From Candidatus Brocadia pituitae (lineage in GTDB: Bacteria > Planctomycetota > Brocadiia > Brocadiales > Brocadiaceae): a stretch of DNA of 64,000 bases. Positions 1 through 64,000 of the stretch are shown piece after piece. Under the pieces are notes generated by a model that searched no databases, had not been told where the DNA came from, and saw nothing but the letters and a program-made list of their open reading frames with translations. Made by a program: the position numbers and the translations under genes. The stretch lies in NCBI GenBank assembly GCA_017347445.1, contig AP021856.1:3480613-3544612 (forward strand), in the 5' to 3' direction. Position 1 is the stretch's first letter. The number at the start of each line of letters is the position of its first letter.

Positions 1-551
1 GCCGCCCGCTTGAGATAAGGTTCTTCTACCAGTTGCAGATTCTCCAGCAGTGCCTTATTGCTATCTCCGAGCACTTCATCGCTCATGCGCCCGCTTTTTG
101 CCGCTTTTGTCCGGAACAGTTCGAACGAATCACTTCTGAAATCAGCAACACCGACCTGTGGCACCGGAACACTGTCCCAACGCTTCCCCTGTTTTTGCAG
201 CAGGAACTTATCAAGAGCCGCGCCCTTGAGCTCCTGCTTGGTGCTGCCGCTTCGATAATGATACTCACCCTTGTAGCTCACCGGATAAGGATATGGCTCT
301 ACCAGGATTTCAAGAAAGTCTTTACCCCTGGCTGATTTTAAGTTGACGTCAACAATGATGCCCAGAATATCCCTCACCTTGTTGGGAATATCCACCATAA
401 GTTTCTCAGCATGGTCAACACCCGTGATAACCCCTTTGTTGTTTTTCCCGATAACGAGCGTACCGCCCATGGCATTGGCAAAGCCACAAATCCACTTGAT
501 ATACTCATCCCGCCAGGTTTCTTTCCATTCGATGCTCTGATTTTCTTTCAT
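1..551 (-). CDS. AlbA_2-domain (putative DNA-binding / ATP-binding) protein, partial
   Basis: The frame opens at the ATG at 551 and stays open for 183 codons to the window edge, so only the N-terminal part is visible. It starts with an SIEWKE block, then a FANAMGGTLVIG block at about residues 24-35 and GVDHAEK near 44-50. This layout is typical of AlbA_2 domains, which sit at the N-terminus of many DNA-binding or ATPase accessory proteins. Its ATG overlaps the hsdS stop by 4 bp (ATGA, 548-551), so it is translationally coupled to hsdS and belongs to the type I RM operon. AlbA_2 genes are often found near hsdS and hsdR; hsdR would be expected beyond the left edge. The catalytic C-terminal half, if any, is not visible, so the function is unknown. 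Confidence 0.8.
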   Translation of the reverse strand, partial: MKENQSIEWKETWRDEYIKWICGFANAMGGTLVIGKNNKGVITGVDHAEKLMVDIPNKVRDILGIIVDVNLKSARGKDFLEILVEPYPYPVSYKGEYHYRSGSTKQELKGAALDKFLLQKQGKRWDSVPVPQVGVADFRSDSFELFRTKAAKSGRMSDEVLGDSNKALLENLQLVEEPYLKRA

Positions 552-1822
552 GCCAACCTCGTCTTCCCGGTCAAGAGTTCCTGCATCATCCCCTGCTTTA
601 TCATTTTGTATTTCACCAACTTCTTTTCCAGGGCTTCTATTTCAGCATCCATGTCCGAAAGGACTTGGGCAATGGCGGTTTGCTCGATTTTGGTAGAGGG
701 AATGGGAATTAGTAATTGTTTTAACTGACTTCCTGTTATTAGCGGTTGTCCTGAACCAAAAACCAACTTATTTAAGTTGAATAATCTCAGAAAAAATACA
801 GCATATAAAAAACAAACATCATTTTTCAACTGAACCATTAGTGTATTATCAGAAACACAATATTTTCCGTTAACCCAATTAACTGTTCCTGCATTTGCAC
901 CAACCCGTGCTACTAAAAATTTCTCGCCTTCGTAATCATATTTATTACTCAAACCTATTATTCCAGTTGAACCGTAAATTGGATATATTCCATTACTTGG
1001 TTTTGTGTCTGACTTGCCAGAAGCAATTAATGATGAGATTGAACCTAATTTCTTCACATCCCAATCACTTGGAATAATCCCTACCTCGGTCTGTTTATAA
1101 TCTTTCTTTTTTTCAAACCCCGGCAGGCGTTTCTTACCGGTGAGGAGTTGTTGCATAGCCCCCTGTTTGATATTCCGCTTTTTTGTAATGAGTTTTTCCA
1201 GACTGCTGATGAGCGCATCCGCATCGCTTAAGGCAGTGGCAATGCCGGTTTGTTCGGCTTTGGTGGGAGGAAGGGGGATTTTATATTTTTTCAGATTAGC
1301 CATTGAAATGGCAGGCTGAGCACCAGTAGTCCTTAATATCTCAAAATTTCTTATTGTATGATGCCTCCATAATATTTGAGCAATCAATTCTGTTGAAAAT
1401 CTGTTTTCGTCAATAGTTATTTTTAAAGAATTACCAGATAAAATGCCCTCAGGATGTTCTTTTGGCAGAATCGCACTTGCACCACAGCGTTCACCAATTT
1501 TAGCCATAACAATATCGCCACCTTTTACTGCACTTCTTCTCTCTTGTTTAAACTTTTCAAGGTCAACATATAAGTATTCCGAAGCAAAAAATTTACCATC
1601 TGTTACATAGCCGCTTGTAATGATTGGAATACCGGATTTACGATAATGAATAGTTTTTAAATTTGAACCAAAGGGTCCATCAACAATAGTATATTGTTTG
1701 TTCTTTGGTGTTAATTCCGCAATTGGTAGTATAACCCAATCACTTGGAATCATCCCCACCTCGGTCTGCTTATAACCTTTTTTCAATTGAGAATTGACAG
1801 TTAGTAATTGACAATTATCCAT
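548..1822 (-). CDS. hsdS: Type I restriction-modification specificity subunit HsdS
   Basis: A 424-aa specificity subunit, normal length for the family. It has two target-recognition domains, each opened by the same phrase YKQTEVGxIPSDW (about residues 17 and 245). Each is followed by a helical spacer ending in LLTGKKRLPGF (centre) or LLTGKTRLA (C-terminus). The spacers set the distance between the two half-sites and bind HsdM. I chose the ATG at 1822, which overlaps the upstream nuclease stop by 8 bp, over a TTG-type start further upstream. The first 14 codons are made of degenerate heptamers (1785-1826), so the native N-terminus may have been altered. The frame is intact, unlike hsdM in the same operon. 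Confidence 0.93.
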   Translation of the reverse strand: MDNCQLLTVNSQLKKGYKQTEVGMIPSDWVILPIAELTPKNKQYTIVDGPFGSNLKTIHYRKSGIPIITSGYVTDGKFFASEYLYVDLEKFKQERRSAVKGGDIVMAKIGERCGASAILPKEHPEGILSGNSLKITIDENRFSTELIAQILWRHHTIRNFEILRTTGAQPAISMANLKKYKIPLPPTKAEQTGIATALSDADALISSLEKLITKKRNIKQGAMQQLLTGKKRLPGFEKKKDYKQTEVGIIPSDWDVKKLGSISSLIASGKSDTKPSNGIYPIYGSTGIIGLSNKYDYEGEKFLVARVGANAGTVNWVNGKYCVSDNTLMVQLKNDVCFLYAVFFLRLFNLNKLVFGSGQPLITGSQLKQLLIPIPSTKIEQTAIAQVLSDMDAEIEALEKKLVKYKMIKQGMMQELLTGKTRLA

Positions 1823-1826
1823 TGTC
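1785..1826. repeat. Degenerate heptamer array at the DUF1016/hsdS junction
   Basis: Six consecutive 7-mers on the plus strand: AATTGAG, AATTGAC, AGTTAGT, AATTGAC, AATTATC, CATTGTC. They cover the last codons of the DUF1016 gene and the first codons of hsdS. The same heptamer theme (CAATTG, then TTGTCCA twice) occurs in hsdM at 3265-3281. It resembles short tandemly repeated repetitive (STRR) heptamers known from other bacteria. Confidence 0.7.
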
Positions 1827-2918
1827 TTTCCTTCCGCCCAGCTCCGCTTCGATCTCCTCAATGCTCGGCAGGCTGGACTTCAGGTTATCGGGCAGGGAGC
1901 GGGTCAGTTCGTACTCAGATATGCCGATGGGTTTATGCACATCACGCAAGGCATACTCGGCAAGGATTTTGTCTTTGGTCTGACACAAAATGAGCCCAAT
2001 CGTCGGCTGATCGGTCTGGTGTTTGAGGATATCATCAACTGCGGAACAGTAAAAGTTCATCTTACCTGCGTATTCCGGTTTAAAATTACCTTTTTTCAGT
2101 TCGATCACAATAAAGCAGCGCAGTTTGAGATGATAAAATAAAAGGTCAATATAAAAATCCTTATCGCTGATGGTCAGATGATACTGTCGCCCGACAAAGG
2201 CAAAGCCCTGTCCGAGTTCAAGAAGAAACTTCTCCAGATGCTTCACCAGCCCAACCTCCAACTCCCTTTCTTCAAAAGGTAGTGTAAGTGTGAGAAAGTC
2301 GAAGATATAAGGGTCTTTCAGCGTTTGCCGGGCTAGTTCCGATTGGGGGGCCGGTAGATGAAGATCAAAATTTGTGACAGCCTTCCCATGCCTTTTGCAG
2401 GCATCACTTTTGATCATCAGACCGAGAGTATCTCGACTCCAGCCGTTTTCAAGTATCTGTTGCATATACCAGAAACGGCTATGCAGGTCTTTTATCTTTT
2501 CCATCAGCAAGGCATGATGTCCCCATGGGATGCTATGCAGCAAATCAATGATTTGTAATTTTGCCACAGGCTGTGGCAAATTTGGTTCTGTCGCTGTTTT
2601 TGCCACGCCCTGTGGCAAATGGTAGTCTGTAAATTGATATTCCCTGTAAAAAGCCAGCATTCTTCCCAAGTTGCGTTCTGAAAAACCTTTTAGTTCGGGG
2701 AGTTCGTTTTTTAAGTCCTTAGATAAAGCAGGAATAACAGCCGCTGACCATCCTTGCAACTTTTGGCGTTCATCTATCATCCTGCCAACATCCCAATACA
2801 TCGCTATCATTTCGGCATTGGCGGAAAGGGTTGCTTTGACTTGTGCTTGCCTGATGCGAATTTTTATCTCGCTAAGCAACTTGCCATAGAGTTCCCTATC
2901 CAATTTTTTTACTTCCAT
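1815..2918 (-). CDS. DUF1016 / YhcG-type PD-(D/E)xK nuclease
   Basis: A 367-aa protein with an N-terminal DUF1016 helical domain (about 1-110; MYWDVGRMIDERQ, GFSERNLGRMLAFYREY) and a C-terminal PD-(D/E)xK nuclease-like domain (DFYIDLLFYH, then VIELKKGNFKPEYAG, about 240-300). D, E and K lie in the expected spacing. These proteins are common accessories of type I RM loci; the role is unproven. The start ATG overlaps the end of hsdM by 10 bp and the stop overlaps hsdS, so it is mid-operon. Between the two domains the sequence LPQ(G/P)VAK occurs twice, encoded by two small palindromes (2560-2580, 2599-2619). The second copy of this family at 18.4-19.8 kb has palindromes at the same place. Confidence 0.88.
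   Translation of the reverse strand: MEVKKLDRELYGKLLSEIKIRIRQAQVKATLSANAEMIAMYWDVGRMIDERQKLQGWSAAVIPALSKDLKNELPELKGFSERNLGRMLAFYREYQFTDYHLPQGVAKTATEPNLPQPVAKLQIIDLLHSIPWGHHALLMEKIKDLHSRFWYMQQILENGWSRDTLGLMIKSDACKRHGKAVTNFDLHLPAPQSELARQTLKDPYIFDFLTLTLPFEERELEVGLVKHLEKFLLELGQGFAFVGRQYHLTISDKDFYIDLLFYHLKLRCFIVIELKKGNFKPEYAGKMNFYCSAVDDILKHQTDQPTIGLILCQTKDKILAEYALRDVHKPIGISEYELTRSLPDNLKSSLPSIEEIEAELGGRKDNG
2560..2619. repeat. Two palindromes inside the DUF1016 gene
   Basis: Copy 1 (2560-2580) has 10-bp arms TTTGCCACAG/CTGTGGCAAA with a 1-nt centre. Copy 2 (2599-2619) has 8-bp arms TTTGCCAC/GTGGCAAA with a 5-nt centre. Both are in frame and encode the repeated peptide LPQxVAK in the linker between the DUF1016 and nuclease domains. 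Confidence 0.85.
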
Positions 2919-5321
2919 ACAAACCCCATACTTTTCAGGTGACTGCTTACCTTTTTCTCCAATACATCCACTTCATTAGACAAGGAAGGCAAGGTGGCTT
3001 CATACCGTTCCGCCAGTTCCTTTATGCGCCCCGTAAGCCGATGGCTGATACGTTCCATTTCAGTTTTTACATCCCTTTCAAGCGTTGCCATCCATTTATC
3101 TTCCACCAACAGGGTTTTTATTTCGGTCTCGGTAAGGGTCTTGTATTTGTTCAAGGCATGTTTCTCCAGAGCAGCCTGAGCATCTTTGATTTTCTTGCCG
3201 ACTTCCACTTCCTGTTCTGTCAGTTTCAAATATACCTTCAATAATTTAACTTCTTCCTTGTCCTCAATTGTCCATTGTCCATTCTTTAACGCGTTTCTGC
3301 ACACTTGCCTTGGTAATCTTATCCTTATCGTTTTTGGCATCTGCCATCAATCCTTCTTCCCCGCCGTGTTCTTCTTCCATCTCTTCCATTTGCCTGAGAA
3401 TCGCATCGCGGTCGGCCTCTAAATGTTCAATAGCCTTTTGCCCTGCCGCAAAATATCGGGCAATGATAAGCCCTTTGGGTATGAGTCGCCCTTCCCATTG
3501 TTTTTTATCTCTCTCAATTTCCTTTCCTGCTTCCCACCCATCGCTTACCAGGGCATACACGTCATCCTGCATTATTTCAGACCAGTAAACCATGAGGTGC
3601 TGGTAAACATCGTATTTATCAATCAGCTTTAGACTGGAAAAGGTTTGCAATAACCCTTCCGATATTTCGTGTATCAGTTTTTTGGGTTTATCGCCAGCGG
3701 CAATGCCTTTCAGTTTTGGTGTTTTTTTGGCTTTCCATTGGCTGAATACGGTGTCTACCTTTTTGCTGTAAGCAGTAAACTCCGGATGAGAGAAAATGGT
3801 GGATTTTATGGCATCATGGGCAATAAGCAGCTTGCTGTAATTGACACGGCTTCCTGTAATGAATAATGTCTTTCTCAGGGCGGGATAAACCTCCCAATAC
3901 GGGTGCAAGGCGTCAATATCGTCATTGGGGATATCGCCCAGCAAATGCGCCTCAATATCCTGCATGTCCGCAGCCTCCTGGCTATCAATGTAGCGGGGAA
4001 TGTTCAGGTTGAACTCATTGGCCTCGATCTCTGTTACCGGCACCATGCGGCTGTATTTCTCCATTTCGAGCTGTTTGTTGAATACATCTGCCATCTTGTG
4101 AATGTCCTGTTCACGCAGGCGGTTTTTATTGCCGTCTTTCTCGAAACCCTTGCTGGCGTCAATCATAAAAATGCCTTTGCGGTGTTCTGCGCCTTCTTTA
4201 TCCAGCACGATAATGCAGGCGGGAATGCCGGTGCCGTAAAAGAGGTTGGGAGGCAGGCCGATGATGCCTTTTATGTAGCCCCTGCGAATGATATTTTTCC
4301 GGATTTCCCCTTCAATATTTCCGCGAAACAGCACCCCGTGCGGAAGGATCACGGCGCCCTTGCCTTTACTCTTTAAGGAACGGATGATGTGCAAGAGAAA
4401 GGCATAGTCTCCATTCTTCTTCGGGGGTATACCGTAATCTTTGAAACGATCATGAATGTCGGATATGGCTCCATCCTGAACGGCAAAACCGCTACTCCAT
4501 GCCTTGTATGAGAAGGGCGGATTTGCCACCACAAAGTCAAAGGTCATAAGTCTGCCTCTTTCGTCCAGAAACAGCGAATTGGAGAGGGTGTTCCCTTGTT
4601 TGATTTCTGCGGTCGGGTTATTGTGCAGAATCATATTCATGCGGGCAAGGGCGGCGGTAGCAACGTCCATCTCCTGCCCGTAAATCGTCATACCCGATTC
4701 TGATTCATCGGCCACCTTGAGCAATAGCGATGCAGAGCCGCACGTTGGATCATACCCTGTTGTTGATGGCGTTACTTTTGAGTTAAAAGTGATAATCTTC
4801 GCCATTATCCGGCTTACCTCGGCGGGGGTGTAAAACTGTCCTTTGCTTTTGCCGCTCTCAGTGGCAAAATGCCGCATCAGGTATTCGTAGGCATCGCCAA
4901 GAATATCATCCCCTTCGGCCCTGTTTTTACTGAAATCGAGCGCCGGGTTTTCAAAAATGGCAATGAGATTGGTAAGGCGGTCAACCATCTCTTTGCCGCT
5001 GCCCAGTTTATCGGCGCTGTTGAAGTCGGCGACATCAATGGTACCGGTGAGTTTGTTGGCTTCGGCAATTTTCCCAATGATCTTCTTGTTAATGTCATCA
5101 CCGATGGTGGTCTTGCCTTTAAGGCCAACCATGTCTTTAAAGCTGGCGCCTTTGGGCACCGTAATAGGCGCATAGGGCACTCCGGCATATTTGTCAGAGA
5201 TATATTTGATGAACAAAAGTACCAGTACATAGTCTTTGTACTGAGATGCATCCATACCTCCGCGGAGCTCATCACAACTCGCCCAGAGGGAGCTGTACAG
5301 TTCAGATTTCTTTATGGCCAT
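2909..5321 (-). pseudogene. hsdM: Type I RM methyltransferase HsdM, split by a 7-bp tandem duplication
   Basis: N6-adenine methyltransferase subunit of a type I system. The first frame (5321 to 3264, 685 aa) has the HsdM N-terminal helical domain, KGQFYTPAEVSRIM, the SAM motif DPTCGSASLLL and the catalytic NPPFSYK. It stops at KRVKEWTMDN. A second frame (to 2909) carries the missing C-terminus, ending LKSMGFVWK as in full-length relatives. At the junction the 7-mer TTGTCCA stands twice in a row (3268-3281, plus strand). Removing one copy joins the frames into one 801-aa protein, a normal HsdM length. So the break is a single +7 event, possibly reversible. The truncated 685-aa form keeps the catalytic domain but loses the C-terminal helices that contact HsdS. 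Confidence 0.9.
3268..3281. repeat. 7-bp tandem duplication that breaks hsdM
   Basis: TTGTCCA TTGTCCA on the plus strand, directly after CAATTG. With one copy the hsdM frame is open through the junction (KEWTIEDKEEVKLL); with two copies it terminates 5 codons later. Confidence 0.92.
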
Positions 5322-5355
5322 TCTTTTCTTCTCTTATCTTAAGAACATTATAAGG

Positions 5356-5495
5356 ATGTAACAATTTAGTTTTTTGAAAAATTTCAATGATGACAACGGT
5401 ATGCCATCGTTATGTAGGGGCAGGTTTGAAACCTGCCCCTACCGTAATGTCGATGATACATGGATATTGTTTTTCAAAAAACTAAATTGTTACAT
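5356..5495. mobile_element. MITE-like element, GTAACAATTTAG family, copy 1
   Basis: Perfect 24-bp terminal inverted repeats at 5358-5381 and 5470-5493 (outer end GTAACAATTTAG), extended by complementary dinucleotides AT/AT. AAGG lies directly outside both ends, as a target duplication would. The core is a nested palindrome (about 5415-5443) with arms GTAGGGGCAGG/CCTGCCCCTAC. There is no coding capacity. Related copies: 6506-6684, 52144-52297, and a single end at 44180. Confidence 0.8.
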
Positions 5496-5790
5496 AAGGC
5501 TTAAAAATATTTCAAAAATAATGCACGTATCTCTTAAGATACACAACGTGTTGAACTGCGGTATTTGTTAGGTTTCTGAGTATTCATTTACCATGGTTAC
5601 GGTAAATATGCAGTTCAATAGATTTGTAGTAGAGACAGGAAATTCCCTTTTTTATTTAGGCCGCCTTTGGCAGCGACTTTAAGCTCCCCTCATGGTAAGG
5701 CGACCCGGCTGGTCGCTCTTCATGAGCCAAAAAGATTGAAATTCCTTAACGTTGTATTGGGCATTCGGCGACTTCCCCCCCCCGTAAACC

Positions 5791-6011
5791 TCATCTTTAC
5801 CCACATTTATTACTGGACACGGGAGATTAGCAGGTAATCCGACGACAAAATCGGCTTTTTTAAATAAAATTCACGTTATTTTAGATTTTTCATCTTAAAA
5901 ATAAATATATCATGTTTCGGTTTGGTTTATTTGCTTATCATAATAAGATCGTTGTTTTCAACAACTTACAATATACCCCTCATATCCAGTAATAAATGTG
6001 GGTAAAGATGA
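5791..6011. repeat. Inverted-repeat element with perfect 27-bp arms
   Basis: Arms at 5791-5817 and 5985-6011 are exact reverse complements (starting TCATCTTTACCCACATTT) around an AT-rich core of about 170 bp. The homology extends imperfectly outward through CCCGTAAAC at both ends. It is non-coding and could be a second MITE family or a paired insertion scar. Confidence 0.75.
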
Positions 6012-6505
6012 GCCCGTAAACGGGGGAATTATGGAGGAGGAAATTAAAATTCATAAACCTCAGGGGTTAATGGCTGGCTATCATAGCAGCTTAGCGGAGG
6101 AAATCAATACAAAATCTATTGGATAAAACACCTGGCGCAGCAAAGCCGCAACCCAATCCCGCGTCCTCCCCCTTTATCCCCCACCGAAGGGAGAGAGGGG
6201 GTGGAAAGAGGGATGGAAAAACTTTCAAAAAAAGAAAGCTTTTATAAGGTAATACTATGAATACCCATTACAGGTTTATGTCGCACCTTTGTATCAAAAC
6301 AGACCAAAAATAACAAAAATATACAGAGGCAAATTCCTTTATACATCTTGAAAATACTGGGAATACAAGAGGATAGTAAAAAACGTAAAGACCCAGGAGA
6401 AGCCCTCTGAACGCCCTATAATTTTCTTGCAATAAACTGAAAAATAATTAAAATTAACCATATTCTAGAGCATCAGAGTTGAAAAAAACCCTGGAATATA
6501 AAAAA

Positions 6506-6684
6506 TCGTAACAATTTCGTTTTTTGAAAAACCCGTATCTTGTATACATAATCAATACAAAACGGAATACGTAACGCGGGTGTTGTCCCCCGCTGGCGGG
6601 GGCAGGGGGGGGGGTGGATTTCCCCCGCCCGATGCTAACCACAAGGGAACAGCGCTACATTTTCAAAAAGCGAAATTGTTACGA
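6506..6684. mobile_element. MITE-like element, GTAACAATTTCG variant, copy 2
   Basis: Terminal inverted repeats at 6508-6530 and 6660-6682 (GTAACAATTTCG.TTTTTGAAA) match with one mismatch. They are again extended by complementary dinucleotides (TC/GA) and sit in an A-rich target. The core holds a run of ten G (about 6606-6615) and CCCCGCTGGCGGGGG. Confidence 0.75.
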
Positions 6685-6730
6685 AAAATCTTATATTGTT
6701 TGATTTGAATTCACCACAAGGAGATATTGT

Positions 6731-7693
6731 TTGGCTGAAAAAACGGTGACAGAACTTGAGAATTTAATCTTAGAGATTGAGCATCAAATTGAGGATTTAC
6801 AAAGTGCCTCTTTAAATGACCACTTTAACAGGGGGACAGAAATACAGAATTTGAGAGAACGGCGGGAACGTCTTCAGATGAGACTATGCTCGAAATTAAC
6901 TCCCTATGACATTGTCAAGCTCGCCCGGCATCCTTTGCGTCCTCTTTCCGCTGATTATGTAAATATGATGCTTGATGATTTTATTGAACTGCATGGGGAC
7001 AGGCATTTCGGTGACGACAAAGCGATGATCTGCGGATTAGGAAGAATTGGGCAGGAAAGGCTTTTATTTATCGGACAGCATAAAGGCAAAAGCACCAAGG
7101 AACGTATTGCATGTAATTTTGGAATGCCCAATCCTGAAGGATATAGAAAGGCATTACTAAAAATGAAACTTGCAGAAAAGTTTCATCTTCCCGTTGTCAC
7201 ACTCATAGACACGCCCGGAGCTAACCCTGATATTGGCGCTGAAGAAAGGGGACAGGCGCAGGCAATTGCAGAGAATATATATGAAATGTGCCGATTGAAA
7301 ACCCCCATCATTAATATCGTTATCGGCGAAGGTGGTAGTGGGGGTGCATTAGGAATAGGCATCGGTGACAAATTTGCAATTTTGGAATATGCATATTACT
7401 CTGTAATTTCACCCGAAGGCTGCGCTGCAATATTGTGGAAAAATGCTGAAAATGCACCCATATCAGCAAGGTCATTGCAGCTTACGGCAAAGGATCTCTT
7501 GCGTTTTGGCGTGGTTGACGAAATTATCCCGGAACCACTGGGCGCAGCACACAAGGATCCCAGGACTATGGCGGGCATTCTTAAAGCACAGATAGCAAAA
7601 TATTTGGCAGAATTGAAGAACATTTCCATTGACAATCTTTTAGAAAATCGGTATGCGAGATACAGAAAAATAGGCAAATATTTAGAAGATTAA
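6731..7693 (+). CDS. accA: Acetyl-CoA carboxylase carboxyltransferase subunit alpha
   Basis: AccA forms, with AccD, the carboxyltransferase that moves CO2 from carboxybiotin to acetyl-CoA, the first committed step of fatty-acid synthesis in the cytoplasm. The 320-aa length is normal. Family hallmarks are ELHGDRHFGDDKAM (about 83-96), GHQKG-like GQHKGKST, TLIDTPGANPDIGAEERGQ and the oxyanion segment GEGGSGGALGIG (about 200-211). The start is a TTG at 6731, with an AAGGAG ribosome-binding site at 6718-6723 seven bases upstream; no in-frame ATG fits the conserved N-terminus. accD is not adjacent, which is common. Confidence 0.96.
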   Translation: MAEKTVTELENLILEIEHQIEDLQSASLNDHFNRGTEIQNLRERRERLQMRLCSKLTPYDIVKLARHPLRPLSADYVNMMLDDFIELHGDRHFGDDKAMICGLGRIGQERLLFIGQHKGKSTKERIACNFGMPNPEGYRKALLKMKLAEKFHLPVVTLIDTPGANPDIGAEERGQAQAIAENIYEMCRLKTPIINIVIGEGGSGGALGIGIGDKFAILEYAYYSVISPEGCAAILWKNAENAPISARSLQLTAKDLLRFGVVDEIIPEPLGAAHKDPRTMAGILKAQIAKYLAELKNISIDNLLENRYARYRKIGKYLED

Positions 7694-7730
7694 CTTACAA
7701 AAGTGGATGTTTTACCCAGGGTAAACAATC

Positions 7731-7772
7731 ACGAGCCAAAGGTGGCCAAAAGGGTGTGCTCGTAATTTTTTA
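7731..7772 (+). terminator. Possible intrinsic terminator after accA
   Basis: ACGAGC (7731-7736) pairs with GCTCGT (7758-7763), followed by AATTTTTTAT. The stem is only 6 bp with a large loop, so this is tentative. Confidence 0.35.
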
Positions 7773-7957
7773 TAAAAAAGGCACTGCCAGTTGGCTGCGC
7801 GGTAACATCCCCCCGCATACCCGTTCCCTATCCGCAGATGTTCCGTCGCCTTCACCTTCAGCGACCCTAATTCTCTTATTTCACCCACATCACCAGATAT
7901 CCCTTTCGCATCCCCTGCACCTTCTTTTTGAGGCTGAATTCCGAGTTCCCGCCATAC

Positions 7958-8182
7958 TTATCTCCTGCGCAACAACCACATAATCAGGGAGAAGATGATG
8001 CTGATGGTGATGCAGGTGGTGATGGGAAAGTAAAAGCTAAAGTTTTTCTTTTGAATGGCAATATCGCCGGGAAGCTTTCCCAGGAAAGGGATCTTTCCTC
8101 CCAGCATAAACAGTCCTCCTACAATAATCATAAGAATACCAAGGCCAATAAAAATCCTGCCGAAGGCGCTCAATTCACCCAC
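7958..8182 (-). CDS. DUF2905 small membrane protein
   Basis: 74 aa with two predicted membrane helices (about 10-28 and 50-70) separated by a short loop GKIPFLGKLPGDIAIQKKN. That loop and the following FSFYFPITTCITISIIFS are the signature of DUF2905, a widespread two-helix inner-membrane family of unknown function. It lies 9 bp downstream of the methyltransferase gene on the same strand, so the two may be co-transcribed. Confidence 0.88.
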   Translation of the reverse strand: MGELSAFGRIFIGLGILMIIVGGLFMLGGKIPFLGKLPGDIAIQKKNFSFYFPITTCITISIIFSLIMWLLRRR

Positions 8183-8191
8183 TACGCGTAC

Positions 8192-9121
8192 CTACCGTTT
8201 CTCAACTTTCTCAATTTGAATTTCACGTTCTGTGTTCCCAAAGAGATAATAACTGCCTGGAATATGGGGAATCTGAAAATTAGACCAAACAACATCAGCA
8301 AAAATATCTTTAAAGCTGGAAAAATACTCTATATTATCTACATTATCAAATCTCTCTTGATAAGCCAGGAGATAGAAATTAAACTGAGACAAAAAAGGCA
8401 AGAACAAGCTTCTCATAGTAACGGGAGCCTCGCTCAAAGACCAGGTAGCAATAAACATAGAGACATCAAACAGAGAACTATCAACAAACAACGAAGATAA
8501 CTGATGCATATCAGAAATGCATAATACCCCCTCATCTCCCTTCACAAAATCAGCAACAGACAAAACAGGCAAACCAAGAGATTTAAGATAATACCTCTGC
8601 AAAGCAGATAATTCAGGCAAATCAAAGATTATATAACGGCCAGAGAAGCCAAGATTATAATACAATCGGCTCATACTACCGTAACCGCCTCCAAACTCTA
8701 AGATAAAATTCATGTCATTAACCTGTGTCTTATAAAGAGACTCAAATTGAGCAAGATGATAAGCATGATGTAAGAGATTACCACTGCTATCAGGATAATA
8801 CCTGGAGGGGGCTGGAGAACCAAAAGGTGACTCTTTGATAGCAGAACGCCACCGGGAAGCAAAGTCAGAAAGACACAATAAATAACACAATTCAACAGGC
8901 GTATAAACCGCATCAGGAATAAACATGGTTTTTACAATAACATCCCAATGTAAAAAATCTCGAGGGTCATTATTAAGAACAAGATTCTTCAAACGATCCA
9001 GATTCTTCAACCAGGCAGATTCAACAGATACATGAGAGGGTAAAACAAGAAAAGCAGACCTAAGCTCAGATATTAAAGATTCCTCTGTACGCGAAGGGGG
9101 CAACAAAAAATTACTTCCCAT
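8192..9121 (-). CDS. SAM-dependent methyltransferase, putative sugar O-methyltransferase type
   Basis: About 309 aa. The clearest motif is ILEFGGGYGSMSRLYY (about residues 140-155), a class I SAM-binding motif I, followed by IIFDLPELSALQRYYL, where an acidic residue would bind the SAM ribose. The E-F-GGGYG form and the DLPE strand are typical of proteins annotated as putative sugar O-methyltransferases acting on surface glycans. I chose ATG 9121 (AAGG about 10 bases upstream) over TTG 9130. No glycan gene is adjacent, so the substrate is open. Confidence 0.7.
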   Translation of the reverse strand: MGSNFLLPPSRTEESLISELRSAFLVLPSHVSVESAWLKNLDRLKNLVLNNDPRDFLHWDVIVKTMFIPDAVYTPVELCYLLCLSDFASRWRSAIKESPFGSPAPSRYYPDSSGNLLHHAYHLAQFESLYKTQVNDMNFILEFGGGYGSMSRLYYNLGFSGRYIIFDLPELSALQRYYLKSLGLPVLSVADFVKGDEGVLCISDMHQLSSLFVDSSLFDVSMFIATWSLSEAPVTMRSLFLPFLSQFNFYLLAYQERFDNVDNIEYFSSFKDIFADVVWSNFQIPHIPGSYYLFGNTEREIQIEKVEKR

Positions 9122-9337
9122 ACATAACAACCTTAACTTAAAAAGGTTATCGTAAAATGAGTCCTATAGAAATGGCATTTTCTTAGTAAATGAAATCTCC
9201 CATGAACAGGATAATTTTATAAGTATTTATAATCTTTATCAATGATTTAATTTGAAATTTCTCCTGTTTTTCGCTACTATTATCGCGATTTTTATTTTAC
9301 TTTTTGCCATAAATTTTAGACCTTCGGTGTATCCGCT

Positions 9338-10543
9338 ATGAAATATGATACGTCAAACAATCTCAGGGAGTTTGTTGGCAAATACATGATGGATGAAGAA
9401 AAGGAGATCGTTGATCTTGCGTGCAAATTAATCAATGCAAAGACCGAAAATCTTCCAGGAAATGAAATCCTTGCGGCGCGAATTGTTGCGGATTTCTTTC
9501 AATCACTCTGGATCCCCTATGAACTCTTTGAAAAAACGAAGGATCGGACAAACATCGTCGGATATATCGGAGACAGGGGCAAACAGACGTCCGCCCCTGC
9601 ATTGCTGGTTGCATGTCATTTAGATGTCGTGCCGGCAGGCGACGACTGGAAGAGAAATCCCTTTGAGGCGTGGATAGAAGATGGCAGAATCTATGGCAGG
9701 GGCTCCTCAGACAATAAAGGGCAGATGGCCTCCATGATGGCCGTAGCAAGATTTCTGAAAGAACATGAATCTCAACTGAAAGGGCAATTTATTTTGGCAG
9801 GGGTTGCGGATGAAGAGCGGGGCTCCGCACTGGGCCTGGAATATTTACTGAATGAATGTGGAATCAAGGCTGATTACGCTATCATTCCAGATGTTGCCCA
9901 TAATATGAAGTTAATCGATGTTACCGAAAAGGGGGCTTTGTTTCTAGAAATCACGTCACACGGCAAACAGGCACACGGCTCCCGGCCAGAAATGGGGATT
10001 AACGCCATAGGGAACATGCTGCCCTTGCTGGAACGCATCAAGCGATTAAAGTTCCAAAAAACCGGACATCCGCTCCATACCCCCCCTACGGTAAATCTCG
10101 GATCAATTCACGGCGGAACGGCGCCCAATATTGTACCTGCCCTCTGTAAGATACAATTGGATATCCGGTATTTGCCCGATGATTCATCGGACAACATTAT
10201 CAATGATTTAAACAATATTATTAAAGAAGTTGAATCACAATTTTCGGCAAAATTTGACTTAAGAGTCATTTCCAACCAGTTGCCTACTGCCGTCCCAATA
10301 AACAATCCCCTGGTTGAACTGATTTCAAAACATACTGAGGATATTCTGGGGATCAGGCCAGCACCCAAAGGCATGTCCGGAGCAACGGTTACAAAACAGC
10401 TCATCCAAAAGGGGATTACCGCCGTTGGGTTTGGGCCGGGAGACGAGTCTGAGGCACATGCAACAAATGAATCCATTAGTATAAAAGAACTCGTTAATTT
10501 TGCTCAAATCATGGCCTTAATCTGCCTTGATATGCTATCGTAA
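9338..10543 (+). CDS. M20-family metallopeptidase / deacylase (ArgE/DapE/dipeptidase type)
   Basis: A 401-aa zinc hydrolase. Metal ligands and catalytic residues of the M20 family are visible: HLDVVPAGDDW (H and first catalytic D, about 93-103), GRGSSDNKG (bridging D), ADEERGS (catalytic and ligand E), a D in IIPDVAH, and a C-terminal ligand H in EAHATNE. A lid domain (about 205-315) starts at THGKQAHGSRP. It hydrolyses amide bonds of small N-acyl amino acids or dipeptides in the cytoplasm; the family cannot be resolved to DapE, ArgE or PepV-like from sequence alone. The gene stands alone between divergent and co-directional neighbours. Confidence 0.88.
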   Translation: MKYDTSNNLREFVGKYMMDEEKEIVDLACKLINAKTENLPGNEILAARIVADFFQSLWIPYELFEKTKDRTNIVGYIGDRGKQTSAPALLVACHLDVVPAGDDWKRNPFEAWIEDGRIYGRGSSDNKGQMASMMAVARFLKEHESQLKGQFILAGVADEERGSALGLEYLLNECGIKADYAIIPDVAHNMKLIDVTEKGALFLEITSHGKQAHGSRPEMGINAIGNMLPLLERIKRLKFQKTGHPLHTPPTVNLGSIHGGTAPNIVPALCKIQLDIRYLPDDSSDNIINDLNNIIKEVESQFSAKFDLRVISNQLPTAVPINNPLVELISKHTEDILGIRPAPKGMSGATVTKQLIQKGITAVGFGPGDESEAHATNESISIKELVNFAQIMALICLDMLS

Positions 10544-10635
10544 CCGGCCCATTGCTATAAAACGTTCAGGTCGATTTATCTCGTTAAACAGAATAAAAAT
10601 GTTTTTTGTGTCTTCGTGGTAAAGGTATCTTTCCT

Positions 10636-11376
10636 ATGAAAACCTGCGTGATGATCCCGACGTATAACGAACGGGAGAATATAGGAAGCTTAATTGGGGA
10701 AATAGTACACCTAAAAATATCTGACCTCCATATTGTCGTTGTTGATGACAACTCACCAGACGGTACCGCTGAAGTAGTTAAAAACTTGTCAAAGAAACAT
10801 CCGGAAGTAGCGCTGCTTCTCAGAACAAAAGAAAGGGGGAGGGGTTCCGCGGGCATTACTGGTTTCCGATATGCTCTGGAGCACGAAGCAGACTATGTAA
10901 TTGAAATGGACGCAGATTTCTCTCACCATCCCAGATACATTCCTTCTCTCTTAGAAGCTATGCAGCATGCTGATGTGGCTATCGGTTCCCGGTTCATAGG
11001 CGGAGGCAAGGATGTGAACCGGGGGGTTATCCGCAAGGTAATCACAAACCTGGCTGGTATCTATGTAAGAGTTCTGTTAGGATTACAGATTAAAGACGTC
11101 TCTTCCGGCTACCGGTGTTTCAAACGAAAGGTATTAGAGGCAATTGAACTGGACTCCATGATCTCGATCGGCCCGTCCATCGTATCTGAGGTATTCTACC
11201 GTGCACATCTGAAGGAGTTTTCTATCAAAGAAATCCCCATTGCATTTGAAGACCGGATACACGGTCAAACAAAACTTAATTACAAAATCCTTTTAAAAAC
11301 CCTCCTCATGGTCTTAAAATTCAAACGATTGAATAAAAGGGGATTGTTGTTTAAAGGAAACCAACCTGGAGATTAA
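10636..11376 (+). CDS. Polyprenol-phosphate mannosyl/glucosyl transferase (GT2, dolichol-P-mannose synthase-like)
   Basis: A 246-aa GT-A glycosyltransferase. MIPTYNERENIGSLI opens the nucleotide-binding fold, VVDDNSPDGTAEV holds the first aspartates, EMDADFSHHP is the DxD metal site, and SRFIGGG, DVSSGYRCF and RIHGQTKLN follow as in polyprenol monophosphomannose synthases. It would load a hexose from GDP or UDP onto undecaprenyl phosphate at the inner membrane face. No C-terminal membrane domain is present. I started at ATG 10636, where homology begins; AAAGG is about 10 bases upstream. Confidence 0.9.
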   Translation: MKTCVMIPTYNERENIGSLIGEIVHLKISDLHIVVVDDNSPDGTAEVVKNLSKKHPEVALLLRTKERGRGSAGITGFRYALEHEADYVIEMDADFSHHPRYIPSLLEAMQHADVAIGSRFIGGGKDVNRGVIRKVITNLAGIYVRVLLGLQIKDVSSGYRCFKRKVLEAIELDSMISIGPSIVSEVFYRAHLKEFSIKEIPIAFEDRIHGQTKLNYKILLKTLLMVLKFKRLNKRGLLFKGNQPGD

Positions 11377-11445
11377 ACACAACTCTTTGTTTCCTTAAAC
11401 TTAAGACCGATATCCTGCCTCTGCGTGTAATTCTTTACCCATATA

Positions 11446-14363
11446 TTAAGAAATAAACGATTTTTTGCTAATTTCTCCTGCATGGACAAAGAAATTATCC
11501 ACTTGATACTCATAACTCCTCACCAACGTTTCAAAGCTCATATTTACCATAACCGCATTATGGGGAATTAAGACGTATTTCCATGGTTTCCCTCCATTGT
11601 GAATGGTAAAATCAGTAGCATACTTACAATACTCTAAGGCTGCCTGAGCTTTTTCCTGAACATCTGCCGATTCAACATCTGTCCCTTTCTTCGTTTCTAT
11701 AAGATAAATAGCGTCTTTCGTTTCCACGATAAAATCAGGGTTGTATTGTCTCGAGTTGTGCTTCCAGTAAATGTAGAATTGGTTAGATGCAGGTCTAAGC
11801 CACTTAAGAACTATTCTGTCCTGCTCTAAAATAATAGCAAAACCTTTTCTGTCTTGGAATCAAATTTATACAGGGTGTGACATGCCCTTTTGAAACCACT
11901 AAATACCTTATTGGGAATGGCATTGGTTGGAGTGATTGTCTCTGTAAAATGATGGATACTGTCTTTCGTATATTTTGAAAAATTGTGTTCTTCTATCCTT
12001 GTAAAAGGCTTTACTATGGGTTTTTCATAGCTTGGCGCTTCAAAGTAAAAGTGTTGCATTAACTGTGAATAAATATAACTTCCAATTTCTTTTTTGTGAG
12101 ATTGCACAACATTCATCAATTTATCGTCATCAAGGTATATCCTGAATTTCTCAATTGCCTGACGGGTTAATTTAAAAAAGAATTCAGATTGTTCGTCATA
12201 ATCTATCTCAGGGTAATTCATGAGTTCATTCACAATGATATTTTCTGGATTGTCATGTATACCCCTGCCCTTCCCGATTATAACATCAACACTATTTTCC
12301 TGTTCACGGAGCTTTTTTATCAAAATCTCCTCTGATACCGGTTGGTAATTGAGATTCCCGGTATCCAAGTCAAAATCCTTGAAGCCCGACCTTACTTCAT
12401 TGCTTTGCTGAATAGTAATTCTTGGAATTTCAATAATGTTTTGAACAAAATCACGTACTACCGATTCATAAGCAGCCTCAACTTCCCTTATCATTTCTGC
12501 GGCAAATAAACTTTTCTGTGGTGCACTGAAAATATTTTGTTTAATTTTTTCTACTGCTATTTGTTTGATTTCTGCCTTTGTCAATTCATTGACATTGGTC
12601 ACCGCATTATTGAGTTCCGGAAGCGTAGCAAGGATGGTCTTTCTGAGTTCTAAATTAATCTGGGCTTTTTGCTGGCTTTCAGGTTCGGCAATAAGCGTAA
12701 TCTTTTTTTGCTCTTCCTCAAATTTTTGCTCAATGTTTGAAATGGAGGTAATTACCTCTTTTTGCCCAGAAATTTCCTGTGGATCAATTTCTATAATATT
12801 TTGCCTTTTAATGATGGAATCGGGTTGATTGGCTGCGTCAATGATTTCCTGAAATTTATCATGGGCAACTATGGTAAGTTTATCCACTTTATCAACACCC
12901 GTTCTTTTGCTATATGGCAAGCGCAAACCCCTGCCAATAGTCTGTTCTCTCAAGGTCATGGACGTAGCCGTTCTTAAGGGGATAATCGTATAGAGATTGG
13001 TTACGTCCCAGCCTTCTTTCAGCATATTCACATGGATTACGATTTCAATCTTATTCTCAGGATTTTCCAATGAAATAAGCTTTTCGATATTTTCTTCTTT
13101 TTCATCACCCGATTGGTTCGAGTGGATTTCCATTACCTTATCGGCATAATTACCCTCAAAGAATGCGTTTGAAACGATCAACTGCTTTAATTTGCCGGCA
13201 TGGGTTGTATCCTGGGCAACGACCAGCACAAAAGGCTTTACAGGTTTTACTTTATTATTGCGCGCATAAATATCCAAAGCTACTTTCGTGTCTTCATGAA
13301 TACGAATGCCGTCTTCCAGCTTTATCCTGTCCAGTTCATCTGCGGAATATTGGGAAGGGTCAAAGTCTTTGCGGGTAGCCACTGCTGGCTCTTTCACAAA
13401 ACCGTCCTGAATAGCCTTAGCTAATGAATATTCATACACGACATTTTTAAACTTAATAGTCCCTCCGCTTCGCTCTACCTGCGGAGTTGCTGTAAGTTCC
13501 AATCCCAGAATCGGGTTCAATTCATTAATAACCTGCATGCCCCTGTCTGCACGGTAGTGATGTGATTCATCCATCAGCAAAACCAGATCATCAAGGCTGG
13601 AAAGGTAATTGAAATAAGAATCGCCTAAATATTCCGAAAGCCTTTTTACGCGTGGGAGCTTGCCACCCTTTGTTTCGGCGTTTATTTTCGAGATGTTAAA
13701 GATGTTGATATGAATATCGGATACAAACATTTTTTTCTGACGTAGTACATTATAATTATAATTATCACCGGTAATAATACGGGGTTGGTTATGAACAAAC
13801 TCTCCAATCCCCTGAAATACATATTTCGTGCAATTCGGATTGGAAAAATCTTCAATCAGCTTGTTATAAATCGTAATATTTGGCGCTAATACAAAATAGT
13901 TCTTTATTCCCTTCGACAGATATAAATAAGTAACAAACGCCCCCATTAACCGTGTCTTTCCAACACCCGTAGCCAACGCGAAACAGATTGACGGGAAATT
14001 TCTCTCAAAGTCGGTGCAAGTAGGATAGGCGCTTTTAACTTTCTCAAGTTCTTGTTGAAGGAAAGAACCCACCCCTAAATCCCCTGCCGTATTACCCACC
14101 CCTATATCCCCTCCCAAGAGGGGACTTTCATGCTCCCCTATCGAGAGGGGGTTGGGGGTATGTTTATTTCTCTCCTGGGAGCGGCAAGAGGTGGGTTCGT
14201 TCCTCTCTTGAGACATTCCCATCTTATTCCCCTCTTGAGAGGGGTTAGGGGTGTGTTTCTTTAACGTTAACTTATCTGCAAGTTCTGCCAGTATATTCGG
14301 ACTATCAGCCTGTGGCAGACGAAGGCTTAAGCGGTTTTTTATGGTATTTGCTATGCGATTCAA
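11446..14363 (-). pseudogene. res: Type III restriction subunit Res, frameshifted between helicase and nuclease
   Basis: The main frame (14363 to 11826, 845 aa) holds a superfamily 2 helicase: Walker A ALATGVGKTR, LLMDESHHYRA (DEAH-like), ELTATPQ and TIGRGLRLPY. It ends early at KTEKVLLLF. The remaining C-terminus continues in another frame to 11446 and contains the endonuclease motif NPDFIVETKD..LIETKKG (PD..ETK). Restoring one base in GAAAAGG near 11840 gives one 972-aa protein, a normal Res length, so a 1-nt loss separates ATPase from nuclease. Residues about 33-95 are PSQEG-type repeat sequence. The TTG start at 14363 overlaps the HEPN stop. A sequencing error at this short run cannot be excluded. 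Confidence 0.88.
14068..14262. repeat. PSQEG-type palindrome cluster inside res
   Basis: Several copies of a unit built on CCCCTCTTGAGAGGGG followed by TTAGGGGTGTG, plus diverged copies (CTCCTGGGAG, CCCCTATCGAGAGGGG). They are in frame and encode TPNPSQEGN- and PLLGGDIG-like peptides between the Res N-terminus and its Walker A domain. Confidence 0.88.
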
Positions 14364-14761
14364 TTTATACCCTTTTGTTTAAGATATGAACTCATCCCTT
14401 GTAAAAAACACTCGGCATCTTTAATTCTTTTTTCTACACGCTCTGGTTCTGGTGAAAATGACACATCATAATCTGCCAGAAAGCGTTCATCCTGCTCTTC
14501 TCTAAGAATCTTTGAGAATTTAGCATCAATTTTCCCCGTCTTGACCAAATGCATACCAAAGAGCCTTTTTACTGCTTCATGTGAATCAACTGCTATCTGC
14601 TCTCCAAGCAAAACCGCCTTTGCCGCATGTAAGACAGAATAATAAGAACGAGAAATTGCGTCTTCAAACAGGCTTTCTTCGAAAAGCTTTTGGGCGGCAA
14701 CCAACGCTTTTTTGCTTCTCTCTATCTCCCGTCTTATCTCTTCTTCATAGGGATGTTTCAT
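14360..14761 (-). CDS. HEPN-domain protein, probable toxin of a HEPN/MNT pair
   Basis: 133 aa, nearly all helical. The segment DAISRSYYSVLHAAKAVL (about 34-51) contains R-x6-H (RSYYSVLH), the likely RNase active site of HEPN toxins. HEPN proteins of this pair cleave RNA and are silenced by the partner MNT nucleotidyltransferase, often by AMPylation (type VII toxin-antitoxin). The ATG overlaps the MNT stop by 4 bp (14758-14761) and its stop overlaps the TTG start of res, so all three are translationally coupled. Its position inside a type III RM operon suggests it guards or assists the RM system. Confidence 0.88.
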   Translation of the reverse strand: MKHPYEEEIRREIERSKKALVAAQKLFEESLFEDAISRSYYSVLHAAKAVLLGEQIAVDSHEAVKRLFGMHLVKTGKIDAKFSKILREEQDERFLADYDVSFSPEPERVEKRIKDAECFLQGMSSYLKQKGIN

Positions 14762-15087
14762 ACCGTTATGCTTTCATTTTCTATATTTTTAGCAAACTGA
14801 AAATTGTTTTGCCTTAAATAATCAAAATGTACCTTTGCAATAACTTGAATTGATAACTTATAATCTATTTCACCGTCCAGTCTATAACCAATCTCCCTGA
14901 TTTCATCACCTTTTCTCCAATTATTTGATGAAGTAATGACCAAAACATCGATATCCGATTCTTTTGTAGCATCTCCCCTTGCTTTAGAGCCAAATACCAT
15001 TACATCAATAATTTCTCCTGGAAATTTATCGTTTATTACTTGCCTAAATCTTTCAACTATCTTTCTTTCTTTTATAGAAAGTTTCAT
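14758..15087 (-). CDS. MNT minimal nucleotidyltransferase, probable antitoxin
   Basis: 109 aa with the polymerase-beta-type core GSKARGDATKESDIDVLVI (about 32-50): the GS motif followed by D-x-D metal ligands. MNT proteins of this size pair with HEPN toxins and block them by adding AMP to the HEPN active site. The gene precedes HEPN with a 4-bp overlap. The third acidic residue probably lies near YKLSIQV (about 77-83), but I cannot fix it. Confidence 0.9.
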   Translation of the reverse strand: MKLSIKERKIVERFRQVINDKFPGEIIDVMVFGSKARGDATKESDIDVLVITSSNNWRKGDEIREIGYRLDGEIDYKLSIQVIAKVHFDYLRQNNFQFAKNIENESITV

Positions 15088-15113
15088 ACGTATAATTCCT
15101 TATTTATTTTTGT

Positions 15114-15284
15114 TTAAGAAAATGAACGAAATTTATTTTTTGTCATTGCCTTCCACTGAAAAGAGCGTCCGTTGTACCCCTTTTTCTTCATAGGCGCCTT
15201 ACTTCTTTTCTTCCGAGGTGGTGTTGCAGGAGTATTTGATTGCCCAAATTCTTCTTCATTCCCTTCCTTGGCGTGGCTATTCAT
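15114..15284 (-). CDS. Small basic protein of unknown function in the type III operon
   Basis: 56 aa starting MNSHAKEGNEEEFGQ and rich in K and R afterwards (PPRKKRSKAPMKKKG, ending KNKFRSFS). The ATG at 15284 shares one base with the TGA stop of the DUF559 gene (TGATG), a classic coupling arrangement, and MNT starts 27 bp downstream. I do not recognise the family. An acidic head and basic tail suggest nucleic-acid binding, but that is inference. Its upstream neighbour ends inside a PSQEG-type repeat, so this junction may have been remade by that repeat. Confidence 0.5.
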   Translation of the reverse strand: MNSHAKEGNEEEFGQSNTPATPPRKKRSKAPMKKKGYNGRSFQWKAMTKNKFRSFS

Positions 15285-15691
15285 CAAATTTTCCCCTCTT
15301 GGGAGGGGCAAGGGGTGGGTTCGTCTTTATGTTTTCTAATCCAATCCTCAATAACCCACAAAACACCTTGTATATTCTTCTTTATGTCTGAATCATAAAA
15401 TCTTATAAACCTTACTCCAAGAGATTCTAATTTTGCCTGTCTTGTTCTATCTTCTACACCCTTGTTCTCATGACTGACACCGTCAATTTCGATTGCCAGC
15501 ATCAACGCATTACAAAAAAAATCTACAATATAATCATCAATAGGTTTTTGCCGATCAAAATCATACCCACGCATCTGTTTCTTCTTTAAATACGTCCACA
15601 GCAATACCTCAGATAAAGTGCCGCTTTTTCTTAATCGTCTTGCTACTTCCTTCAATTTAGGGTTATAGGGTATGATGATCTTCCGGTTCAT
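15284..15691 (-). CDS. DUF559 (Vsr-like PD-(D/E)xK) endonuclease
   Basis: 135 aa. LRKSGTLSEVLLWTYLKKKQ (about 20-39), GYDFDRQKPIDDYIVDFFC and LAIEIDGVSHENKG form the DUF559 fold related to very-short-patch repair nucleases; D in YIVDFF and E in IEIDG are likely metal ligands. The ATG overlaps the mod stop by 4 bp (15688-15691). The last residues PTPCPSQEGKI come from a PSQEG-type palindrome (15291-15322) that supplies the stop codon region, so the native C-terminus may be truncated. It is likely an accessory nuclease of the RM operon. Confidence 0.87.
   Translation of the reverse strand: MNRKIIIPYNPKLKEVARRLRKSGTLSEVLLWTYLKKKQMRGYDFDRQKPIDDYIVDFFCNALMLAIEIDGVSHENKGVEDRTRQAKLESLGVRFIRFYDSDIKKNIQGVLWVIEDWIRKHKDEPTPCPSQEGKI
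15291..15322. repeat. PSQEG-type palindrome at the end of the DUF559 gene
   Basis: CCCCTCTTGGGAGGGG followed by CAAGGGGTGGGTTC. It encodes the last residues (PTPCPSQEG) of the DUF559 protein. Confidence 0.88.
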
Positions 15692-15765
15692 TTGAATAAT
15701 TTTCTTTGTTTCGTATTTTTTCCTGTGGAATTATCTTTGTTGGGCTTTTTAGCTCTACCCGATTT

Positions 15766-15991
15766 ACCCCCCCCTTCTCCCCTCCCTGGAGGGGACTGAG
15801 GGGTGGGTGCCCCTCCCGAGAGGGGACTTTCATGCTCCCCTCTTGAGAGTGGGTTGGGGGTGTGTGCATTCCCCTTGTGAGAGGGGTTGGAGGTGTGTTT
15901 ATTCCCCTCTTGAGATATCCCCATCTTATTCCCCTCCTTGGAGGGGTTCTTCTTTAAATTCCCCTCCTGGGAGGGGCCAGGGGTGGGTTCA
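15766..15991. repeat. PSQEG-type palindrome cluster in mod, C-terminal
   Basis: At least seven related units, e.g. CCCCTCCCTGGAGGGG, CCCCTCCCGAGAGGGG, CCCCTTGTGAGAGGGG, CCCCTCCTTGGAGGGG and CCCCTCCTGGGAGGGG. In frame they give PSQEGN, PLSRGEH and PLSGGAP peptides near the Mod C-terminus. Confidence 0.9.
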
Positions 15992-16400
15992 GGCAAATTT
16001 ACAATATTCAGGCTATAATCTTCCTTTCCAAACTCACACCTGCCAAGCAACATCCTGGGAATCTTTTTTATGGTAATAGCAGCATAACGATTTTCGCAGG
16101 CCTCCTGAAAAGATTTACAACAAATCAGCAGGCTTTCGTCCGGTTTCATTTCCTCGTGAATCTTATCCAAAGCCTGTACCGTGACAAACTGCGTAGTGAC
16201 AAAAATATAATCCTTTTCCGTAGAACGACCCTGTCTCCAGTAAATATGCTCATCAGGGCAGTATTTAAAACCTTCATGCTTTGCCATAGCAGCGGCAAGC
16301 ATATTGGCATTATAACGTTCATCGATAATCCAGTTATCGTGTTTATCCTTTTTCAGCAGACTTGGAGCCAAGTAGTAGTACTTGAAACCACCGCCGCCTA

Positions 16401-16531
16401 CCCACCCCTGTTTCCCCTCCGAGGAGGGGACTTGTTTATTCCCATCCTGGGAGGTCTCTTTCATTACATTCCCCTCCTGGGAGTGGTTCTTCTTCATATT
16501 CCCCTCTTGAGAGGGGCTAGGGGTGTGTACA
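16401..16531. repeat. PSQEG-type palindrome cluster in mod, internal
   Basis: Four or five units including CCCCTCCGAGGAGGGG, CATCCTGGGAGG, CCCCTCCTGGGAGTGG and CCCCTCTTGAGAGGGG. They are in frame and insert about 45 residues (PSPSQEGN..HSQEGN..SQDGN) between the SAM-binding motif and the rest of Mod. Confidence 0.9.
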
Positions 16532-16862
16532 ATTCTTGATATGCCGCCCTGATCCGTGCCGTCAACCACCTTCTTCAATCGCGGCAGACAATGGGTATGA
16601 CAATGTTCTCCAAGCTCAATGCCAATCCACCTGCGCCCCATCTTGTGTGCAACAGCCGCAGTCGTACCTGAACCGAGAAAAGGGTCAAGAACCCAATCGC
16701 CTGTGTTCGTGGCGATATGTAGAACACGTTGTATTAAACGTTCAGGTTTTGGAGTCAGGAAAACGGCATCTTTTCCAAATAATGCGTGTATTTCTTTTTT
16801 TGCTTCATCCGTGTGACCAACTTCCTCATGTGGCCACCATGTCCATGGTACGAGACCCTTAG

Positions 16863-18154
16863 TAGTCGTCAATAAATTAAATTTACAATTAGGTATTTTT
16901 GCTTGGTTGAATTCGATAGTTCCATTCGCCATGAAATTTATCTGGAACGAGATTAATTTTCGCCATTTCCACGTCATTAACTTTGCATCCTATTGGGTAT
17001 TTCCGTCTATCAAGACGACATACCACCGCCAGCCCCTTGGCCGTTGTCGTTCCAGCAATCAGGCGGACAACCGTTTCATAATCTCGCAGCGGTTCACCCC
17101 GCCAGTTGGACGAAATGAACGAGAAGAGGCGATGCTCTACCTTGTTCCACTTGCTCGTTCCCGGGGGAAAGTGACACACGGAAATAGGAATGTCGATCTC
17201 GTCCGCCATTTTCTGTAGTTCTCGTTTCCATAGGCGCAATCGATAACCATTACTCCCCCCACTATCGGCCGTAATCAATAGTTCGGTCACCTTGGGGTAT
17301 AACGTGCGGCCCTCGTGTCGCCACCACCCCCGAAGGGACGCAACCGCAAAGACGGCTGTATCGTGATCCGTACCTACGTTAACAAATCCACGATTCAATC
17401 CCAGATCATAAATGCCATACGGATAGGCCCGAGGGATGGATGGTTTCGGAAAGTCATGTCCGTTGACGCGGAGAGCATTCTTCGCTTTTCTCCATTGCCT
17501 GCCCTTGTTGTCGAAGTTACCAATCAACTCCTTTTTCTTCGTATCGACCGAAACAACAGGGTTTCCGCAGGCCATCGCCTTGCGTACTTTTTTGTTGATG
17601 TACCGGAACTGCTTATCACGATCAGGATGGTCACTCCCCTCCTCTGTCTTTCGGTTCCCTTGAAGGCTATAACCCGTGGAGCGAAGTAATTGCGCGACCT
17701 TCTCGTGACTAATCCGGCATCCCTGACGGGTAAGCTCTTTTGCGAGCACGCGGGTACTTTTGCAGGTCCAGCGCAATGGCGATTCCGGATCCCCTCGGAT
17801 CGATGGCTCAATCAATTCCTCCATCATGGCAGGCAAATCTGGTTTCGCAGAGACAAGACTCTGCCTTCCCGCCCCTTTGCGTCGTATCCTGATAACCGAT
17901 GGCGACTCGTCCTCATTGGCTAGCTCGCGAATACCTTTGGTAATCGTCACGCGCGACAGTCCACAGGCACGACTCACCAAAGAACCCCCCCCCGCGTCCA
18001 AGCTGTTTTGCTTCTGCCGCGGCAAGAACCCGGCGTGAACGCTCGTTCAAATAAGGCCATACGTACAACAATTTCTCTTTTAAACCCGCCTCGGTTGTCA
18101 TACATAATAGTATAGCTTATCCTATATATTTGTAAAGTTAATATATTGACATTT
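16863..18154 (-). mobile_element. ISAzo13-family insertion sequence inside mod
   Basis: About 1.29 kb carrying one transposase. The inner part of the ends is an imperfect inverted repeat: GTCAATAAATTAAATTTACA at 16868-16887, against GTCAATATATTAACTTTACA read from the other end (18131-18150, minus strand). CCTTAG occurs directly outside both ends (16857-16862, 18155-18160) and may be the target duplication. The insertion separates a 5' stub of mod from its 3' part. The flanking mod sequences do not join in frame, so a deletion of mod accompanied or preceded the insertion. Confidence 0.75.
16889..18101 (-). pseudogene. ISAzo13-family transposase, frame broken at a G9 run
   Basis: The N-terminal frame starts at ATG 18101 (MTTEAGLKEKLLYVWPYLNE, with ERSRRVLAAAEA) and runs to LGRGGG. 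The main frame resumes with GGGSLVSRACGLSRVTI and continues for over 360 aa with the DDE core VVSVDTKKKELIGNF, NVGTDHDTAVFAV, ITADSGGSNG and WNKVEHRLFSFIS. The switch falls on nine consecutive G (17985-17993). With eight G the frame is continuous and gives a 403-aa protein. So it is either a 1-nt mutation or slippage-dependent expression. The last residues may read through the IS end. Confidence 0.83.
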
Positions 18155-18373
18155 CCTTAGCATATTACCCACCCCTTCTCCCCTCCCTGGAGGGGACTTA
18201 GGGGTGGGTGCCCCTCCCAAGAGGGGACTTTTATACTCCCCTCTCGAGAGGGGGTTGGGGGTGTGTCCATATGACTTTTCCGGGTCTTCAATCAATATAC
18301 GCAGTTCCAGCTTTGGCTGGTTATCCTTGCCTATCCATGTGAGTTCGAGTTTTTGGTGTTTGTTGTTGGACAT
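18155..18373 (-). pseudogene. mod: Type III Mod, 5' stub
   Basis: MSNNKHQKLELTWIGKDNQP starts a typical type III Mod N-terminus (LELRILIEDPEKSYG follows). After about 36 residues it runs into PSQEG-type repeats (GHTPNPLSRGEYK, PPGRGEGVG) and then into the IS. The region that should follow (ligand loop, DPPF/Y motif, recognition domain start) is missing. It starts 11 bp after the DUF1016 3' end in the same direction. A second, shorter mod start lies at 19798-19888. Confidence 0.85.
18167..18268. repeat. PSQEG-type palindromes in the mod 5' stub
   Basis: Three units: CCCCTCCCTGGAGGGG, CCCCTCCCAAGAGGGG and CCCCTCTCGAGAGGGG, each followed by an AGGGGTG-like tail. Confidence 0.9.
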
Positions 18374-18384
18374 TACTCTATTAT

Positions 18385-18568
18385 TTATCCTTCCAATTGC
18401 TTTTTCAATTCTTCTTTGCTCGGCAGGTATAACTGGTATTTCCGGGCGAAAATCTGCTCGTTATCCTTTGGTAAGGTTATTTCAACCAGCGTCTTATTCT
18501 TATCCATGCCAATCGTCTTGTTTTCATCCTCTGCCTTCACATGGCGGTCGTAATAGTTGACATACATC
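18385..18568 (-). pseudogene. 3' part of the second DUF1016 nuclease gene
   Basis: Encodes MYVNYYDRHVKAEDENKTIG and ends QIFARKYQLYLPSKEELKKQLEG, the C-terminal part of the DUF1016 nuclease whose 5' part ends at about 18884. The two pieces are separated by a 315-bp GIY-YIG element. After its removal the frame is continuous (LGQ-MYVNYYDR) and the protein is 364 aa, matching the 367-aa paralogue near the left edge. A few residues expected after KTIG are missing. A local start (MLSNWVK) could express this piece alone, but that is unlikely to be meaningful. Confidence 0.85.
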
Positions 18569-18883
18569 TTTACCCAGTTAGATAACATCGCCTACCTCCT
18601 CCATATAGTTCGCTATTCGATTCTTTAAATATCGTTTGCCCCAGGAGGATTTCAGATACTTTTCCCGTTTAGTTGCATCTTGTTGGTTTAAACATGCTTC
18701 GTAATAGACAAGTATCACGGGTAATCGGGATTTGGTAGAATGAACCTTTCCTTCATTATGTTCGTCCATCCGATTACGAAGATCTTTGGTATATCCAACG
18801 TAATAATGACCATCCTTTTCGGAAAGCAAAGTATATACATAATAAAAACTCATGCCGCTACCTCATATCTAACAGGGTAAATT
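18569..18883 (-). mobile_element. 315-bp GIY-YIG element with terminal inverted repeats, inserted in a DUF1016 gene
   Basis: Bounded by 16-bp inverted repeats TTTACCC(A/T)GTTAGATA: 18569-18584 on plus, 18866-18881 on minus. Its only gene is a GIY-YIG endonuclease (18578-18853) reading in the host gene's direction. Removing exactly 18569-18883 restores CTG-GGA-CAG-ATG-TAT-GTC and a 364-aa DUF1016 protein. It therefore looks like a minimal mobile unit of one endonuclease gene plus ends. I see no clear target duplication. Confidence 0.8.
18578..18853 (-). CDS. Small GIY-YIG endonuclease
   Basis: 91 aa. YYVYTLLS and YYVGYTKDLRNRMDEHN carry the two short strands and the conserved R of the GIY-YIG fold (here YVY..YVG). 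KTSR-like STKSRLP and YYEACLNQQDATKREKYLK follow, with a metal-binding E in the middle, then WGKRYLKNRI. This is the stand-alone GIY-YIG type often found as many dispersed genomic copies. Its ATG overlaps the premature TGA of the DUF1016 5' frame (ATGA at 18850-18853), so ribosomes finishing that frame could start it. The gene fills nearly the whole element and its ends overlap the inverted repeats. Role inferred: site-specific cutting for homing. Confidence 0.9.
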   Translation of the reverse strand: MSFYYVYTLLSEKDGHYYVGYTKDLRNRMDEHNEGKVHSTKSRLPVILVYYEACLNQQDATKREKYLKSSWGKRYLKNRIANYMEEVGDVI

Positions 18884-19794
18884 TGTCCCAGGTCTTGATG
18901 TTTAAGTTTGCCGATCTTCAAATCTATCAGCACAAAGCATTTCAGCAGGCGGTTATAGAAAATCAGATCAACATAGTAATGATCTTCATCAAAAGAAAAT
19001 CGGACTTGTCTGCCCGCAAAAAGAAACCCTTTGCCCAATTCCAGCATGAAGTGTTCTATCCTGGTAATGATTGCAGATTCCAGATCATTTTCAGAATAGG
19101 CACTCTCTTCCTTTAAGCCGAGGAATTCCAAAACATACGGTTCTTTGATTGCATCCTGTGGCATAGCAAGAACATGTCCTTTTTCAGTAAGCTCTCTGAC
19201 TTTTTTCTTGTCACGGCTGAGCGCAAGGCGTTCGTACAGAGACGAATTAAATTGACGCTCAAGTTCCCTGAGTGACCAGTTTTGTTTGATTGTCTCAATC
19301 TCGTAAAATTTTCTTTCTGCTTCGGGAAGTCTCATTAAGAATACATAATGCGACCAGCTCAGTTGGAAGATTTCTGGTGAAATCCGAGACAGTGTTGCGT
19401 ATTTCTCTGGAACTTTATCATTTTTATAGTTATGAGATTGCCCATACACTGTCTGGGTTTTTCGACCTAATGAGGATTTCGCAGACACTGTCTGCGAAAT
19501 CTTATCTGAATACGTGTTGTAAAAATTGCGCATATTTTCAAGATTGCGTTCAGAGAATCCTTTACCAAACTCCTTCACGAGCTGTTTCGAAAGATTCTTC
19601 AACGTCTCTTTAGCATATTCTGCTCTTCTTGCCCCTTTTTGTTCATGTTCCACGATCATCCTGCCTATGTCAAAATAGGTCATCACCATTGCTGTATTTA
19701 TATTTCTGGCAATGGACTTTCGCGCTTCATGCAGGAGATCTCTTATATTTTCGAATAACTTTCGATGTAATTGATTTTTTACGGTTTTACCCAT
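18850..19794 (-). pseudogene. 5' part of the second DUF1016 / YhcG nuclease gene
   Basis: The N-terminal domain (MVMTYFDIGRMIVEHEQKG, GFSERNLENMRNFY) and most of the PD-(D/E)xK domain (DHYYVDLIFYN, VLIDLKIGKLKHQDLGQ) are present. The frame then enters the GIY-YIG element and stops at 18850. The truncated 314-aa product keeps the D and K of the active site but shows D where the paralogue has E (LIDLK against VIELK). Between the domains QTVSAK/QTVYGQ is encoded by a 25-bp perfect palindrome and a decayed copy. Upstream at 19798-19888 lies a broken mod start. Confidence 0.85.
19476..19500. repeat. 25-bp palindrome inside the second DUF1016 gene
   Basis: Perfect 12-bp arms ATTTCGCAGACA/TGTCTGCGAAAT around one base, encoding ISQTVSAK. 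A decayed partner (CCCATACACTGTCTGGG, 19441-19457) encodes KTQTVYGQ. The position in the protein is the same linker that holds the two palindromes of the first DUF1016 gene, but the sequence is unrelated. Confidence 0.9.
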
Positions 19795-19797
19795 TGT

Positions 19798-19888
19798 CTA
19801 AAATCCTATCGTGACATTTATCACCATGCGTGGCTCCAGCTTTGGCTGATTATCCCCATGTGAGTACAAGTTTTTGAGTTTTGTCCAT
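19798..19888 (-). pseudogene. Second, broken copy of a mod 5' end
   Basis: From ATG 19888 the sequence reads MDKTQKLVLTW and then, after a frame slip, DNQPKLEPRMVI. This matches the mod start at 18373 (HQKLELTWIGKDNQPKLELRILI). About 30 codons remain before a stop at 19798. It lies directly upstream of the DUF1016 gene, suggesting that DUF1016 was inserted into, or recombined next to, a mod gene start. Confidence 0.75.
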
Positions 19889-19982
19889 GTTTTTTACAGT
19901 TCAGCCTTTTATTTTCTCTGCAGGATAATAAACCAATAAATTTTTTCTCTGCCGCAGAACCGGCTTTTCGATGATTTATTTG

Positions 19983-21449
19983 TTATCTTCCATAAACAAT
20001 CTCCCAATACCCGCCTTTATCGGGACCAATGCGCTTGAGAATATTTTTTACTTTCAGTTTTGCAAGATTATTTTCAACTGCGGTAGTGCTTATATCAAGC
20101 GTCTTAGAAAGCGCAGGTATTGTTATAAATTTATTTTTATTGATAATTTCTAATATTCTTTTTTCATTTTCACCCAACTTTTCACCCAACTTTTCACCCA
20201 ACTTTTCACCCAACTTTCTCCGTATTTTCTCCGACTTTACACCGACTTTTTCTCCGGCCTTTATCTCCGGCCTTTCTACCCACCCCTTCTCCATAGTTCC
20301 CTTGCCCTTTTGAAACCTGCCAGTTTTAAGAGAATAACGTGGATCACGGTAAAAAGTGACCCGAAAGAATGCATCCATCTCAAACACAGGTTCTTTCAGT
20401 CCTGTGTCACGCATAAGCTCTCTCATACGCTCAATACCAGAACCCATACGCTCAACTTTACCCATGCGATTGAACAAATCGGCAATAAGCGGATTTCTTC
20501 TCACAGAGGACTTACCGAAATCCCGCTTTGTAATTCCGTTAGGAAGTCCTCCCGGGTTTTCTATCTCCACGCGGTCATCAAAAATTCTTACATAAATACT
20601 TGTTCCGTTAATCGTATAATTTCTGTGGACTATAGCATTAACAACTGCTTCCCTTAAGGCGTCTAAAGGAATCTCATAAATATCAGAGCGATCAAAACCC
20701 CGAATTTCACTGCGGACGTTCAAATGTTTCTTTAAAAAAGCAACGGCTTCATTAAACTGGATTAAGAGGTCGTCTTTCACATCATGCCGGTCATAAATAT
20801 TCGTTTTATCCGTTCCCTTAAAAGCCGCAAAGATACTTTCCGCGTGAGGGATGAGTTTATCAACTCTGGAAGCAAACATTAAAGCGCCAGCATTTGTGAT
20901 TCTACCTTTCTGCACTAAACTCAGACTTGTCAGTATATTTTGCGGGATTATTTTTCTGATGCTGATGTCAGCTTCTTTCAGAAAGTTCCTTATTTTTTCT
21001 CTTGATATGTCTTTCCATGAAACACTTCTATTTGTCTTTTCTTCAAATGAAATCTTTTCATGCTCCTGGAACATTATCCGTAGTTCATGATTGGTCATTT
21101 TCTGTGTTGTGCCGTCAAGCCTCCTGAAATATCCTGAACTGCAATTATAAGGCTTATCTTCTCCCTGCGGCACTTCTATAGCTATGATGTTTTGCAATTG
21201 TTTTGTTTTTACCTGAACCGGAGGGTTACAGTTTCTTGCAACAGAATTAATTCGGGCTTTCATATCATTTGTCAGCTTCTCGCCGCGTACAGTCCGGTCA
21301 TCCCTAACGCCCAGGAGAATAACCCCACCCTTGGTGTTGGCAAATGCGACAATGTCTTCATCAATCCGAGGCGTAAAATGTTCTTTGAATTCAACAGTAA
21401 GCCCTTCGCCTTCCTGAACAAGTATTTGTACTTTATTGACATCCATCAT
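19983..21449 (-). CDS. AlbA_2 / HATPase_c_4 ATP-binding regulator-like protein
   Basis: 488 aa in three parts. An AlbA_2 domain (about 10-120; GLTVEFKEHF, FANTKGGVILLGVRDDR). A GHKL ATP-binding domain (about 265-390; REAVVNAIVHRNY holds the N-box N, then DDRVEIENPGGLP and GSGIERMRELMRD). A C-terminal winged-helix region (NEKRILEIINKNKFITIPALSKTL). Such proteins are annotated as ATP-dependent DNA helicase-related or transcriptional regulators; the function is not known. The start ATG follows the helicase stop with no gap (TAAATG), so it is the second gene of the defence operon. Between ATPase and winged helix it has GEKL repeated by a 12-bp tandem array. Confidence 0.88.
   Translation of the reverse strand: MMDVNKVQILVQEGEGLTVEFKEHFTPRIDEDIVAFANTKGGVILLGVRDDRTVRGEKLTNDMKARINSVARNCNPPVQVKTKQLQNIIAIEVPQGEDKPYNCSSGYFRRLDGTTQKMTNHELRIMFQEHEKISFEEKTNRSVSWKDISREKIRNFLKEADISIRKIIPQNILTSLSLVQKGRITNAGALMFASRVDKLIPHAESIFAAFKGTDKTNIYDRHDVKDDLLIQFNEAVAFLKKHLNVRSEIRGFDRSDIYEIPLDALREAVVNAIVHRNYTINGTSIYVRIFDDRVEIENPGGLPNGITKRDFGKSSVRRNPLIADLFNRMGKVERMGSGIERMRELMRDTGLKEPVFEMDAFFRVTFYRDPRYSLKTGRFQKGKGTMEKGWVERPEIKAGEKVGVKSEKIRRKLGEKLGEKLGEKLGENEKRILEIINKNKFITIPALSKTLDISTTAVENNLAKLKVKNILKRIGPDKGGYWEIVYGR
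20167..20214. repeat. 12-bp tandem repeat in the AlbA_2/HATPase gene
   Basis: Four perfect copies of TTTTCACCCAAC in frame, encoding (G)EKLGEKLGEKLG in the linker before the winged helix. A change in copy number would alter linker length without breaking the frame. Confidence 0.95.
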
Positions 21450-21849
21450 TTAAGCAATTTTCCATCTGATAGTGAAAAGTTCTGTTTGTTCCATTTTCTG
21501 CTTCAACCGTGCCTCAATTCCTTCAATTAATTGGTCTTTTTTGTTGTCCACATCATCCTGTGTCTGATACAAATTTAAGCGCATGGTATTTCGTTTCTTT
21601 TCCATTTCCTTTATCTGCCTGTGTGCCGTTACCTTCTCTTCAAGATTCAGTATCTTTTTCGCCTCTGTCTTTCGGTATTTTATCTCTTTATCTAATTCTT
21701 TCAATTCAATTTCCATGCTGCTCTTTACATCTTCTGCCCACCTGTCTAATTTTTCCATCTCATTATCGAAGAAACCTGCATTACGTTCAGCATTCATTTG
21801 CAGGATTTCGGCTTGCTGTTTTTGGGCTATTTGACTTATAAAATTCTTA

Positions 21850-21887
21850 ATATGAGAACCCACCCCTGATATGAGAACCCACCCCTG
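21850..21887. repeat. 19-bp tandem duplication that breaks the SNF2 helicase
   Basis: Two identical 19-mers (ATATGAGAACCCACCCCTG) back to back, at the edge of a PSQEG-type repeat cluster. 19 is not a multiple of 3; one copy gives an open frame. Confidence 0.95.
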
Positions 21888-21972
21888 AATCCCCTGCCGT
21901 ATTATCCACCCCTTCTCCCCTCCTTGGAGGGGATTGAGGTGTGGGTGTCCCTCCCAAGAGGGGACTTGTTGA
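21888..21972. repeat. PSQEG-type palindromes in the helicase gene
   Basis: CCCCTCCTTGGAGGGG and TCCCTCCCAAGAGGGG units with their tails, in frame, encoding PLLGGTPTPQSPPRRGEG just before the coiled-coil tail of the helicase. Confidence 0.88.
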
Positions 21973-24438
21973 TGCTGGCAGTGAAAAGAGCCTTTTACAT
22001 TGCTCAATATCCAATTCTGCACCTTCATCCGTAATCCCACATAATAAGATATGGTCTTCAGTTTCAAACGAATGTATAGTTAAGTTGATTACTGATAACC
22101 AGCCAGATTTTCCAACAAGTGGCTCAAGTATGGAAATTTTTGTGGGTGTATCTGAATAATTGAAAATAAGTCCGCTTTGGCTATCCGGAGCGGTTTCAGC
22201 ATTATATGATTTGCATTGTTGAATAATACGTTGTGCTAAAGGATGTCCGATCCTGTAAATATTGACGTCTTCAATATTCCTGCCAAGTCGATAGGGTCCC
22301 GAATGTATCTTTTCTTCTGGAAAAGGATTTTTCCGCAGGGTAAAAGAATACTCATCCGCTGTAAAATCAGCATAAGGTTCAAGGTAATATTTGGTAATCT
22401 GCCATAACCAGTTTTCGTATCGCGTCAGGTATTCCTTGCTTTCACGCAGACTTACCCGTAATTTTTCATGCACTTCTTCGTCGAAATTTTCCAGTAATTT
22501 TTGTCTGGCAGTTTTCAGGCGATCTTCAATGTGTTCCTCTAACTCCCTTTGTAACTGGTCAAATGAGGACTGTATCTCTTCCGGAGTCCTGCAATTCTGG
22601 TAAATCTGTGCAATGCGCTTTTCAAAATCAACCCCCGACTCGATGCTTCCCAATACTTCATCACTCGCGCCAAAGACGCCGCTAAAAAGTCTGAATTTTT
22701 CAGCCAATATCTGGTAAACCCTCTGGTCTGCTGCATTGTTTTTGTTCAAAAAATTCACCACAACCACATCAAACTTTTGTCCATAGCGATGACATCGCCC
22801 AATCCTCTGTTCAATGCGCTGTGGATTCCATGGCAGGTCGTAATTTACCACAAAAGAGCAAAATTGCAGGTTGATGCCTTCGGCGGCAGCCTCGGTTGCT
22901 ATCATAATTACCGCTTCATCTCTAAAGTAATCAACGATTGCAGCGCGCAAATTCGCCGTCTTTGAGTCTGTTACCGTATCGGTATCCTTATACTTTTCCA
23001 GCCATTGCCGATAAATTTCTCGTGATTTTGGATCGCTGTTAGAACCGTTGAATAGAACTATCTTCCCTTTAAATTCTGTACTTTCGAGAATATTTTTCAG
23101 GTATTCCTGCGTTCGTGTTGACTCAGTGAAGATAATAGCCTTCTTATTACCGCCCAGACGTTCTGTTTCGGCAAAGCCTTTTTTGAGCGCCGTCAACAGA
23201 ACTTCACCTTTTGAGTTTTGGGTAATTGACTTTGCAAGCCGCTCAAATTCCCTGAGATCGTAAATCTCTTGCTTCATGCCCTTGATTTCTTCAGGAGAAT
23301 ATTGCCTTTCCTGTTCATTGGGAAGTGGTTGCGATTCTTCCTCATCTTCCTGCCACTCGTCTTTTAATTCATCAAAGGTTTCAAAATGCTGCGCTATTGA
23401 TTTTTCTACTTCTTCGTCCAGTTGCTTTTGCCTTTCCAGAATATTTTCAAGCTTATCAGCCAGGGCTTCCAACGTTCCTGATATTGCAAAGGTAGATGAT
23501 GCCAGTAATTTTCTCAGAATCAAGGTCATCAATTGTCGTTGACTCGGAGGAAGGGCAAAAAGGTCTTCTCTTTGCAAATAGGATGACACCAGATCATATA
23601 ATCTCTGTTCATCGGAGGATGGAATAAACTCCTGTGTTACTGCTATTCTATTCGTGTATTTAACATATTCCAGGACCTGGTGGCGAAGTGTTCGTATGCA
23701 AACAGGCTTCAATCGTTCTTTCAGGCTATAAAAATCGTTCTCATCGGCTAACCTGGAATACTGACTCTTAAAACTCTTTACATCACCAAAGGTATATGCA
23801 TCAATGACACTCACAAGACCGTAAAGTTCTAAGAGAGAGTTTTGGAGCGGCGTTGCCGTAAGGAGAATCTTGGGGACGTTGGCAACGGCATTTTTGACGG
23901 CATTGGCAATTTTATTTGATGGCTTATACACATTTCTCAAACGGTGGGCTTCATCAATGACCACTAAATCCCAATTGATATTTTTAATGTAAACGTCTTT
24001 AGCCCTTGCAAAATGGTATGAGCAAATGATTATTTCATGCTGGTTGAAGGGATTTAGGTTCCCCTTTTTCATTTCCTGATTAAAAGATGACGTTTCCAAT
24101 ATAAGTGACGAAAGGAAGAATTTGTCCAGCAATTCCTGATTCCATTGTTTGCGCAGGTTTGATGGTACTATGACGAGAATTTTCCTCTTTCTTTCCGCCC
24201 ACTTTTGTGAAATAACCAGTCCGGCTTCAATGGTTTTTCCCAGTCCCACCTCATCCGCCAGTATAGCGCCCTTGGAAAGCGGGGAATGGAAGGCAAATAA
24301 GGCTGCCTCAACCTGATGTGGATTTAAATCTACCTGGGCATCCAGGAGAGAGGATGCCAGCTTTTGCATGCTATCCGATGAGCTACACTTTGTGAGTTCG
24401 AATGCAAAATATTTGGCATGATAAGGCGTTATTTGCAT

Positions 24439-25136
24439 TGATTATAGCGTTCAGATAATTATTTACGCTTAAAACGAAAGAATCAAATTACCTATTTTTT
24501 TTGGTTTGTGTACGGAGTATAAGTCATTCAAAAACGTATTGCAATACTATTTTAAGCAAATATACATGCTGGATGAGCCTGATAAAAAACTTGCACAGGC
24601 ATTAGAGGCAAAGCGCAGAGTCGACGTTCTTGAAGGCAAATACCTTGTAATCGCCAAAGAAACAACCCAGGGTACCTGTTTACACCGACATAAAAGATAA
24701 TACCCTCACAGGAGAAACAGACAATTTAACTTTATTAACAAGTATTTTATTGTCAAGATAACGTCAAAGCCCTGAAATCCAAGAAAGAAGGGGCAAGAAG
24801 GCAAGAGAAAGGATGTATGTGATTGGATGAGAAAGAGTTGTTATAAACAAAGAAGTTTTGGGACAAGGTAAGGGTTGGAGGTTTGCGCCTCTTTCCTGTC
24901 AGCCTGGCTCTGTCTGTAGTCTATCAGCTGATGAGATACAGTGTCATTGACCCAAAGAGGTCCACGCAATGGTTGATCCGTCCTTGTTTAAATCTAAAAT
25001 TACCATGCTCAGCAAGGAGCGCCGATAGAGGACTGAAAACCGATTACCATAAGGTATTTCAGAGAAGGGAAGAAAAGAGATGCAATAATAACCCTTTTGT
25101 CATTCATGCACTCAAGACTCTATGGCTTGATTAGCC
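24439..25136. other. 700-bp region without a recognisable gene
   Basis: Short open frames exist on the plus strand (24506-24700, 24883-25134), but neither has a good ribosome-binding site or a family I recognise. The phrase LAQALEAKRRVDVLEGKYLVIAK in the first looks protein-like and may be a remnant of a decayed gene. The promoter of the leftward defence operon should lie just above 24438. Confidence 0.4.
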
Positions 25137-25733
25137 TCAGTATGGTAAACGGTTTTTTATAAGCAATCGCTTTTGATTCTTGCAAAACCCGGCAGGAGGC
25201 GATATCTGAAGAACGCCTGTCACCCAGTATTTCCCAACAGGAACAGGCCTGCCATCTTTGTCCAGATGGTTCCATTTTACCTCATATACAAGCTTTTCAC
25301 CCGGACTCAGGATCTTCAATTCAGCGATTTCCTTAATATCTTTACCATTAAGATATCGCCATATTTTGATACCGGCAGGAGTGCTTACTACAAAATCGCA
25401 AGCCGGGTCTCCTAGCACTAGCAATTCAATGGGGGTTTTCCCCCGGTTCTTTACGGTGTATGTGAATTTCACCATTTCACCGGCCCATGCCTTCGGGGGT
25501 ACTTCCAGCCATGCATGGAGGTTAAAATTGACAGGTGGCGTCAAATCACGCCCCTCAACCTTTGCGTCTGAAATATTTTCAGAAGATTCTTTGCGCATGT
25601 TTCCCTCTGCCTGCCAGTCCTCATTGCTGGCCAACAATTGTGCCCAAAACGGACAAGTAAAAAACGGTATCAACAGAATGCTACAAACAATGATTATTAG
25701 ACCTCCCCTTTCGAACCCAAATTCTTTCATCAT
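25137..25733 (-). CDS. Secreted or membrane-anchored BsuPI-like proteinase inhibitor domain protein
   Basis: About 198 aa. A hydrophobic N-terminal segment (GGLIIIVCSILLIPFFTCPF) acts as signal peptide or anchor. From about residue 80 an Ig-like BsuPI domain is visible: KFTYTVKNRGKTPIELLV, DFVVSTPAGIKIWRY, ILSPGEKLVYEVKW, VPVGKYWVTGVLQ. BsuPI was described as an intracellular proteinase inhibitor of Bacillus; here it appears exported. It lies 66-80 bp downstream of a serine protease gene on the same strand, so a protease-inhibitor pairing is plausible. AAGGAAA precedes two ATG codons (25733, 25730); I use the first. Confidence 0.75.
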   Translation of the reverse strand: MMKEFGFERGGLIIIVCSILLIPFFTCPFWAQLLASNEDWQAEGNMRKESSENISDAKVEGRDLTPPVNFNLHAWLEVPPKAWAGEMVKFTYTVKNRGKTPIELLVLGDPACDFVVSTPAGIKIWRYLNGKDIKEIAELKILSPGEKLVYEVKWNHLDKDGRPVPVGKYWVTGVLQISPPAGFCKNQKRLLIKNRLPY

Positions 25734-25814
25734 TACTTTCCTTATCATGCTTGTATGTTATTAGCTGTGCAGAGGCATGATAGCCCACACCTCTGCACGG
25801 CAGGTTACCCATTC

Positions 25815-26918
25815 TTAATTGCAAAAGCCTTGGATACTAGAAAACTTACTGCTGGTAATACGGGTTGCTGAATTAGGGCAAGGACCATAAGCATGCGCCC
25901 CAATTACATAGCGATTGCCACTTACTATCTGATAAGCGCCACTACCACTCTGACCACCATATGTGTCAATTTCATAGTAGATGCGATAGCTCGTAGTAAG
26001 GCTTGATAAACCACCATAATGATAGTACTGACATAATCCACCATCTCGGTCTGCCGGATACCCCGAAATATGAGCAGTAACACCAGACAGACTTGACCAA
26101 TACCCGTAGCCCAGCCATCCAACGGCATTTCCTATAGTCCTATCGAGGCAGATTATGCCCATATCATGACTAGGGTCTTTATAATTGGTCCAACCGGTCC
26201 AGCTCAAATAATACGTCGCCCAAGCGGAACCATAAGACTTGGTGCCGCAACTGAAGCCAGGAATAACCTCGATGCTCTTCGCCCAACCACCGTGGCTTTT
26301 GTCATGGACGCAGTGTCCTGCAGTAATCGCTTTTTTTGGACCAATCATTGTTGCTGATCCAACAAACCTCGCCCCATCAGGAAAGGTGATGTATATTTTA
26401 CAATGAGTCCTCCACGGATAAGATGTCGCGGGATTAATTTTGGCGCGATTATCGGTTCCACACACACTTTCTGGCACTATCGCAGAATTGGTATCTTGCG
26501 AATCAGCATCAGAATTCGGGTCATCTTCCATTGTTGGGTTCTCTTGTATGGCAACTTCAGCATCGGAATCGTAGAGTTCCACCTCTCCTTGATAACCAGG
26601 CTCAAAAGCTTGCCGGGGCAATTTCTTTCTCGCCTTGAAAGAAATCGAATTATCCTGAAAATCCTCGATTTCCTGTCCTGCTTTCACATCATATGCTTTT
26701 AGACCCTGTGCTTTTCTCCTGGGAGCTTTACCCCACTGATCGGGTGAAGGCGGAACAATCGCGGGAATATCGAAATAAGAGGCATCAATCTGTGCCTCCG
26801 GATCATCAGGAGACAAGGGATAGGTCTTGTGTGCAGGCTCAGCCATAACCGAAAAGCATATGCAATGAATAAGAGCCATCGCAATAATGCTTAAGTATGA
26901 ATTTCTATTTATAAACAT
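25815..26918 (-). CDS. Secreted V8-like (trypsin-fold) serine endopeptidase with pro-region
   Basis: 367 aa. Signal peptide (about 1-26, ending SVMA-EP), a long acidic pro-region (about 27-155), then a catalytic domain with the trypsin-fold triad: H in ITAGHCVHD, D in SHDMGIICL and S in GGQSGSGAY. Cysteines at CGTDN and THCKI, and at the C-terminus, suggest disulphides as in V8/glutamyl endopeptidases. It is exported and probably self-activated. An AAGGAG site stands 8 bases before the ATG. A c-di-GMP-I riboswitch with terminator lies about 200 bp upstream on the same strand, so expression likely follows c-di-GMP. A BsuPI-like inhibitor gene follows. Confidence 0.9.
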   Translation of the reverse strand: MFINRNSYLSIIAMALIHCICFSVMAEPAHKTYPLSPDDPEAQIDASYFDIPAIVPPSPDQWGKAPRRKAQGLKAYDVKAGQEIEDFQDNSISFKARKKLPRQAFEPGYQGEVELYDSDAEVAIQENPTMEDDPNSDADSQDTNSAIVPESVCGTDNRAKINPATSYPWRTHCKIYITFPDGARFVGSATMIGPKKAITAGHCVHDKSHGGWAKSIEVIPGFSCGTKSYGSAWATYYLSWTGWTNYKDPSHDMGIICLDRTIGNAVGWLGYGYWSSLSGVTAHISGYPADRDGGLCQYYHYGGLSSLTTSYRIYYEIDTYGGQSGSGAYQIVSGNRYVIGAHAYGPCPNSATRITSSKFSSIQGFCN

Positions 26919-27026
26919 AGCAAAAACTCCTTATTAAAGTAAAACTTATTATCTTGCATCACGTACAGGAATATCCTCCATCGTGATGTGCCAAAATGAA
27001 ACTACTCTAAATAAACAACCTTCAAT

Positions 27027-27041
27027 CTATGAAAATATCAT
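27027..27041 (-). other. Four-codon open frame with a strong ribosome-binding site, in the leader of the protease
   Basis: AGGAGG (27052-27057, minus strand) is followed 10 bases later by ATG-ATA-TTT-TCA-TAG. It lies between the riboswitch terminator and the protease gene. It may be a leader peptide or chance. Confidence 0.3.
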
Positions 27042-27119
27042 CCTTTCACCACCTCCTCTCTGCTAAAAAAGTACCTTGCATTGCAAATAGCTGTACTCAG
27101 GCTAAATACTCCAGCAAAA

Positions 27120-27173
27120 CAAAAAAAGCCTTACCGCAAAGATTCTTATGAAAACATCTTTTGCAGTAAGGCT
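27120..27173 (-). terminator. Expression-platform terminator of c-di-GMP riboswitch 1
   Basis: AGCCTTACTGC (27163-27173, minus) pairs with GCGGTAAGGCT (27127-27137), with one G-T wobble, followed by seven T. Its 5' arm overlaps the 3' end of the aptamer, so ligand binding should block the terminator. Confidence 0.88.
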
Positions 27174-27292
27174 GTCTTTTGCTACTCAACAAAGGGATCT
27201 AATCGTCTTTTATAAGACTAATACATCCTTGTATTAACAAGACCCTATTACTTTGCGTCCCCTGATCACTCAGGGTTTGCCCTTATCAAAAT
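27152..27292 (-). ncRNA. Cyclic di-GMP-I (GEMM-I) riboswitch 1
   Basis: On the minus strand: GGCAAACC (27274-27281), a hairpin CCCTGAGTGATCAGGGG with a GNRA-type loop (GTGA), ACGCAAAGT, a variable arm, then GACAGCCTTACTGC. These are the conserved parts of the GEMM-I aptamer. The first G of GGCAAACC, which reads c-di-GMP rather than cGAMP, is kept. It controls the serine protease (and likely the inhibitor) downstream. The outer stem is weaker than in copies 2 and 3. Confidence 0.88.
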
Positions 27293-27435
27293 ATTTCTGA
27301 GGTGAAGATTTAACAAAAGAAATGCCAATACTTGCGGAAAAAGAAGGAGTTGCCGGAGATTATTTCATTAACCTTTGAAATGCAATTATTTATAACCTTG
27401 AGGAGATAAATATAATCAGCAATACAGCTGATCAG

Positions 27436-27501
27436 ATTAAACGAAAAAGCGTGACATGGCACATTTGTGTGTCGTCGCACAAATGTGCCATGTCACGCTT
27501 T
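27436..27501 (-). terminator. Strong intrinsic terminator after the debranching-enzyme gene
   Basis: A perfect 24-bp stem (27446-27469 with 27478-27501; outer bases AAAGCGTGACATGG) with an 8-nt loop, followed on the minus strand by TTTTTCGTTT. It isolates the upstream gene from the riboswitch-controlled protease. Confidence 0.9.
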
Positions 27502-27562
27502 ATAGTAGAAAATTTAATATGAGGCTTGTCTGCTTTAAAAAACGTATACTTCAGGCATTCTC

Positions 27563-29596
27563 TTATCCGTGCACGTGTTCAAAATAAGCGCGTAATATCT
27601 CGCCAACGCTCCATGCCTGGGAAATACAACCACGGGGATTATGGGGATAATCACCGTCAAGTATCTCGGAAATTGTTCCTAAACCGGCGTCAGACACATG
27701 TGCATGAAATGGTAAGAAAAGTCTTTTGATATAGGATATCGTTTCCTGTTCTCCTGCATAAGCCCTGGCATAGGCAGACGCGTACGGACCTATCAACCAT
27801 GCCCACACCGTGCCCTGGTGATATGCACTGTCTCTTTCGTAGGGATTCCCATGATAACGTCCCCTATAGTCGTTGTCTTTCGGTGACAAACTTCGCAAAC
27901 CAAGCGGCGTCAACAGATGTACTTTCACAACCTCAACAACCTTTCTCTGCTGCGTCTTTGACAGCATCGAATAAGGCAAGCTTACCGCAAATACCTGGTT
28001 TGGGCGGATAGCGCTATTCCTTATTTTACCATCAACAAAGTCATAGAGATATTGCCCCTCGTCGTACCAAAAGACATCATAAAATGATCTGCGTGTTTTT
28101 CCCGCCAAGGTATCATACCGTATCATTTCATCCGGCAAGTTCATTTCATGCGCAAGGAATGACATTATCATCAGTGCGTTATACCACAAGGCATTGATTT
28201 CTACCGCCTTTCCCATCCTCGGCGTAACAACCCAGTCACCCACCTTTGCGTCCATCCAGGTCAGTTGTACCCCGTCAACACCTGCGTAAATCAGACCATC
28301 GGTTTCCATATGGATATTATAGCGGGTACCCTTTTCGTAATAATCAACAATCTCTTTTAAAACACCATACAAATCTCTCTGTACCGTTTTCCAGTCCCTT
28401 GTAAACCGCACATACTGATATACCGCATTGATGAACCATAATGAGGCATCAACGGTATTATACTCCGGATGCTCGCCATGATCCGGAAACCGGTTTGGTA
28501 TCATCCCCTGGTCTGTATACTGTGCGTAGGAAAGCAATATCTTCCGCGCATCTTCAAACCTGCCCTGCACAAGGGTAAGGCCTGGCAGTGAGATCATCGT
28601 ATCCCTCCCCCAATCCCCAAACCAGTGATATCCGGCAATGACGCTCTTTTTGTCATCCTCCCGCCGTACGATAAAGCTATCTGCGGCAGACAAAAGGGTT
28701 TCAACCAATTCAGCGAGTTTTTTCTCCTCCTCATCATCCAAGCCTTGTGAAGGAGAGGAAATAAGAGGAGCGGTGTGATTATGAGCGTGTTGCGCTCTAC
28801 CAGTGTTTTTCCTGAGGGCGGCTTCTGCATTGAATAACCCCAAAACATCTATTTTGTCATATTCCTTCACAGATGCTACAACAAAGAAATCCTTCCCTGC
28901 ATTCAGATCGAAGTGCAAGGCACATGGGCTGAAATGGTCTTCGTGGGCATCAAGGCCACGTTCGATCTCTTTCGGATATTCCATATTTTTATACCAGAAG
29001 GAAGTGTTGTCTGTTGAGCAGGCATTATGAAAAAGATACAGGGGCGGAAGTGCATCGTAAGGTTGTAGGCATACTCCATGAGTCAGGATTTTATAACCGC
29101 TTTTCAAATGCGAATTCTCGTGGGTAACGCAGTGATAGTCACGAAATGCAATCATAACCCGCACCTTTAAAGTAACGGCGAACGGCCACTCGCCCCAGCC
29201 CGGCACTTGATAAAGAATTACGGTAGTATTTTCCCCGTGAACCATGAACACCGTTTTTTTGATGGGTATGCCGTTTACCGAATAGTCAAAGGTGGGAAAA
29301 GGATTCAGGCTGAACCGGACAAGATTTCTATACCCTTCCGGATAGATTGCATTCGGGTAGATATTGGTAGAAAGATGTGATTCTTTTCCTTTAAGGCAGA
29401 GACGCTCTTCAAGCTTCGAGAGCAACAAGGTGCGCCCCAAAGGTGGTTTTGTGGCCGCCATGAGAAGGCCGTGATACCGTCTGGTGTTTGCTCCAGATAT
29501 TGTGGATGATGCATACCCCCCGATGCCGTTGGTTTCCAGCCATTCTTTTTCAAGGGATACAGAAAGATTTTGACAAACATTTTGTGTAAAGACCAT
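27563..29596 (-). CDS. Glycogen debranching enzyme (amylo-alpha-1,6-glucosidase)
   Basis: 677 aa. The N-terminal domain begins EWLETNGIGGYASSTISG and TRRYHGLLMA, the hallmark of bacterial GDE N-domains. The C-terminal (alpha/alpha)6 catalytic domain has YHWFGDWGRDTMISLPGL (about 320-337) and YNTVDASLWFINAVYQY, as in GH133 amylo-alpha-1,6-glucosidases. It removes single glucose branches from limit dextrin during glycogen breakdown in the cytoplasm. GTG at 29602 is an alternative start. It is followed by a strong terminator; its upstream neighbour GT9 is 63 bp away in the same direction, so it may be the last gene of that transcript. Confidence 0.92.
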   Translation of the reverse strand: MVFTQNVCQNLSVSLEKEWLETNGIGGYASSTISGANTRRYHGLLMAATKPPLGRTLLLSKLEERLCLKGKESHLSTNIYPNAIYPEGYRNLVRFSLNPFPTFDYSVNGIPIKKTVFMVHGENTTVILYQVPGWGEWPFAVTLKVRVMIAFRDYHCVTHENSHLKSGYKILTHGVCLQPYDALPPLYLFHNACSTDNTSFWYKNMEYPKEIERGLDAHEDHFSPCALHFDLNAGKDFFVVASVKEYDKIDVLGLFNAEAALRKNTGRAQHAHNHTAPLISSPSQGLDDEEEKKLAELVETLLSAADSFIVRREDDKKSVIAGYHWFGDWGRDTMISLPGLTLVQGRFEDARKILLSYAQYTDQGMIPNRFPDHGEHPEYNTVDASLWFINAVYQYVRFTRDWKTVQRDLYGVLKEIVDYYEKGTRYNIHMETDGLIYAGVDGVQLTWMDAKVGDWVVTPRMGKAVEINALWYNALMIMSFLAHEMNLPDEMIRYDTLAGKTRRSFYDVFWYDEGQYLYDFVDGKIRNSAIRPNQVFAVSLPYSMLSKTQQRKVVEVVKVHLLTPLGLRSLSPKDNDYRGRYHGNPYERDSAYHQGTVWAWLIGPYASAYARAYAGEQETISYIKRLFLPFHAHVSDAGLGTISEILDGDYPHNPRGCISQAWSVGEILRAYFEHVHG

Positions 29597-29659
29597 TGTC
29601 ACCGTCGCTTTTCTCTTTTAAAAAAGATTACACCTCTCGTTCAGAACAGATTCCATGGC

Positions 29660-30820
29660 TCAAACAGACAATATCAGTTTCACTGCATGAAAAACTTCAT
29701 CGACAGAGATTTCACTCAAACACCGGAAATCCTTACAGTCCGGCCTGTAGTCATATTGATGTACGTAGCAAGGTGCACACAGCAGATTTTTTCTTACCAC
29801 AACACACCGTTCCTGCTGTCCGATAACCTGCTCCGGTGAAGTCGAACCAAAGATAGCGACAGAAGGTGTTTTTAAGGCCAGTGCGATATGGAGCGGGCCG
29901 GAGTCATTCCCTACAAACAGGCCGGAAAGTTTGATAAGAGCGGCCATCTGTGCAAGGGTTGTCCTGCCCATCACACTTATGACACCGGGGCTCTCAACTT
30001 CTTTGAGGATTCTTTCGCCTGTTTCACGATCGCCTTTGTTTCCGATGAGGATTATTTTTTGTCGCAGCTCTTTTGCCAGTTTCTGAATAAGAGATATATA
30101 ATTTTCAAGCGGCCAGCACCGGTATCCGGCATTCCACGATGCCCCGGGGTGGATGATTATAAAGGGGCAGACGATTTCATGGGTATGCTGTTGCATCAGC
30201 AGTTTTGCTCCCAGAATATCCTTTTCGGGTATGCAGAGGTTTATTTCTTCGTTCGTCACCCGTAATCCGGCATTCCTTAAAATATCCAAGTTTTGTTTTC
30301 CTATTGAAGTCTTTTCATTGAGTTCCGTCTTTATGGTATTTAAGGAACCTGCCCTGCCTTTTTGAAAACCGATCCGATGGGGTACGCCGGTGAGAAAGTT
30401 CATGAGAATCTCTTCTCTCATGCCTTCTCCCCTGTCCGGGGCATAGATAAGGTCAAAATGTCTTTTTCTTACAGCGGAAACCAGCCGGAACTTTCTGTGA
30501 AACCCCCGATGCATGCCCTTGAGGTCGTAATCAATGACCTCTGATATAATGTCCTTTTTAGAAAAGAGAAACAGAACCTCTTTTGCCTCCGGAGATGCCA
30601 GAACAGAAAGAGAGGCGCCTGGGAAGTTATCTTTCAGGCATTCTATGGCGGGAAACACGCGTATGAGGTCCCCAATTCCTCCACCTTCAGCAACAAGTAT
30701 TTTTCTTACCTCTGCATGGGCTACTGGCTTATTGCTTCTACTGAGGAGAGGCGCCAATGTCTCTAAAAGAGAGAAAAAAATATTTTTTATGCCGGACTTT
30801 AGGCCTAAAACATTACTCAT
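29660..30820 (-). CDS. Glycosyltransferase family 9 (heptosyltransferase-like)
   Basis: 386 aa with a GT-B fold. ILVAEGGGIGDLIRVFPAIE (about 41-60) is the GT9 acceptor-side glycine loop with the catalytic D (GIGDLI). The nucleotide-sugar side is IIIHPGASWNAGYRCWP and SGLFVGNDSGPLHIALAL, with the conserved D-S-G-P-H. ADP-heptose:LPS transferases define the family, but other sugars are possible. Its start overlaps the stop of the upstream glycosyltransferase by 8 bp, so it belongs to the surface-glycan operon. A cysteine-rich stretch near the C-terminus (LLCAPCYVHQYDYRPDC) is also found in many GT9 proteins. Confidence 0.9.
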   Translation of the reverse strand: MSNVLGLKSGIKNIFFSLLETLAPLLSRSNKPVAHAEVRKILVAEGGGIGDLIRVFPAIECLKDNFPGASLSVLASPEAKEVLFLFSKKDIISEVIDYDLKGMHRGFHRKFRLVSAVRKRHFDLIYAPDRGEGMREEILMNFLTGVPHRIGFQKGRAGSLNTIKTELNEKTSIGKQNLDILRNAGLRVTNEEINLCIPEKDILGAKLLMQQHTHEIVCPFIIIHPGASWNAGYRCWPLENYISLIQKLAKELRQKIILIGNKGDRETGERILKEVESPGVISVMGRTTLAQMAALIKLSGLFVGNDSGPLHIALALKTPSVAIFGSTSPEQVIGQQERCVVVRKNLLCAPCYVHQYDYRPDCKDFRCLSEISVDEVFHAVKLILSV

Positions 30821-32000
30821 GTTTCTTAAGGGTGCTCATAATAATCTCAGAAGCCTTTTCCATCCTGCCTTCCCACGTCCATCCCTGTGCTGCCTGGATA
30901 TATTTCTGTGCCAGTTCTTCTTTTTTACCCTCATCCAGGGCGGCTTCAATATTCCGGATAAATTCTGTGGAAGTACGGGACAGACGAATAACTTCCTGAT
31001 ATTCTTCCAGTTCAGGAATCCACGATGATACTACCGGTTTGCCGGAAGCAAGATATTCAAATGCCTTGGTTGGCTGGCATGCCCTTAAAAAATCCTCTCC
31101 CTGATAAGGAATCAGGCACACATCAAAACCTTTAATGTAAGAAGGCAAAAGATTTTGCGGCCTGGTACCCACAAAGAAAATATTTTTTTGCTGCGCAATA
31201 TAAGGAGGCGGGTTTTCGACACATGGTCCAACGAAGACAAAATTCCACTGGGGTTTTGCGGCTGCAGCATCCCGTATCCATTCCCAATGCATCTTGGAGT
31301 TGACCATGCCACCAACAAAGCCAATAACCGGACAGGAAATTCCTTCTAGTTCCGGGGCGATCTTACAGTCCGCGGATCGGGCTTGCTGAAAAAGTTCAGT
31401 GTCAACACCGGAAGGGAGATAATGAGTATTAGGGTTTTGCTCCTTCCGGATTCGATAGAGGTATTTCGATGTGGCAAACACGACATCCGCCCTCTTCGCC
31501 AGTTTTTCTTCTATACCGGACAAGCGGTTTCTCTTATTGAAGTGATAACAGAAGAAGAAGCCTACGTCGTCATTGCAATCGTAACAAACCAATTTTTCAT
31601 GAAACTCTCCTCCGGGATTGATGGCATATGGGTGATATATCCAGACGATGGGGTTTGTGAAACCCAATCGTCTGGCCGTCCTTGCAATGGCGGAGGCCAT
31701 AAAGGACTGGTTTAATCTGTCCACCGTTTTCAGGTGTCCGTATTGTAATAAGAGGGGGGGCGGATAATAGACAGAAAATGTGTCGTTTATCCGGCGTACT
31801 CCGCGTAACCATAGAAATGTTTTTTTCAGCCGGTCTTTCCACAGTGAGGGGCGGATGATCATGTTACTATATGCCACCGGCGGGTCCACAAACAAGACCC
31901 GGTTGTTCACTGCCAGCCTGGTCATCATCTGGTGCATTACGAGAGGAATTGAATCCCAGACTAGCCACGAGATGCAGATGATATCTTCATTTTTCAGCAT
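30813..32000 (-). CDS. GT4-type glycosyltransferase (TuaH-like)
   Basis: 395 aa. The N-terminal half (ICISWLVWDSIPLVMHQMM, VWIYHPYAINPGGEFHEKLVCYDCNDD) and the C-terminal half (CPVIGFVGGMVNSKMHWEW, FVGTRPQNLLPSYIKGFDVC, PTKAFEYLASGKPVVSS) match the glycosyltransferase type that includes teichuronic-acid protein TuaH. E in KAFEYL is the usual GT4 donor-binding glutamate. It is related to the protein at 33550-34752. I used ATG 32000; TTG 32003 is adjacent. It overlaps the GT9 gene by 8 bp. Donor and acceptor are unknown. Confidence 0.87.
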   Translation of the reverse strand: MLKNEDIICISWLVWDSIPLVMHQMMTRLAVNNRVLFVDPPVAYSNMIIRPSLWKDRLKKTFLWLRGVRRINDTFSVYYPPPLLLQYGHLKTVDRLNQSFMASAIARTARRLGFTNPIVWIYHPYAINPGGEFHEKLVCYDCNDDVGFFFCYHFNKRNRLSGIEEKLAKRADVVFATSKYLYRIRKEQNPNTHYLPSGVDTELFQQARSADCKIAPELEGISCPVIGFVGGMVNSKMHWEWIRDAAAAKPQWNFVFVGPCVENPPPYIAQQKNIFFVGTRPQNLLPSYIKGFDVCLIPYQGEDFLRACQPTKAFEYLASGKPVVSSWIPELEEYQEVIRLSRTSTEFIRNIEAALDEGKKEELAQKYIQAAQGWTWEGRMEKASEIIMSTLKKHE

Positions 32001-32011
32001 CAAAGTATTTA

Positions 32012-32133
32012 AATTGTATAGGAATTATTATTTAAGCGGGTTTCAAGGTGGCACGGACAAACTTTGTTTGCCCGTGCATAACTTAAATCCATATATTTTA
32101 CATGGCACAAATTATTCCCCTCTTGGGAGGGGA
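32012..32133. repeat. Composite intergenic repeat: palindrome plus PSQEG-type unit
   Basis: TTGTATAGGAATT..ATTTAAGCGGG leads into a hairpin GCACGGACAAAC/GTTTGCCCGTGC (32051-32077). The same combination occurs at 60818-60892, and the hairpin alone at 59538-59564. Next to it (32114-32133) stands one CCCCTCTTGGGAGGGG unit of the PSQEG family, here non-coding. Confidence 0.8.
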
Positions 32134-32192
32134 CTTTCTAACCTGAATTAACTTCAGCCTTTTACCGGCTTTGTAATATCATGTACGGATTA

Positions 32193-33548
32193 TCAGATTT
32201 TATATACGGTCTCGTCTTTATCCAACAGTATTTTATCTACAACCTCCATCCCCTGCATAACCGAATGATCCATATTGCCAACCTCATATTTCCATCCACC
32301 GAATCGCCCCCGGGAATAAATGTCCCGTCCTGAAAGATATGATTGAATATTTTTTATAATAGGGTCTCTTCCCAGGAAAGGGAATGGAAAAGAGTATGGT
32401 ATATCAATAAGAAAGGTTGAAACGATCAGAGACCGGTCTTCCTCTTTTAAGAGTTTTGAGTTGATCAATCCCTGTACGGTCTCTTCAATAATGGTTTCTT
32501 TTGATACAGACTTAAACCTTGAGTAAGAGGTCTCAGCCAGAAAAGAAAAAAACTCCCCTGATGGTGTCATGTGGGGTGAATAATTGGAGAGGTAGGTGGC
32601 CCGGTAAAAAGGAGAATTATTTTCAGGAAAATAGACCCAGTTTTTCTTGCTGGGACAGGGCTTTTTGATGCCAATGCCTACCATGTATCCTCCATTCCAG
32701 ATAAATTCTTCAGCGGATCTTCTTATCGACTCAGGTTTGTCCTCTATTTTGTCAAGGAGCTCGTTTACAGGCATTGTGGAAATTAATAGGTCATACGAAA
32801 CCTTTTCTCCATCTTCAAAAACAACCTCTTTTCTGCCGGTGGCGATTCTTACGGCATTTTTCTTTAAGGAAAGATGACCGTGCGTATAGGGCAAAAACTT
32901 ATCAAACAAGCCTCCTGTACCCCCAAAAAGAGGATACCGGAAGGTGTTATTCGGTCCCCATTCACTGTCATCTTTCTGAAAAATGATATTTTTCAGGATC
33001 CTCCTGATATCGATAACGCTGACCCGCTCAGCTATCCAGTTATAATCCATCATGTGTAAGGGACATGCCCATACCTTGTTGTTGTATGGTGCCATAAAAT
33101 ACCGGGCAATTCCTTCTCCAAAAAAATGACGAATCCACTCCTCAAAGTTTCTGTAAGACCCCTTTTTATGGAGGACATCAATAAGCCCCGAGACGCATTC
33201 AAAAACAAGCTCCTTGTCCGGATGCAGGTGAAAATTGTTCTGAAAAGGGTACTGAATAAAGCAGTCCCTCAGCCATATCCAACTCTCTCTCCTGAACGTA
33301 AGTACATCATGATGCAACAAAGCGTCTACTAACCGGTTAAACCGGTCATTGTTTGAAAAGAGGATATGCCCTCCGATGTCCCAGGTAAAACCCTGCTTAT
33401 CCTGAAAACTTGCTGAAAGACCCCCGACATAACTGTTTTTCTCATAGATATTCCAGTTTGTATATCCGGTTTCATGGAGTCTGTAAGCAGCCCCAAGACC
33501 AGTAGGGCCTGCACCTAAAACAATAATTTTCTTCATATGTTCTTTCAT
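32193..33548 (-). CDS. UDP-galactopyranose-mutase-like FAD oxidoreductase
   Basis: 451 aa. The N-terminal Rossmann motif IIVLGAGPTGLGAAYRL and NIYEKNSYVGGLSAS bind FAD; WDIGGHILFSNND is the conserved H-containing segment of UDP-galactopyranose mutases and related proteins, and YNNKVWACPLHMMDYNW follows in the mid region. SRGRFGGWKYEVGNMDHS closes the FAD site. True Glf proteins are about 370-390 aa, so this longer form is better called Glf-like; it could also be an amine-oxidase-type dehydrogenase of nucleotide sugars. In the glycan operon it likely makes or alters a sugar donor. It ends 4 bp from the next gene. Confidence 0.85.
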   Translation of the reverse strand: MKEHMKKIIVLGAGPTGLGAAYRLHETGYTNWNIYEKNSYVGGLSASFQDKQGFTWDIGGHILFSNNDRFNRLVDALLHHDVLTFRRESWIWLRDCFIQYPFQNNFHLHPDKELVFECVSGLIDVLHKKGSYRNFEEWIRHFFGEGIARYFMAPYNNKVWACPLHMMDYNWIAERVSVIDIRRILKNIIFQKDDSEWGPNNTFRYPLFGGTGGLFDKFLPYTHGHLSLKKNAVRIATGRKEVVFEDGEKVSYDLLISTMPVNELLDKIEDKPESIRRSAEEFIWNGGYMVGIGIKKPCPSKKNWVYFPENNSPFYRATYLSNYSPHMTPSGEFFSFLAETSYSRFKSVSKETIIEETVQGLINSKLLKEEDRSLIVSTFLIDIPYSFPFPFLGRDPIIKNIQSYLSGRDIYSRGRFGGWKYEVGNMDHSVMQGMEVVDKILLDKDETVYKI

Positions 33549-33549
33549 A

Positions 33550-34752
33550 TTATACCTTGATAGGGTTCCTCATAGACAATTTTTCTTCTATTTTATCCAG
33601 AATTAGCTTCTCCATGTTCTCTACGGTATCCTCCCAGGATCTGTTCCTGGTAAAGTTTATTCTTTTTTGTTTCATAGACGTGTCATCTTCTTTCATGCAC
33701 CTCAATACTGCCATTTCAAACTCATCCGGACCATCCGCAATCCCGATTACCCTATCATAAAACCTTACAACATCAGTTACGGGTGTAGAAACCACAGGCT
33801 TTCCGGTTGCGAGATATTCAAGAGTTTTTGTAGGACTCAGGGATTTTCCTTCTCTTGTCAGGACAAAGGGAATCAGACAGACATCAAATGCCTTTGCATA
33901 ACCGGGGAGCAAAGAATAGTCTTTTGGCCCCAACCAAAAGATATTTTTGATCTCATGTAAATAGGAGGTGTCTCCGACTTTGTGTCTAACAATGGGGCCT
34001 AACAGGACAATCGACCACTCAGGGTGCTTGATTGCCAGCTTTTTTAACAAATCATGATCCACCCTCTCATCAATTGCACCCCAGTATCCGAGAATCGGGT
34101 GTGGAATGCTTTTAATATCATCCGGCAATACCAGGTTGTCTGAAAGGGTATTTTTAAAATGGTCTATTTCGACAGCAGATGGGAATACGTGGATACGCTC
34201 TCTTGAATCTCTCTTGAGATCTGCAATGCTATAGCCCCCTGCGAAAACCATATCCGCTTTTTGTAAAAGCACTTCTTCGTTCCCGGCGTTTCTTTCCCTG
34301 TCTTCGTAAGTTGAAAGGAGTGACGTAAAATCGTCCATGCAGTCATAAATAATTAATTTCTCTTTAAATTTCCCAATCGTATGGAGGTATCTTGGGTGGT
34401 ATATCCACAATATCGGATCTTTAAATTTCAATTTTTTCAACATTCTTTTGACTTGAAACGACAACAGGATTTTATTCAGACGTGTTATGAGGAAAGAGCA
34501 CTTTCTGATGGGAGGTAGTGCAAAGGGTGAATACACAGCAAGATTATCCGTGACGTGGTAGCGGTGGATTTTTTTTCTGCGGAATAAATCAATAAAAAAA
34601 TGCCGGAATGAATGACCGCTGATATAAAGGACATTAAACCTTTTTGAAAACCGTAACATTAACTGCTGTGGGCGCTGAAAAAGCTTACGGTCCCAGGCCA
34701 GATGAGAAAAGCAGACAATGGTTTTTCTTTTTTCCAATTCTCTCTGTATCAT
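33550..34752 (-). CDS. GT4-type glycosyltransferase (TuaH-like)
   Basis: 400 aa, paralogous to the protein at 30813-32000. CFSHLAWDRKLFQRPQQLM is the N-terminal signature shared with TuaH-like transferases, PILWIYHPRYLHTIG and LIIYDCMDDFTSL follow, and PILGYWGAIDERVDHDLL, LGPKDYSLLPGYAKAFDVC and SPTKTLEYLATGKPVVSTP form the donor site with E in TLEYLA. It is predicted cytoplasmic or membrane-associated and adds a sugar to a lipid-linked glycan. It lies 1-2 bp from the flavoprotein gene and 30 bp from the next transferase, so it is tightly co-transcribed. Confidence 0.88.
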   Translation of the reverse strand: MIQRELEKRKTIVCFSHLAWDRKLFQRPQQLMLRFSKRFNVLYISGHSFRHFFIDLFRRKKIHRYHVTDNLAVYSPFALPPIRKCSFLITRLNKILLSFQVKRMLKKLKFKDPILWIYHPRYLHTIGKFKEKLIIYDCMDDFTSLLSTYEDRERNAGNEEVLLQKADMVFAGGYSIADLKRDSRERIHVFPSAVEIDHFKNTLSDNLVLPDDIKSIPHPILGYWGAIDERVDHDLLKKLAIKHPEWSIVLLGPIVRHKVGDTSYLHEIKNIFWLGPKDYSLLPGYAKAFDVCLIPFVLTREGKSLSPTKTLEYLATGKPVVSTPVTDVVRFYDRVIGIADGPDEFEMAVLRCMKEDDTSMKQKRINFTRNRSWEDTVENMEKLILDKIEEKLSMRNPIKV

Positions 34753-34782
34753 GCTTTTTATGGTGTAATCAAAGTTATTAGG

Positions 34783-36108
34783 TTAGTTCGTTTCTCGCTG
34801 CCTTGATAGATTTTGATTTTTGGATAAGAGGGTATAATATATTTTTTCTACCTTCCCGGAAATGTTCTCCCAGGTATATCTTTCTAAAACTCGTTGCCTT
34901 CCCCACCCTCCCATCTTCTCTCTTATTGTGGGATTTTCTAATAACAACCGCAATGCTTTGGCAATTTCATCAGGGGATGGTTTAACGAGCAATCCCCCTT
35001 TCCCATTTTCATTAATTTCACGGGTAGACAAGATATCAGCTCCTATAATGGGTTTCCCATAAAACCAGGCCTCCAGGTAGACACCACCCAGGCTTTCTGT
35101 GACGGAGGGCACACAGAGAATATCGCATGCCTTTAAGGCTGCGGACTTTTCATGCACATCAAGCGGTCCCAGGGTTATTATTCGGGAATCCTGGTAGCGA
35201 TGAAATAGTTCTTCAATTCCCCATTCCATTGGACCTGCGAAGAGGAAACAGGTATCAGGAAATTTTTCCCATACCAACCGTGTTGCCAATAATATTTCCA
35301 GAATCCCCTTGTCCCTGTTATTTCTTCCAAGAAACAAAACCATCCGGTTATATTTAATCCCGTATCTTTCTTTAAAATTTTCCGGAGGGCGCTCAGATAC
35401 GATGGGTCCCACCCCTATGGTATGCGCAGATTTATTGATATTATTCTCAAGAAAAAAATTTCTCTCAAACTCTGTCATGGTGAGCAATGCATCCGCTTCA
35501 TAACACGTTTTAAGCCAAATTTCATTTACAGGGCCCCTTGTGGACATAGGAAGATTTGAAATATGCAGAGAACGTGTATTCATGTATGAATGATTCAGCA
35601 CCTTTTCTTTCTGAAAAATATGAGAAACGGGGGTATAAACGAAGGGGATTCCTCTTTCTCGCGCAACTCTCAGTGCTGCATAACTTATCCAGGATACATC
35701 ACCGTGAATACCATGAATAACGTCACACTCGCCTATAGTATTCATTAATTTTCTTTTGTAGAAATTCGCAAAAAGATTCATAGCATATCTGCGTAACTTC
35801 CCTGGTAACCGTGGACTTTGAAGACGAAGCAGGAGATACAAAAAATATTTTTCATAGGGCTTGAGTGCCATTCTTGTTACCGTGGCTTTGTGGTCATAAT
35901 AAATCTCAGGGGCAGGAGGAGCTGAAAGGATGCACGAATGCCAGAACTCTCTGCCTCTTTCCTTGTCTCTTTGATTGCTGATCAGGGTGATGACATTAAC
36001 GGTATGTCTTTCGCATAGCCGTTTAACCAATTCATGGGTGTGGAGCTCGCACCCACCTATGACAGGCCAATAAACGGGTAATATATATGTAATACGTAGA
36101 GATTCCAT
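34783..36108 (-). CDS. Glycosyltransferase family 4
   Basis: 441 aa. ITYILPVYWPVIGGCELHTHELVKRL-type N-terminus with the glycine turn PVIGGCE, DVIHGIHGDVSWISYAAL, and the C-terminal donor-binding block VLFLGRNNRDKGILEILLA, ITLGPLDVHEKSAALKACD and VPSVTESLGGVYLEAWFYG (E-x7-E, the GT4 retaining signature). I started at ATG 36108 because GGAAAGG stands 5 bases upstream; an in-frame TTG at 36132 is less likely. The upstream 240 bp are non-coding, so a promoter may lie there. Confidence 0.9.
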   Translation of the reverse strand: MESLRITYILPVYWPVIGGCELHTHELVKRLCERHTVNVITLISNQRDKERGREFWHSCILSAPPAPEIYYDHKATVTRMALKPYEKYFLYLLLRLQSPRLPGKLRRYAMNLFANFYKRKLMNTIGECDVIHGIHGDVSWISYAALRVARERGIPFVYTPVSHIFQKEKVLNHSYMNTRSLHISNLPMSTRGPVNEIWLKTCYEADALLTMTEFERNFFLENNINKSAHTIGVGPIVSERPPENFKERYGIKYNRMVLFLGRNNRDKGILEILLATRLVWEKFPDTCFLFAGPMEWGIEELFHRYQDSRIITLGPLDVHEKSAALKACDILCVPSVTESLGGVYLEAWFYGKPIIGADILSTREINENGKGGLLVKPSPDEIAKALRLLLENPTIREKMGGWGRQRVLERYTWENISGKVEKIYYTLLSKNQNLSRQRETN

Positions 36109-36179
36109 TTTACCTTTCCTGCGCAACTTCAATGGTTAACGCCTGAAATGAGCGATGTGGATCTAAAGAAACACAATAG

Positions 36180-36344
36180 TTATGCAAAATGTATTGTACA
36201 AATGGCACTTACCCTTAAACAATTTACTACAACGGCAAAATCACTGATAGTGCTCAGCATGAAGTGGCCTCCGCCTATAAAGACAAAGTCCAATCTTTCT
36301 GTTTTTTGGAATGCCGAATCAGGCAAAATTTTAGACAATATCAT
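36180..36344 (-). other. Short open frame (54 aa) between two glycosyltransferases, doubtful
   Basis: From ATG 36344 a frame of 54 codons follows, including ERLDFVFIGGGHFMLSTISD. There is no clear ribosome-binding site and no family match I recognise. It may be a remnant of a larger gene. Confidence 0.2.
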
Positions 36345-36349
36345 CTTTT

Positions 36350-37534
36350 TCAACGGCCTTTTTGTTTTCTAATGTGTATCACTTCTTCATACATTGAAAG
36401 AAGTCTTTTAAGGTGTATCTCTTTACGATAGCGCTCGTTTACCCGTCTCTGGCCTTCAAGTCCCATACTCTTCGCCAGGGGAGCGCCTTCCAGCAATTGC
36501 TCAATTCGTAGAGAAAATTCTTTTACATCCCCTCGTTTAACAAGAAAACCTGTTTCCCCATCTACAAGCCATTCCCGGGGACCTCCAACGTCAAAGGCGA
36601 CAACGGGCTTCCCAAAACTCATGGCTTCTATTCCTACAAGGCCAAAAGATTCCGGACTCATGGAAGGAAACACAACGATCGATGCCTTTTGATAATATTC
36701 GTCCAGATCAGCATAATCAAGGTTGCTTAAAAATACCGTTTTCTCTTTAATTCCCAGATCATGTGCCATCATTTCGTATTTCTGCAATCCATCTCCTATC
36801 CCGATGATATACGCCTTCCATGCTCGATCTCTGATAAAGCTTAATGACTTGAGCAGCTCATAGATGCCTTTTATAGGGTCTGTCCTGCCCACAAAGAGAA
36901 TGGAATTCCTTTCTGGCTCCACGTATTTACCCTGGATATTCTTTCCGGTAAAATGTGGGATGACTTCCAGTTTTTCCGCCGGGATACCGTTTCCTATTGC
37001 CTCTTCTCTCAGATAATGAGAGGGCACAATCACCTTATCAACTTTTCTTGTAACCGAATTCCTCCATGACTTATTGAAGGCTAATCGTAAATCAAACTCC
37101 CGCAGGCAACCGTTTCTTATGCACTTGAATCCCATGGCGTCATGACAAAACTCTCCGTTGGGCAATATCTTTGTGTCTTTGGGGCAAAAGAAAAACGATG
37201 TATGGATCGTTTGAACCGTTGGTTTAAGGCTTATCAATCTCCTTATAAGAAAGGGGCTCATAAAGGTGAATGTTTCATGGAGATGTATGATATCAGGGTT
37301 TTCTTGTCTTACAATGCCGTTAATCACCCCCCACATCTGATATCCTGACCGCAGCCCAAATGAACGCGCTACAAAAAATTCTTTTCTGTTTTCTCTATGA
37401 TAATTCGCGGGATGCTTGGAAGAGACAATACCTGTCCCGTGTCCTCTTTCTTCCAGGATATCGCAAAGGTCAAGAAGATACCGCTCTCCGCCTCCAAATG
37501 GCCGGTAAAGATGATGCATGTGCAATACCTTCAT
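36350..37534 (-). CDS. Glycosyltransferase family 4
   Basis: 394 aa. MHHLYRPFGGGERYLLDLC gives the GT4 N-terminal glycine turn; DIIHLHETFTFMSPFLI and TIHTSFFFCPKDTKILP follow. A cysteine cluster (CPKD, FCHDA, KCIRNGCL) at about 118-146 is typical of one GT4 subgroup. The donor site reads NSILFVGRTDPIKGIYELLK, VFLSNLDYADLDEYYQKA and FPSMSPESFGLVGIEAMSFG (E-x7-E). Likely an inverting or retaining hexose transferase in the surface-glycan pathway; acceptor unknown. Confidence 0.9.
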   Translation of the reverse strand: MKVLHMHHLYRPFGGGERYLLDLCDILEERGHGTGIVSSKHPANYHRENRKEFFVARSFGLRSGYQMWGVINGIVRQENPDIIHLHETFTFMSPFLIRRLISLKPTVQTIHTSFFFCPKDTKILPNGEFCHDAMGFKCIRNGCLREFDLRLAFNKSWRNSVTRKVDKVIVPSHYLREEAIGNGIPAEKLEVIPHFTGKNIQGKYVEPERNSILFVGRTDPIKGIYELLKSLSFIRDRAWKAYIIGIGDGLQKYEMMAHDLGIKEKTVFLSNLDYADLDEYYQKASIVVFPSMSPESFGLVGIEAMSFGKPVVAFDVGGPREWLVDGETGFLVKRGDVKEFSLRIEQLLEGAPLAKSMGLEGQRRVNERYRKEIHLKRLLSMYEEVIHIRKQKGR

Positions 37535-37608
37535 TCCTCAAAACCCATCCATGTCACCATAAGGCGCTTGTCGTACCTTGTTTATATGGCCTGACGTTAT
37601 CGGTATAT

Positions 37609-38370
37609 CTACCATCCTATTGCCTTTCCAAGTCTCTGATATTCGTTCACCGGACAGGCGATAAATATTTCAGCATATCCATCTCCACCGCTCATCGCCG
37701 AATGGTATCTCGAGATTCCCTTAACAGCCTCAGTAAAGTCAACGTCTTCCAGTTGTGATTTATGCTCTTGTAAAGCCAGGATTTTTGTCTGCAAACAGGT
37801 GGTTATGTCCGACATTATATTAAAAGTGGGCAGCGGTGTCCATATTCCGTAAGAATAGCACATGCAGGAAGTAAACGATTTTGGTGTTGAAAAGAATATC
37901 TGACTGGTTGCAATATGGTCGTGATGGTTATCAAGAAAAAACGGAAGGAAGAGTGCCTCTGGCTTAAGGTCACCAAGTATTTCGAAAAGCTCTTTGATAG
38001 TTTTGGGAGAAGGAGAGAGCTCCGTATCCCTGTTATCGAGAAATATGAGTCTGTTGACACCAATAATCTTTGATGCCCTCTTGGCCTCTTCTTGCCTCAT
38101 ACATACCAATTCATCTTCCCTGTACCGGTTATTTCCCTTTCTGCCATCAGTCATGTATACCACAGCAATCTCGGATCCCATCAGGTGATACCGATAGAGA
38201 GTACCGCCGCATCCGATAATGTCGTCGTCAGGATGAGGGGCAAGCACTAGAACTTTCTTTTCGCAAAGACCATCTACCTTTGACATTTTCAGGTAGGTAA
38301 ATAAGTCTATGGATTGTCTTATCCTTGAGGGGAGAAGTTGTTTATAGATGTACTTAAGAAGTCTTTTCAT
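37609..38370 (-). CDS. PIG-L family deacetylase
   Basis: 253 aa. VLVLAPHPDDDIIGCGGTL (about 41-59) is the PIG-L/LmbE zinc-site motif (H-P-D-D), and FFLDNHHDHIATS supplies the downstream histidine. Family members de-N-acetylate GlcNAc-containing lipids, sugars or thiol precursors. Within this locus it probably deacetylates an N-acetylhexosamine in the glycan or its lipid carrier. It starts 26 residues after a basic N-terminal helix with no signal peptide, so it acts in the cytoplasm. It ends 74 bp before the GT4 gene in the same direction. Confidence 0.9.
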   Translation of the reverse strand: MKRLLKYIYKQLLPSRIRQSIDLFTYLKMSKVDGLCEKKVLVLAPHPDDDIIGCGGTLYRYHLMGSEIAVVYMTDGRKGNNRYREDELVCMRQEEAKRASKIIGVNRLIFLDNRDTELSPSPKTIKELFEILGDLKPEALFLPFFLDNHHDHIATSQIFFSTPKSFTSCMCYSYGIWTPLPTFNIMSDITTCLQTKILALQEHKSQLEDVDFTEAVKGISRYHSAMSGGDGYAEIFIACPVNEYQRLGKAIGW

Positions 38371-38574
38371 CTAAGGTGTCCAAGGTCGCTTAAGGATTCT
38401 CAGTGTTTCTTAGTTTCAATTACCCTTTCTATGCATCGCCTTTTTTTCGTTGCCAACAAACGTTTTATTGGGTGACAATGGAGAGTACCGGTATCTCTGT
38501 ATCTACTGGATACCTGCCCATAGCAGATATATGACAGGCAGAAATATTTACCTTATCTCCTGTGTTTTTTTCTG

Positions 38575-40248
38575 TCAAGACAGGTAGCCCAGCTGTTTTA
38601 ATTGGTTCTTTACCATGTCTTCTTCTTCCTGCGTCATATCTGCAGTCTCCCAATGTGGCAGCCCGTCTTGGTCCGAATAAACCGGCGGATTATTCGCAAC
38701 AAACTCTTCCTTCAAAAAACCGGCTAAGATGCGGCCATCCATGTTTTTCGGTATAGGCAATCCCATCAAATAAAGAATTGTTGGTGTTATATCCATAATG
38801 TGGGCATCGTTTATTTTTGCACCTGGTTTGATAGCAGGGCCTTTCATCATAATAATGCCGTCCGCTTTGCTGCTTATGTGATGACCAGTAACTATCGTGT
38901 TCAAGGGTATTTCCTGAAAAATACCTGGATAAAAAACATCTAACTGGGGAAGATAATGAGTGTCTTTAAATAAATAAATAATGTCAGCGGCTTCATTCAC
39001 ATATGGTCCTGAATAAATCTCTTCACGTCTATAGACCGTATCAATGATTTCCCTGCCGTCCTTATCCTTTAGTTGGTAAAGCTCATCCCGAATCTTCTCA
39101 CACATGCGATCATAATCACCCACATTGACAATTCCAGAAGGTTCTCTCCCCTTTAGATTTATATTTATCCCGATCGTTGTCGCGTAAGCCGTAGTTCTGC
39201 TCCAGTCAATCTCTTTATATGCTGGATTTAAGGTCTTTCTGAGGACAGGGATTTTCACGTTTTGAAAAAAATTAGTTTTTACTCCAACCTTTGAAAAACA
39301 TTTATTAAGGGGTATTTTTTCCCAATGTAAAGAAGGTTTCGTTCTGTTTCCAATAATTTTAAGATGGTTCTTTTCTTTTAACCATACATTGGCATAAAAA
39401 TAACTGTAAAGAGGACCACCGCCATGATCTGAAAGCAGAATAATCGTTGCATCCTGCACTTCATTCAGGATATCTCCAATAGCAGAATCTACCCTTTGAT
39501 ATTCTTTCTGGATAACTTTCCCGTATCTCTTAAATAATTCTTCTGTATATAAAGGGTGGTGAGGATCTGTATAACCGAAGAAATAGTGTTGTAACCAATC
39601 TGTGGATCTAAATACAGACATAAAAAAATCCATATCATACTTTTTCAACAGATACCGACAAACATCCCTCGTTTTTTCTGTTATAATACTCCCTAATTCA
39701 ATACACCTGTTTAAAGCAACTTCTTTCGCCAGGCGTCCTTCGGCGCTACTAAATCTTTTAAATTCATGTATTGCCTTATCCAGGAAAAAGGTTTTCATGA
39801 TCTGTTCCTCCAGCTCCGGCGGATGAGTGCTCAATAATTTCTTGGATGAGCCGACCGTTAAACCTCTGAGAGCAACCATTACTCCCCGTATGTTTGCAGG
39901 AGGAACAGTAAAAGGAACGTTCACAATGATACTCTTTTTCTGATGATCGGATAACAAATGCCATATCGATTTTGCCTTCACCTTAGTTGCGTCCTGTATA
40001 CAGCCTTCGTCATAGAAATGTGAATTACCGGTAAAGTAGAAGAGGCCATATTTCCCGGGGTTCATACCGGTAACGCACGATGTCCATGCGGGTACCGTTA
40101 CCGACGGAATTGTTGAAGAAAGATTCCCCCACACACCTTTCTCCATAAACGAAGCTATGGTCGGAAGCTCTCCTCTCTCTATCATGGGAAGGATTATATC
40201 GAATGTGCCGCCATCTATCCCTATCACAAAAACCTTGTTATTGTTCAT
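38575..40248 (-). CDS. Alkaline-phosphatase-superfamily protein (type I phosphodiesterase/nucleotide pyrophosphatase type), copy 1
   Basis: 557 aa. VFVIGIDGGTFDIILPMIE gives the metal-binding D; STIPSVTVPAWTSCVTGMNPGKYG carries the nucleophile region (T/S before C-V-T-G); ATIILLSDHGGGPLYSYFY has the D-H metal pair and TIVTGHHISSKADGIIMMKG the last H. C-terminal GRILAGFL is typical of the AP group found in glycan loci. No signal peptide is evident. These enzymes cleave phosphodiesters or transfer phospho-groups; the substrate here is unknown. It is paralogous to the next gene upstream, apparently by an old duplication. Confidence 0.88.
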   Translation of the reverse strand: MNNNKVFVIGIDGGTFDIILPMIERGELPTIASFMEKGVWGNLSSTIPSVTVPAWTSCVTGMNPGKYGLFYFTGNSHFYDEGCIQDATKVKAKSIWHLLSDHQKKSIIVNVPFTVPPANIRGVMVALRGLTVGSSKKLLSTHPPELEEQIMKTFFLDKAIHEFKRFSSAEGRLAKEVALNRCIELGSIITEKTRDVCRYLLKKYDMDFFMSVFRSTDWLQHYFFGYTDPHHPLYTEELFKRYGKVIQKEYQRVDSAIGDILNEVQDATIILLSDHGGGPLYSYFYANVWLKEKNHLKIIGNRTKPSLHWEKIPLNKCFSKVGVKTNFFQNVKIPVLRKTLNPAYKEIDWSRTTAYATTIGININLKGREPSGIVNVGDYDRMCEKIRDELYQLKDKDGREIIDTVYRREEIYSGPYVNEAADIIYLFKDTHYLPQLDVFYPGIFQEIPLNTIVTGHHISSKADGIIMMKGPAIKPGAKINDAHIMDITPTILYLMGLPIPKNMDGRILAGFLKEEFVANNPPVYSDQDGLPHWETADMTQEEEDMVKNQLKQLGYLS

Positions 40249-40403
40249 ATTTATTTTAGTATCTCCTTATCCACCCCACCTGGCTCCACCACCATGAGAG
40301 CGTCCATGTCCAGACCTATTGCTATTTTTTTGTTTCAATGAAGACACAGCCACCCTCCTTCAGCCAAACTATCCTTCTCTTCCTATTCAAAAGATTTAAA
40401 ACT

Positions 40404-42053
40404 TTAATCTAAATACCCAAGCCCGCGCAAATCTTGCATAATTTTCTGACGTTCTTCATCATTAAACACCTCGGTTTCAGCTTCCGCCTGGTACTCTCTC
40501 CCTGCTTTCTCAATTTCCGGGGGGTTGTCTTTCAAAAATGCATCCTCAAATATATCTGTCAATACCTTGCCATCCATCTCACCCGGAATTGGGTATCCCA
40601 TAGAGCAAAGTATGGTTGGCGCAATATCGACAATCTCTGCCCCTCTTATATGAATTCCTTTCTTTATTGCTTTGCCTGAAACCATACATATCCCCTCCAT
40701 TCTGTGATTACCTTCTTTATTAGCGGTAACAAGCTGCTTAAAATGAAAGGCGTTATTCTGAAGGTAAAGAAAATCCTTAAAACTATACATTAAATCCGGT
40801 CCATATTTAGCCAGGGGTCCCTGATATATTTTCTCATTCAGGAAAATCTCGTCAATAATTTTTTCACCTGACACGGGATCTCTTAACTCTTTCAATCGGG
40901 TAATAATTTTTTCTCTTACATTGTGATAATCTGCACTATCAACAACCCCAAGATTTTCACGCCCTTTTTGGTTAACATAAATCCCCCAATTGTGGGCATA
41001 TGCAACCGTATTTTGCCAATCAACCAGAGAAAAAGGCGATTCATTCGTGCCTCTTAACACGGGAATATTAAAAGTATTTATTTTCTGAGGCATTATCCTC
41101 GACAGACTGCCAAGACCAAACCTTCTGAGGATCCTTTCAACGGGCACCTTTTTCTTATGTAATTTTAAACGTCTGAGAAATGAAAAACACGCAGATTTTT
41201 TTAATCTAAGGAAGCCTTCGTCATGCAACCACTTATTCATAAATATAAATTCCTCATTTGGTCCAAAACCATGATCGGACATAACGAACACGAGCGTCTC
41301 TTCATCGGTAAACTTTAGTAACTCACCAATCCTCTCATCGACCCTTACATACGCCCGTTCTATTGCAGATGCAAACTCTTCGTCAACATCGCGCGCGTAT
41401 TGCTCATGCCAAAATAGATGAGAGACCCTATCCGTAACACTGTATACGACCATAAAGACATCCCATGGACATTTCCTGAGCAATTGAAGTGTCACGTTAT
41501 GGCGCCTCTCATCGGTATCAAAAATTCTCTCAAGCCAAATCTTTCTATTTTTAAGCACCTCATTTATATGCGGCGTTCTATCTACTCTATAGCCCATTCC
41601 GGTTATTTCCTGCTTAAGATTTTCAGGATAAACAAAATCAGAGGATTCATCTGGCGCCAGCAGTCCGGAAATCATAATTCCATTAATTTTGAAAGCGGGA
41701 TAGGTAATGGGTATATTTACGAGAAGCATCTTCTTTCCCTGGTCACCCAGGAGATGCCACAGGGTTTGAGCCTTGATCGATTTTGAAGAGACAAGGTTTC
41801 TGTCAAACTCCCTCGTTAAGTCGAAGGTGTGGGAGGTAAAATTATAAATGCCATGTTTGCCGGGGCCCTGTCCGGTCATAAAAGAAACCCACGCAGGCGG
41901 CGTTACAGGAGGAAAAGAAGATTTAAGCTCTCCCCATGCGCCAGTATCGATCAATTTTGCCATATTAGGCAATTTGCCCTTTTTTATGAGTGGCAATATA
42001 ACGGCGAATGTGCCCCCATCTATCCCTATCACCATTACCTTTTTGTTTTTCAT
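40404..42053 (-). CDS. Alkaline-phosphatase-superfamily protein, copy 2
   Basis: 549 aa, the same architecture as the protein at 38575-40248: VMVIGIDGGTFAVILPLIK, SSFPPVTPPAWVSFMTGQGPGKHG, ETLVFVMSDHGFGPNEEF, VTANKEGNHRMEGICMVSG and MDGKVLTDIFED. The metal-binding D, the T/S nucleophile segment and the D-H pair are all kept, so it should be active. It is separated from copy 1 by 155 bp. Two related phosphohydrolases in one polysaccharide locus suggest two phosphorylated intermediates or a modification such as phosphodiester-linked decoration, which is inference. Confidence 0.88.
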   Translation of the reverse strand: MKNKKVMVIGIDGGTFAVILPLIKKGKLPNMAKLIDTGAWGELKSSFPPVTPPAWVSFMTGQGPGKHGIYNFTSHTFDLTREFDRNLVSSKSIKAQTLWHLLGDQGKKMLLVNIPITYPAFKINGIMISGLLAPDESSDFVYPENLKQEITGMGYRVDRTPHINEVLKNRKIWLERIFDTDERRHNVTLQLLRKCPWDVFMVVYSVTDRVSHLFWHEQYARDVDEEFASAIERAYVRVDERIGELLKFTDEETLVFVMSDHGFGPNEEFIFMNKWLHDEGFLRLKKSACFSFLRRLKLHKKKVPVERILRRFGLGSLSRIMPQKINTFNIPVLRGTNESPFSLVDWQNTVAYAHNWGIYVNQKGRENLGVVDSADYHNVREKIITRLKELRDPVSGEKIIDEIFLNEKIYQGPLAKYGPDLMYSFKDFLYLQNNAFHFKQLVTANKEGNHRMEGICMVSGKAIKKGIHIRGAEIVDIAPTILCSMGYPIPGEMDGKVLTDIFEDAFLKDNPPEIEKAGREYQAEAETEVFNDEERQKIMQDLRGLGYLD

Positions 42054-42134
42054 AGATATAATTATTAATAAAAAATGTTATTACGATCGCTAGAGAGACA
42101 ATCTTTTTAACTCACGCCATTTTTGCTGATCCTG

Positions 42135-43010
42135 TCACGATGTATGTCTCTTCTGTACCATAGCGGAAATGGAACGTTTGGAATTCTTTAAAAATTCTAT
42201 TAAATAAAAGATGTTGGCAACCATATACCTGCCAAATGGATGCTTACCGAACAGAAACCGCCGTGAAAGGAATCGCTCTCTGAAAAGAAAGTCGTTGTGG
42301 TAAAGTCCACCGGGACAATTATCGCATAGCGGGTATTTCGGTTTGTGGGATATGGTATTAATCGAGTCAATATGCCCTAGCCGGGTGAGCCCGCGTTCAT
42401 CGTTACAACAGGCAACTACGGTGCCGTCCCACAACACAACATAGTAGTTACTCAGCAGAAAATCACAACGCTCATATCCCTTGCGGCTGGTGTTTTTTGC
42501 AGTAGGTGTTGGCGCAGTTCCTGCAAAATCGTGTTTTTCCGTAAGGGGAACATTCGTGCTTTCGCCCAGGAGGTACGAGGTGTCTGCAAAATTTCTCGCA
42601 AAAAGCACCACCCCTTTTTTTCGTGCGTAAGGCAAAAAATGGCGGTATTTTTCCGCAGCCTCCCTGTTGTGTACCGAGATACACATCCAATGTAGTCCAG
42701 CAGCCACCAGGGCGTCAAATCTCTCTTCTGTTAAAAGCAAACCATTGGTGGAAAAACCGGGCAACAAACCACGATGAAACGCCATGAAAACAAAGCGTTC
42801 CAAATTCGGATGTAACAATGGTTCACCGAAATTATGTAATATTAGTAATTTTTGCCCGATCTTCGTCATATGGTTCAACACTTTTTGAAATACCTCTTCG
42901 CTCATGTAACCTTTCTGACGTTTCGATGTAGGAATCGGGCAGTACGAACACTTCAGATTACAAAGATTGGTCAACTCAACTTGATAGATATGTTTTGCCT
43001 GTACGTCCAT
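42135..43010 (-). CDS. Radical SAM protein with SPASM-like C-terminal cysteines
   Basis: 291 aa. NLCNLKCSYCPIP (about 16-28) is the CxxxCxxC iron-sulphur motif that cleaves SAM. LLILHNFGEPLLHPNL is the GxP-type SAM-binding strand. C-terminal cysteines (YERCDFLL, VVACCNDE, CDNCPG) look like a SPASM/twitch auxiliary cluster site. Such enzymes modify peptides or sugars by radical chemistry. In this glycan locus it could dehydrogenate or epimerise a sugar, or modify a surface protein; the sequence does not decide this. No signal peptide. Confidence 0.87.
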   Translation of the reverse strand: MDVQAKHIYQVELTNLCNLKCSYCPIPTSKRQKGYMSEEVFQKVLNHMTKIGQKLLILHNFGEPLLHPNLERFVFMAFHRGLLPGFSTNGLLLTEERFDALVAAGLHWMCISVHNREAAEKYRHFLPYARKKGVVLFARNFADTSYLLGESTNVPLTEKHDFAGTAPTPTAKNTSRKGYERCDFLLSNYYVVLWDGTVVACCNDERGLTRLGHIDSINTISHKPKYPLCDNCPGGLYHNDFLFRERFLSRRFLFGKHPFGRYMVANIFYLIEFLKNSKRSISAMVQKRHTS

Positions 43011-43090
43011 GTAACGCTTTCGTTGATGACAGGAAACAATAAAAATTGTTTGTTGCTGAATTATTTGTTAAAGCTCTGCAGATGAATTTA

Positions 43091-44164
43091 CTATGCAGCG
43101 TCACAGTCCCCAAAAGATACATGCCACAGAGAAGCATCACGGAGAACGGAATCCTCAACATGAGAGGTATATTTTACGTATACCATGTTAGAATTCCATA
43201 CATCCTCCGTCGGGAAAAACCCTTTTTTGTGAAAGGCACGCCTAACCGGGTCAGAAGCAGACGCCCTTGCAAGCACAAAATCCACTTCATTTCGGGAAAG
43301 AAACATCAATCCCCTCTTCAGGAGATCATCGAGAATCGTAGGATTTTCAATAGCAAGAGACTCCATGATAAAACCAATCCTGGCATCCCCGTGGTCTTCG
43401 TATTTTACGATTATTAAGCCCACGGTATTACCATCAAGTTCAGCGCGGAGAATAAAATAGGCACTGTCGGGCTTGCTGCAATACCGCCAGTTTAGATAGA
43501 TGAAGTCCCTCTTCACCATAATCACATATTGATCCTTAACTTTTTCCCAGAAGAGATTAATGCTTTCATCAAAGGTGCTAACCCACGTATATTTGACACC
43601 GGCAGCAGATTTTCCCCCGATAGCAAGAAAAAATCGTATGACAAGGCTGCTTATCCTCCCCACGACATTAACCAGGAAGCGCCACTTTAGCCTCCTTTTT
43701 AAAGCTGATCTCCAACTCAATCTCTTAAAGAGAATTTCTATCTTAATTAAATCTTTGTGGTTAAACAACCTCTTACCAATTGTATAGCCTGTCCTGTTGG
43801 GAAATCCAAAACCTATAACAACTCCGTTTTCTATTGCGGTCTCTTCTGCCTTCTGAAATAACTTAGCATGAACACCATTCATTCTGCCCCTGTAATCGAT
43901 ATGGACAAAGTTGTCTACGCCTTGAACAATCTTAACTAATTTATCCTGATATTTCAACCACAGCAAAATGCAGGCATGTTGACCAATGATTTTACCTCCA
44001 CTCCTTGCCAGAATAATAAAAGGTCGCGAATCGATCGGTGATTTTTTAAATTTCCACTCCCATTCCCTGAGACTGCGATTTTGGGAAAAAACCTCACAAA
44101 ACAGGTCATTTAACTCTCCCTCATCACCATCCTTGTATACATCTATCGTTATATTATCGAGCAT
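43091..44164 (-). CDS. GNAT-fold N-acetyltransferase, tandem copy A
   Basis: 357 aa. An N-terminal GNAT domain (ITIDVYKDGDEGELNDLF, REWEWKFKKSP, GKIIGQHACI, DNFVHIDYRGRMNGVHAKLF, GFGFPNRTGYTIGKRLF) is followed by a second GNAT-like half (AYFILRAELDGNTVGLIIV, LARASASDPVRRAFHKKGF). Probably adds an acyl group to an amino sugar or lipid-linked acceptor. Copy B (44317-45405) lies 1226 bp upstream in exact register without gaps. Residues 116-357 are nearly identical between copies, but about 60-115 are strongly diverged. A MITE end (44180-44203) sits 16 bp before its start, and the upstream ATG seen in copy B is out of frame here, so expression may be impaired. Confidence 0.85.
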   Translation of the reverse strand: MLDNITIDVYKDGDEGELNDLFCEVFSQNRSLREWEWKFKKSPIDSRPFIILARSGGKIIGQHACILLWLKYQDKLVKIVQGVDNFVHIDYRGRMNGVHAKLFQKAEETAIENGVVIGFGFPNRTGYTIGKRLFNHKDLIKIEILFKRLSWRSALKRRLKWRFLVNVVGRISSLVIRFFLAIGGKSAAGVKYTWVSTFDESINLFWEKVKDQYVIMVKRDFIYLNWRYCSKPDSAYFILRAELDGNTVGLIIVKYEDHGDARIGFIMESLAIENPTILDDLLKRGLMFLSRNEVDFVLARASASDPVRRAFHKKGFFPTEDVWNSNMVYVKYTSHVEDSVLRDASLWHVSFGDCDAA

Positions 44165-44179
44165 GTTTTTTATTCATTT

Positions 44180-44203
44180 GTAACAATTCAGTTTTTTGAA
44201 AAA
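44180..44203. repeat. Single end of the GTAACAATTTAG MITE family
   Basis: GTAACAATTCAGTTTTTTGA matches the terminal repeat of the elements at 5356 and 52144 with one change. No matching second end is found nearby. It lies just upstream of GNAT copy A and has probably replaced its original leader. Confidence 0.75.
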
Positions 44204-44316
44204 TCCCAATAATGGTGAAGGAGGGAATTCTTAAATCAGATAGGCTCTGGGTATAAATCACAATCCAAAAAATCTTGGACAAACGATATTTTTTAACAAC
44301 CCTGGGGAAACATTCA

Positions 44317-45405
44317 CTATGCAGCGTCACAGTCCCCAAAAGATACATGCCACAGAGAAGCATCACGGAGAACGGAATCCTCAACATGAGAGGTATATTT
44401 TACGTATACCATGTTAGAATTCCATACATCCTCCGTCGGGAAAAACCCTTTTTTGTGAAAGGCACGCCTAACCGGGTCAGAAGCAGACGCCCTTGCAAGC
44501 ACAAAATCCACTTTGTTTCGGGAAAGAAACATCAATCCCCTCTTCAGGAGATCATCGAGAATCGTAGGATTTTCAATAGCAAGAGACTCCATGATAAAGC
44601 CAATCCTGGCATCCCCGTGGTCTTCGTATTTTACGATTATTAAGCCCATGGTATTGCCATCAAGTTCAGCGCGGAGAATAAAATAGGCACTGTCGGGCTT
44701 TCTGCAATACCGCCAGTTTAGATAGATGAAGTCCCTCTTCACCATAATCGCATATTGATCCTTAACTTTTTCCCAGAAGAGATTAATGCTTTCATCAAAG
44801 GTGCTAACCCACGTATATTTGACACCGGCAGCAGATTTTCCCCCGATAGCAAGAAAAAATCGTATGACAAGGCTGCTTATCCTCCCCACGACATTAACCA
44901 GGAAGCGCCACTTTAGCCTCCTTTTTAAAGCTGATCTCCAACTCAATCTCTTAAAGAGAATTTCTATCTTAATTAAATCTTTGTGGTTAAACAACCTCTT
45001 ACCAATTGTATAGCCTGTCCTGTTGGGAAATCCAAAACCTATAACAACTCCGTTTTCTACAGCAGTCTCATTAGACCTCTGCATTAAATTAGCCTGAACA
45101 CCCTTTACCCCACCCCGGTAATCGCTATGGACAAAGTTGTCAACGGGTTGAAGAGCTTTAACCACAGTATCTTTATATTTCAACCAAAACGAGATGCAGG
45201 CATATTGACCGACGATTTTATCGCCACTCCTTGCCAGAATAATAAAAGATCGCGAATCGATCGGTGATTCTTTAAATTTCCACTCCCATTCCCTGAGACT
45301 GCGATTTTGGGAAAAAACCTCACAAAACAGGTCGTTTAACTCTTCCTCATCACCATCCTTGTACGCATCTATTGTTATATTATCTAGCATGCTTTTTTTA
45401 TTCAT
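44317..45405 (-). CDS. GNAT-fold N-acetyltransferase, tandem copy B
   Basis: 362 aa from the ATG at 45405 (MNKKSMLDNIT; GAGGG lies upstream). An in-frame start at 45453 exists but is not shared with copy A. Domains are as in copy A: GKLxVGQYACI-type strand (GDKIVGQYACI), DNFVHSDYRGGVKGVQANLM, GFGFPNRTGYTIGKRLF, and the C-terminal LARASASDPVRRAFHKKGF. Copies A and B differ at only about four positions over the last 240 residues. Copy B has the better leader and is probably the functional parent. The gene follows the flippase by about 100 bp in the same direction. Confidence 0.87.
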   Translation of the reverse strand: MNKKSMLDNITIDAYKDGDEEELNDLFCEVFSQNRSLREWEWKFKESPIDSRSFIILARSGDKIVGQYACISFWLKYKDTVVKALQPVDNFVHSDYRGGVKGVQANLMQRSNETAVENGVVIGFGFPNRTGYTIGKRLFNHKDLIKIEILFKRLSWRSALKRRLKWRFLVNVVGRISSLVIRFFLAIGGKSAAGVKYTWVSTFDESINLFWEKVKDQYAIMVKRDFIYLNWRYCRKPDSAYFILRAELDGNTMGLIIVKYEDHGDARIGFIMESLAIENPTILDDLLKRGLMFLSRNKVDFVLARASASDPVRRAFHKKGFFPTEDVWNSNMVYVKYTSHVEDSVLRDASLWHVSFGDCDAA

Positions 45406-45510
45406 TCTGTAGTATCCCTCTATTCCCGGCCATATTTTAAACAGCCTCAACACCTCAAGGCGATATCTCCTGAAAAAGCAACCGCCAGTTTATTTGGTGT
45501 GCAAAAGCAA

Positions 45511-46965
45511 CTAAAGGCGACTTTTTCGCCGGAATTCTGTAATGAAAGTAACAAATCTCTGACGAACGTCTTTCATGAAGCATAAAAACGCAATATACAA
45601 TATCGAGGTTAATATGAAAAGTTTAGAAGGACTGATCGGGCCAAGATAAGCCAGAAGGAGTACAACAAAGATAATAGTCATAGGAAGCATTATTTTCACC
45701 AATTTATTTATCTCCAGCCGTTTTATGCCCCAGATGGTGCGTAAAAGATAATTCCTGAAGATGGTTTCAATTATCTTTGTTACGAGAAAAGCTATTGCAG
45801 CGCCGATGAAGCTGTAATATAAGATCAATGGTACTGCGAAGAGAACGTTTATGCCGAACAGGAGAATGACCCACGGGATAAATTTTTTGATTTCCCTCGT
45901 TGCAGCAAGGGCGACATTAACCGGGGTATTGAAGACCTGAAAGGCATAAGCCCAGCCCATGATGGTCAGGGCAGGGGCTGATGATAAGTAGGCCTTTCCA
46001 AATACGATGGTTAATATCTCTTTTGGAAAAAACGTGGTCATCAGAATCAGCGGAAAGATTATCATAATGAGGAGTACCCGGGTAGATTTGTCTATAATTC
46101 CCTTAATCATTTCCAGATTCTCGGCATTTGAAGCTACCGTGGGAAGAGCTGCCTGTCTGAGGCTATCGGGAAGCATTAAGGCAGTTTTACAGAGAGATGA
46201 GGCCGGATTATAGTATCCTATTGCTATCTCCCCGGGAAATGACCCGGGGAGTTTGGAAAGAAGGATGGTATTGATTTGCATAATAGCTTGTTGAAAGAAT
46301 GAAAGGATGGCAAAAGGCAAGGCCTGCGACATCAAATCATTCCACACTAAGGAATGAAAGGCAAGCCGGTATTTAAGGAACCGCATCCTTACCCACAGAC
46401 CTGAAATAACTGCCCCCAGGAGACTTTCCAATAGCGCAACCCAGATAATACCTTTCAGGCCGTAACCCAGGTAAAGAACGAGGATATTGGTTGCATTACC
46501 CAAAAAGGATACGGCTATGGAGACGAGGGCGGGTATCTTAAATCTCTCAAAGGCTATATAGAGTATTCCCAAAGAATGTGAAAATGTCCCCAGGATAGCG
46601 GATAAACCAGCGATATAGATGAGACCTTTAACATCCTCCCGATAGCCAAGAAGTTTGACGGCGAGCAAAAGCAGGGGATAGCTCACAATAACCAATGCCA
46701 ATCTAAGGGAAATGATATGATTGAATAGTTCGTGCGCCTTATGCCTATTTTTGGAGATCTCCCGTATGGCCATCGGCGTAATGCCCAGATTGCCAAAATA
46801 GGAAAACAGAAATGTTATGGTACCAATGAGGGCGTACAAACCAAAATCCCCCGGACCAAGAACCCTTGCAGCATAGGCGATGAAAAAGAAGGAAAAGAGT
46901 TTGGTGGTTATCCCGGAAACGAAGACAAGTCCTGTGTTTTTTATCAGCCTGTTACCGATTTGCAA
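45511..46965 (-). CDS. Lipid-linked oligosaccharide flippase (Wzx/MATE-like)
   Basis: 484 aa with about 12-14 predicted membrane helices. N-terminal LIKNTGLVFVSGITTKLFSF and YAARVLGPGDFGLYALIGT is the standard start of polysaccharide-biosynthesis flippases of the MOP superfamily. It moves the undecaprenyl-linked glycan made by the neighbouring transferases across the inner membrane. It is the only transporter seen in the locus apart from the export lipoprotein upstream. No Wzy polymerase or Wzc-like kinase is found in the window, so the exact assembly route is open. Confidence 0.92.
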   Translation of the reverse strand: MQIGNRLIKNTGLVFVSGITTKLFSFFFIAYAARVLGPGDFGLYALIGTITFLFSYFGNLGITPMAIREISKNRHKAHELFNHIISLRLALVIVSYPLLLLAVKLLGYREDVKGLIYIAGLSAILGTFSHSLGILYIAFERFKIPALVSIAVSFLGNATNILVLYLGYGLKGIIWVALLESLLGAVISGLWVRMRFLKYRLAFHSLVWNDLMSQALPFAILSFFQQAIMQINTILLSKLPGSFPGEIAIGYYNPASSLCKTALMLPDSLRQAALPTVASNAENLEMIKGIIDKSTRVLLIMIIFPLILMTTFFPKEILTIVFGKAYLSSAPALTIMGWAYAFQVFNTPVNVALAATREIKKFIPWVILLFGINVLFAVPLILYYSFIGAAIAFLVTKIIETIFRNYLLRTIWGIKRLEINKLVKIMLPMTIIFVVLLLAYLGPISPSKLFILTSILYIAFLCFMKDVRQRFVTFITEFRRKSRL

Positions 46966-47061
46966 TGGACAACCTCAATTATAGAATTGATTTGTGTGAT
47001 ACCTGAGCAGTGTGAAACATTTGATAGGCAGATAACGAATTAGACATTGCAACAATTTGCC

Positions 47062-47868
47062 CTAAGGCGGTGTAATTACAATTTGAGTCGGTGCGCTTCT
47101 TGCTCCCTGAAAAACCTCTGTATCAATACGGTCGCCCAAAATGATACCCTGTTCAGTCCATGCAAGAGGCCGGACAATATTCTCAAAGTGGTGGAAGAAT
47201 CGGTCAACATCAGCAATAAATGTCCGCGGGACATAGACGACATCCCCGCTTTTCAAGAAGACATTCTGGGACAGATCCCCTGTCGCAAAGGTCTTTTTTA
47301 AATCAAGCCTCTTCAATTCAGGTTTTTCCTGTCCGTTTCGGATAAGCATGACGCTGGAATATTTTCCATCCAGGGTATATCCGCCCGCCTTTGCAATGGC
47401 CTCAATGATGGTTGTTGGGGTATCGATTTGATATACCCCTGGCGTATTTACCTCTCCTAAGATAAAAATCTTCTGGCCTCTGAATGACGTAATTTCCAGA
47501 CTTACCTGGGGATCTACGAGGTAAACGGAAAGGGCGTCCTTTATTTTCCCGCGAAGGTAATGTATGCTTGTCCCCTTTGTCTGTATTGCACCAATGAGGG
47601 GAAAGGTATTCGTGCCGTCGGGTGAAATGCGTACCTTTTTATTAAGGTCATCGTGCCTGTACACGGTTAGATCTATCTCGTCGCCCACGCCTAAGATGAA
47701 TTCAGATACTACGACTCCCTTTTCCTGGGTTGTTTCCGCATGCTCTGAAAGAGGCGGGTTCTCTATTTCTGCTGTTTTTTGGGCAGAAGAACACGAAAGG
47801 CTTAAGAGTAACGGTGTGAAAATAGATATTTTTTTTATGAAGAACTGCCATCCTGGCGTATTATTCAT
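47062..47868 (-). CDS. Wza-like polysaccharide export lipoprotein
   Basis: 268 aa. A signal peptide ending in a lipobox (LLLSLSCSS) makes it an outer-membrane lipoprotein. FILGVGDEIDLTVYRHDDLN is the start of the Poly_export domain, ISPDGTNTFPLIGAI follows, and an SLBB domain reads KIFILGEVNTPGVYQIDT and TIIEAIAKAGGYT. Family members form the outer-membrane pore for capsule or EPS. It is probably the first gene of the leftward glycan operon, with the promoter in the 250 bp above 47868. The window has no partner PCP/Wzc gene. Confidence 0.92.
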   Translation of the reverse strand: MNNTPGWQFFIKKISIFTPLLLSLSCSSAQKTAEIENPPLSEHAETTQEKGVVVSEFILGVGDEIDLTVYRHDDLNKKVRISPDGTNTFPLIGAIQTKGTSIHYLRGKIKDALSVYLVDPQVSLEITSFRGQKIFILGEVNTPGVYQIDTPTTIIEAIAKAGGYTLDGKYSSVMLIRNGQEKPELKRLDLKKTFATGDLSQNVFLKSGDVVYVPRTFIADVDRFFHHFENIVRPLAWTEQGIILGDRIDTEVFQGARSAPTQIVITPP

Positions 47869-47952
47869 AATTACTCAACGTGATCGGATATTTTTATGAT
47901 CGGAAATGGAAACGTTATTTTGCTCAACTATCCTAGAGAATTACTTATGAAA

Positions 47953-47980
47953 TTGCAACTTATTTTTAGCATTATATAAT
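47953..47980 (+). promoter_or_regulatory. Candidate sigma-70 promoter
   Basis: TTGCAA (47953-47958), 16-bp spacer, TATAAT (47975-47980). It points rightward toward the lipoprotein gene at 48128 within the intergenic region between two divergent operons. Confidence 0.5.
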
Positions 47981-48127
47981 ATATTGCTAGATAAACAATA
48001 GAGAATTATGGTATTAATAATCGTTTTTAACAGGAGTAATGGAAACCTATGGAAACTGCCTTCGTGAGGATTTGGTTGCGCTATGCTTAGCTCCTGTACA
48101 AACACAATGCTTTAATGGGAAAGGGGA

Positions 48128-49231
48128 ATGCTCATGATTCGCACAGGCCGATTTCGTAGTGCATTGCTTCTTGTGTTGATTGCTGGTCTTACTGGTTGTT
48201 TCAGCATTGGTCCAAGGTCCCTGGAACGGGACCGGTTCGATTATACCACGGCCATTTCTGATTCATGGAAGGATCAGATGCTTCTCAACATGGTAAAGAT
48301 ACGTTATGCCGATGCACCTGTTTTTCTTGATGTGAACTCTATTATCAGTCAGTACGCACTGGATAGCGCAATTAGTCTGAATAGTTCCTGGAGCAGCCCC
48401 AAAGAAGGGTTTGGTGGAGGCAATATCCTTGGTATCGGAGGTATTGGAAGATACTTTGACCGTCCCACCATAACCTATAGTCCCATGACGGGAGAAAAAT
48501 TCGCCCAGAAGCTGATGAATCCCATTCCACCCCCTGCCCTCCTCAGCCTAGTTCAAACCGGTTTTCCCATTGATCTTGTCTTCAGGCTCTGTATACACGC
48601 CATAAACGGCGTACAGAATCGTTTCGGAGGGGGAGCGAGGATTCGTCCGGCAGATCCGGAGTTCTATCCTTTGCTTGAGCGGATGAGAAAGGTTCAGAGT
48701 GCCGGAGTTATGGGAATGCGGATAAAAAAGAGAGACAAAGAGGAGGCGACCCTCGAACTCTTTTTCCGCGAGAAGGTGGATCCCCCGCTGGAAGCGGATA
48801 TTCTTGCTACCCGTCAGGTACTGGGACTCGATCCTGGCACCAATGAATTCAGGGTGTTCTATGGCTCTTTTTCCACAAATGACAAAGAGGTTGCAATCCT
48901 CACCCGTTCGGTTTTAGAAGTCCTTTCTGATCTGGCTTCTTATATCGAGGTGCCCGATCTGCATGTGGCAGAGAAGCGCGTGAATCCAACCCCGCAGGAT
49001 CAGTCGGCTGCCGGCGTCCCGCCTCCTGTGTCTCTCATTCGGATACATAGCGCTCAGGAAAGACCTTCGGATGCCTTCATTGCAATTCCCTATCGGGGTT
49101 ACTGGTTTTGGATTGATGATAAGGACATGTCATCCAAGAGATTATTTTCCTCCCTCATGTTTGTCTTTACCCTCACGGAGACAGAAACCAGAGAAGGCGC
49201 TCCGATTGTGACGATTCCTGTCGGGGGTTAG
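48128..49231 (+). CDS. Conserved lipoprotein of unknown function
   Basis: 367 aa with a lipoprotein signal (LLLVLIAGLTGCFSIG; C at about 24). The body shows no catalytic motif I recognise. Notable stretches are DQMLLNMVKIRYADAPVFLD (about 50-69), a glycine-rich segment (FGGGNILGIGGIG) and a C-terminal beta-rich part (YRGYWFWIDDKDMSSKRLFSSLMFVFTL). It is the first gene of a rightward series of envelope genes. AAAGGGG precedes the ATG. The protein is predicted to sit in the periplasm, anchored to a membrane. Confidence 0.8.
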   Translation: MLMIRTGRFRSALLLVLIAGLTGCFSIGPRSLERDRFDYTTAISDSWKDQMLLNMVKIRYADAPVFLDVNSIISQYALDSAISLNSSWSSPKEGFGGGNILGIGGIGRYFDRPTITYSPMTGEKFAQKLMNPIPPPALLSLVQTGFPIDLVFRLCIHAINGVQNRFGGGARIRPADPEFYPLLERMRKVQSAGVMGMRIKKRDKEEATLELFFREKVDPPLEADILATRQVLGLDPGTNEFRVFYGSFSTNDKEVAILTRSVLEVLSDLASYIEVPDLHVAEKRVNPTPQDQSAAGVPPPVSLIRIHSAQERPSDAFIAIPYRGYWFWIDDKDMSSKRLFSSLMFVFTLTETETREGAPIVTIPVGG

Positions 49232-49256
49232 TAATTTGATTGGCATAAAAAATATT

Positions 49257-49287
49257 TTGACATTTTTAGTAAGAAATGTCATATTAT
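49257..49287 (+). promoter_or_regulatory. Candidate promoter with an overlapping palindrome upstream of mlaE
   Basis: TTGACA (49257-49262) and TATTAT (49282-49287) with a long 19-bp spacer. An inverted repeat TGACATTT/AAATGTCA (49258-49265, 49274-49281) covers the -35 box and spacer and could be a repressor site. Confidence 0.4.
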
Positions 49288-49358
49288 TCGGTTACATTCA
49301 GCGTTTTGCATTTGTATCTTAACAGGTAGCAGGTAGTACGGGAATTGTTATTCCGAAC

Positions 49359-50501
49359 ATGCACGCACAACAGCAGAATAATCCAGAGGTGCGTTTCAGC
49401 CATCCATCACAGGACACCCTTGTTGTCCATATTGGCGGAAACTGGCTTTTGGAGACACCTCTCCCCTCCGTTAAACTGCTCGAAAATGAGGTAAAAACTA
49501 CAACAGTCCATACGATCAATTTCGATACATCGAATCTGGCCAATTGGGATAGCAGCCTGCTCTTATTCCTGTCAAAGGCATCTGAGATCTGCGTGCAACA
49601 CAACATCAACATCCAAATGGAAGGCATTCCCCAGGGAGTGCGGAAACTGCTCGATCTTGCATCGCCGAACCGCCAGCGGAAAGGAATAACCAGAAAAACA
49701 GAAAAAAAATCTTTTCTCGTACGGGTGGCTGATACAACAGGCGATTTCATACGGACATCGAAGGAGATGCTTGCGTTCATTGGTGAGGCAGCGCTTGCCT
49801 TCGGAAAGTTGCTGTGCGGCAGGGCGAACTTCCGTCGCATAGACCTGATAACTGTCATCCAGGAGAGTGGTGCGCAGGCGATCCCCATTGTTTCCCTCAT
49901 CAGTGCGCTGGTGGGTTTGATCTTTGCCTTTGTCGGCGCCTTGCAATTGAAACTGTTTGGTGCGCAGATTTACGTTGCGGATATTGTGGGAATAGCCATG
50001 GTCAGGGTTATGGGTGCGATTATGACCGGTATCATCATGGCAGGCCGTACCGGCGCTTCATTTGCCGCTCAGATTGGAACAATGCAGGTAAACGAAGAGG
50101 TTGATGCACTAAAAACCCTGGGCATATCACCGATGGAATTCCTGGTGCTGCCCCGCATGCTTGCCCTGGCCCTCATGATGCCGCTCCTCTGTCTGTATGC
50201 AGACCTCATGGGCATCATCGGCGGAATGATTGTGGGCGTGTTTATGCTCGATCTGAATTTTATGGAATACTATAATCAGACAAAATCGGCAATTGCCCTC
50301 ACCCATCTCTGGGTGGGACTTTTTCATAGCGCGGTGTTTGGCGTGCTCATCGCGCTCTGCGGGTGCCTGAAAGGGATGCAGTGCGGAAGGAGTGCGTCTG
50401 CGGTTGGGACAGCCACCACATCGGCGGTGGTAACGAGCATTGTAAGTATCATTGTCTCAACGGCAATTATTACCATTGTCTGTGAAGTGATTGGCATTTG
50501 A
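49359..50501 (+). CDS. mlaE: MlaE-family ABC permease with N-terminal STAS-like domain
   Basis: 380 aa. Residues about 1-110 form a STAS-like domain (DTLVVHIGGNWLLE, TINFDTSNLANWDSSLLLF). The rest is an MlaE permease with five or six helices: SLISALVGLIFAFVGALQL, DIVGIAMVRVMGAIMTGIIM, AGRTGASFAAQIGTMQVNEEVDAL (the conserved coupling segment) and LVLPRMLALALMMPLL. MlaE forms the inner-membrane channel that moves phospholipids between inner membrane and MCE proteins. The STAS domain is fused here, whereas in E. coli it is a separate subunit (MlaB). mlaF and mlaD follow without gaps. Confidence 0.92.
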   Translation: MHAQQQNNPEVRFSHPSQDTLVVHIGGNWLLETPLPSVKLLENEVKTTTVHTINFDTSNLANWDSSLLLFLSKASEICVQHNINIQMEGIPQGVRKLLDLASPNRQRKGITRKTEKKSFLVRVADTTGDFIRTSKEMLAFIGEAALAFGKLLCGRANFRRIDLITVIQESGAQAIPIVSLISALVGLIFAFVGALQLKLFGAQIYVADIVGIAMVRVMGAIMTGIIMAGRTGASFAAQIGTMQVNEEVDALKTLGISPMEFLVLPRMLALALMMPLLCLYADLMGIIGGMIVGVFMLDLNFMEYYNQTKSAIALTHLWVGLFHSAVFGVLIALCGCLKGMQCGRSASAVGTATTSAVVTSIVSIIVSTAIITIVCEVIGI

Positions 50502-50502
50502 T

Positions 50503-51297
50503 ATGGATGAAAAACGACGAAGTACGGGACAGGAAGCAAAGATCTCAGTGCGCGACCTTGACATGGGGTACGGCAGTTTTGTGCTGATGCGTGATATGAA
50601 CTTCACGGTTTGCAAGGGAGATATTTTTATCATTATGGGAGGAAGCGGTTGCGGGAAAAGCACGCTCTTGAAGGTGCTCATCGGACTGCTGGAACCGTTG
50701 CGCGGACAGGTATTTTATGACGGAGCAAATTTCTGGGAAGGAGACGCTCAGCAAAAAGACCTCATCATGCGGAAGTTTGGCATCCTCTACCAGAGCAGTG
50801 CATTGTGGAGTTCCATGACCCTGGCTGAAAATGTTGCGCTGCCGCTCGAACAATATACCAAACTCAGCAGGAACCAGATCCGCGAGCTCGCATCATTGAA
50901 ACTTGCGTTAGTCGGACTCGCGGGGTTCGAAGAATTTTATCCCTCGGAAATAAGCGGAGGGATGCGAAAGCGGGCAGGGCTTGCACGGGCAATGGCACTT
51001 GACCCGGATATTCTCTTCTTTGATGAGCCTTCTGCCGGTCTCGATCCGGTCAGCGCGCGCCTTCTTGACGATCTTATCATTGAACTACGGGACAGTCTTG
51101 GCACCACGGTTGTGGTTGTCACACACGAACTCCAAAGTATCTTTGCAATCGGGAACAACTCGGTCTTTCTCGACCCCGATACCAAGACGATCATTGCATC
51201 GGGCGACCCGAAAAGACTGCTTGCAGAATCAAAGGATCCGAAGGTAATGAGTTTTTTAACAAGGGGAGAAAAAACATCACAGGGGGTGGAAAAATGA
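50503..51297 (+). CDS. mlaF: MlaF-type ABC transporter ATPase
   Basis: 264 aa. IIMGGSGCGKSTLLKVLIG (Walker A), ISGGMRKRAGLARAMALD (signature, here SGGM), ILFFDEPSAGLDPVSA (Walker B) and VVTHELQSI (switch H). The SGGMRKR and GLDP forms are typical for MlaF-like ATPases. It powers the MlaE permease. ATG 50503 follows the mlaE stop by one base. It ends with a 4-bp overlap (ATGA) into mlaD. Confidence 0.95.
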   Translation: MDEKRRSTGQEAKISVRDLDMGYGSFVLMRDMNFTVCKGDIFIIMGGSGCGKSTLLKVLIGLLEPLRGQVFYDGANFWEGDAQQKDLIMRKFGILYQSSALWSSMTLAENVALPLEQYTKLSRNQIRELASLKLALVGLAGFEEFYPSEISGGMRKRAGLARAMALDPDILFFDEPSAGLDPVSARLLDDLIIELRDSLGTTVVVVTHELQSIFAIGNNSVFLDPDTKTIIASGDPKRLLAESKDPKVMSFLTRGEKTSQGVEK

Positions 51298-52076
51298 GTA
51301 AGCCGGCAAATAAGACACTTATTGGCGCTTTTATCATAGGGGCTATCGCCTTACTGGTTGTTGCAGTGCTTATTTTTGGATCGGGCAAATTCCTGAAAAA
51401 GACGCATTATGCAGTAGTGTTCTTTGAAGGTTCTATAAAGGGTCTCAATGAAGGCGCACCGGTTATTTTCCAAGGAGTGAAGATAGGTGCTGTGACAAAT
51501 ATCCGTTTGGTTTACGACCCTGCCAATGATTCTGTTCGGATACCGGTGATCATCGAGCTTGAACCGGACAAATTCGAAAGGACCGACGTAGTTGAACGGC
51601 AGCCGGAGAAAAATTTAAAAATGCTTATTGAGAGGGGACTGAGGGCACAACTTCAAATGCAGAGTATCGTTACCGGTCAGCTCATGATTGCGCTTAATTT
51701 CTTTCCTGATAGGCCTGCTACCTATATTGGTTTCATAAAGGAATATCCCGAAATTCCCTCAATTCCCACTCCTTTACAGGAATTAGCAAAGACAATCGAG
51801 GAGCTTCAACTTAAGGAAATTGTCAAGAAATTAAATCTTACCCTGAATTCGGTGAGAAAGCTCATTCAGCACATAGATAAAAAGATTGATCCACTTATAG
51901 CAAATCTCTCAGATACGTCTGAGATTACTCAGAACACCCTCGAGAGTATGCAAGCTACGTTAAAGCAAACAGAGAAAACTCTTACAACATTTTCCGAGAC
52001 AGGCCGGTCTATGAAGTCCCTGACAGAGTATCTCCAGCAGCATCCCGATTCCATTCTCAAGGGAAAACCTCGATGA
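51294..52076 (+). CDS. mlaD: MCE-domain lipid transport protein (MlaD-like)
   Basis: 260 aa. One N-terminal membrane helix (LIGAFIIGAIALLVVAVLIF) followed by an MCE domain: YAVVFFEGSIKGLNEGAPVIFQGVKIGAV (read as KGLNEGAPV and VKIGAV here) and GLRAQLQMQSIVTGQLMI. A C-terminal helical part (about 155-250) is longer than in E. coli MlaD and closer to PqiB-like ends. MCE proteins form hexameric rings or tubes that shuttle lipids across the periplasm. The ATG overlaps mlaF. A palindrome and a MITE-like element separate it from the next gene, a PqiC-like lipoprotein. Confidence 0.92.
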   Translation: MSKPANKTLIGAFIIGAIALLVVAVLIFGSGKFLKKTHYAVVFFEGSIKGLNEGAPVIFQGVKIGAVTNIRLVYDPANDSVRIPVIIELEPDKFERTDVVERQPEKNLKMLIERGLRAQLQMQSIVTGQLMIALNFFPDRPATYIGFIKEYPEIPSIPTPLQELAKTIEELQLKEIVKKLNLTLNSVRKLIQHIDKKIDPLIANLSDTSEITQNTLESMQATLKQTEKTLTTFSETGRSMKSLTEYLQQHPDSILKGKPR

Positions 52077-52098
52077 TAATGTCAGGTTTTTAGCAATT

Positions 52099-52130
52099 TA
52101 ACCCTGTCAGGGTTTAAAACCCTGACAGGG
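52099..52130. repeat. Palindrome AACCCTGTCAGGGTT, copy 1
   Basis: TAACCCTGTCAGGGTTT, then AAAACCCTGACAGGG. Located 23 bp after mlaD. The arm is itself palindromic (CCCTGTCAGGG). Copies 2 and 3 are at 54162 and 55220. Confidence 0.9.
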
Positions 52131-52143
52131 ATACCTCAAGAAT

Positions 52144-52297
52144 TTGTAACAATTTAGTTTTTTGAAAAAGTAGGGGCGAAGCATTTGCTATAATTGTCAT
52201 GAACGCATTCATACCAAAACGGGCAAATGCTTCGCCCCTACCCCGCAGGACAAATATCGCAATTATTGGAGATTTTCAAAAAACTAAATTGTAACAA
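52144..52297. mobile_element. MITE-like element, GTAACAATTTAG family, copy 3
   Basis: Terminal repeats at 52146-52168 and 52273-52295 (one mismatch), again flanked by complementary dinucleotides (TT/AA) and then by GAAT on both sides. The core is a 72-bp hairpin (about 52170-52241) with outer arms GTAGGGGCGAAGCATTTGC and its complement. It lies between mlaD and the PqiC-like gene. Confidence 0.8.
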
Positions 52298-52395
52298 GAA
52301 TATTATGTTACTAATTTTGTCTTACACATTTGCAGAAAAACTGAGTTACTCATTCATTACACTCCCAAACGGGAGTTTGGGGTTTCTCTGAACGT

Positions 52396-52428
52396 GTCAT
52401 TGCAAGGGCGATAGCCCGAAGCAATCTC
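52396..52428. repeat. Dispersed repeat GTCATTGC..GAAGCAATCTC
   Basis: GTCATTGCAAGGGCGATAGC followed by CCGAAGCAATCTC. A longer, hairpin-forming copy is at 54283-54350. Confidence 0.7.
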
Positions 52429-52464
52429 TTATTGACAACATGGTTTTATAGGGAGGCGTTCTCA

Positions 52465-53076
52465 ATGAAAAATTATGCCGTTTCATTTCTTGCCCGTTTT
52501 ATCCCGATGGGCGTCCTTGCGGTTATTGTGGGGTGCGCGAGCACCCCGCCATCAAACTTTTATATCCTGAATTCCATGGAAAAGCAGGCGGCACAACAGA
52601 CGGGTTCAGATGCAATGCAGCAGGTCGCGATAGGGATCGGTTCTATCGAAATCCCTGACTATTTAGACAGGTCGCAAATAGTAATCCGGAGCAGCCGCAG
52701 TGAATTGAAGGTTGATGAATTTAACCGGTGGGCGGGTTCTCTGAAAGAAAATATATCTTCGGTGCTTGCCGAAAACCTCTCTTCCCTGCTTTCGACCAAC
52801 CGCGTCTTTGTCCATCAGTGGATGCCTGACGATACGATCAATTACTGGCTCCATGTTGAAATAATCCGTTTAGACGTTATACCCGGCGATGCTGTTACCA
52901 TGAAGGCGCACTGGACAATATTAGGTGACCGCGGTAAAAAGGAGTACATAACCCGTACCTCAGAATTTACAGAAAAAGTCAGTGAACAGAGTTATGGTGT
53001 GATCGTGGCTGCCATAAGCCGGACATTTGAAAAATTAAGTCATGAAATCGCATCGGAGATAACAAAGTTAAAATAG
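52465..53076 (+). CDS. PqiC-like ABC transport auxiliary lipoprotein
   Basis: 203 aa. Lipobox VIVGCAST (C at about 23) followed by PPSNFYILNSM, the standard beginning of PqiC/YmbA (ABC-type transport auxiliary) proteins. Further family blocks are VAIGIGSIEIPDYLDRSQIV (about 51-70) and FNRWAGSLKENISSVLAENL. PqiC sits on the inner face of the outer membrane and binds the end of MCE tubes, so this is likely the outer-membrane partner of MlaD. GGGAGG stands 9 bases before ATG 52465. It is separated from mlaD by repeats but is likely the fourth gene of the same system. Confidence 0.9.
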   Translation: MKNYAVSFLARFIPMGVLAVIVGCASTPPSNFYILNSMEKQAAQQTGSDAMQQVAIGIGSIEIPDYLDRSQIVIRSSRSELKVDEFNRWAGSLKENISSVLAENLSSLLSTNRVFVHQWMPDDTINYWLHVEIIRLDVIPGDAVTMKAHWTILGDRGKKEYITRTSEFTEKVSEQSYGVIVAAISRTFEKLSHEIASEITKLK

Positions 53077-53125
53077 ATTTTTCACCATCGTAAGGCTGTC
53101 CAAAAAGTTTGTAAAGCGAATAACC

Positions 53126-53153
53126 TGTAGGGGCAATTCATGAATTGCCCCTG
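53126..53153. repeat. Small palindrome GTAGGGGCAATTCATGAATTGCCCC
   Basis: GTAGGGGCAATT/AATTGCCCC arms. The same GTAGGGGC opening is found in the cores of the MITE-like elements at 5415 and 52170, so it is a widespread nested palindrome. Confidence 0.75.
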
Positions 53154-53237
53154 CCTGTCGCATAGAAGCCGGTCTTAAAATAATAAAATGGTTACTATTT
53201 ATATTAATCTGAAAAGTTTTCGGAAAGGAGAAAAACC

Positions 53238-53696
53238 ATGAAGAGAATAGTTTGTGTATGGAGTACGGTATTGGTAACAGTATGTACAACGGTCCCGGTT
53301 CTTGCCCAGAATTTGATTATCTACCCTGCAAAAGGCCAGAGCCAGGAGCAGATGGAAAAGGACAAGTTTGACTGTTATTCCTGGGCAAAGCAGCAGACGG
53401 GAGTTGACCCCATGGTTGCCTCCGCTGCTTCACAGCAACCGGCTGGGAGCCAGGGGAGTACCGTAAGAGGAGCGGCGAGAGGCGCAGCGGTTGGCGCAGG
53501 TATTGGCGCCATTGCGGGAGATGCAGGCAAGGGCGCTGCCGTTGGGGCAGCTTTTGGTGGTCTAAGGGGCCATAGACAGAGAAGAGAGGCTGAGCAGGTG
53601 CAGCAGCATCAGGCAGCCCAATCGAATCAGCGGATCGACGAGTATAACCGCGCATACAGCGCATGTCTTGAGTCAAAAGGCTATACGGTAAAATAA
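53238..53696 (+). CDS. Secreted glycine-zipper protein
   Basis: 152 aa. Signal peptide (about 1-23, ending VPVLA-QN). YPAKGQSQEQMEKDKFDCYSW and EYNRAYSACLESKGYTVK flank a glycine zipper (GAARGAAVGAGIGAIAGDAG, then GKGAAVGAAFGG, about 77-108). The family is annotated as glycine-zipper or YMGG-like. Such zippers insert into or associate with the outer membrane. A good ribosome-binding site (GGAAAGGAGAAA) precedes the ATG. The two cysteines (CYSW, ACLE) may form a disulphide. The precise function is unknown. Confidence 0.85.
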   Translation: MKRIVCVWSTVLVTVCTTVPVLAQNLIIYPAKGQSQEQMEKDKFDCYSWAKQQTGVDPMVASAASQQPAGSQGSTVRGAARGAAVGAGIGAIAGDAGKGAAVGAAFGGLRGHRQRREAEQVQQHQAAQSNQRIDEYNRAYSACLESKGYTVK

Positions 53697-53710
53697 GAAT
53701 GGAGAAAACA

Positions 53711-54145
53711 ATGAAAACACTAAAATTAATTATGGTAATTTTTGTATTCGCATGTCTTGTTTCAACGGTTTCCTATGCAGGCGATTATGATGGATCAAAA
53801 TCATTAATCTTTTCGGTAAAAACCATTCTTGAGTGCGACCCAAATGGTGAATCCCGCATAGTAACGTCCGAGGAGATGCAGGTGCCAAACTTTCTCATCG
53901 TTGATTGTAAGAAAATGACGATTAGTCCTTTTCCTCCGATTCCCGGCAGACGCGATTCCGTAATCAAGCGGCTGGAACATATTGATGGGAAATTAATCCT
54001 GCAGGGGGCTGATGATGGCATCGAAAATGTCCGCGATGGTGTGGGCTGGACGGCTGCAATTTCAGAGGATACGGGCAGGGCGGTAGTAACGGCATCAGGC
54101 GATGATGTGGGCTTTGTCATCTTTGGCGCCTGTATTCCGCGGTAG
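53711..54145 (+). CDS. Small periplasmic protein of unknown function
   Basis: 144 aa. Signal peptide (about 1-23: LIMVIFVFACLVSTVSYAG). The mature part has no family I recognise. It has a C-rich-free beta pattern with SVKTILECDPNGES, FLIVDCKKMTISPFPP and a C-terminal VTASGDDVGFVIFGACIP; three cysteines are spread over the chain. ATG 53711 is chosen because GGAGAA stands 6 bases upstream; ATG 53699 lacks a site. It follows the glycine-zipper gene by 14 bp and is probably co-transcribed. Confidence 0.7.
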   Translation: MKTLKLIMVIFVFACLVSTVSYAGDYDGSKSLIFSVKTILECDPNGESRIVTSEEMQVPNFLIVDCKKMTISPFPPIPGRRDSVIKRLEHIDGKLILQGADDGIENVRDGVGWTAAISEDTGRAVVTASGDDVGFVIFGACIPR

Positions 54146-54161
54146 TATCTTCCAAAGATAA

Positions 54162-54199
54162 ATTAACCCTGTCAGGGTTTTAAACCATGACAGGGTTAA
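54162..54199. repeat. Palindrome AACCCTGTCAGGGTT, copy 2
   Basis: TTAACCCTGTCAGGGTTTT/AAACCATGACAGGGTTAA, one mismatch between arms, 16 bp after the preceding stop codon. It may also serve as a terminator stem, though no T tract follows. Confidence 0.9.
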
Positions 54200-54282
54200 C
54201 TCAATTTCAACGTTTTTTGCATCTCTGCCGTAATCGTCAAAAAAGGTGTGTTATAGGTACCAGATGAATGCATAAAAAAAGT

Positions 54283-54350
54283 TGTCATTGCGATGAGGAA
54301 CGACGAAGCAATCTCTTTAGGAGGGGTGCTTCGCTGTCGCTCGCAATGAC
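54283..54350. repeat. Hairpin-forming dispersed repeat GTCATTGCGA..TCGCAATGAC
   Basis: GTCATTGCGA at the left end pairs with TCGCAATGAC at the right end, with GAAGCAATCTC inside. It is related to the shorter copy at 52396-52428. Confidence 0.8.
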
Positions 54351-54409
54351 CAGTACCTGTTAACTTATTTATACGTTTACGATACAACCAAAACGAAAGG
54401 AAAACAGAC

Positions 54410-55201
54410 ATGAATCATCAAAACAAAAACAGTGCGCAGGACCATCTAACGCACAGATTCCCCACAAAATCACCCGCAGATGCCCCGGCGCTTCGGAAAA
54501 GGACACCGGGTATCGTGGCGGGTCTGTTCGCCCTGGCATTTCTTGCCGGGTGCGCCTCAACCAAGATCACCAACGAACAGCTCGTGTACGGAAGGCTTCC
54601 CCGCCCCGATCACATACTGGTGTATGATTTCGTCTCCACATCCGGTGATGTCCCTATGGATTCATCGATCGCTGGTGAGTATGACGAGCATGAAGCGCCT
54701 CAAACTGCTGAGGAGATCGAGACCGGACGTCAGATAGGTGCTGAAATTGCCGCACAGTTGGTAGAGGAGATTCGCGGCATGGGAATGCCGGCGGTACGGG
54801 CTGACAAGAATACGATACCTGAGCTCAACGACATTCTATTTCGAGGCTATCTCCTCACAATGAGCGAGGGCAGTGCCGCCAAACGCATGACTATCGGATT
54901 TGGCTCAGGCTCATCCAAGTTACAGATAGCTGCAGAGGGTTACCAGGTAACGGCTCAGGGGCTGAGAAAACTCGGGTCCGGCACCGTGGATGCCGGCGGC
55001 AGTAAAGGTCCCGGCGCGGCTTTGGGGGCTGCCGCCTTCATTGCCACTGCCAACCCTGCGGGACTCATTGTCAGCGGCGGAATGAAAATATACGGAGAGG
55101 CAAGCGGCAAAGCCAAGATCGGAGGCCGGGCCACGCAGGCCGCCAAAGAAATCGCTGATCATCTCAAGACACGATTCGAGGAACAGGGCTGGATTGATTA
55201 G
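54410..55201 (+). CDS. DUF4410 lipoprotein
   Basis: 263 aa. Lipobox LAFLAGCASTKI (C at about 48), preceded by an unusually long hydrophilic start; an internal start is possible, but no better ribosome site is seen than AAAGGAAA at 54396. DUF4410 features: PDHILVYDFVST (about 64-75), GAEIAAQLVEEIRGMGMPA, DILFRGYLLTMSEGSAAKRM, GFGSGSSKLQIAAEGYQV and a small-residue-rich helix (AALGAAAFIATANPAGLIVSG type). The family is of unknown function, usually anchored to the outer membrane. It shares the envelope cluster with the MCE genes. Confidence 0.88.
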   Translation: MNHQNKNSAQDHLTHRFPTKSPADAPALRKRTPGIVAGLFALAFLAGCASTKITNEQLVYGRLPRPDHILVYDFVSTSGDVPMDSSIAGEYDEHEAPQTAEEIETGRQIGAEIAAQLVEEIRGMGMPAVRADKNTIPELNDILFRGYLLTMSEGSAAKRMTIGFGSGSSKLQIAAEGYQVTAQGLRKLGSGTVDAGGSKGPGAALGAAAFIATANPAGLIVSGGMKIYGEASGKAKIGGRATQAAKEIADHLKTRFEEQGWID

Positions 55202-55219
55202 AAAAAATATGAATAAAAC

Positions 55220-55254
55220 TAACCCTGTCAGGGTTTTAAACCCTGACAGGGTTA
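55220..55254. repeat. Palindrome AACCCTGTCAGGGTT, copy 3
   Basis: TAACCCTGTCAGGGTTTT/AAACCCTGACAGGGTTA, perfect arms, 18 bp after the DUF4410 stop. This is the best-preserved copy. Confidence 0.92.
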
Positions 55255-55328
55255 ACTCACACATAAACAATATTGCTGAACGAAGGAACATTATTATCAT
55301 TAAATCATCAAATCATCGGAGAACAGCA

Positions 55329-56726
55329 ATGAGTAAAGTATTTCGTCTTTTCACCCTTTGGACAAGTATTTCTACGGTAATTTTTTCCCTATCAGGTTGT
55401 CTACATTATCCTATCAACAAACCACTCGCAACGGTTGATCCGAACAGTGGCTATCGTGGAAAGTTTAAGGTTCAGCTTGGGAATTCAGACGAAATGCTCA
55501 TATTTCTTAGCTTTTCAGGTGGAGGCACACGGGCTTCTGCCTTTTCGTATGGTGTCCTTGAAGAACTGAGAAATACAGAAGTAACTATAAACGGCCAAAA
55601 ACGGATGCTTCTCCATGAGATTGACGGCATTTCTGGTGTGTCAGGAGGTAGTTTCACTGCTGCGTACTACGGCCTCTTTGGTGATCGTATCTTTGAGGAT
55701 TTCGAGACAAAATTTCTGAAAAAGAATGTGCAGGGTGGGCTTACGCGAAGGTTTTTGATACGGCCTGACAACTGGGTGCGCCTCTCCTCTCCATTTTTTT
55801 CACGAAGTGACCTTGCTGCTGAGTATTACGATAAGATCCTTTTTGAAAAGAAGACCTTTCAGGATATGACAGCAAGCAAAGGCCCTATGGTCTTTATTAA
55901 CGCAACGGATATGGTAACGGGTATACGAGTGGCATTTCAGCAGGATGCATTTGATATCATCTGTTCTGATCTTTCCAGTTATCCAGTTGCGCGTGCCGTA
56001 ACGGCATCATCTGCAGTGCCCGTTGTCCTTACACCTATCACCCTTCGCAATTACTCCAACAATTGCGGTTTTACCCTCCCTGAAGAAGCAGCGAGAGTTC
56101 AGAGGGAGCATGATATTTCGTCACGGTCGTTTCATCAGATAAGCAATGTCGCTGTCTATCAGGATGTTGCGAAGCATAAATATATCCATCTCGTTGATGG
56201 CGGCGTCTCGGACAACCTCGGCCTGCGGGCAGCCATTGACAGGGTGCTTGCCTTCGGAAGTGTGTGGAATACGCTGAAATATCTGAAACTCGAAAACACC
56301 CGCAAGGTGGTTTTTGTTGTTGTGAATGCGGAGACGGAGGTGCCCAGCCATTGGAGTCTCCTGGGGAAGGCGCCTACGATATCCGCAATGTTTGGCGCAT
56401 ATTCTTCCGTATCGGTTACGAGATATAATTACGAGACTGTTATGCTGCTGCGGGAGAGTTTCCGCAGGTGGACTGAAGAAATTCAGAAGAGCAGGTGCGG
56501 GGACGGCCCGATATCTACGGAGCCTGGCGGATGCGGTGATATCAAATTCTATCTCGTTGAAGTCAAGTTTGATGCATTACGGGATGAGGCGGAACGCCAC
56601 TATTTCAAGGGGATGCCAACATCGTTCAAATTGTCTGACAAGCAGGTCGATGATCTGCGTAACGCTGCTCATCGAATCCTCACCGGCTCAGAGGAATTCC
56701 AGCAGCTTTTGAAGGATTTAAAGTAA
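55329..56726 (+). CDS. Patatin-like phospholipase lipoprotein
   Basis: 465 aa from ATG 55329 (GGAGA upstream; an earlier in-frame start at 55194 is unsupported). Lipobox VIFSLSGCLHYP. The patatin domain has the oxyanion loop FSGGGTRASAFSYG (about 68-81), the nucleophile elbow GVSGGS (S in G-x-S-x-G) and the catalytic D in VDGGVSDNLGL. It would hydrolyse acyl chains of phospholipids at the periplasmic face of a membrane. Its position after the Mla/Pqi-like lipid-transport genes suggests a role in outer-membrane lipid turnover, an inference from context. Confidence 0.92.
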   Translation: MSKVFRLFTLWTSISTVIFSLSGCLHYPINKPLATVDPNSGYRGKFKVQLGNSDEMLIFLSFSGGGTRASAFSYGVLEELRNTEVTINGQKRMLLHEIDGISGVSGGSFTAAYYGLFGDRIFEDFETKFLKKNVQGGLTRRFLIRPDNWVRLSSPFFSRSDLAAEYYDKILFEKKTFQDMTASKGPMVFINATDMVTGIRVAFQQDAFDIICSDLSSYPVARAVTASSAVPVVLTPITLRNYSNNCGFTLPEEAARVQREHDISSRSFHQISNVAVYQDVAKHKYIHLVDGGVSDNLGLRAAIDRVLAFGSVWNTLKYLKLENTRKVVFVVVNAETEVPSHWSLLGKAPTISAMFGAYSSVSVTRYNYETVMLLRESFRRWTEEIQKSRCGDGPISTEPGGCGDIKFYLVEVKFDALRDEAERHYFKGMPTSFKLSDKQVDDLRNAAHRILTGSEEFQQLLKDLK

Positions 56727-56885
56727 GTCTTTGTTATGGATGTTGTATCATTAGGTAATTGAATTCTGTATACGTTTTTGGTAAAAACTATCATATTTCA
56801 CAAATTCTAACGGGATATGGTATTCATGACAAAATCCCTTCATCAAAAAGCGATCTTCGACGCCACCTACGATTGCTTCTTCCCC

Positions 56886-59229
<2,344 letters not shown>

Positions 59230-59537
59230 ACGATACATTCAGCCATGAAAATATTTTCTCTGAAGGAATACCAATTTCCAAGATAACGAGGTTTAATTTT
59301 ATGTTACAAGGCCGTGTTATTCAAACATTTTTTCAAGATTTTTGGAGCGCTTCAGGTTAGCAATGGAAGCAAGAGGACGAATAACATAATTTCATATTGC
59401 GGAATGGTAATTGAGTAAGCATCATCATTACCGGAAAAGAAATAAATTATAAATATCTACGAACAGGCAAAACAGGCATTGCAGGATGTATACTCAAGAT
59501 ATTCATAGAAGATGAATTTTCAATTGGTAACAGGGTG
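59230..59537. other. 300-bp spacer between kdsB and the coiled-coil frame
   Basis: AT-rich, no supported gene. It should contain the promoter of the leftward kdsB-pyrG operon, but I cannot place one with confidence. Confidence 0.5.
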
Positions 59538-59564
59538 GCACGGACAAACTCCGTTTGTCCGTGC
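59538..59564. repeat. Palindrome GCACGGACAAAC/GTTTGTCCGTGC
   Basis: Perfect 12-bp arms around TCC, preceded by GGTG. Related copies are at 32051-32077 and 60867-60892. It covers the 5' end of the coiled-coil frame. Confidence 0.9.
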
Positions 59565-59851
59565 TGGACTTGCACGCGGAAATAAAGTGCCTGGATGAGA
59601 GAATAAATTCATTGGACGAGAAATTAAGCACTAAAATCGACTCCTTAGACAAGGCATTGAGTGCACGCATTGATTCCTTGGATGACAAATTCAAATCACT
59701 CGGGGCAGAGGTAACTGCAGAAACAAAGAAGATCAATGAAAAGATTGGTATTACCATCCAGATTCGCGAACGTCTGGTTGCCTTGGAAACCAAATTTGCC
59801 GCAAGGGAATCCATCAGCAATTTAAAGGGTATCCTCGCGAAAACCATCTAA
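59555..59851 (+). CDS. Coiled-coil protein fragment, 5' end replaced by a palindrome
   Basis: 98 codons from a TTG inside the palindrome. The body is a heptad coiled coil with a repeating IDSLD theme (INSLDEKLSTKIDSLDKALS, ARIDSLDDKFKSLG), ending IQIRERLVALETKFAARESI. Upstream the frame is closed by a TAA before the palindrome, so the native N-terminus seems lost. Small proteins with such repeats are often annotated as hypothetical. It could be a surviving 3' fragment rather than an active gene. Confidence 0.45.
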   Translation: MSVLDLHAEIKCLDERINSLDEKLSTKIDSLDKALSARIDSLDDKFKSLGAEVTAETKKINEKIGITIQIRERLVALETKFAARESISNLKGILAKTI

Positions 59852-59866
59852 ATCATGTATCTGTTT

Positions 59867-60775
59867 TCAAGGTATTTCCAGCGAAATATCCATGGCTTTT
59901 GCGGAATGGGTAATGGCGCCAACAGAGATCCTGTCCACTCCCGTTTGCGCCACAAGATGTACATTTTCAAGGGTAATATTTCCTGACGCCTCTGTTAATG
60001 GATGCTGTTTCCCTTCATCAGGCTCCCATTCTTTCACGAATCGTACCGCATTGTTCAACTGTTGGATACTCATATTGTCAAACAAGATGATATCCACACC
60101 TGCACAAAGGGCGTTTTTTACCTCTTCCAATGTCCTCGTCTCTACCTCTATCAGAACACCCTTTTTTATCTTTTGCCTCAATACAGAGGTAGCCTTTTCA
60201 ATGATACTGGTGTAGGGGGGAACCTCGTAGAATAATTTGTCTTTTATAATATCCAGGTGATTGTCTTTTACGAGCACCTGGTCATAGAGTCCCTTCCGGT
60301 GGTTCACTCCACCGCCCACTGCTACAGCATATTTCTCCAGATATCGCCAGCCGGGAATGGTCTTCCGTGTGTCCATAAGGGAGGTTCTCAATGGTTTGAT
60401 GCGCGTAACAAACTGTGATGTCAGCGTCGCAATCCCCGATAGCCTCTGGAGAAAGTTTAAGGCAATCCGTTCTCCGGAGAGTAACACTTTTGCACTGCCC
60501 CGTATTACGGCAATTGTCTCTCCCTTACGAACAATATCCCCTTCCTTTACCCATGGTTTAAAAAAATGGTTCTTATCTAACGCAGAAAAAAAATACTCAA
60601 CTACGGGCAACCCGGCAATAACCCCATCTTCCTTTGCTAGAAAAACCCCTTCCACCATCAGGTTGTCCGGGATGAGGTTTTCAGTCGTAATATCCCCGGT
60701 AAAAATATCCTCCTGAATAGCTAATTGAATAAGGACTTCTATCTTCTCAGGTTCAAAATTGATCTTTGCGTTCAT
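59867..60775 (-). CDS. nadC: Nicotinate-nucleotide pyrophosphorylase (quinolinate phosphoribosyltransferase)
   Basis: 302 aa. Converts quinolinate and PRPP to nicotinate mononucleotide in de novo NAD synthesis. Motifs: EDIFTGDITTENLIP, GERIALNFLQRLSGIAT, LMDTRKTIPGWRYLEKYAV (R and K of the active site), GGVNHRKGLYD, VLVKDNHLDI, IEVETRTLEE, IILFDNMS and ASGNITLENVHLVAQTGVDRISVGA. Slightly longer than the usual 270-290 aa. The gene is alone, separated from kdsB by the repeat region. Confidence 0.96.
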   Translation of the reverse strand: MNAKINFEPEKIEVLIQLAIQEDIFTGDITTENLIPDNLMVEGVFLAKEDGVIAGLPVVEYFFSALDKNHFFKPWVKEGDIVRKGETIAVIRGSAKVLLSGERIALNFLQRLSGIATLTSQFVTRIKPLRTSLMDTRKTIPGWRYLEKYAVAVGGGVNHRKGLYDQVLVKDNHLDIIKDKLFYEVPPYTSIIEKATSVLRQKIKKGVLIEVETRTLEEVKNALCAGVDIILFDNMSIQQLNNAVRFVKEWEPDEGKQHPLTEASGNITLENVHLVAQTGVDRISVGAITHSAKAMDISLEIP

Positions 60776-60817
60776 ATGAAATGGAGCTACTATCTTTTGT
60801 CTTTGACCACCTCGTTA

Positions 60818-60970
60818 ATTCAATTGTATAGGAATTTTCATTTTATTTAAGCGGTTTTTGGGGTGGCGCGGACAAACTTGTTTGTTCGTGTTTAATATTA
60901 AAGAATTTCAATCACCCCCCATAATCCCCCAGTTTACGGGGGGGAAACAGGGGGGGGAAAGTCGCCGAAG
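60818..60970. repeat. Composite repeat and C/G-run region
   Basis: TTGTATAGGAATT..ATTTAAGCGG followed by a decayed GCGCGGACAAAC/GTTTGTTCGTGT hairpin (60867-60892), matching 32012-32077. Then runs of C and G (CCCCCC, GGGGGGG, GGGGGGGG) and GTCGCCGAAGGCC, which also appears in inverted form near 5765. Confidence 0.75.
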
Positions 60971-61040
60971 GCCTAATTCAATTTAATCCTCATTATATAA
61001 CGTTTCCGAGAGAACTCAATAGCATTAATGATTTTTTTTG

Positions 61041-61068
61041 TTGACATCTGTTGATACTGTGCTATTTT
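61041..61068 (+). promoter_or_regulatory. Promoter of riboswitch 2
   Basis: TTGACA (61041-61046), 16-bp spacer, TATTTT (61063-61068). The same arrangement stands before riboswitch 3. Confidence 0.65.
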
Positions 61069-61111
61069 AAACACCATCATAAAAAAGACCGCCTTTTCAT
61101 AAACATAATGC

Positions 61112-61245
61112 AACATTACGACAAAGGCAAACCCTGAGCGATCAGGGGGCGCAAAGTAAAGGATCTTGCGAGCCGCTTAAACAGTTTAAACCGCTTAAAC
61201 CGTTCAAACGGCTTATAAAAAGACAGCCTTACTGCCGAAGATGTT
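61112..61245 (+). ncRNA. Cyclic di-GMP-I (GEMM-I) riboswitch 2
   Basis: Outer stem AACAT (61112-61116) with ATGTT (61241-61245). Core: GGCAAACC, hairpin CCTGAGCGATCAGG with GCGA loop, GGCGCAAAGT, a long variable arm, then GACAGCCTTACTGCCGAAG. The G that selects c-di-GMP over cGAMP is present. It precedes the FN3-like secreted protein. Confidence 0.9.
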
Positions 61246-61280
61246 TGGAAAAATCTTTGCAGTAAGGCTTTTTTATTTTA
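61225..61280 (+). terminator. Expression-platform terminator of riboswitch 2
   Basis: AGCCTTACTGC (61225-61235) with GCAGTAAGGCT (61259-61269), perfect 11-bp stem, then TTTTTTATTTTA. The 5' arm is part of the aptamer's 3' strand, so ligand binding should prevent termination. Confidence 0.9.
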
Positions 61281-61326
61281 TTGAAGTTCTGAGATACAGA
61301 AAAATTTATACGGGGATGATAAAAAT

Positions 61327-62091
61327 TTGTCCATCTTTCCTCTTAGTATTTCCTATTGTTTGTTAATGATCGGTAATATTTTCAATGTATGGTCAAATTT
61401 TACCTTTGCGGAGGCAACGCCGATGGCAATAGCTACGCCATCAGTAACACCAACACCCCAAAGTGTGGTAACACGCGAAGCAACAGACATAACTTCAAAC
61501 TCGGCAACTCTGAATGCAATAGTTCCTTCTGGAATGACAGCAGGAAGTATATATTTTGAATATGGCACTACAAGTGGGGCATACACGGATTCTGTCGATG
61601 CGGAAAGAGACGGTATGTCAGATAATGTAAGTGCGCGAATAACTGGTCTATCGGCTGTGACGACTTATTACGACAGAATAGTCGCAGTGACAAAGCCTGT
61701 GCCTACAATCAGTAACGGATACACATACGGAAATGAAGAATCCTTTACTACATCACCGGCAACACCCACAGTAACACCTACGCCCATATGCAAAGCTGAG
61801 TCTATAGATGCATCTCTCAAAACGCTGAAACTCAAGAGAGAGGAAAGCGGTAACGTAACGATTACCGTGACATGCTCTGATGGTTCACCATCTGTAAGTG
61901 AACGAGTAGAGGCTAAGATTAAATCTGGTAAGAGGTGTATATCGATCTCACCGCAAAGCGCTGAAACGAACGTTGACGGTCTGGCAATATTTACGATTAC
62001 AGCCACGAAGAAGACCGGTAATGCAAAAGTTAAATTCGAGGCAGCCAATGGCTTGAAGACGACGGTAACGGTGAAGGTTAAAAAGGAGTAA
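61327..62091 (+). CDS. Secreted protein with FN3-like and Ig-like domains
   Basis: About 254 aa. After a hydrophobic N-terminus (to about TFA-EA, residue 29) and a proline/threonine linker (PMAIATPSVTPTPQ) comes an FN3-like domain (ITSNSATLNAIVPSG, IYFEYGTTSGAYTDSV). A second PT linker (TSPATPTVTPTPIC) leads to an Ig-like domain (VTITVTCSDGSPSVSERVEA, VDGLAIFTITATKKTG). It looks like an exported adhesive or matrix protein. The start is uncertain: TTG 61327 and ATG 61366 are in frame. ATG 61316, in another frame, encodes a better signal-peptide start (MIKICPSFLLVFPIVC) whose stop overlaps ATG 61366, so a frameshift is possible. Confidence 0.75.
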   Translation: MSIFPLSISYCLLMIGNIFNVWSNFTFAEATPMAIATPSVTPTPQSVVTREATDITSNSATLNAIVPSGMTAGSIYFEYGTTSGAYTDSVDAERDGMSDNVSARITGLSAVTTYYDRIVAVTKPVPTISNGYTYGNEESFTTSPATPTVTPTPICKAESIDASLKTLKLKREESGNVTITVTCSDGSPSVSERVEAKIKSGKRCISISPQSAETNVDGLAIFTITATKKTGNAKVKFEAANGLKTTVTVKVKKE

Positions 62092-62261
62092 TGCTCAGAA
62101 TACCAAGAATCAACGAGGAAAATAATCAGAAGATAACCTTTTCTGAAATATTAATAAAACAGATTGGATGCAAAGTTGGTTGCGGCTTGCTGCGCTATGA
62201 TATTAAGTCAGCATTGTTCGAATTGTTTTATTTTAAGAAATTTTAAAAGAAGGAGGCCGGT

Positions 62262-63053
62262 ATGATAAAAGCAAATTATCGTTTTGGTTTAAGGGCTTTG
62301 GCCATTGTTTTGTCATTTGCAGCGGCACTTGTTGTAACATTCGGCTGGCGCGGTCTGTCAGGCGGCATTGCCTTGGCGCAGAATGAGGAACCCCAGTTCA
62401 CCACGGAGTTTCGGTTGAAGGACTGTAAATTTGAGACTGTAGGGGCAAACTCTTACTTCATCCTCAAACCGGGCTATCGATTGATATTAGACGGGGAAGA
62501 GGACGGAGAAACGGTCCGGGTCGTGATTACCGTTCTGCCTAAGACCAAAAAGATCTTCCTTCCAAATATCGGCACGGTGAGAACGAGGGTTGTCGAGGAA
62601 CGGGAATCGGTAGATGGCGAATTGGTAGAGGTGTCGAGAAACTTCTTCGCAATATGCAAAAAGACAAATGACGTTTTCTATTTTGGGGAAGATGTCGATA
62701 TTTTCAATGAGGATGGTACGATAAGTCATGAAGGGTCATGGCTCGCGGGAGTGGATGGCGCGGAGCCAGGCATCATTATGCCGGGTACTTTTTTGCTGGG
62801 TTCGAGATACTTTCAGGAACAGGCGTCTGGCATTGCCACTGACCGTGCAGAGCACGTGGAGATGGGTCTTGAAGTAACTACGGATGCGGGCACATTCAAT
62901 GAGTGCGTGAGGGTGCTGGAGACAACGCTTCTGGAACCTGGAGTGGAAAGCGAGAAGATTTACGCCCCCGGAGTTGGGCTGGTTGTAGACGATGTGGTTG
63001 AACTCGTCAAATTCGGCTTTATCAAAGATGACGACGACGATGATGACGACTAA
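62262..63053 (+). CDS. Secreted protein of unknown function with poly-Asp tail
   Basis: 263 aa. Signal peptide (about 1-39, IVLSFAAALVVTFGW, cleavage near ALA-QN). The mature part has FILKPGYRLILDGEEDGETV, SRNFFAICKKTNDVFYFGEDVDIF, a GSWLAGVDGAEPGIIMPGTF block and YAPGVGLVVDDVVELV, phrases seen in a widespread hypothetical family; no function is known to me. It ends in eight consecutive D, which may bind calcium. AAGGAGG precedes the ATG. It may be transcribed with the FN3-like gene from riboswitch 2, since no terminator is obvious between them. Confidence 0.83.
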   Translation: MIKANYRFGLRALAIVLSFAAALVVTFGWRGLSGGIALAQNEEPQFTTEFRLKDCKFETVGANSYFILKPGYRLILDGEEDGETVRVVITVLPKTKKIFLPNIGTVRTRVVEERESVDGELVEVSRNFFAICKKTNDVFYFGEDVDIFNEDGTISHEGSWLAGVDGAEPGIIMPGTFLLGSRYFQEQASGIATDRAEHVEMGLEVTTDAGTFNECVRVLETTLLEPGVESEKIYAPGVGLVVDDVVELVKFGFIKDDDDDDDD

Positions 63054-63066
63054 GGTTATTTTTTTG

Positions 63067-63094
63067 TTGACATCCAACGATACTGTGTTATTTT
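63067..63094 (+). promoter_or_regulatory. Promoter of riboswitch 3
   Basis: TTGACA (63067-63072), 16-bp spacer, TATTTT (63089-63094), the same layout as upstream of riboswitch 2. Confidence 0.65.
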
Positions 63095-63117
63095 AAATCG
63101 TTAAGCCAATGATCAAA

Positions 63118-63246
63118 AACATACGACAAAGGCAAACCCTGAGCGATTAGGGGACGCAAAGTAAAGGATCTTTCAACGCACAAGGATGTAGTTAAAGATG
63201 CGCCTTATCCTTTCGTGAAAAAGACAGCCTTACTGCCGAAGATGTT
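63118..63246 (+). ncRNA. Cyclic di-GMP-I (GEMM-I) riboswitch 3
   Basis: Outer stem AACAT (63118-63122) with ATGTT (63242-63246). Core GGCAAACC, hairpin with GCGA loop (one G-T pair), GGACGCAAAGT, variable arm, GACAGCCTTACTGCCGAAG. Nearly the same sequence as riboswitch 2 in all conserved parts while the variable arm differs. It precedes a small frame and the CDS that leaves the window. Confidence 0.9.
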
Positions 63247-63280
63247 GAAAAACATTTTTGCAGTAAGGCTTTTTTATTTT
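63226..63280 (+). terminator. Expression-platform terminator of riboswitch 3
   Basis: AGCCTTACTGC (63226-63236) with GCAGTAAGGCT (63260-63270), then TTTTTTATTTTAA. It overlaps the aptamer as in copies 1 and 2. Confidence 0.9.
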
Positions 63281-63459
63281 AAGGATAGGAGAAAAGGCGT
63301 TTTGCATGAGATTGCCAGCTGCGCACCTTGCTTAACGAAGAGTTGTCTGATTTTTCATTGTTCAGCCTCACCGCTATCGTTATAGGCGTCATCTCCTTAT
63401 ATGCAACAACAGCATCTCTAGCCTGGCTCATTTCACCTTGTGAAAGGAGGTAAACACAA

Positions 63460-63567
63460 ATGAATATCTTGCCTTTCATGAAAATATTACCTAATCCAAC
63501 TACCTGCACCCACTGCATTACTGCCGTCTATGTAAACGATATCGGTTTCATGCGATCTTATGTATGA
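63460..63567 (+). CDS. Small open frame (35 aa) with a strong ribosome-binding site
   Basis: AAAGGAGG (63443-63450) precedes ATG 63460 by 9 bases. Product begins MNILPFMKILPNPTTCTHC and ends MRSYV; it contains one CxxC pair. It lies between riboswitch 3 and the next gene. No family recognised. It could be a leader peptide or a small protein; the strong site is the main support. Confidence 0.4.
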   Translation: MNILPFMKILPNPTTCTHCITAVYVNDIGFMRSYV

Positions 63568-63625
63568 CCAGTCGAGACATGCGAGAGGGACAATCCCCAC
63601 ACAACTGAGGGAAGGAGGACAAAAT

Positions 63626-64000
63626 ATGGCATACCAAAAGGAATATATGTTATCCGGACTGGAAAGGGAACTGGAGCTGTATCGGGGGGCGGAATACGAA
63701 GCGCCCAGAGATTCAAACGGGAAGACGCACACTATCGCAGTTATTGATACAGCAGGAAAGCCCATGTCCTTCACGTTTAGTGTAGATCAAAATAAGAAGG
63801 GATATGTGTCTACTTCTGACCATACCTATAAAAAAAGTGCCGGGTTGACCACTAAAACTTTTAAAGTACCGGGTCTCACGCAATTAATTGTAGCGTTGAA
63901 TAAAAAAGGGAATACCGCCTTCCTTGTGTTGATGGATTTTCGACAATTCAATGAAGATTATGATGCCTCAAAACCGGCAACCGTTAATAATATGAGCTTT
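63626..64000 (+). CDS. Protein of unknown function, 3' end outside window
   Basis: Open for 125 codons to the window edge from ATG 63626, with GAAGGAGG (63611-63618) before it. MAYQKEYMLSGLERELELYR starts it, followed by KTHTIAVIDTAGKPMSFTFS, KKSAGLTTKTFKVPG and LIVALNKKGNTAFLVLMDF. There is no signal peptide. I do not recognise the family. Its position makes it a probable c-di-GMP riboswitch target. Confidence 0.75.
   Translation, partial: MAYQKEYMLSGLERELELYRGAEYEAPRDSNGKTHTIAVIDTAGKPMSFTFSVDQNKKGYVSTSDHTYKKSAGLTTKTFKVPGLTQLIVALNKKGNTAFLVLMDFRQFNEDYDASKPATVNNMSF

What the first reader, a model, noticed from the sequence alone, without database searches (positions are those of the whole stretch)
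25137..27292. c-di-GMP riboswitch controlling a secreted serine protease with an adjacent exported BsuPI-like inhibitor
Seen: a GEMM-I aptamer with overlapping terminator, then a V8-like protease (GHC, HDMG, GQSGSG) and a BsuPI-type domain protein in the same direction. Known: c-di-GMP governs surface attachment, and proteases such as LapG act on adhesins. Inference: rising c-di-GMP releases the terminator and induces a protease together with a protein that may restrain it, a self-limiting extracellular proteolysis module. A riboswitch-protease-inhibitor unit seems undescribed.
Basis: partly seen in the sequence, partly recalled or inferred. Interest (0 to 1): 0.8.

Follow-up and report, generated by a model that had tools for sequence, protein, structure and literature searches.

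The report
Riboswitch-controlled secreted protease in anammox bacterium
An anammox bacterium has a standard c-di-GMP-sensing RNA switch in front of a secreted protease gene and a second exported-protein gene; the switch is one of about 45 similar copies in the genome, and nothing shows that the second protein inhibits the protease.

Summary
A c-di-GMP-I aptamer (window 27159-27291, minus strand) overlaps an intrinsic terminator (27121-27172). It is followed by an exported glutamyl-endopeptidase-type serine protease (25815-26918) and an exported BsuPI-domain protein (25137-25748).

The self-limiting protease-inhibitor module is not supported. The protein pair occurs in only one relative, from another genus; its copy matches over a 1.94-kb block that stops about 40 nt short of the terminator and has no riboswitch. 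Nine species of the same genus have no riboswitch at this junction. BsuPI domains sampled elsewhere in the phylum do not sit beside such proteases. MEROPS withdrew the family as inhibitors, and the modelled reactive segment is only partly kept. A secreted protease under a c-di-GMP-I riboswitch is already known in C. difficile, with opposite sign.

The notable part is the riboswitch family: 45 c-di-GMP-I matches in this anammox genome and 19-56 in ten species of its genus, here mostly with one shared terminator and before varied, often exported, proteins. I found no description of it in the papers held. Verdict: real, but an ordinary member of a known kind.

The parts
27159..27291 (-). c-di-GMP-I (GEMM-I) riboswitch aptamer; discriminator base G20 = G
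   Evidence: RF01051 54.2 bits; one of 45 in the genome
27121..27172 (-). intrinsic terminator (stem 27128-27172, T tract 27121-27127); its 5' arm overlaps the aptamer 3' end (27159-27172)
   Evidence: sequence, fold, conserved in 25 copies
25815..26918 (-). exported serine protease of glutamyl-endopeptidase type: signal peptide about 1-25, propeptide to about E150, catalytic domain about 151-367 (H202, D252, S324)
25137..25748 (-). exported protein with a C-terminal BsuPI (PF12690) Ig-like domain at residues 90-181 (about 25206-25481)
25142..27078 (-). 1.94-kb block (gene pair plus about 160-nt leader) shared at 89.8% with a relative of another genus; excludes the riboswitch
27450..27497 (-). 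long perfect hairpin plus T run, likely terminator of the upstream glycogen-debranching-type gene (27563-29602), separating it from the riboswitch unit
61116..61239 (+). second c-di-GMP-I aptamer with the same terminator, before a Big_1-like protein (61327-62091)
63122..63241 (+). third c-di-GMP-I aptamer (c-di-GMP-I-GGC) with the same terminator

Best explanation
This is a c-di-GMP-activated transcription attenuator driving a two-gene unit for exported proteins in an anammox planctomycete. When c-di-GMP is low, the 3' end of the aptamer is free to pair with GCGGUAAGGC and forms the terminator, so transcription stops after about 170 nt. When c-di-GMP is high, the bound aptamer holds that strand and RNA polymerase reads into the protease and BsuPI genes. 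The protease is secreted as a zymogen, probably activated by cleavage after Glu150, and cuts matrix or surface proteins after acidic residues. The BsuPI protein is exported and most likely acts as an Ig-like envelope or matrix partner; inhibition of the protease is possible but unshown. The unit is a recent recruit, in this lineage, to a very large c-di-GMP riboswitch regulon built from a dispersed riboswitch-terminator unit. Shown: sequence features, aptamer-terminator overlap, copy number, protein families, lack of conservation. Inferred: ligand, direction, processing, specificity, roles.
For: RF01051 match well above cut-off. The terminator 5' arm overlaps the aptamer 3' end, and the same terminator recurs in dozens of copies. 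G at the discriminator position. 16 GGDEF proteins in the genome. Of 40 copies with a scorable ORF, 37 have it on the same strand, and 21 of those 37 have a signal-like N-terminus against 10 of 41 window ORFs, p 0.005. Downstream families include autotransporter, PKD/cadherin, Ig-like, glycosyltransferase, polysaccharide synthesis and amidase. The protease matches glutamyl endopeptidase 1P3C, with Glu before the aligned mature N-terminus in both copies. Both genes are under purifying selection, dN/dS about 0.29 and 0.38. Hydrazine synthase confirms an anammox organism.
Against: No ligand or read-through data. P1 pairing is not supported by a permutation test. No convincing sigma-70 promoter before this copy. 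The riboswitch-gene link is found in this species only. Structure models were poor (mean pLDDT 47 and 35).
Confidence: 0.7

Rival explanations
1. One reading: the BsuPI protein inhibits the co-expressed protease, giving self-limiting extracellular proteolysis.
For: Both proteins are exported and adjacent, and the pair is kept together in a second genus. The residue aligned with the proposed P1 position of B. subtilis IPI (Gln66) is Glu here (K-D-I-K-E-I-A), which would suit a Glu-specific protease. The domain resembles IPI 3ISY.
Against: Glu at that position is also found in unlinked homologues (L088, L085). Two other positions of the modelled reactive segment deviate (Met63 to Asp, Thr65 to Lys). 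IPI was described as an inhibitor of subtilisins (S8), not S1 proteases, and MEROPS withdrew the family because inhibitor and competing substrate could not be told apart (PMC3901451). In 20 Planctomycetota genomes with BsuPI domains, an S1 protease neighbour was seen only in this pair.
Confidence: 0.15
2. The riboswitch senses a ligand other than c-di-GMP, such as c-AMP-GMP, as some GEMM-I RNAs in Geobacter do.
For: GEMM-I variants that prefer c-AMP-GMP are known (PMC9481103, PMC8683041). Three other copies in this genome (L026, L041, L050) carry A at the discriminator position.
Against: This copy has G at that position, the c-di-GMP type.
Confidence: 0.1
3. The gene pair is expressed mainly from its own promoter in the 160-nt leader that it shares with the relative lacking a riboswitch, so the riboswitch has little effect.
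For: The shared 1.94-kb block includes about 160 nt of leader, and the relative must express the pair without a riboswitch.
Against: No convincing promoter-like site on that strand in the leader.
Confidence: 0.2

Closest known systems
Clostridioides difficile CD2830 (PPEP-1/Zmp1) under c-di-GMP-I riboswitch Cdi1_12
   Same: secreted protease gene controlled by a c-di-GMP-I riboswitch and premature termination (PMC3649979)
   Different: there c-di-GMP represses, here the architecture predicts activation; metalloprotease there, serine protease here; no BsuPI neighbour known to me there
c-di-GMP-I (GEMM-I) riboswitches with terminator platforms
   Same: same aptamer family and attenuation principle
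   Different: copy number here (45, and 19-56 in ten species of the genus) with a shared near-identical terminator; C. difficile has 12 type I copies (PMC3649979)
Bacillus glutamyl endopeptidase (PDB 1P3C), family S1B
   Same: catalytic domain, triad and mature N-terminal region align
   Different: long acidic propeptide, planctomycete host, specificity untested
Bacillus subtilis IPI (BsuPI, PDB 3ISY)
   Same: PF12690 domain; best structural match
   Different: exported, with an N-terminal extension; next to an S1 rather than an S8 protease; modelled reactive segment only partly kept

Membership tests
c-di-GMP-I riboswitch (RF01051) | covariance-model score above the gathering score over the full model | tested here: met
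   54.2 against 35 bits, 1-87/87
c-di-GMP-I riboswitch (RF01051) | G at the ligand-discriminating position (c-di-GMP type rather than c-AMP-GMP type) | tested here: met
   AAGGGCAAACC in this copy; that one pocket nucleotide separates the two types is from PMC9481103; its position (G20 of Vc2) is from own knowledge
c-di-GMP-I riboswitch (RF01051) | P1 closing helix | tested here: inconclusive
   TTTTG/CAAAA possible here, but pairing across copies does not exceed shuffles
c-di-GMP-I riboswitch (RF01051) | binds c-di-GMP | not testable with these tools
   needs in-line probing or calorimetry
transcriptional ON attenuator | terminator 5' arm overlaps the aptamer, so that the two exclude each other | tested here: met
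   27159-27172 shared; stem conserved in 25 copies
glutamyl endopeptidase (S1B) | sequence match to a characterised member and an intact catalytic triad | tested here: met
   1P3C E 2.4e-21; H202, D252, S324
glutamyl endopeptidase (S1B) | cleavage after Glu | not testable with these tools
   His of GAHAYG aligns with His of GVHNAG in 1P3C, a residue I recall as part of the S1 site; activity unknown
BsuPI / IPI | PF12690 domain | tested here: met
   38.5 bits against 22.9; profile of relatives finds 3ISY, E 8e-16
BsuPI / IPI | modelled reactive segment 62-68 (KMFTQAF) with central Thr | tested here: not met
   aligned segment is K-D-I-K-E-I-A; this segment is itself only a docking proposal (PMC3901451)
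BsuPI / IPI | inhibits a serine protease | not testable with these tools
   needs an enzyme assay
conserved riboswitch-protease-inhibitor module | conserved linkage of all three parts | tested here: not met
   pair found in one relative, without riboswitch

The most novel reading that the evidence does not exclude
In anammox bacteria the c-di-GMP-I aptamer plus its near-identical terminator behaves as a dispersed regulatory cassette that moves or is copied in front of new genes, including horizontally acquired ones such as this protease-BsuPI pair. This would place dozens of surface and matrix genes under c-di-GMP, species by species.
Probability: 0.25. Interest if true: 0.65.

Novelty: new member of a known kind. 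Interest (0 to 1): 0.4.

Why it matters
The single locus is a modest addition: one more c-di-GMP-controlled secreted protease, in bacteria that live as granules and biofilms and are not available in pure culture. The wider point matters more. If about 45 genes, many for exported or envelope proteins, are switched by one RNA class, c-di-GMP in anammox granules could be read out in metatranscriptomes as the ratio of terminated leader to full transcript, without genetics. The spread of a common riboswitch-terminator unit would also be a good case for studying how riboswitches come to stand in front of new genes.

Tried and rejected
P1 covariation: the TTTTG/CAAAA pairing of this copy looked compensatory, but a permutation test over 41 copies gave no convincing signal, so I dropped it. 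A search of named bacterial genomes with the protease found nothing. Structure models of both proteins had low confidence; only the BsuPI model was compared with solved structures, where 3ISY came first, and I treat that as weak support. A promoter search before this copy gave nothing convincing. Other V8-like proteases in relatives (G006, G018, G025) were checked as possible conserved riboswitch-protease links: in G018 the riboswitch lies on the far side of the protease, in G006 other ORFs, the first resembling a transposase, lie between, and in G025 none is near. NCBIfam gave nothing above cut-off and PADLOC nothing for the pair.

Full report
WHAT IS THERE. The window lies at 3,480,613-3,544,612 of a 4.08-Mb single-contig genome. 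The genome encodes hydrazine synthase alpha, so the organism is an anammox planctomycete; I did not obtain its name. On the minus strand, Rfam RF01051 matches 27291-27159 with 54.2 bits (gathering score 35), over the whole model. The aptamer runs directly into an intrinsic terminator, GCCTTACTGCAAA..TTTGCGGTAAGGC plus T7. The last 14 nt of the aptamer are the first arm of that terminator, so ligand-bound aptamer and terminator should exclude each other. The leader folds far better than shuffled sequence (z -6.5). This predicts that c-di-GMP turns the genes on. The base that separates c-di-GMP from c-AMP-GMP sensors is G, the c-di-GMP type.

THE PROTEASE. The 367-aa ORF has a signal peptide, an acidic propeptide and a chymotrypsin-type catalytic domain with H202, D252 and S324, invariant in the four relatives aligned. 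Its best solved relative is Bacillus glutamyl endopeptidase 1P3C (E 2.4e-21). The alignment starts at V152 against residue 2 of the 1P3C chain; both this protein (VPE-SVCGTDNR) and its close relative (VAE-TVCGADNR) have Glu two residues before that Val. Activation by cleavage after Glu150 is therefore an inference, as is Glu specificity.

THE BsuPI PROTEIN. PF12690 is matched with 38.5 bits. A profile of this protein and planctomycete relatives finds B. subtilis IPI, 3ISY, at E 8e-16. A low-confidence model also puts 3ISY first (mean pLDDT 47). IPI is a doubtful guide to function: MEROPS dropped the family because inhibitor and competing substrate could not be told apart, and the nearest structural neighbour of IPI was the biofilm matrix protein RbmA (PMC3901451). 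The modelled reactive segment of IPI, residues 62-68 KMFTQAF, aligns here with KDIKEIA. The P1-like residue is Glu, which would suit a Glu-specific enzyme. However, Glu also occurs there in homologues that have no protease beside them, and two other positions deviate.

CONSERVATION. Among 59 relatives, both proteins occur only in G015, of another genus (86% and 82% identity). The DNA there matches as one block of 1943 bp at 89.8% identity, window 25142-27078: the gene pair plus its leader. The block stops about 40 nt before the riboswitch terminator, and G015 has no riboswitch upstream. dN/dS of 0.29 and 0.38 shows that both genes are maintained. Ten species of the same genus lack both genes (one has a distant protease relative at 31% identity). 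The junction downstream of the debranching-enzyme gene, examined in nine of them, carries no riboswitch, and its sequence does not match this locus. The junction is a variable site, and the riboswitch and gene pair most simply came together in this lineage. In 20 Planctomycetota genomes with BsuPI domains, within 1.5 kb of the 30 domains fetched, only these two copies have such a protease.

THE RIBOSWITCH FAMILY. The genome holds 45 RF01051 matches, 44 of them over the gathering score. Ten species of the genus hold 19 to 56, other genera of the family 1 to 28. Most copies here share one terminator sequence; an exact version of it occurs 16 times and never in the reversed control. The stem is paired in 94.4% of cells over 25 copies against 34-54% with slid partners; since the copies are so alike, covariation is slight. 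Of 40 copies with an ORF of at least 140 aa nearby, 37 have it on the same strand, and 21 of those 37 have a signal-like N-terminus against 10 of 41 window ORFs (p 0.005, a crude rule and a small background). Downstream Pfam families include an autotransporter barrel, PKD/cadherin and Ig-like repeats, glycosyltransferase 2, polysaccharide synthesis, amidase, sigma-54 activators and cytochrome c', but also transposases. The genome has 16 GGDEF domains.

MECHANISM AND COMPARISON. Best reading: high c-di-GMP, typical of aggregated cells, lets transcription through to a secreted zymogen protease and an exported Ig-like protein. Steps after transcription are inferred. The closest precedent is CD2830 of C. 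difficile, a secreted protease under a c-di-GMP-I riboswitch that c-di-GMP represses (PMC3649979). Literature searches for riboswitches in anammox bacteria found no description of this set, but only openly licensed papers are held.

VERDICT. The control logic is plausible. The self-limiting protease-inhibitor module is unsupported, and the three-part unit is specific to this species among those sampled. The unusual part is the size and uniformity of the riboswitch family around it.

Noticed in passing
whole genome; window 27159-27291, 61116-61239, 63122-63241: 45 c-di-GMP-I riboswitch matches in one 4.08-Mb genome and 19-56 in ten species of its genus, most here with a near-identical terminator.
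   Followed up: partly
L042, L050, L052: Riboswitch cores apparently interrupted in the P3 region by a repeat (CACCGCAAAGACGCTAAGGTCGCAAAG-like); in L052 the usual terminator lies about 240 nt further on.
   Followed up: partly
L026, L041, L050: Three copies carry A at the discriminator position, as in c-AMP-GMP-sensing GEMM-I variants; L026 precedes a sigma-54 activator.
   Followed up: no
L001/L002 (genome 2195100-2195293): Two c-di-GMP-I aptamers in tandem, 32 nt apart, before a large exported protein; a similar protein follows a single aptamer at L005. These aptamers lack the shared terminator.
   Followed up: no
window 21847-24438: SNF2-type helicase matching the DrmD (DISARM) model at 695 bits; other window genes nearby may form a defence island.
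   Followed up: no
window 27450-27497: Very long perfect hairpin with T run on the minus strand, likely the terminator of the debranching-enzyme gene.
   Followed up: no
genome 857532-857846 and 3029406-3029720: Two hydrazine synthase alpha matches with identical scores, on opposite strands.
   Followed up: no
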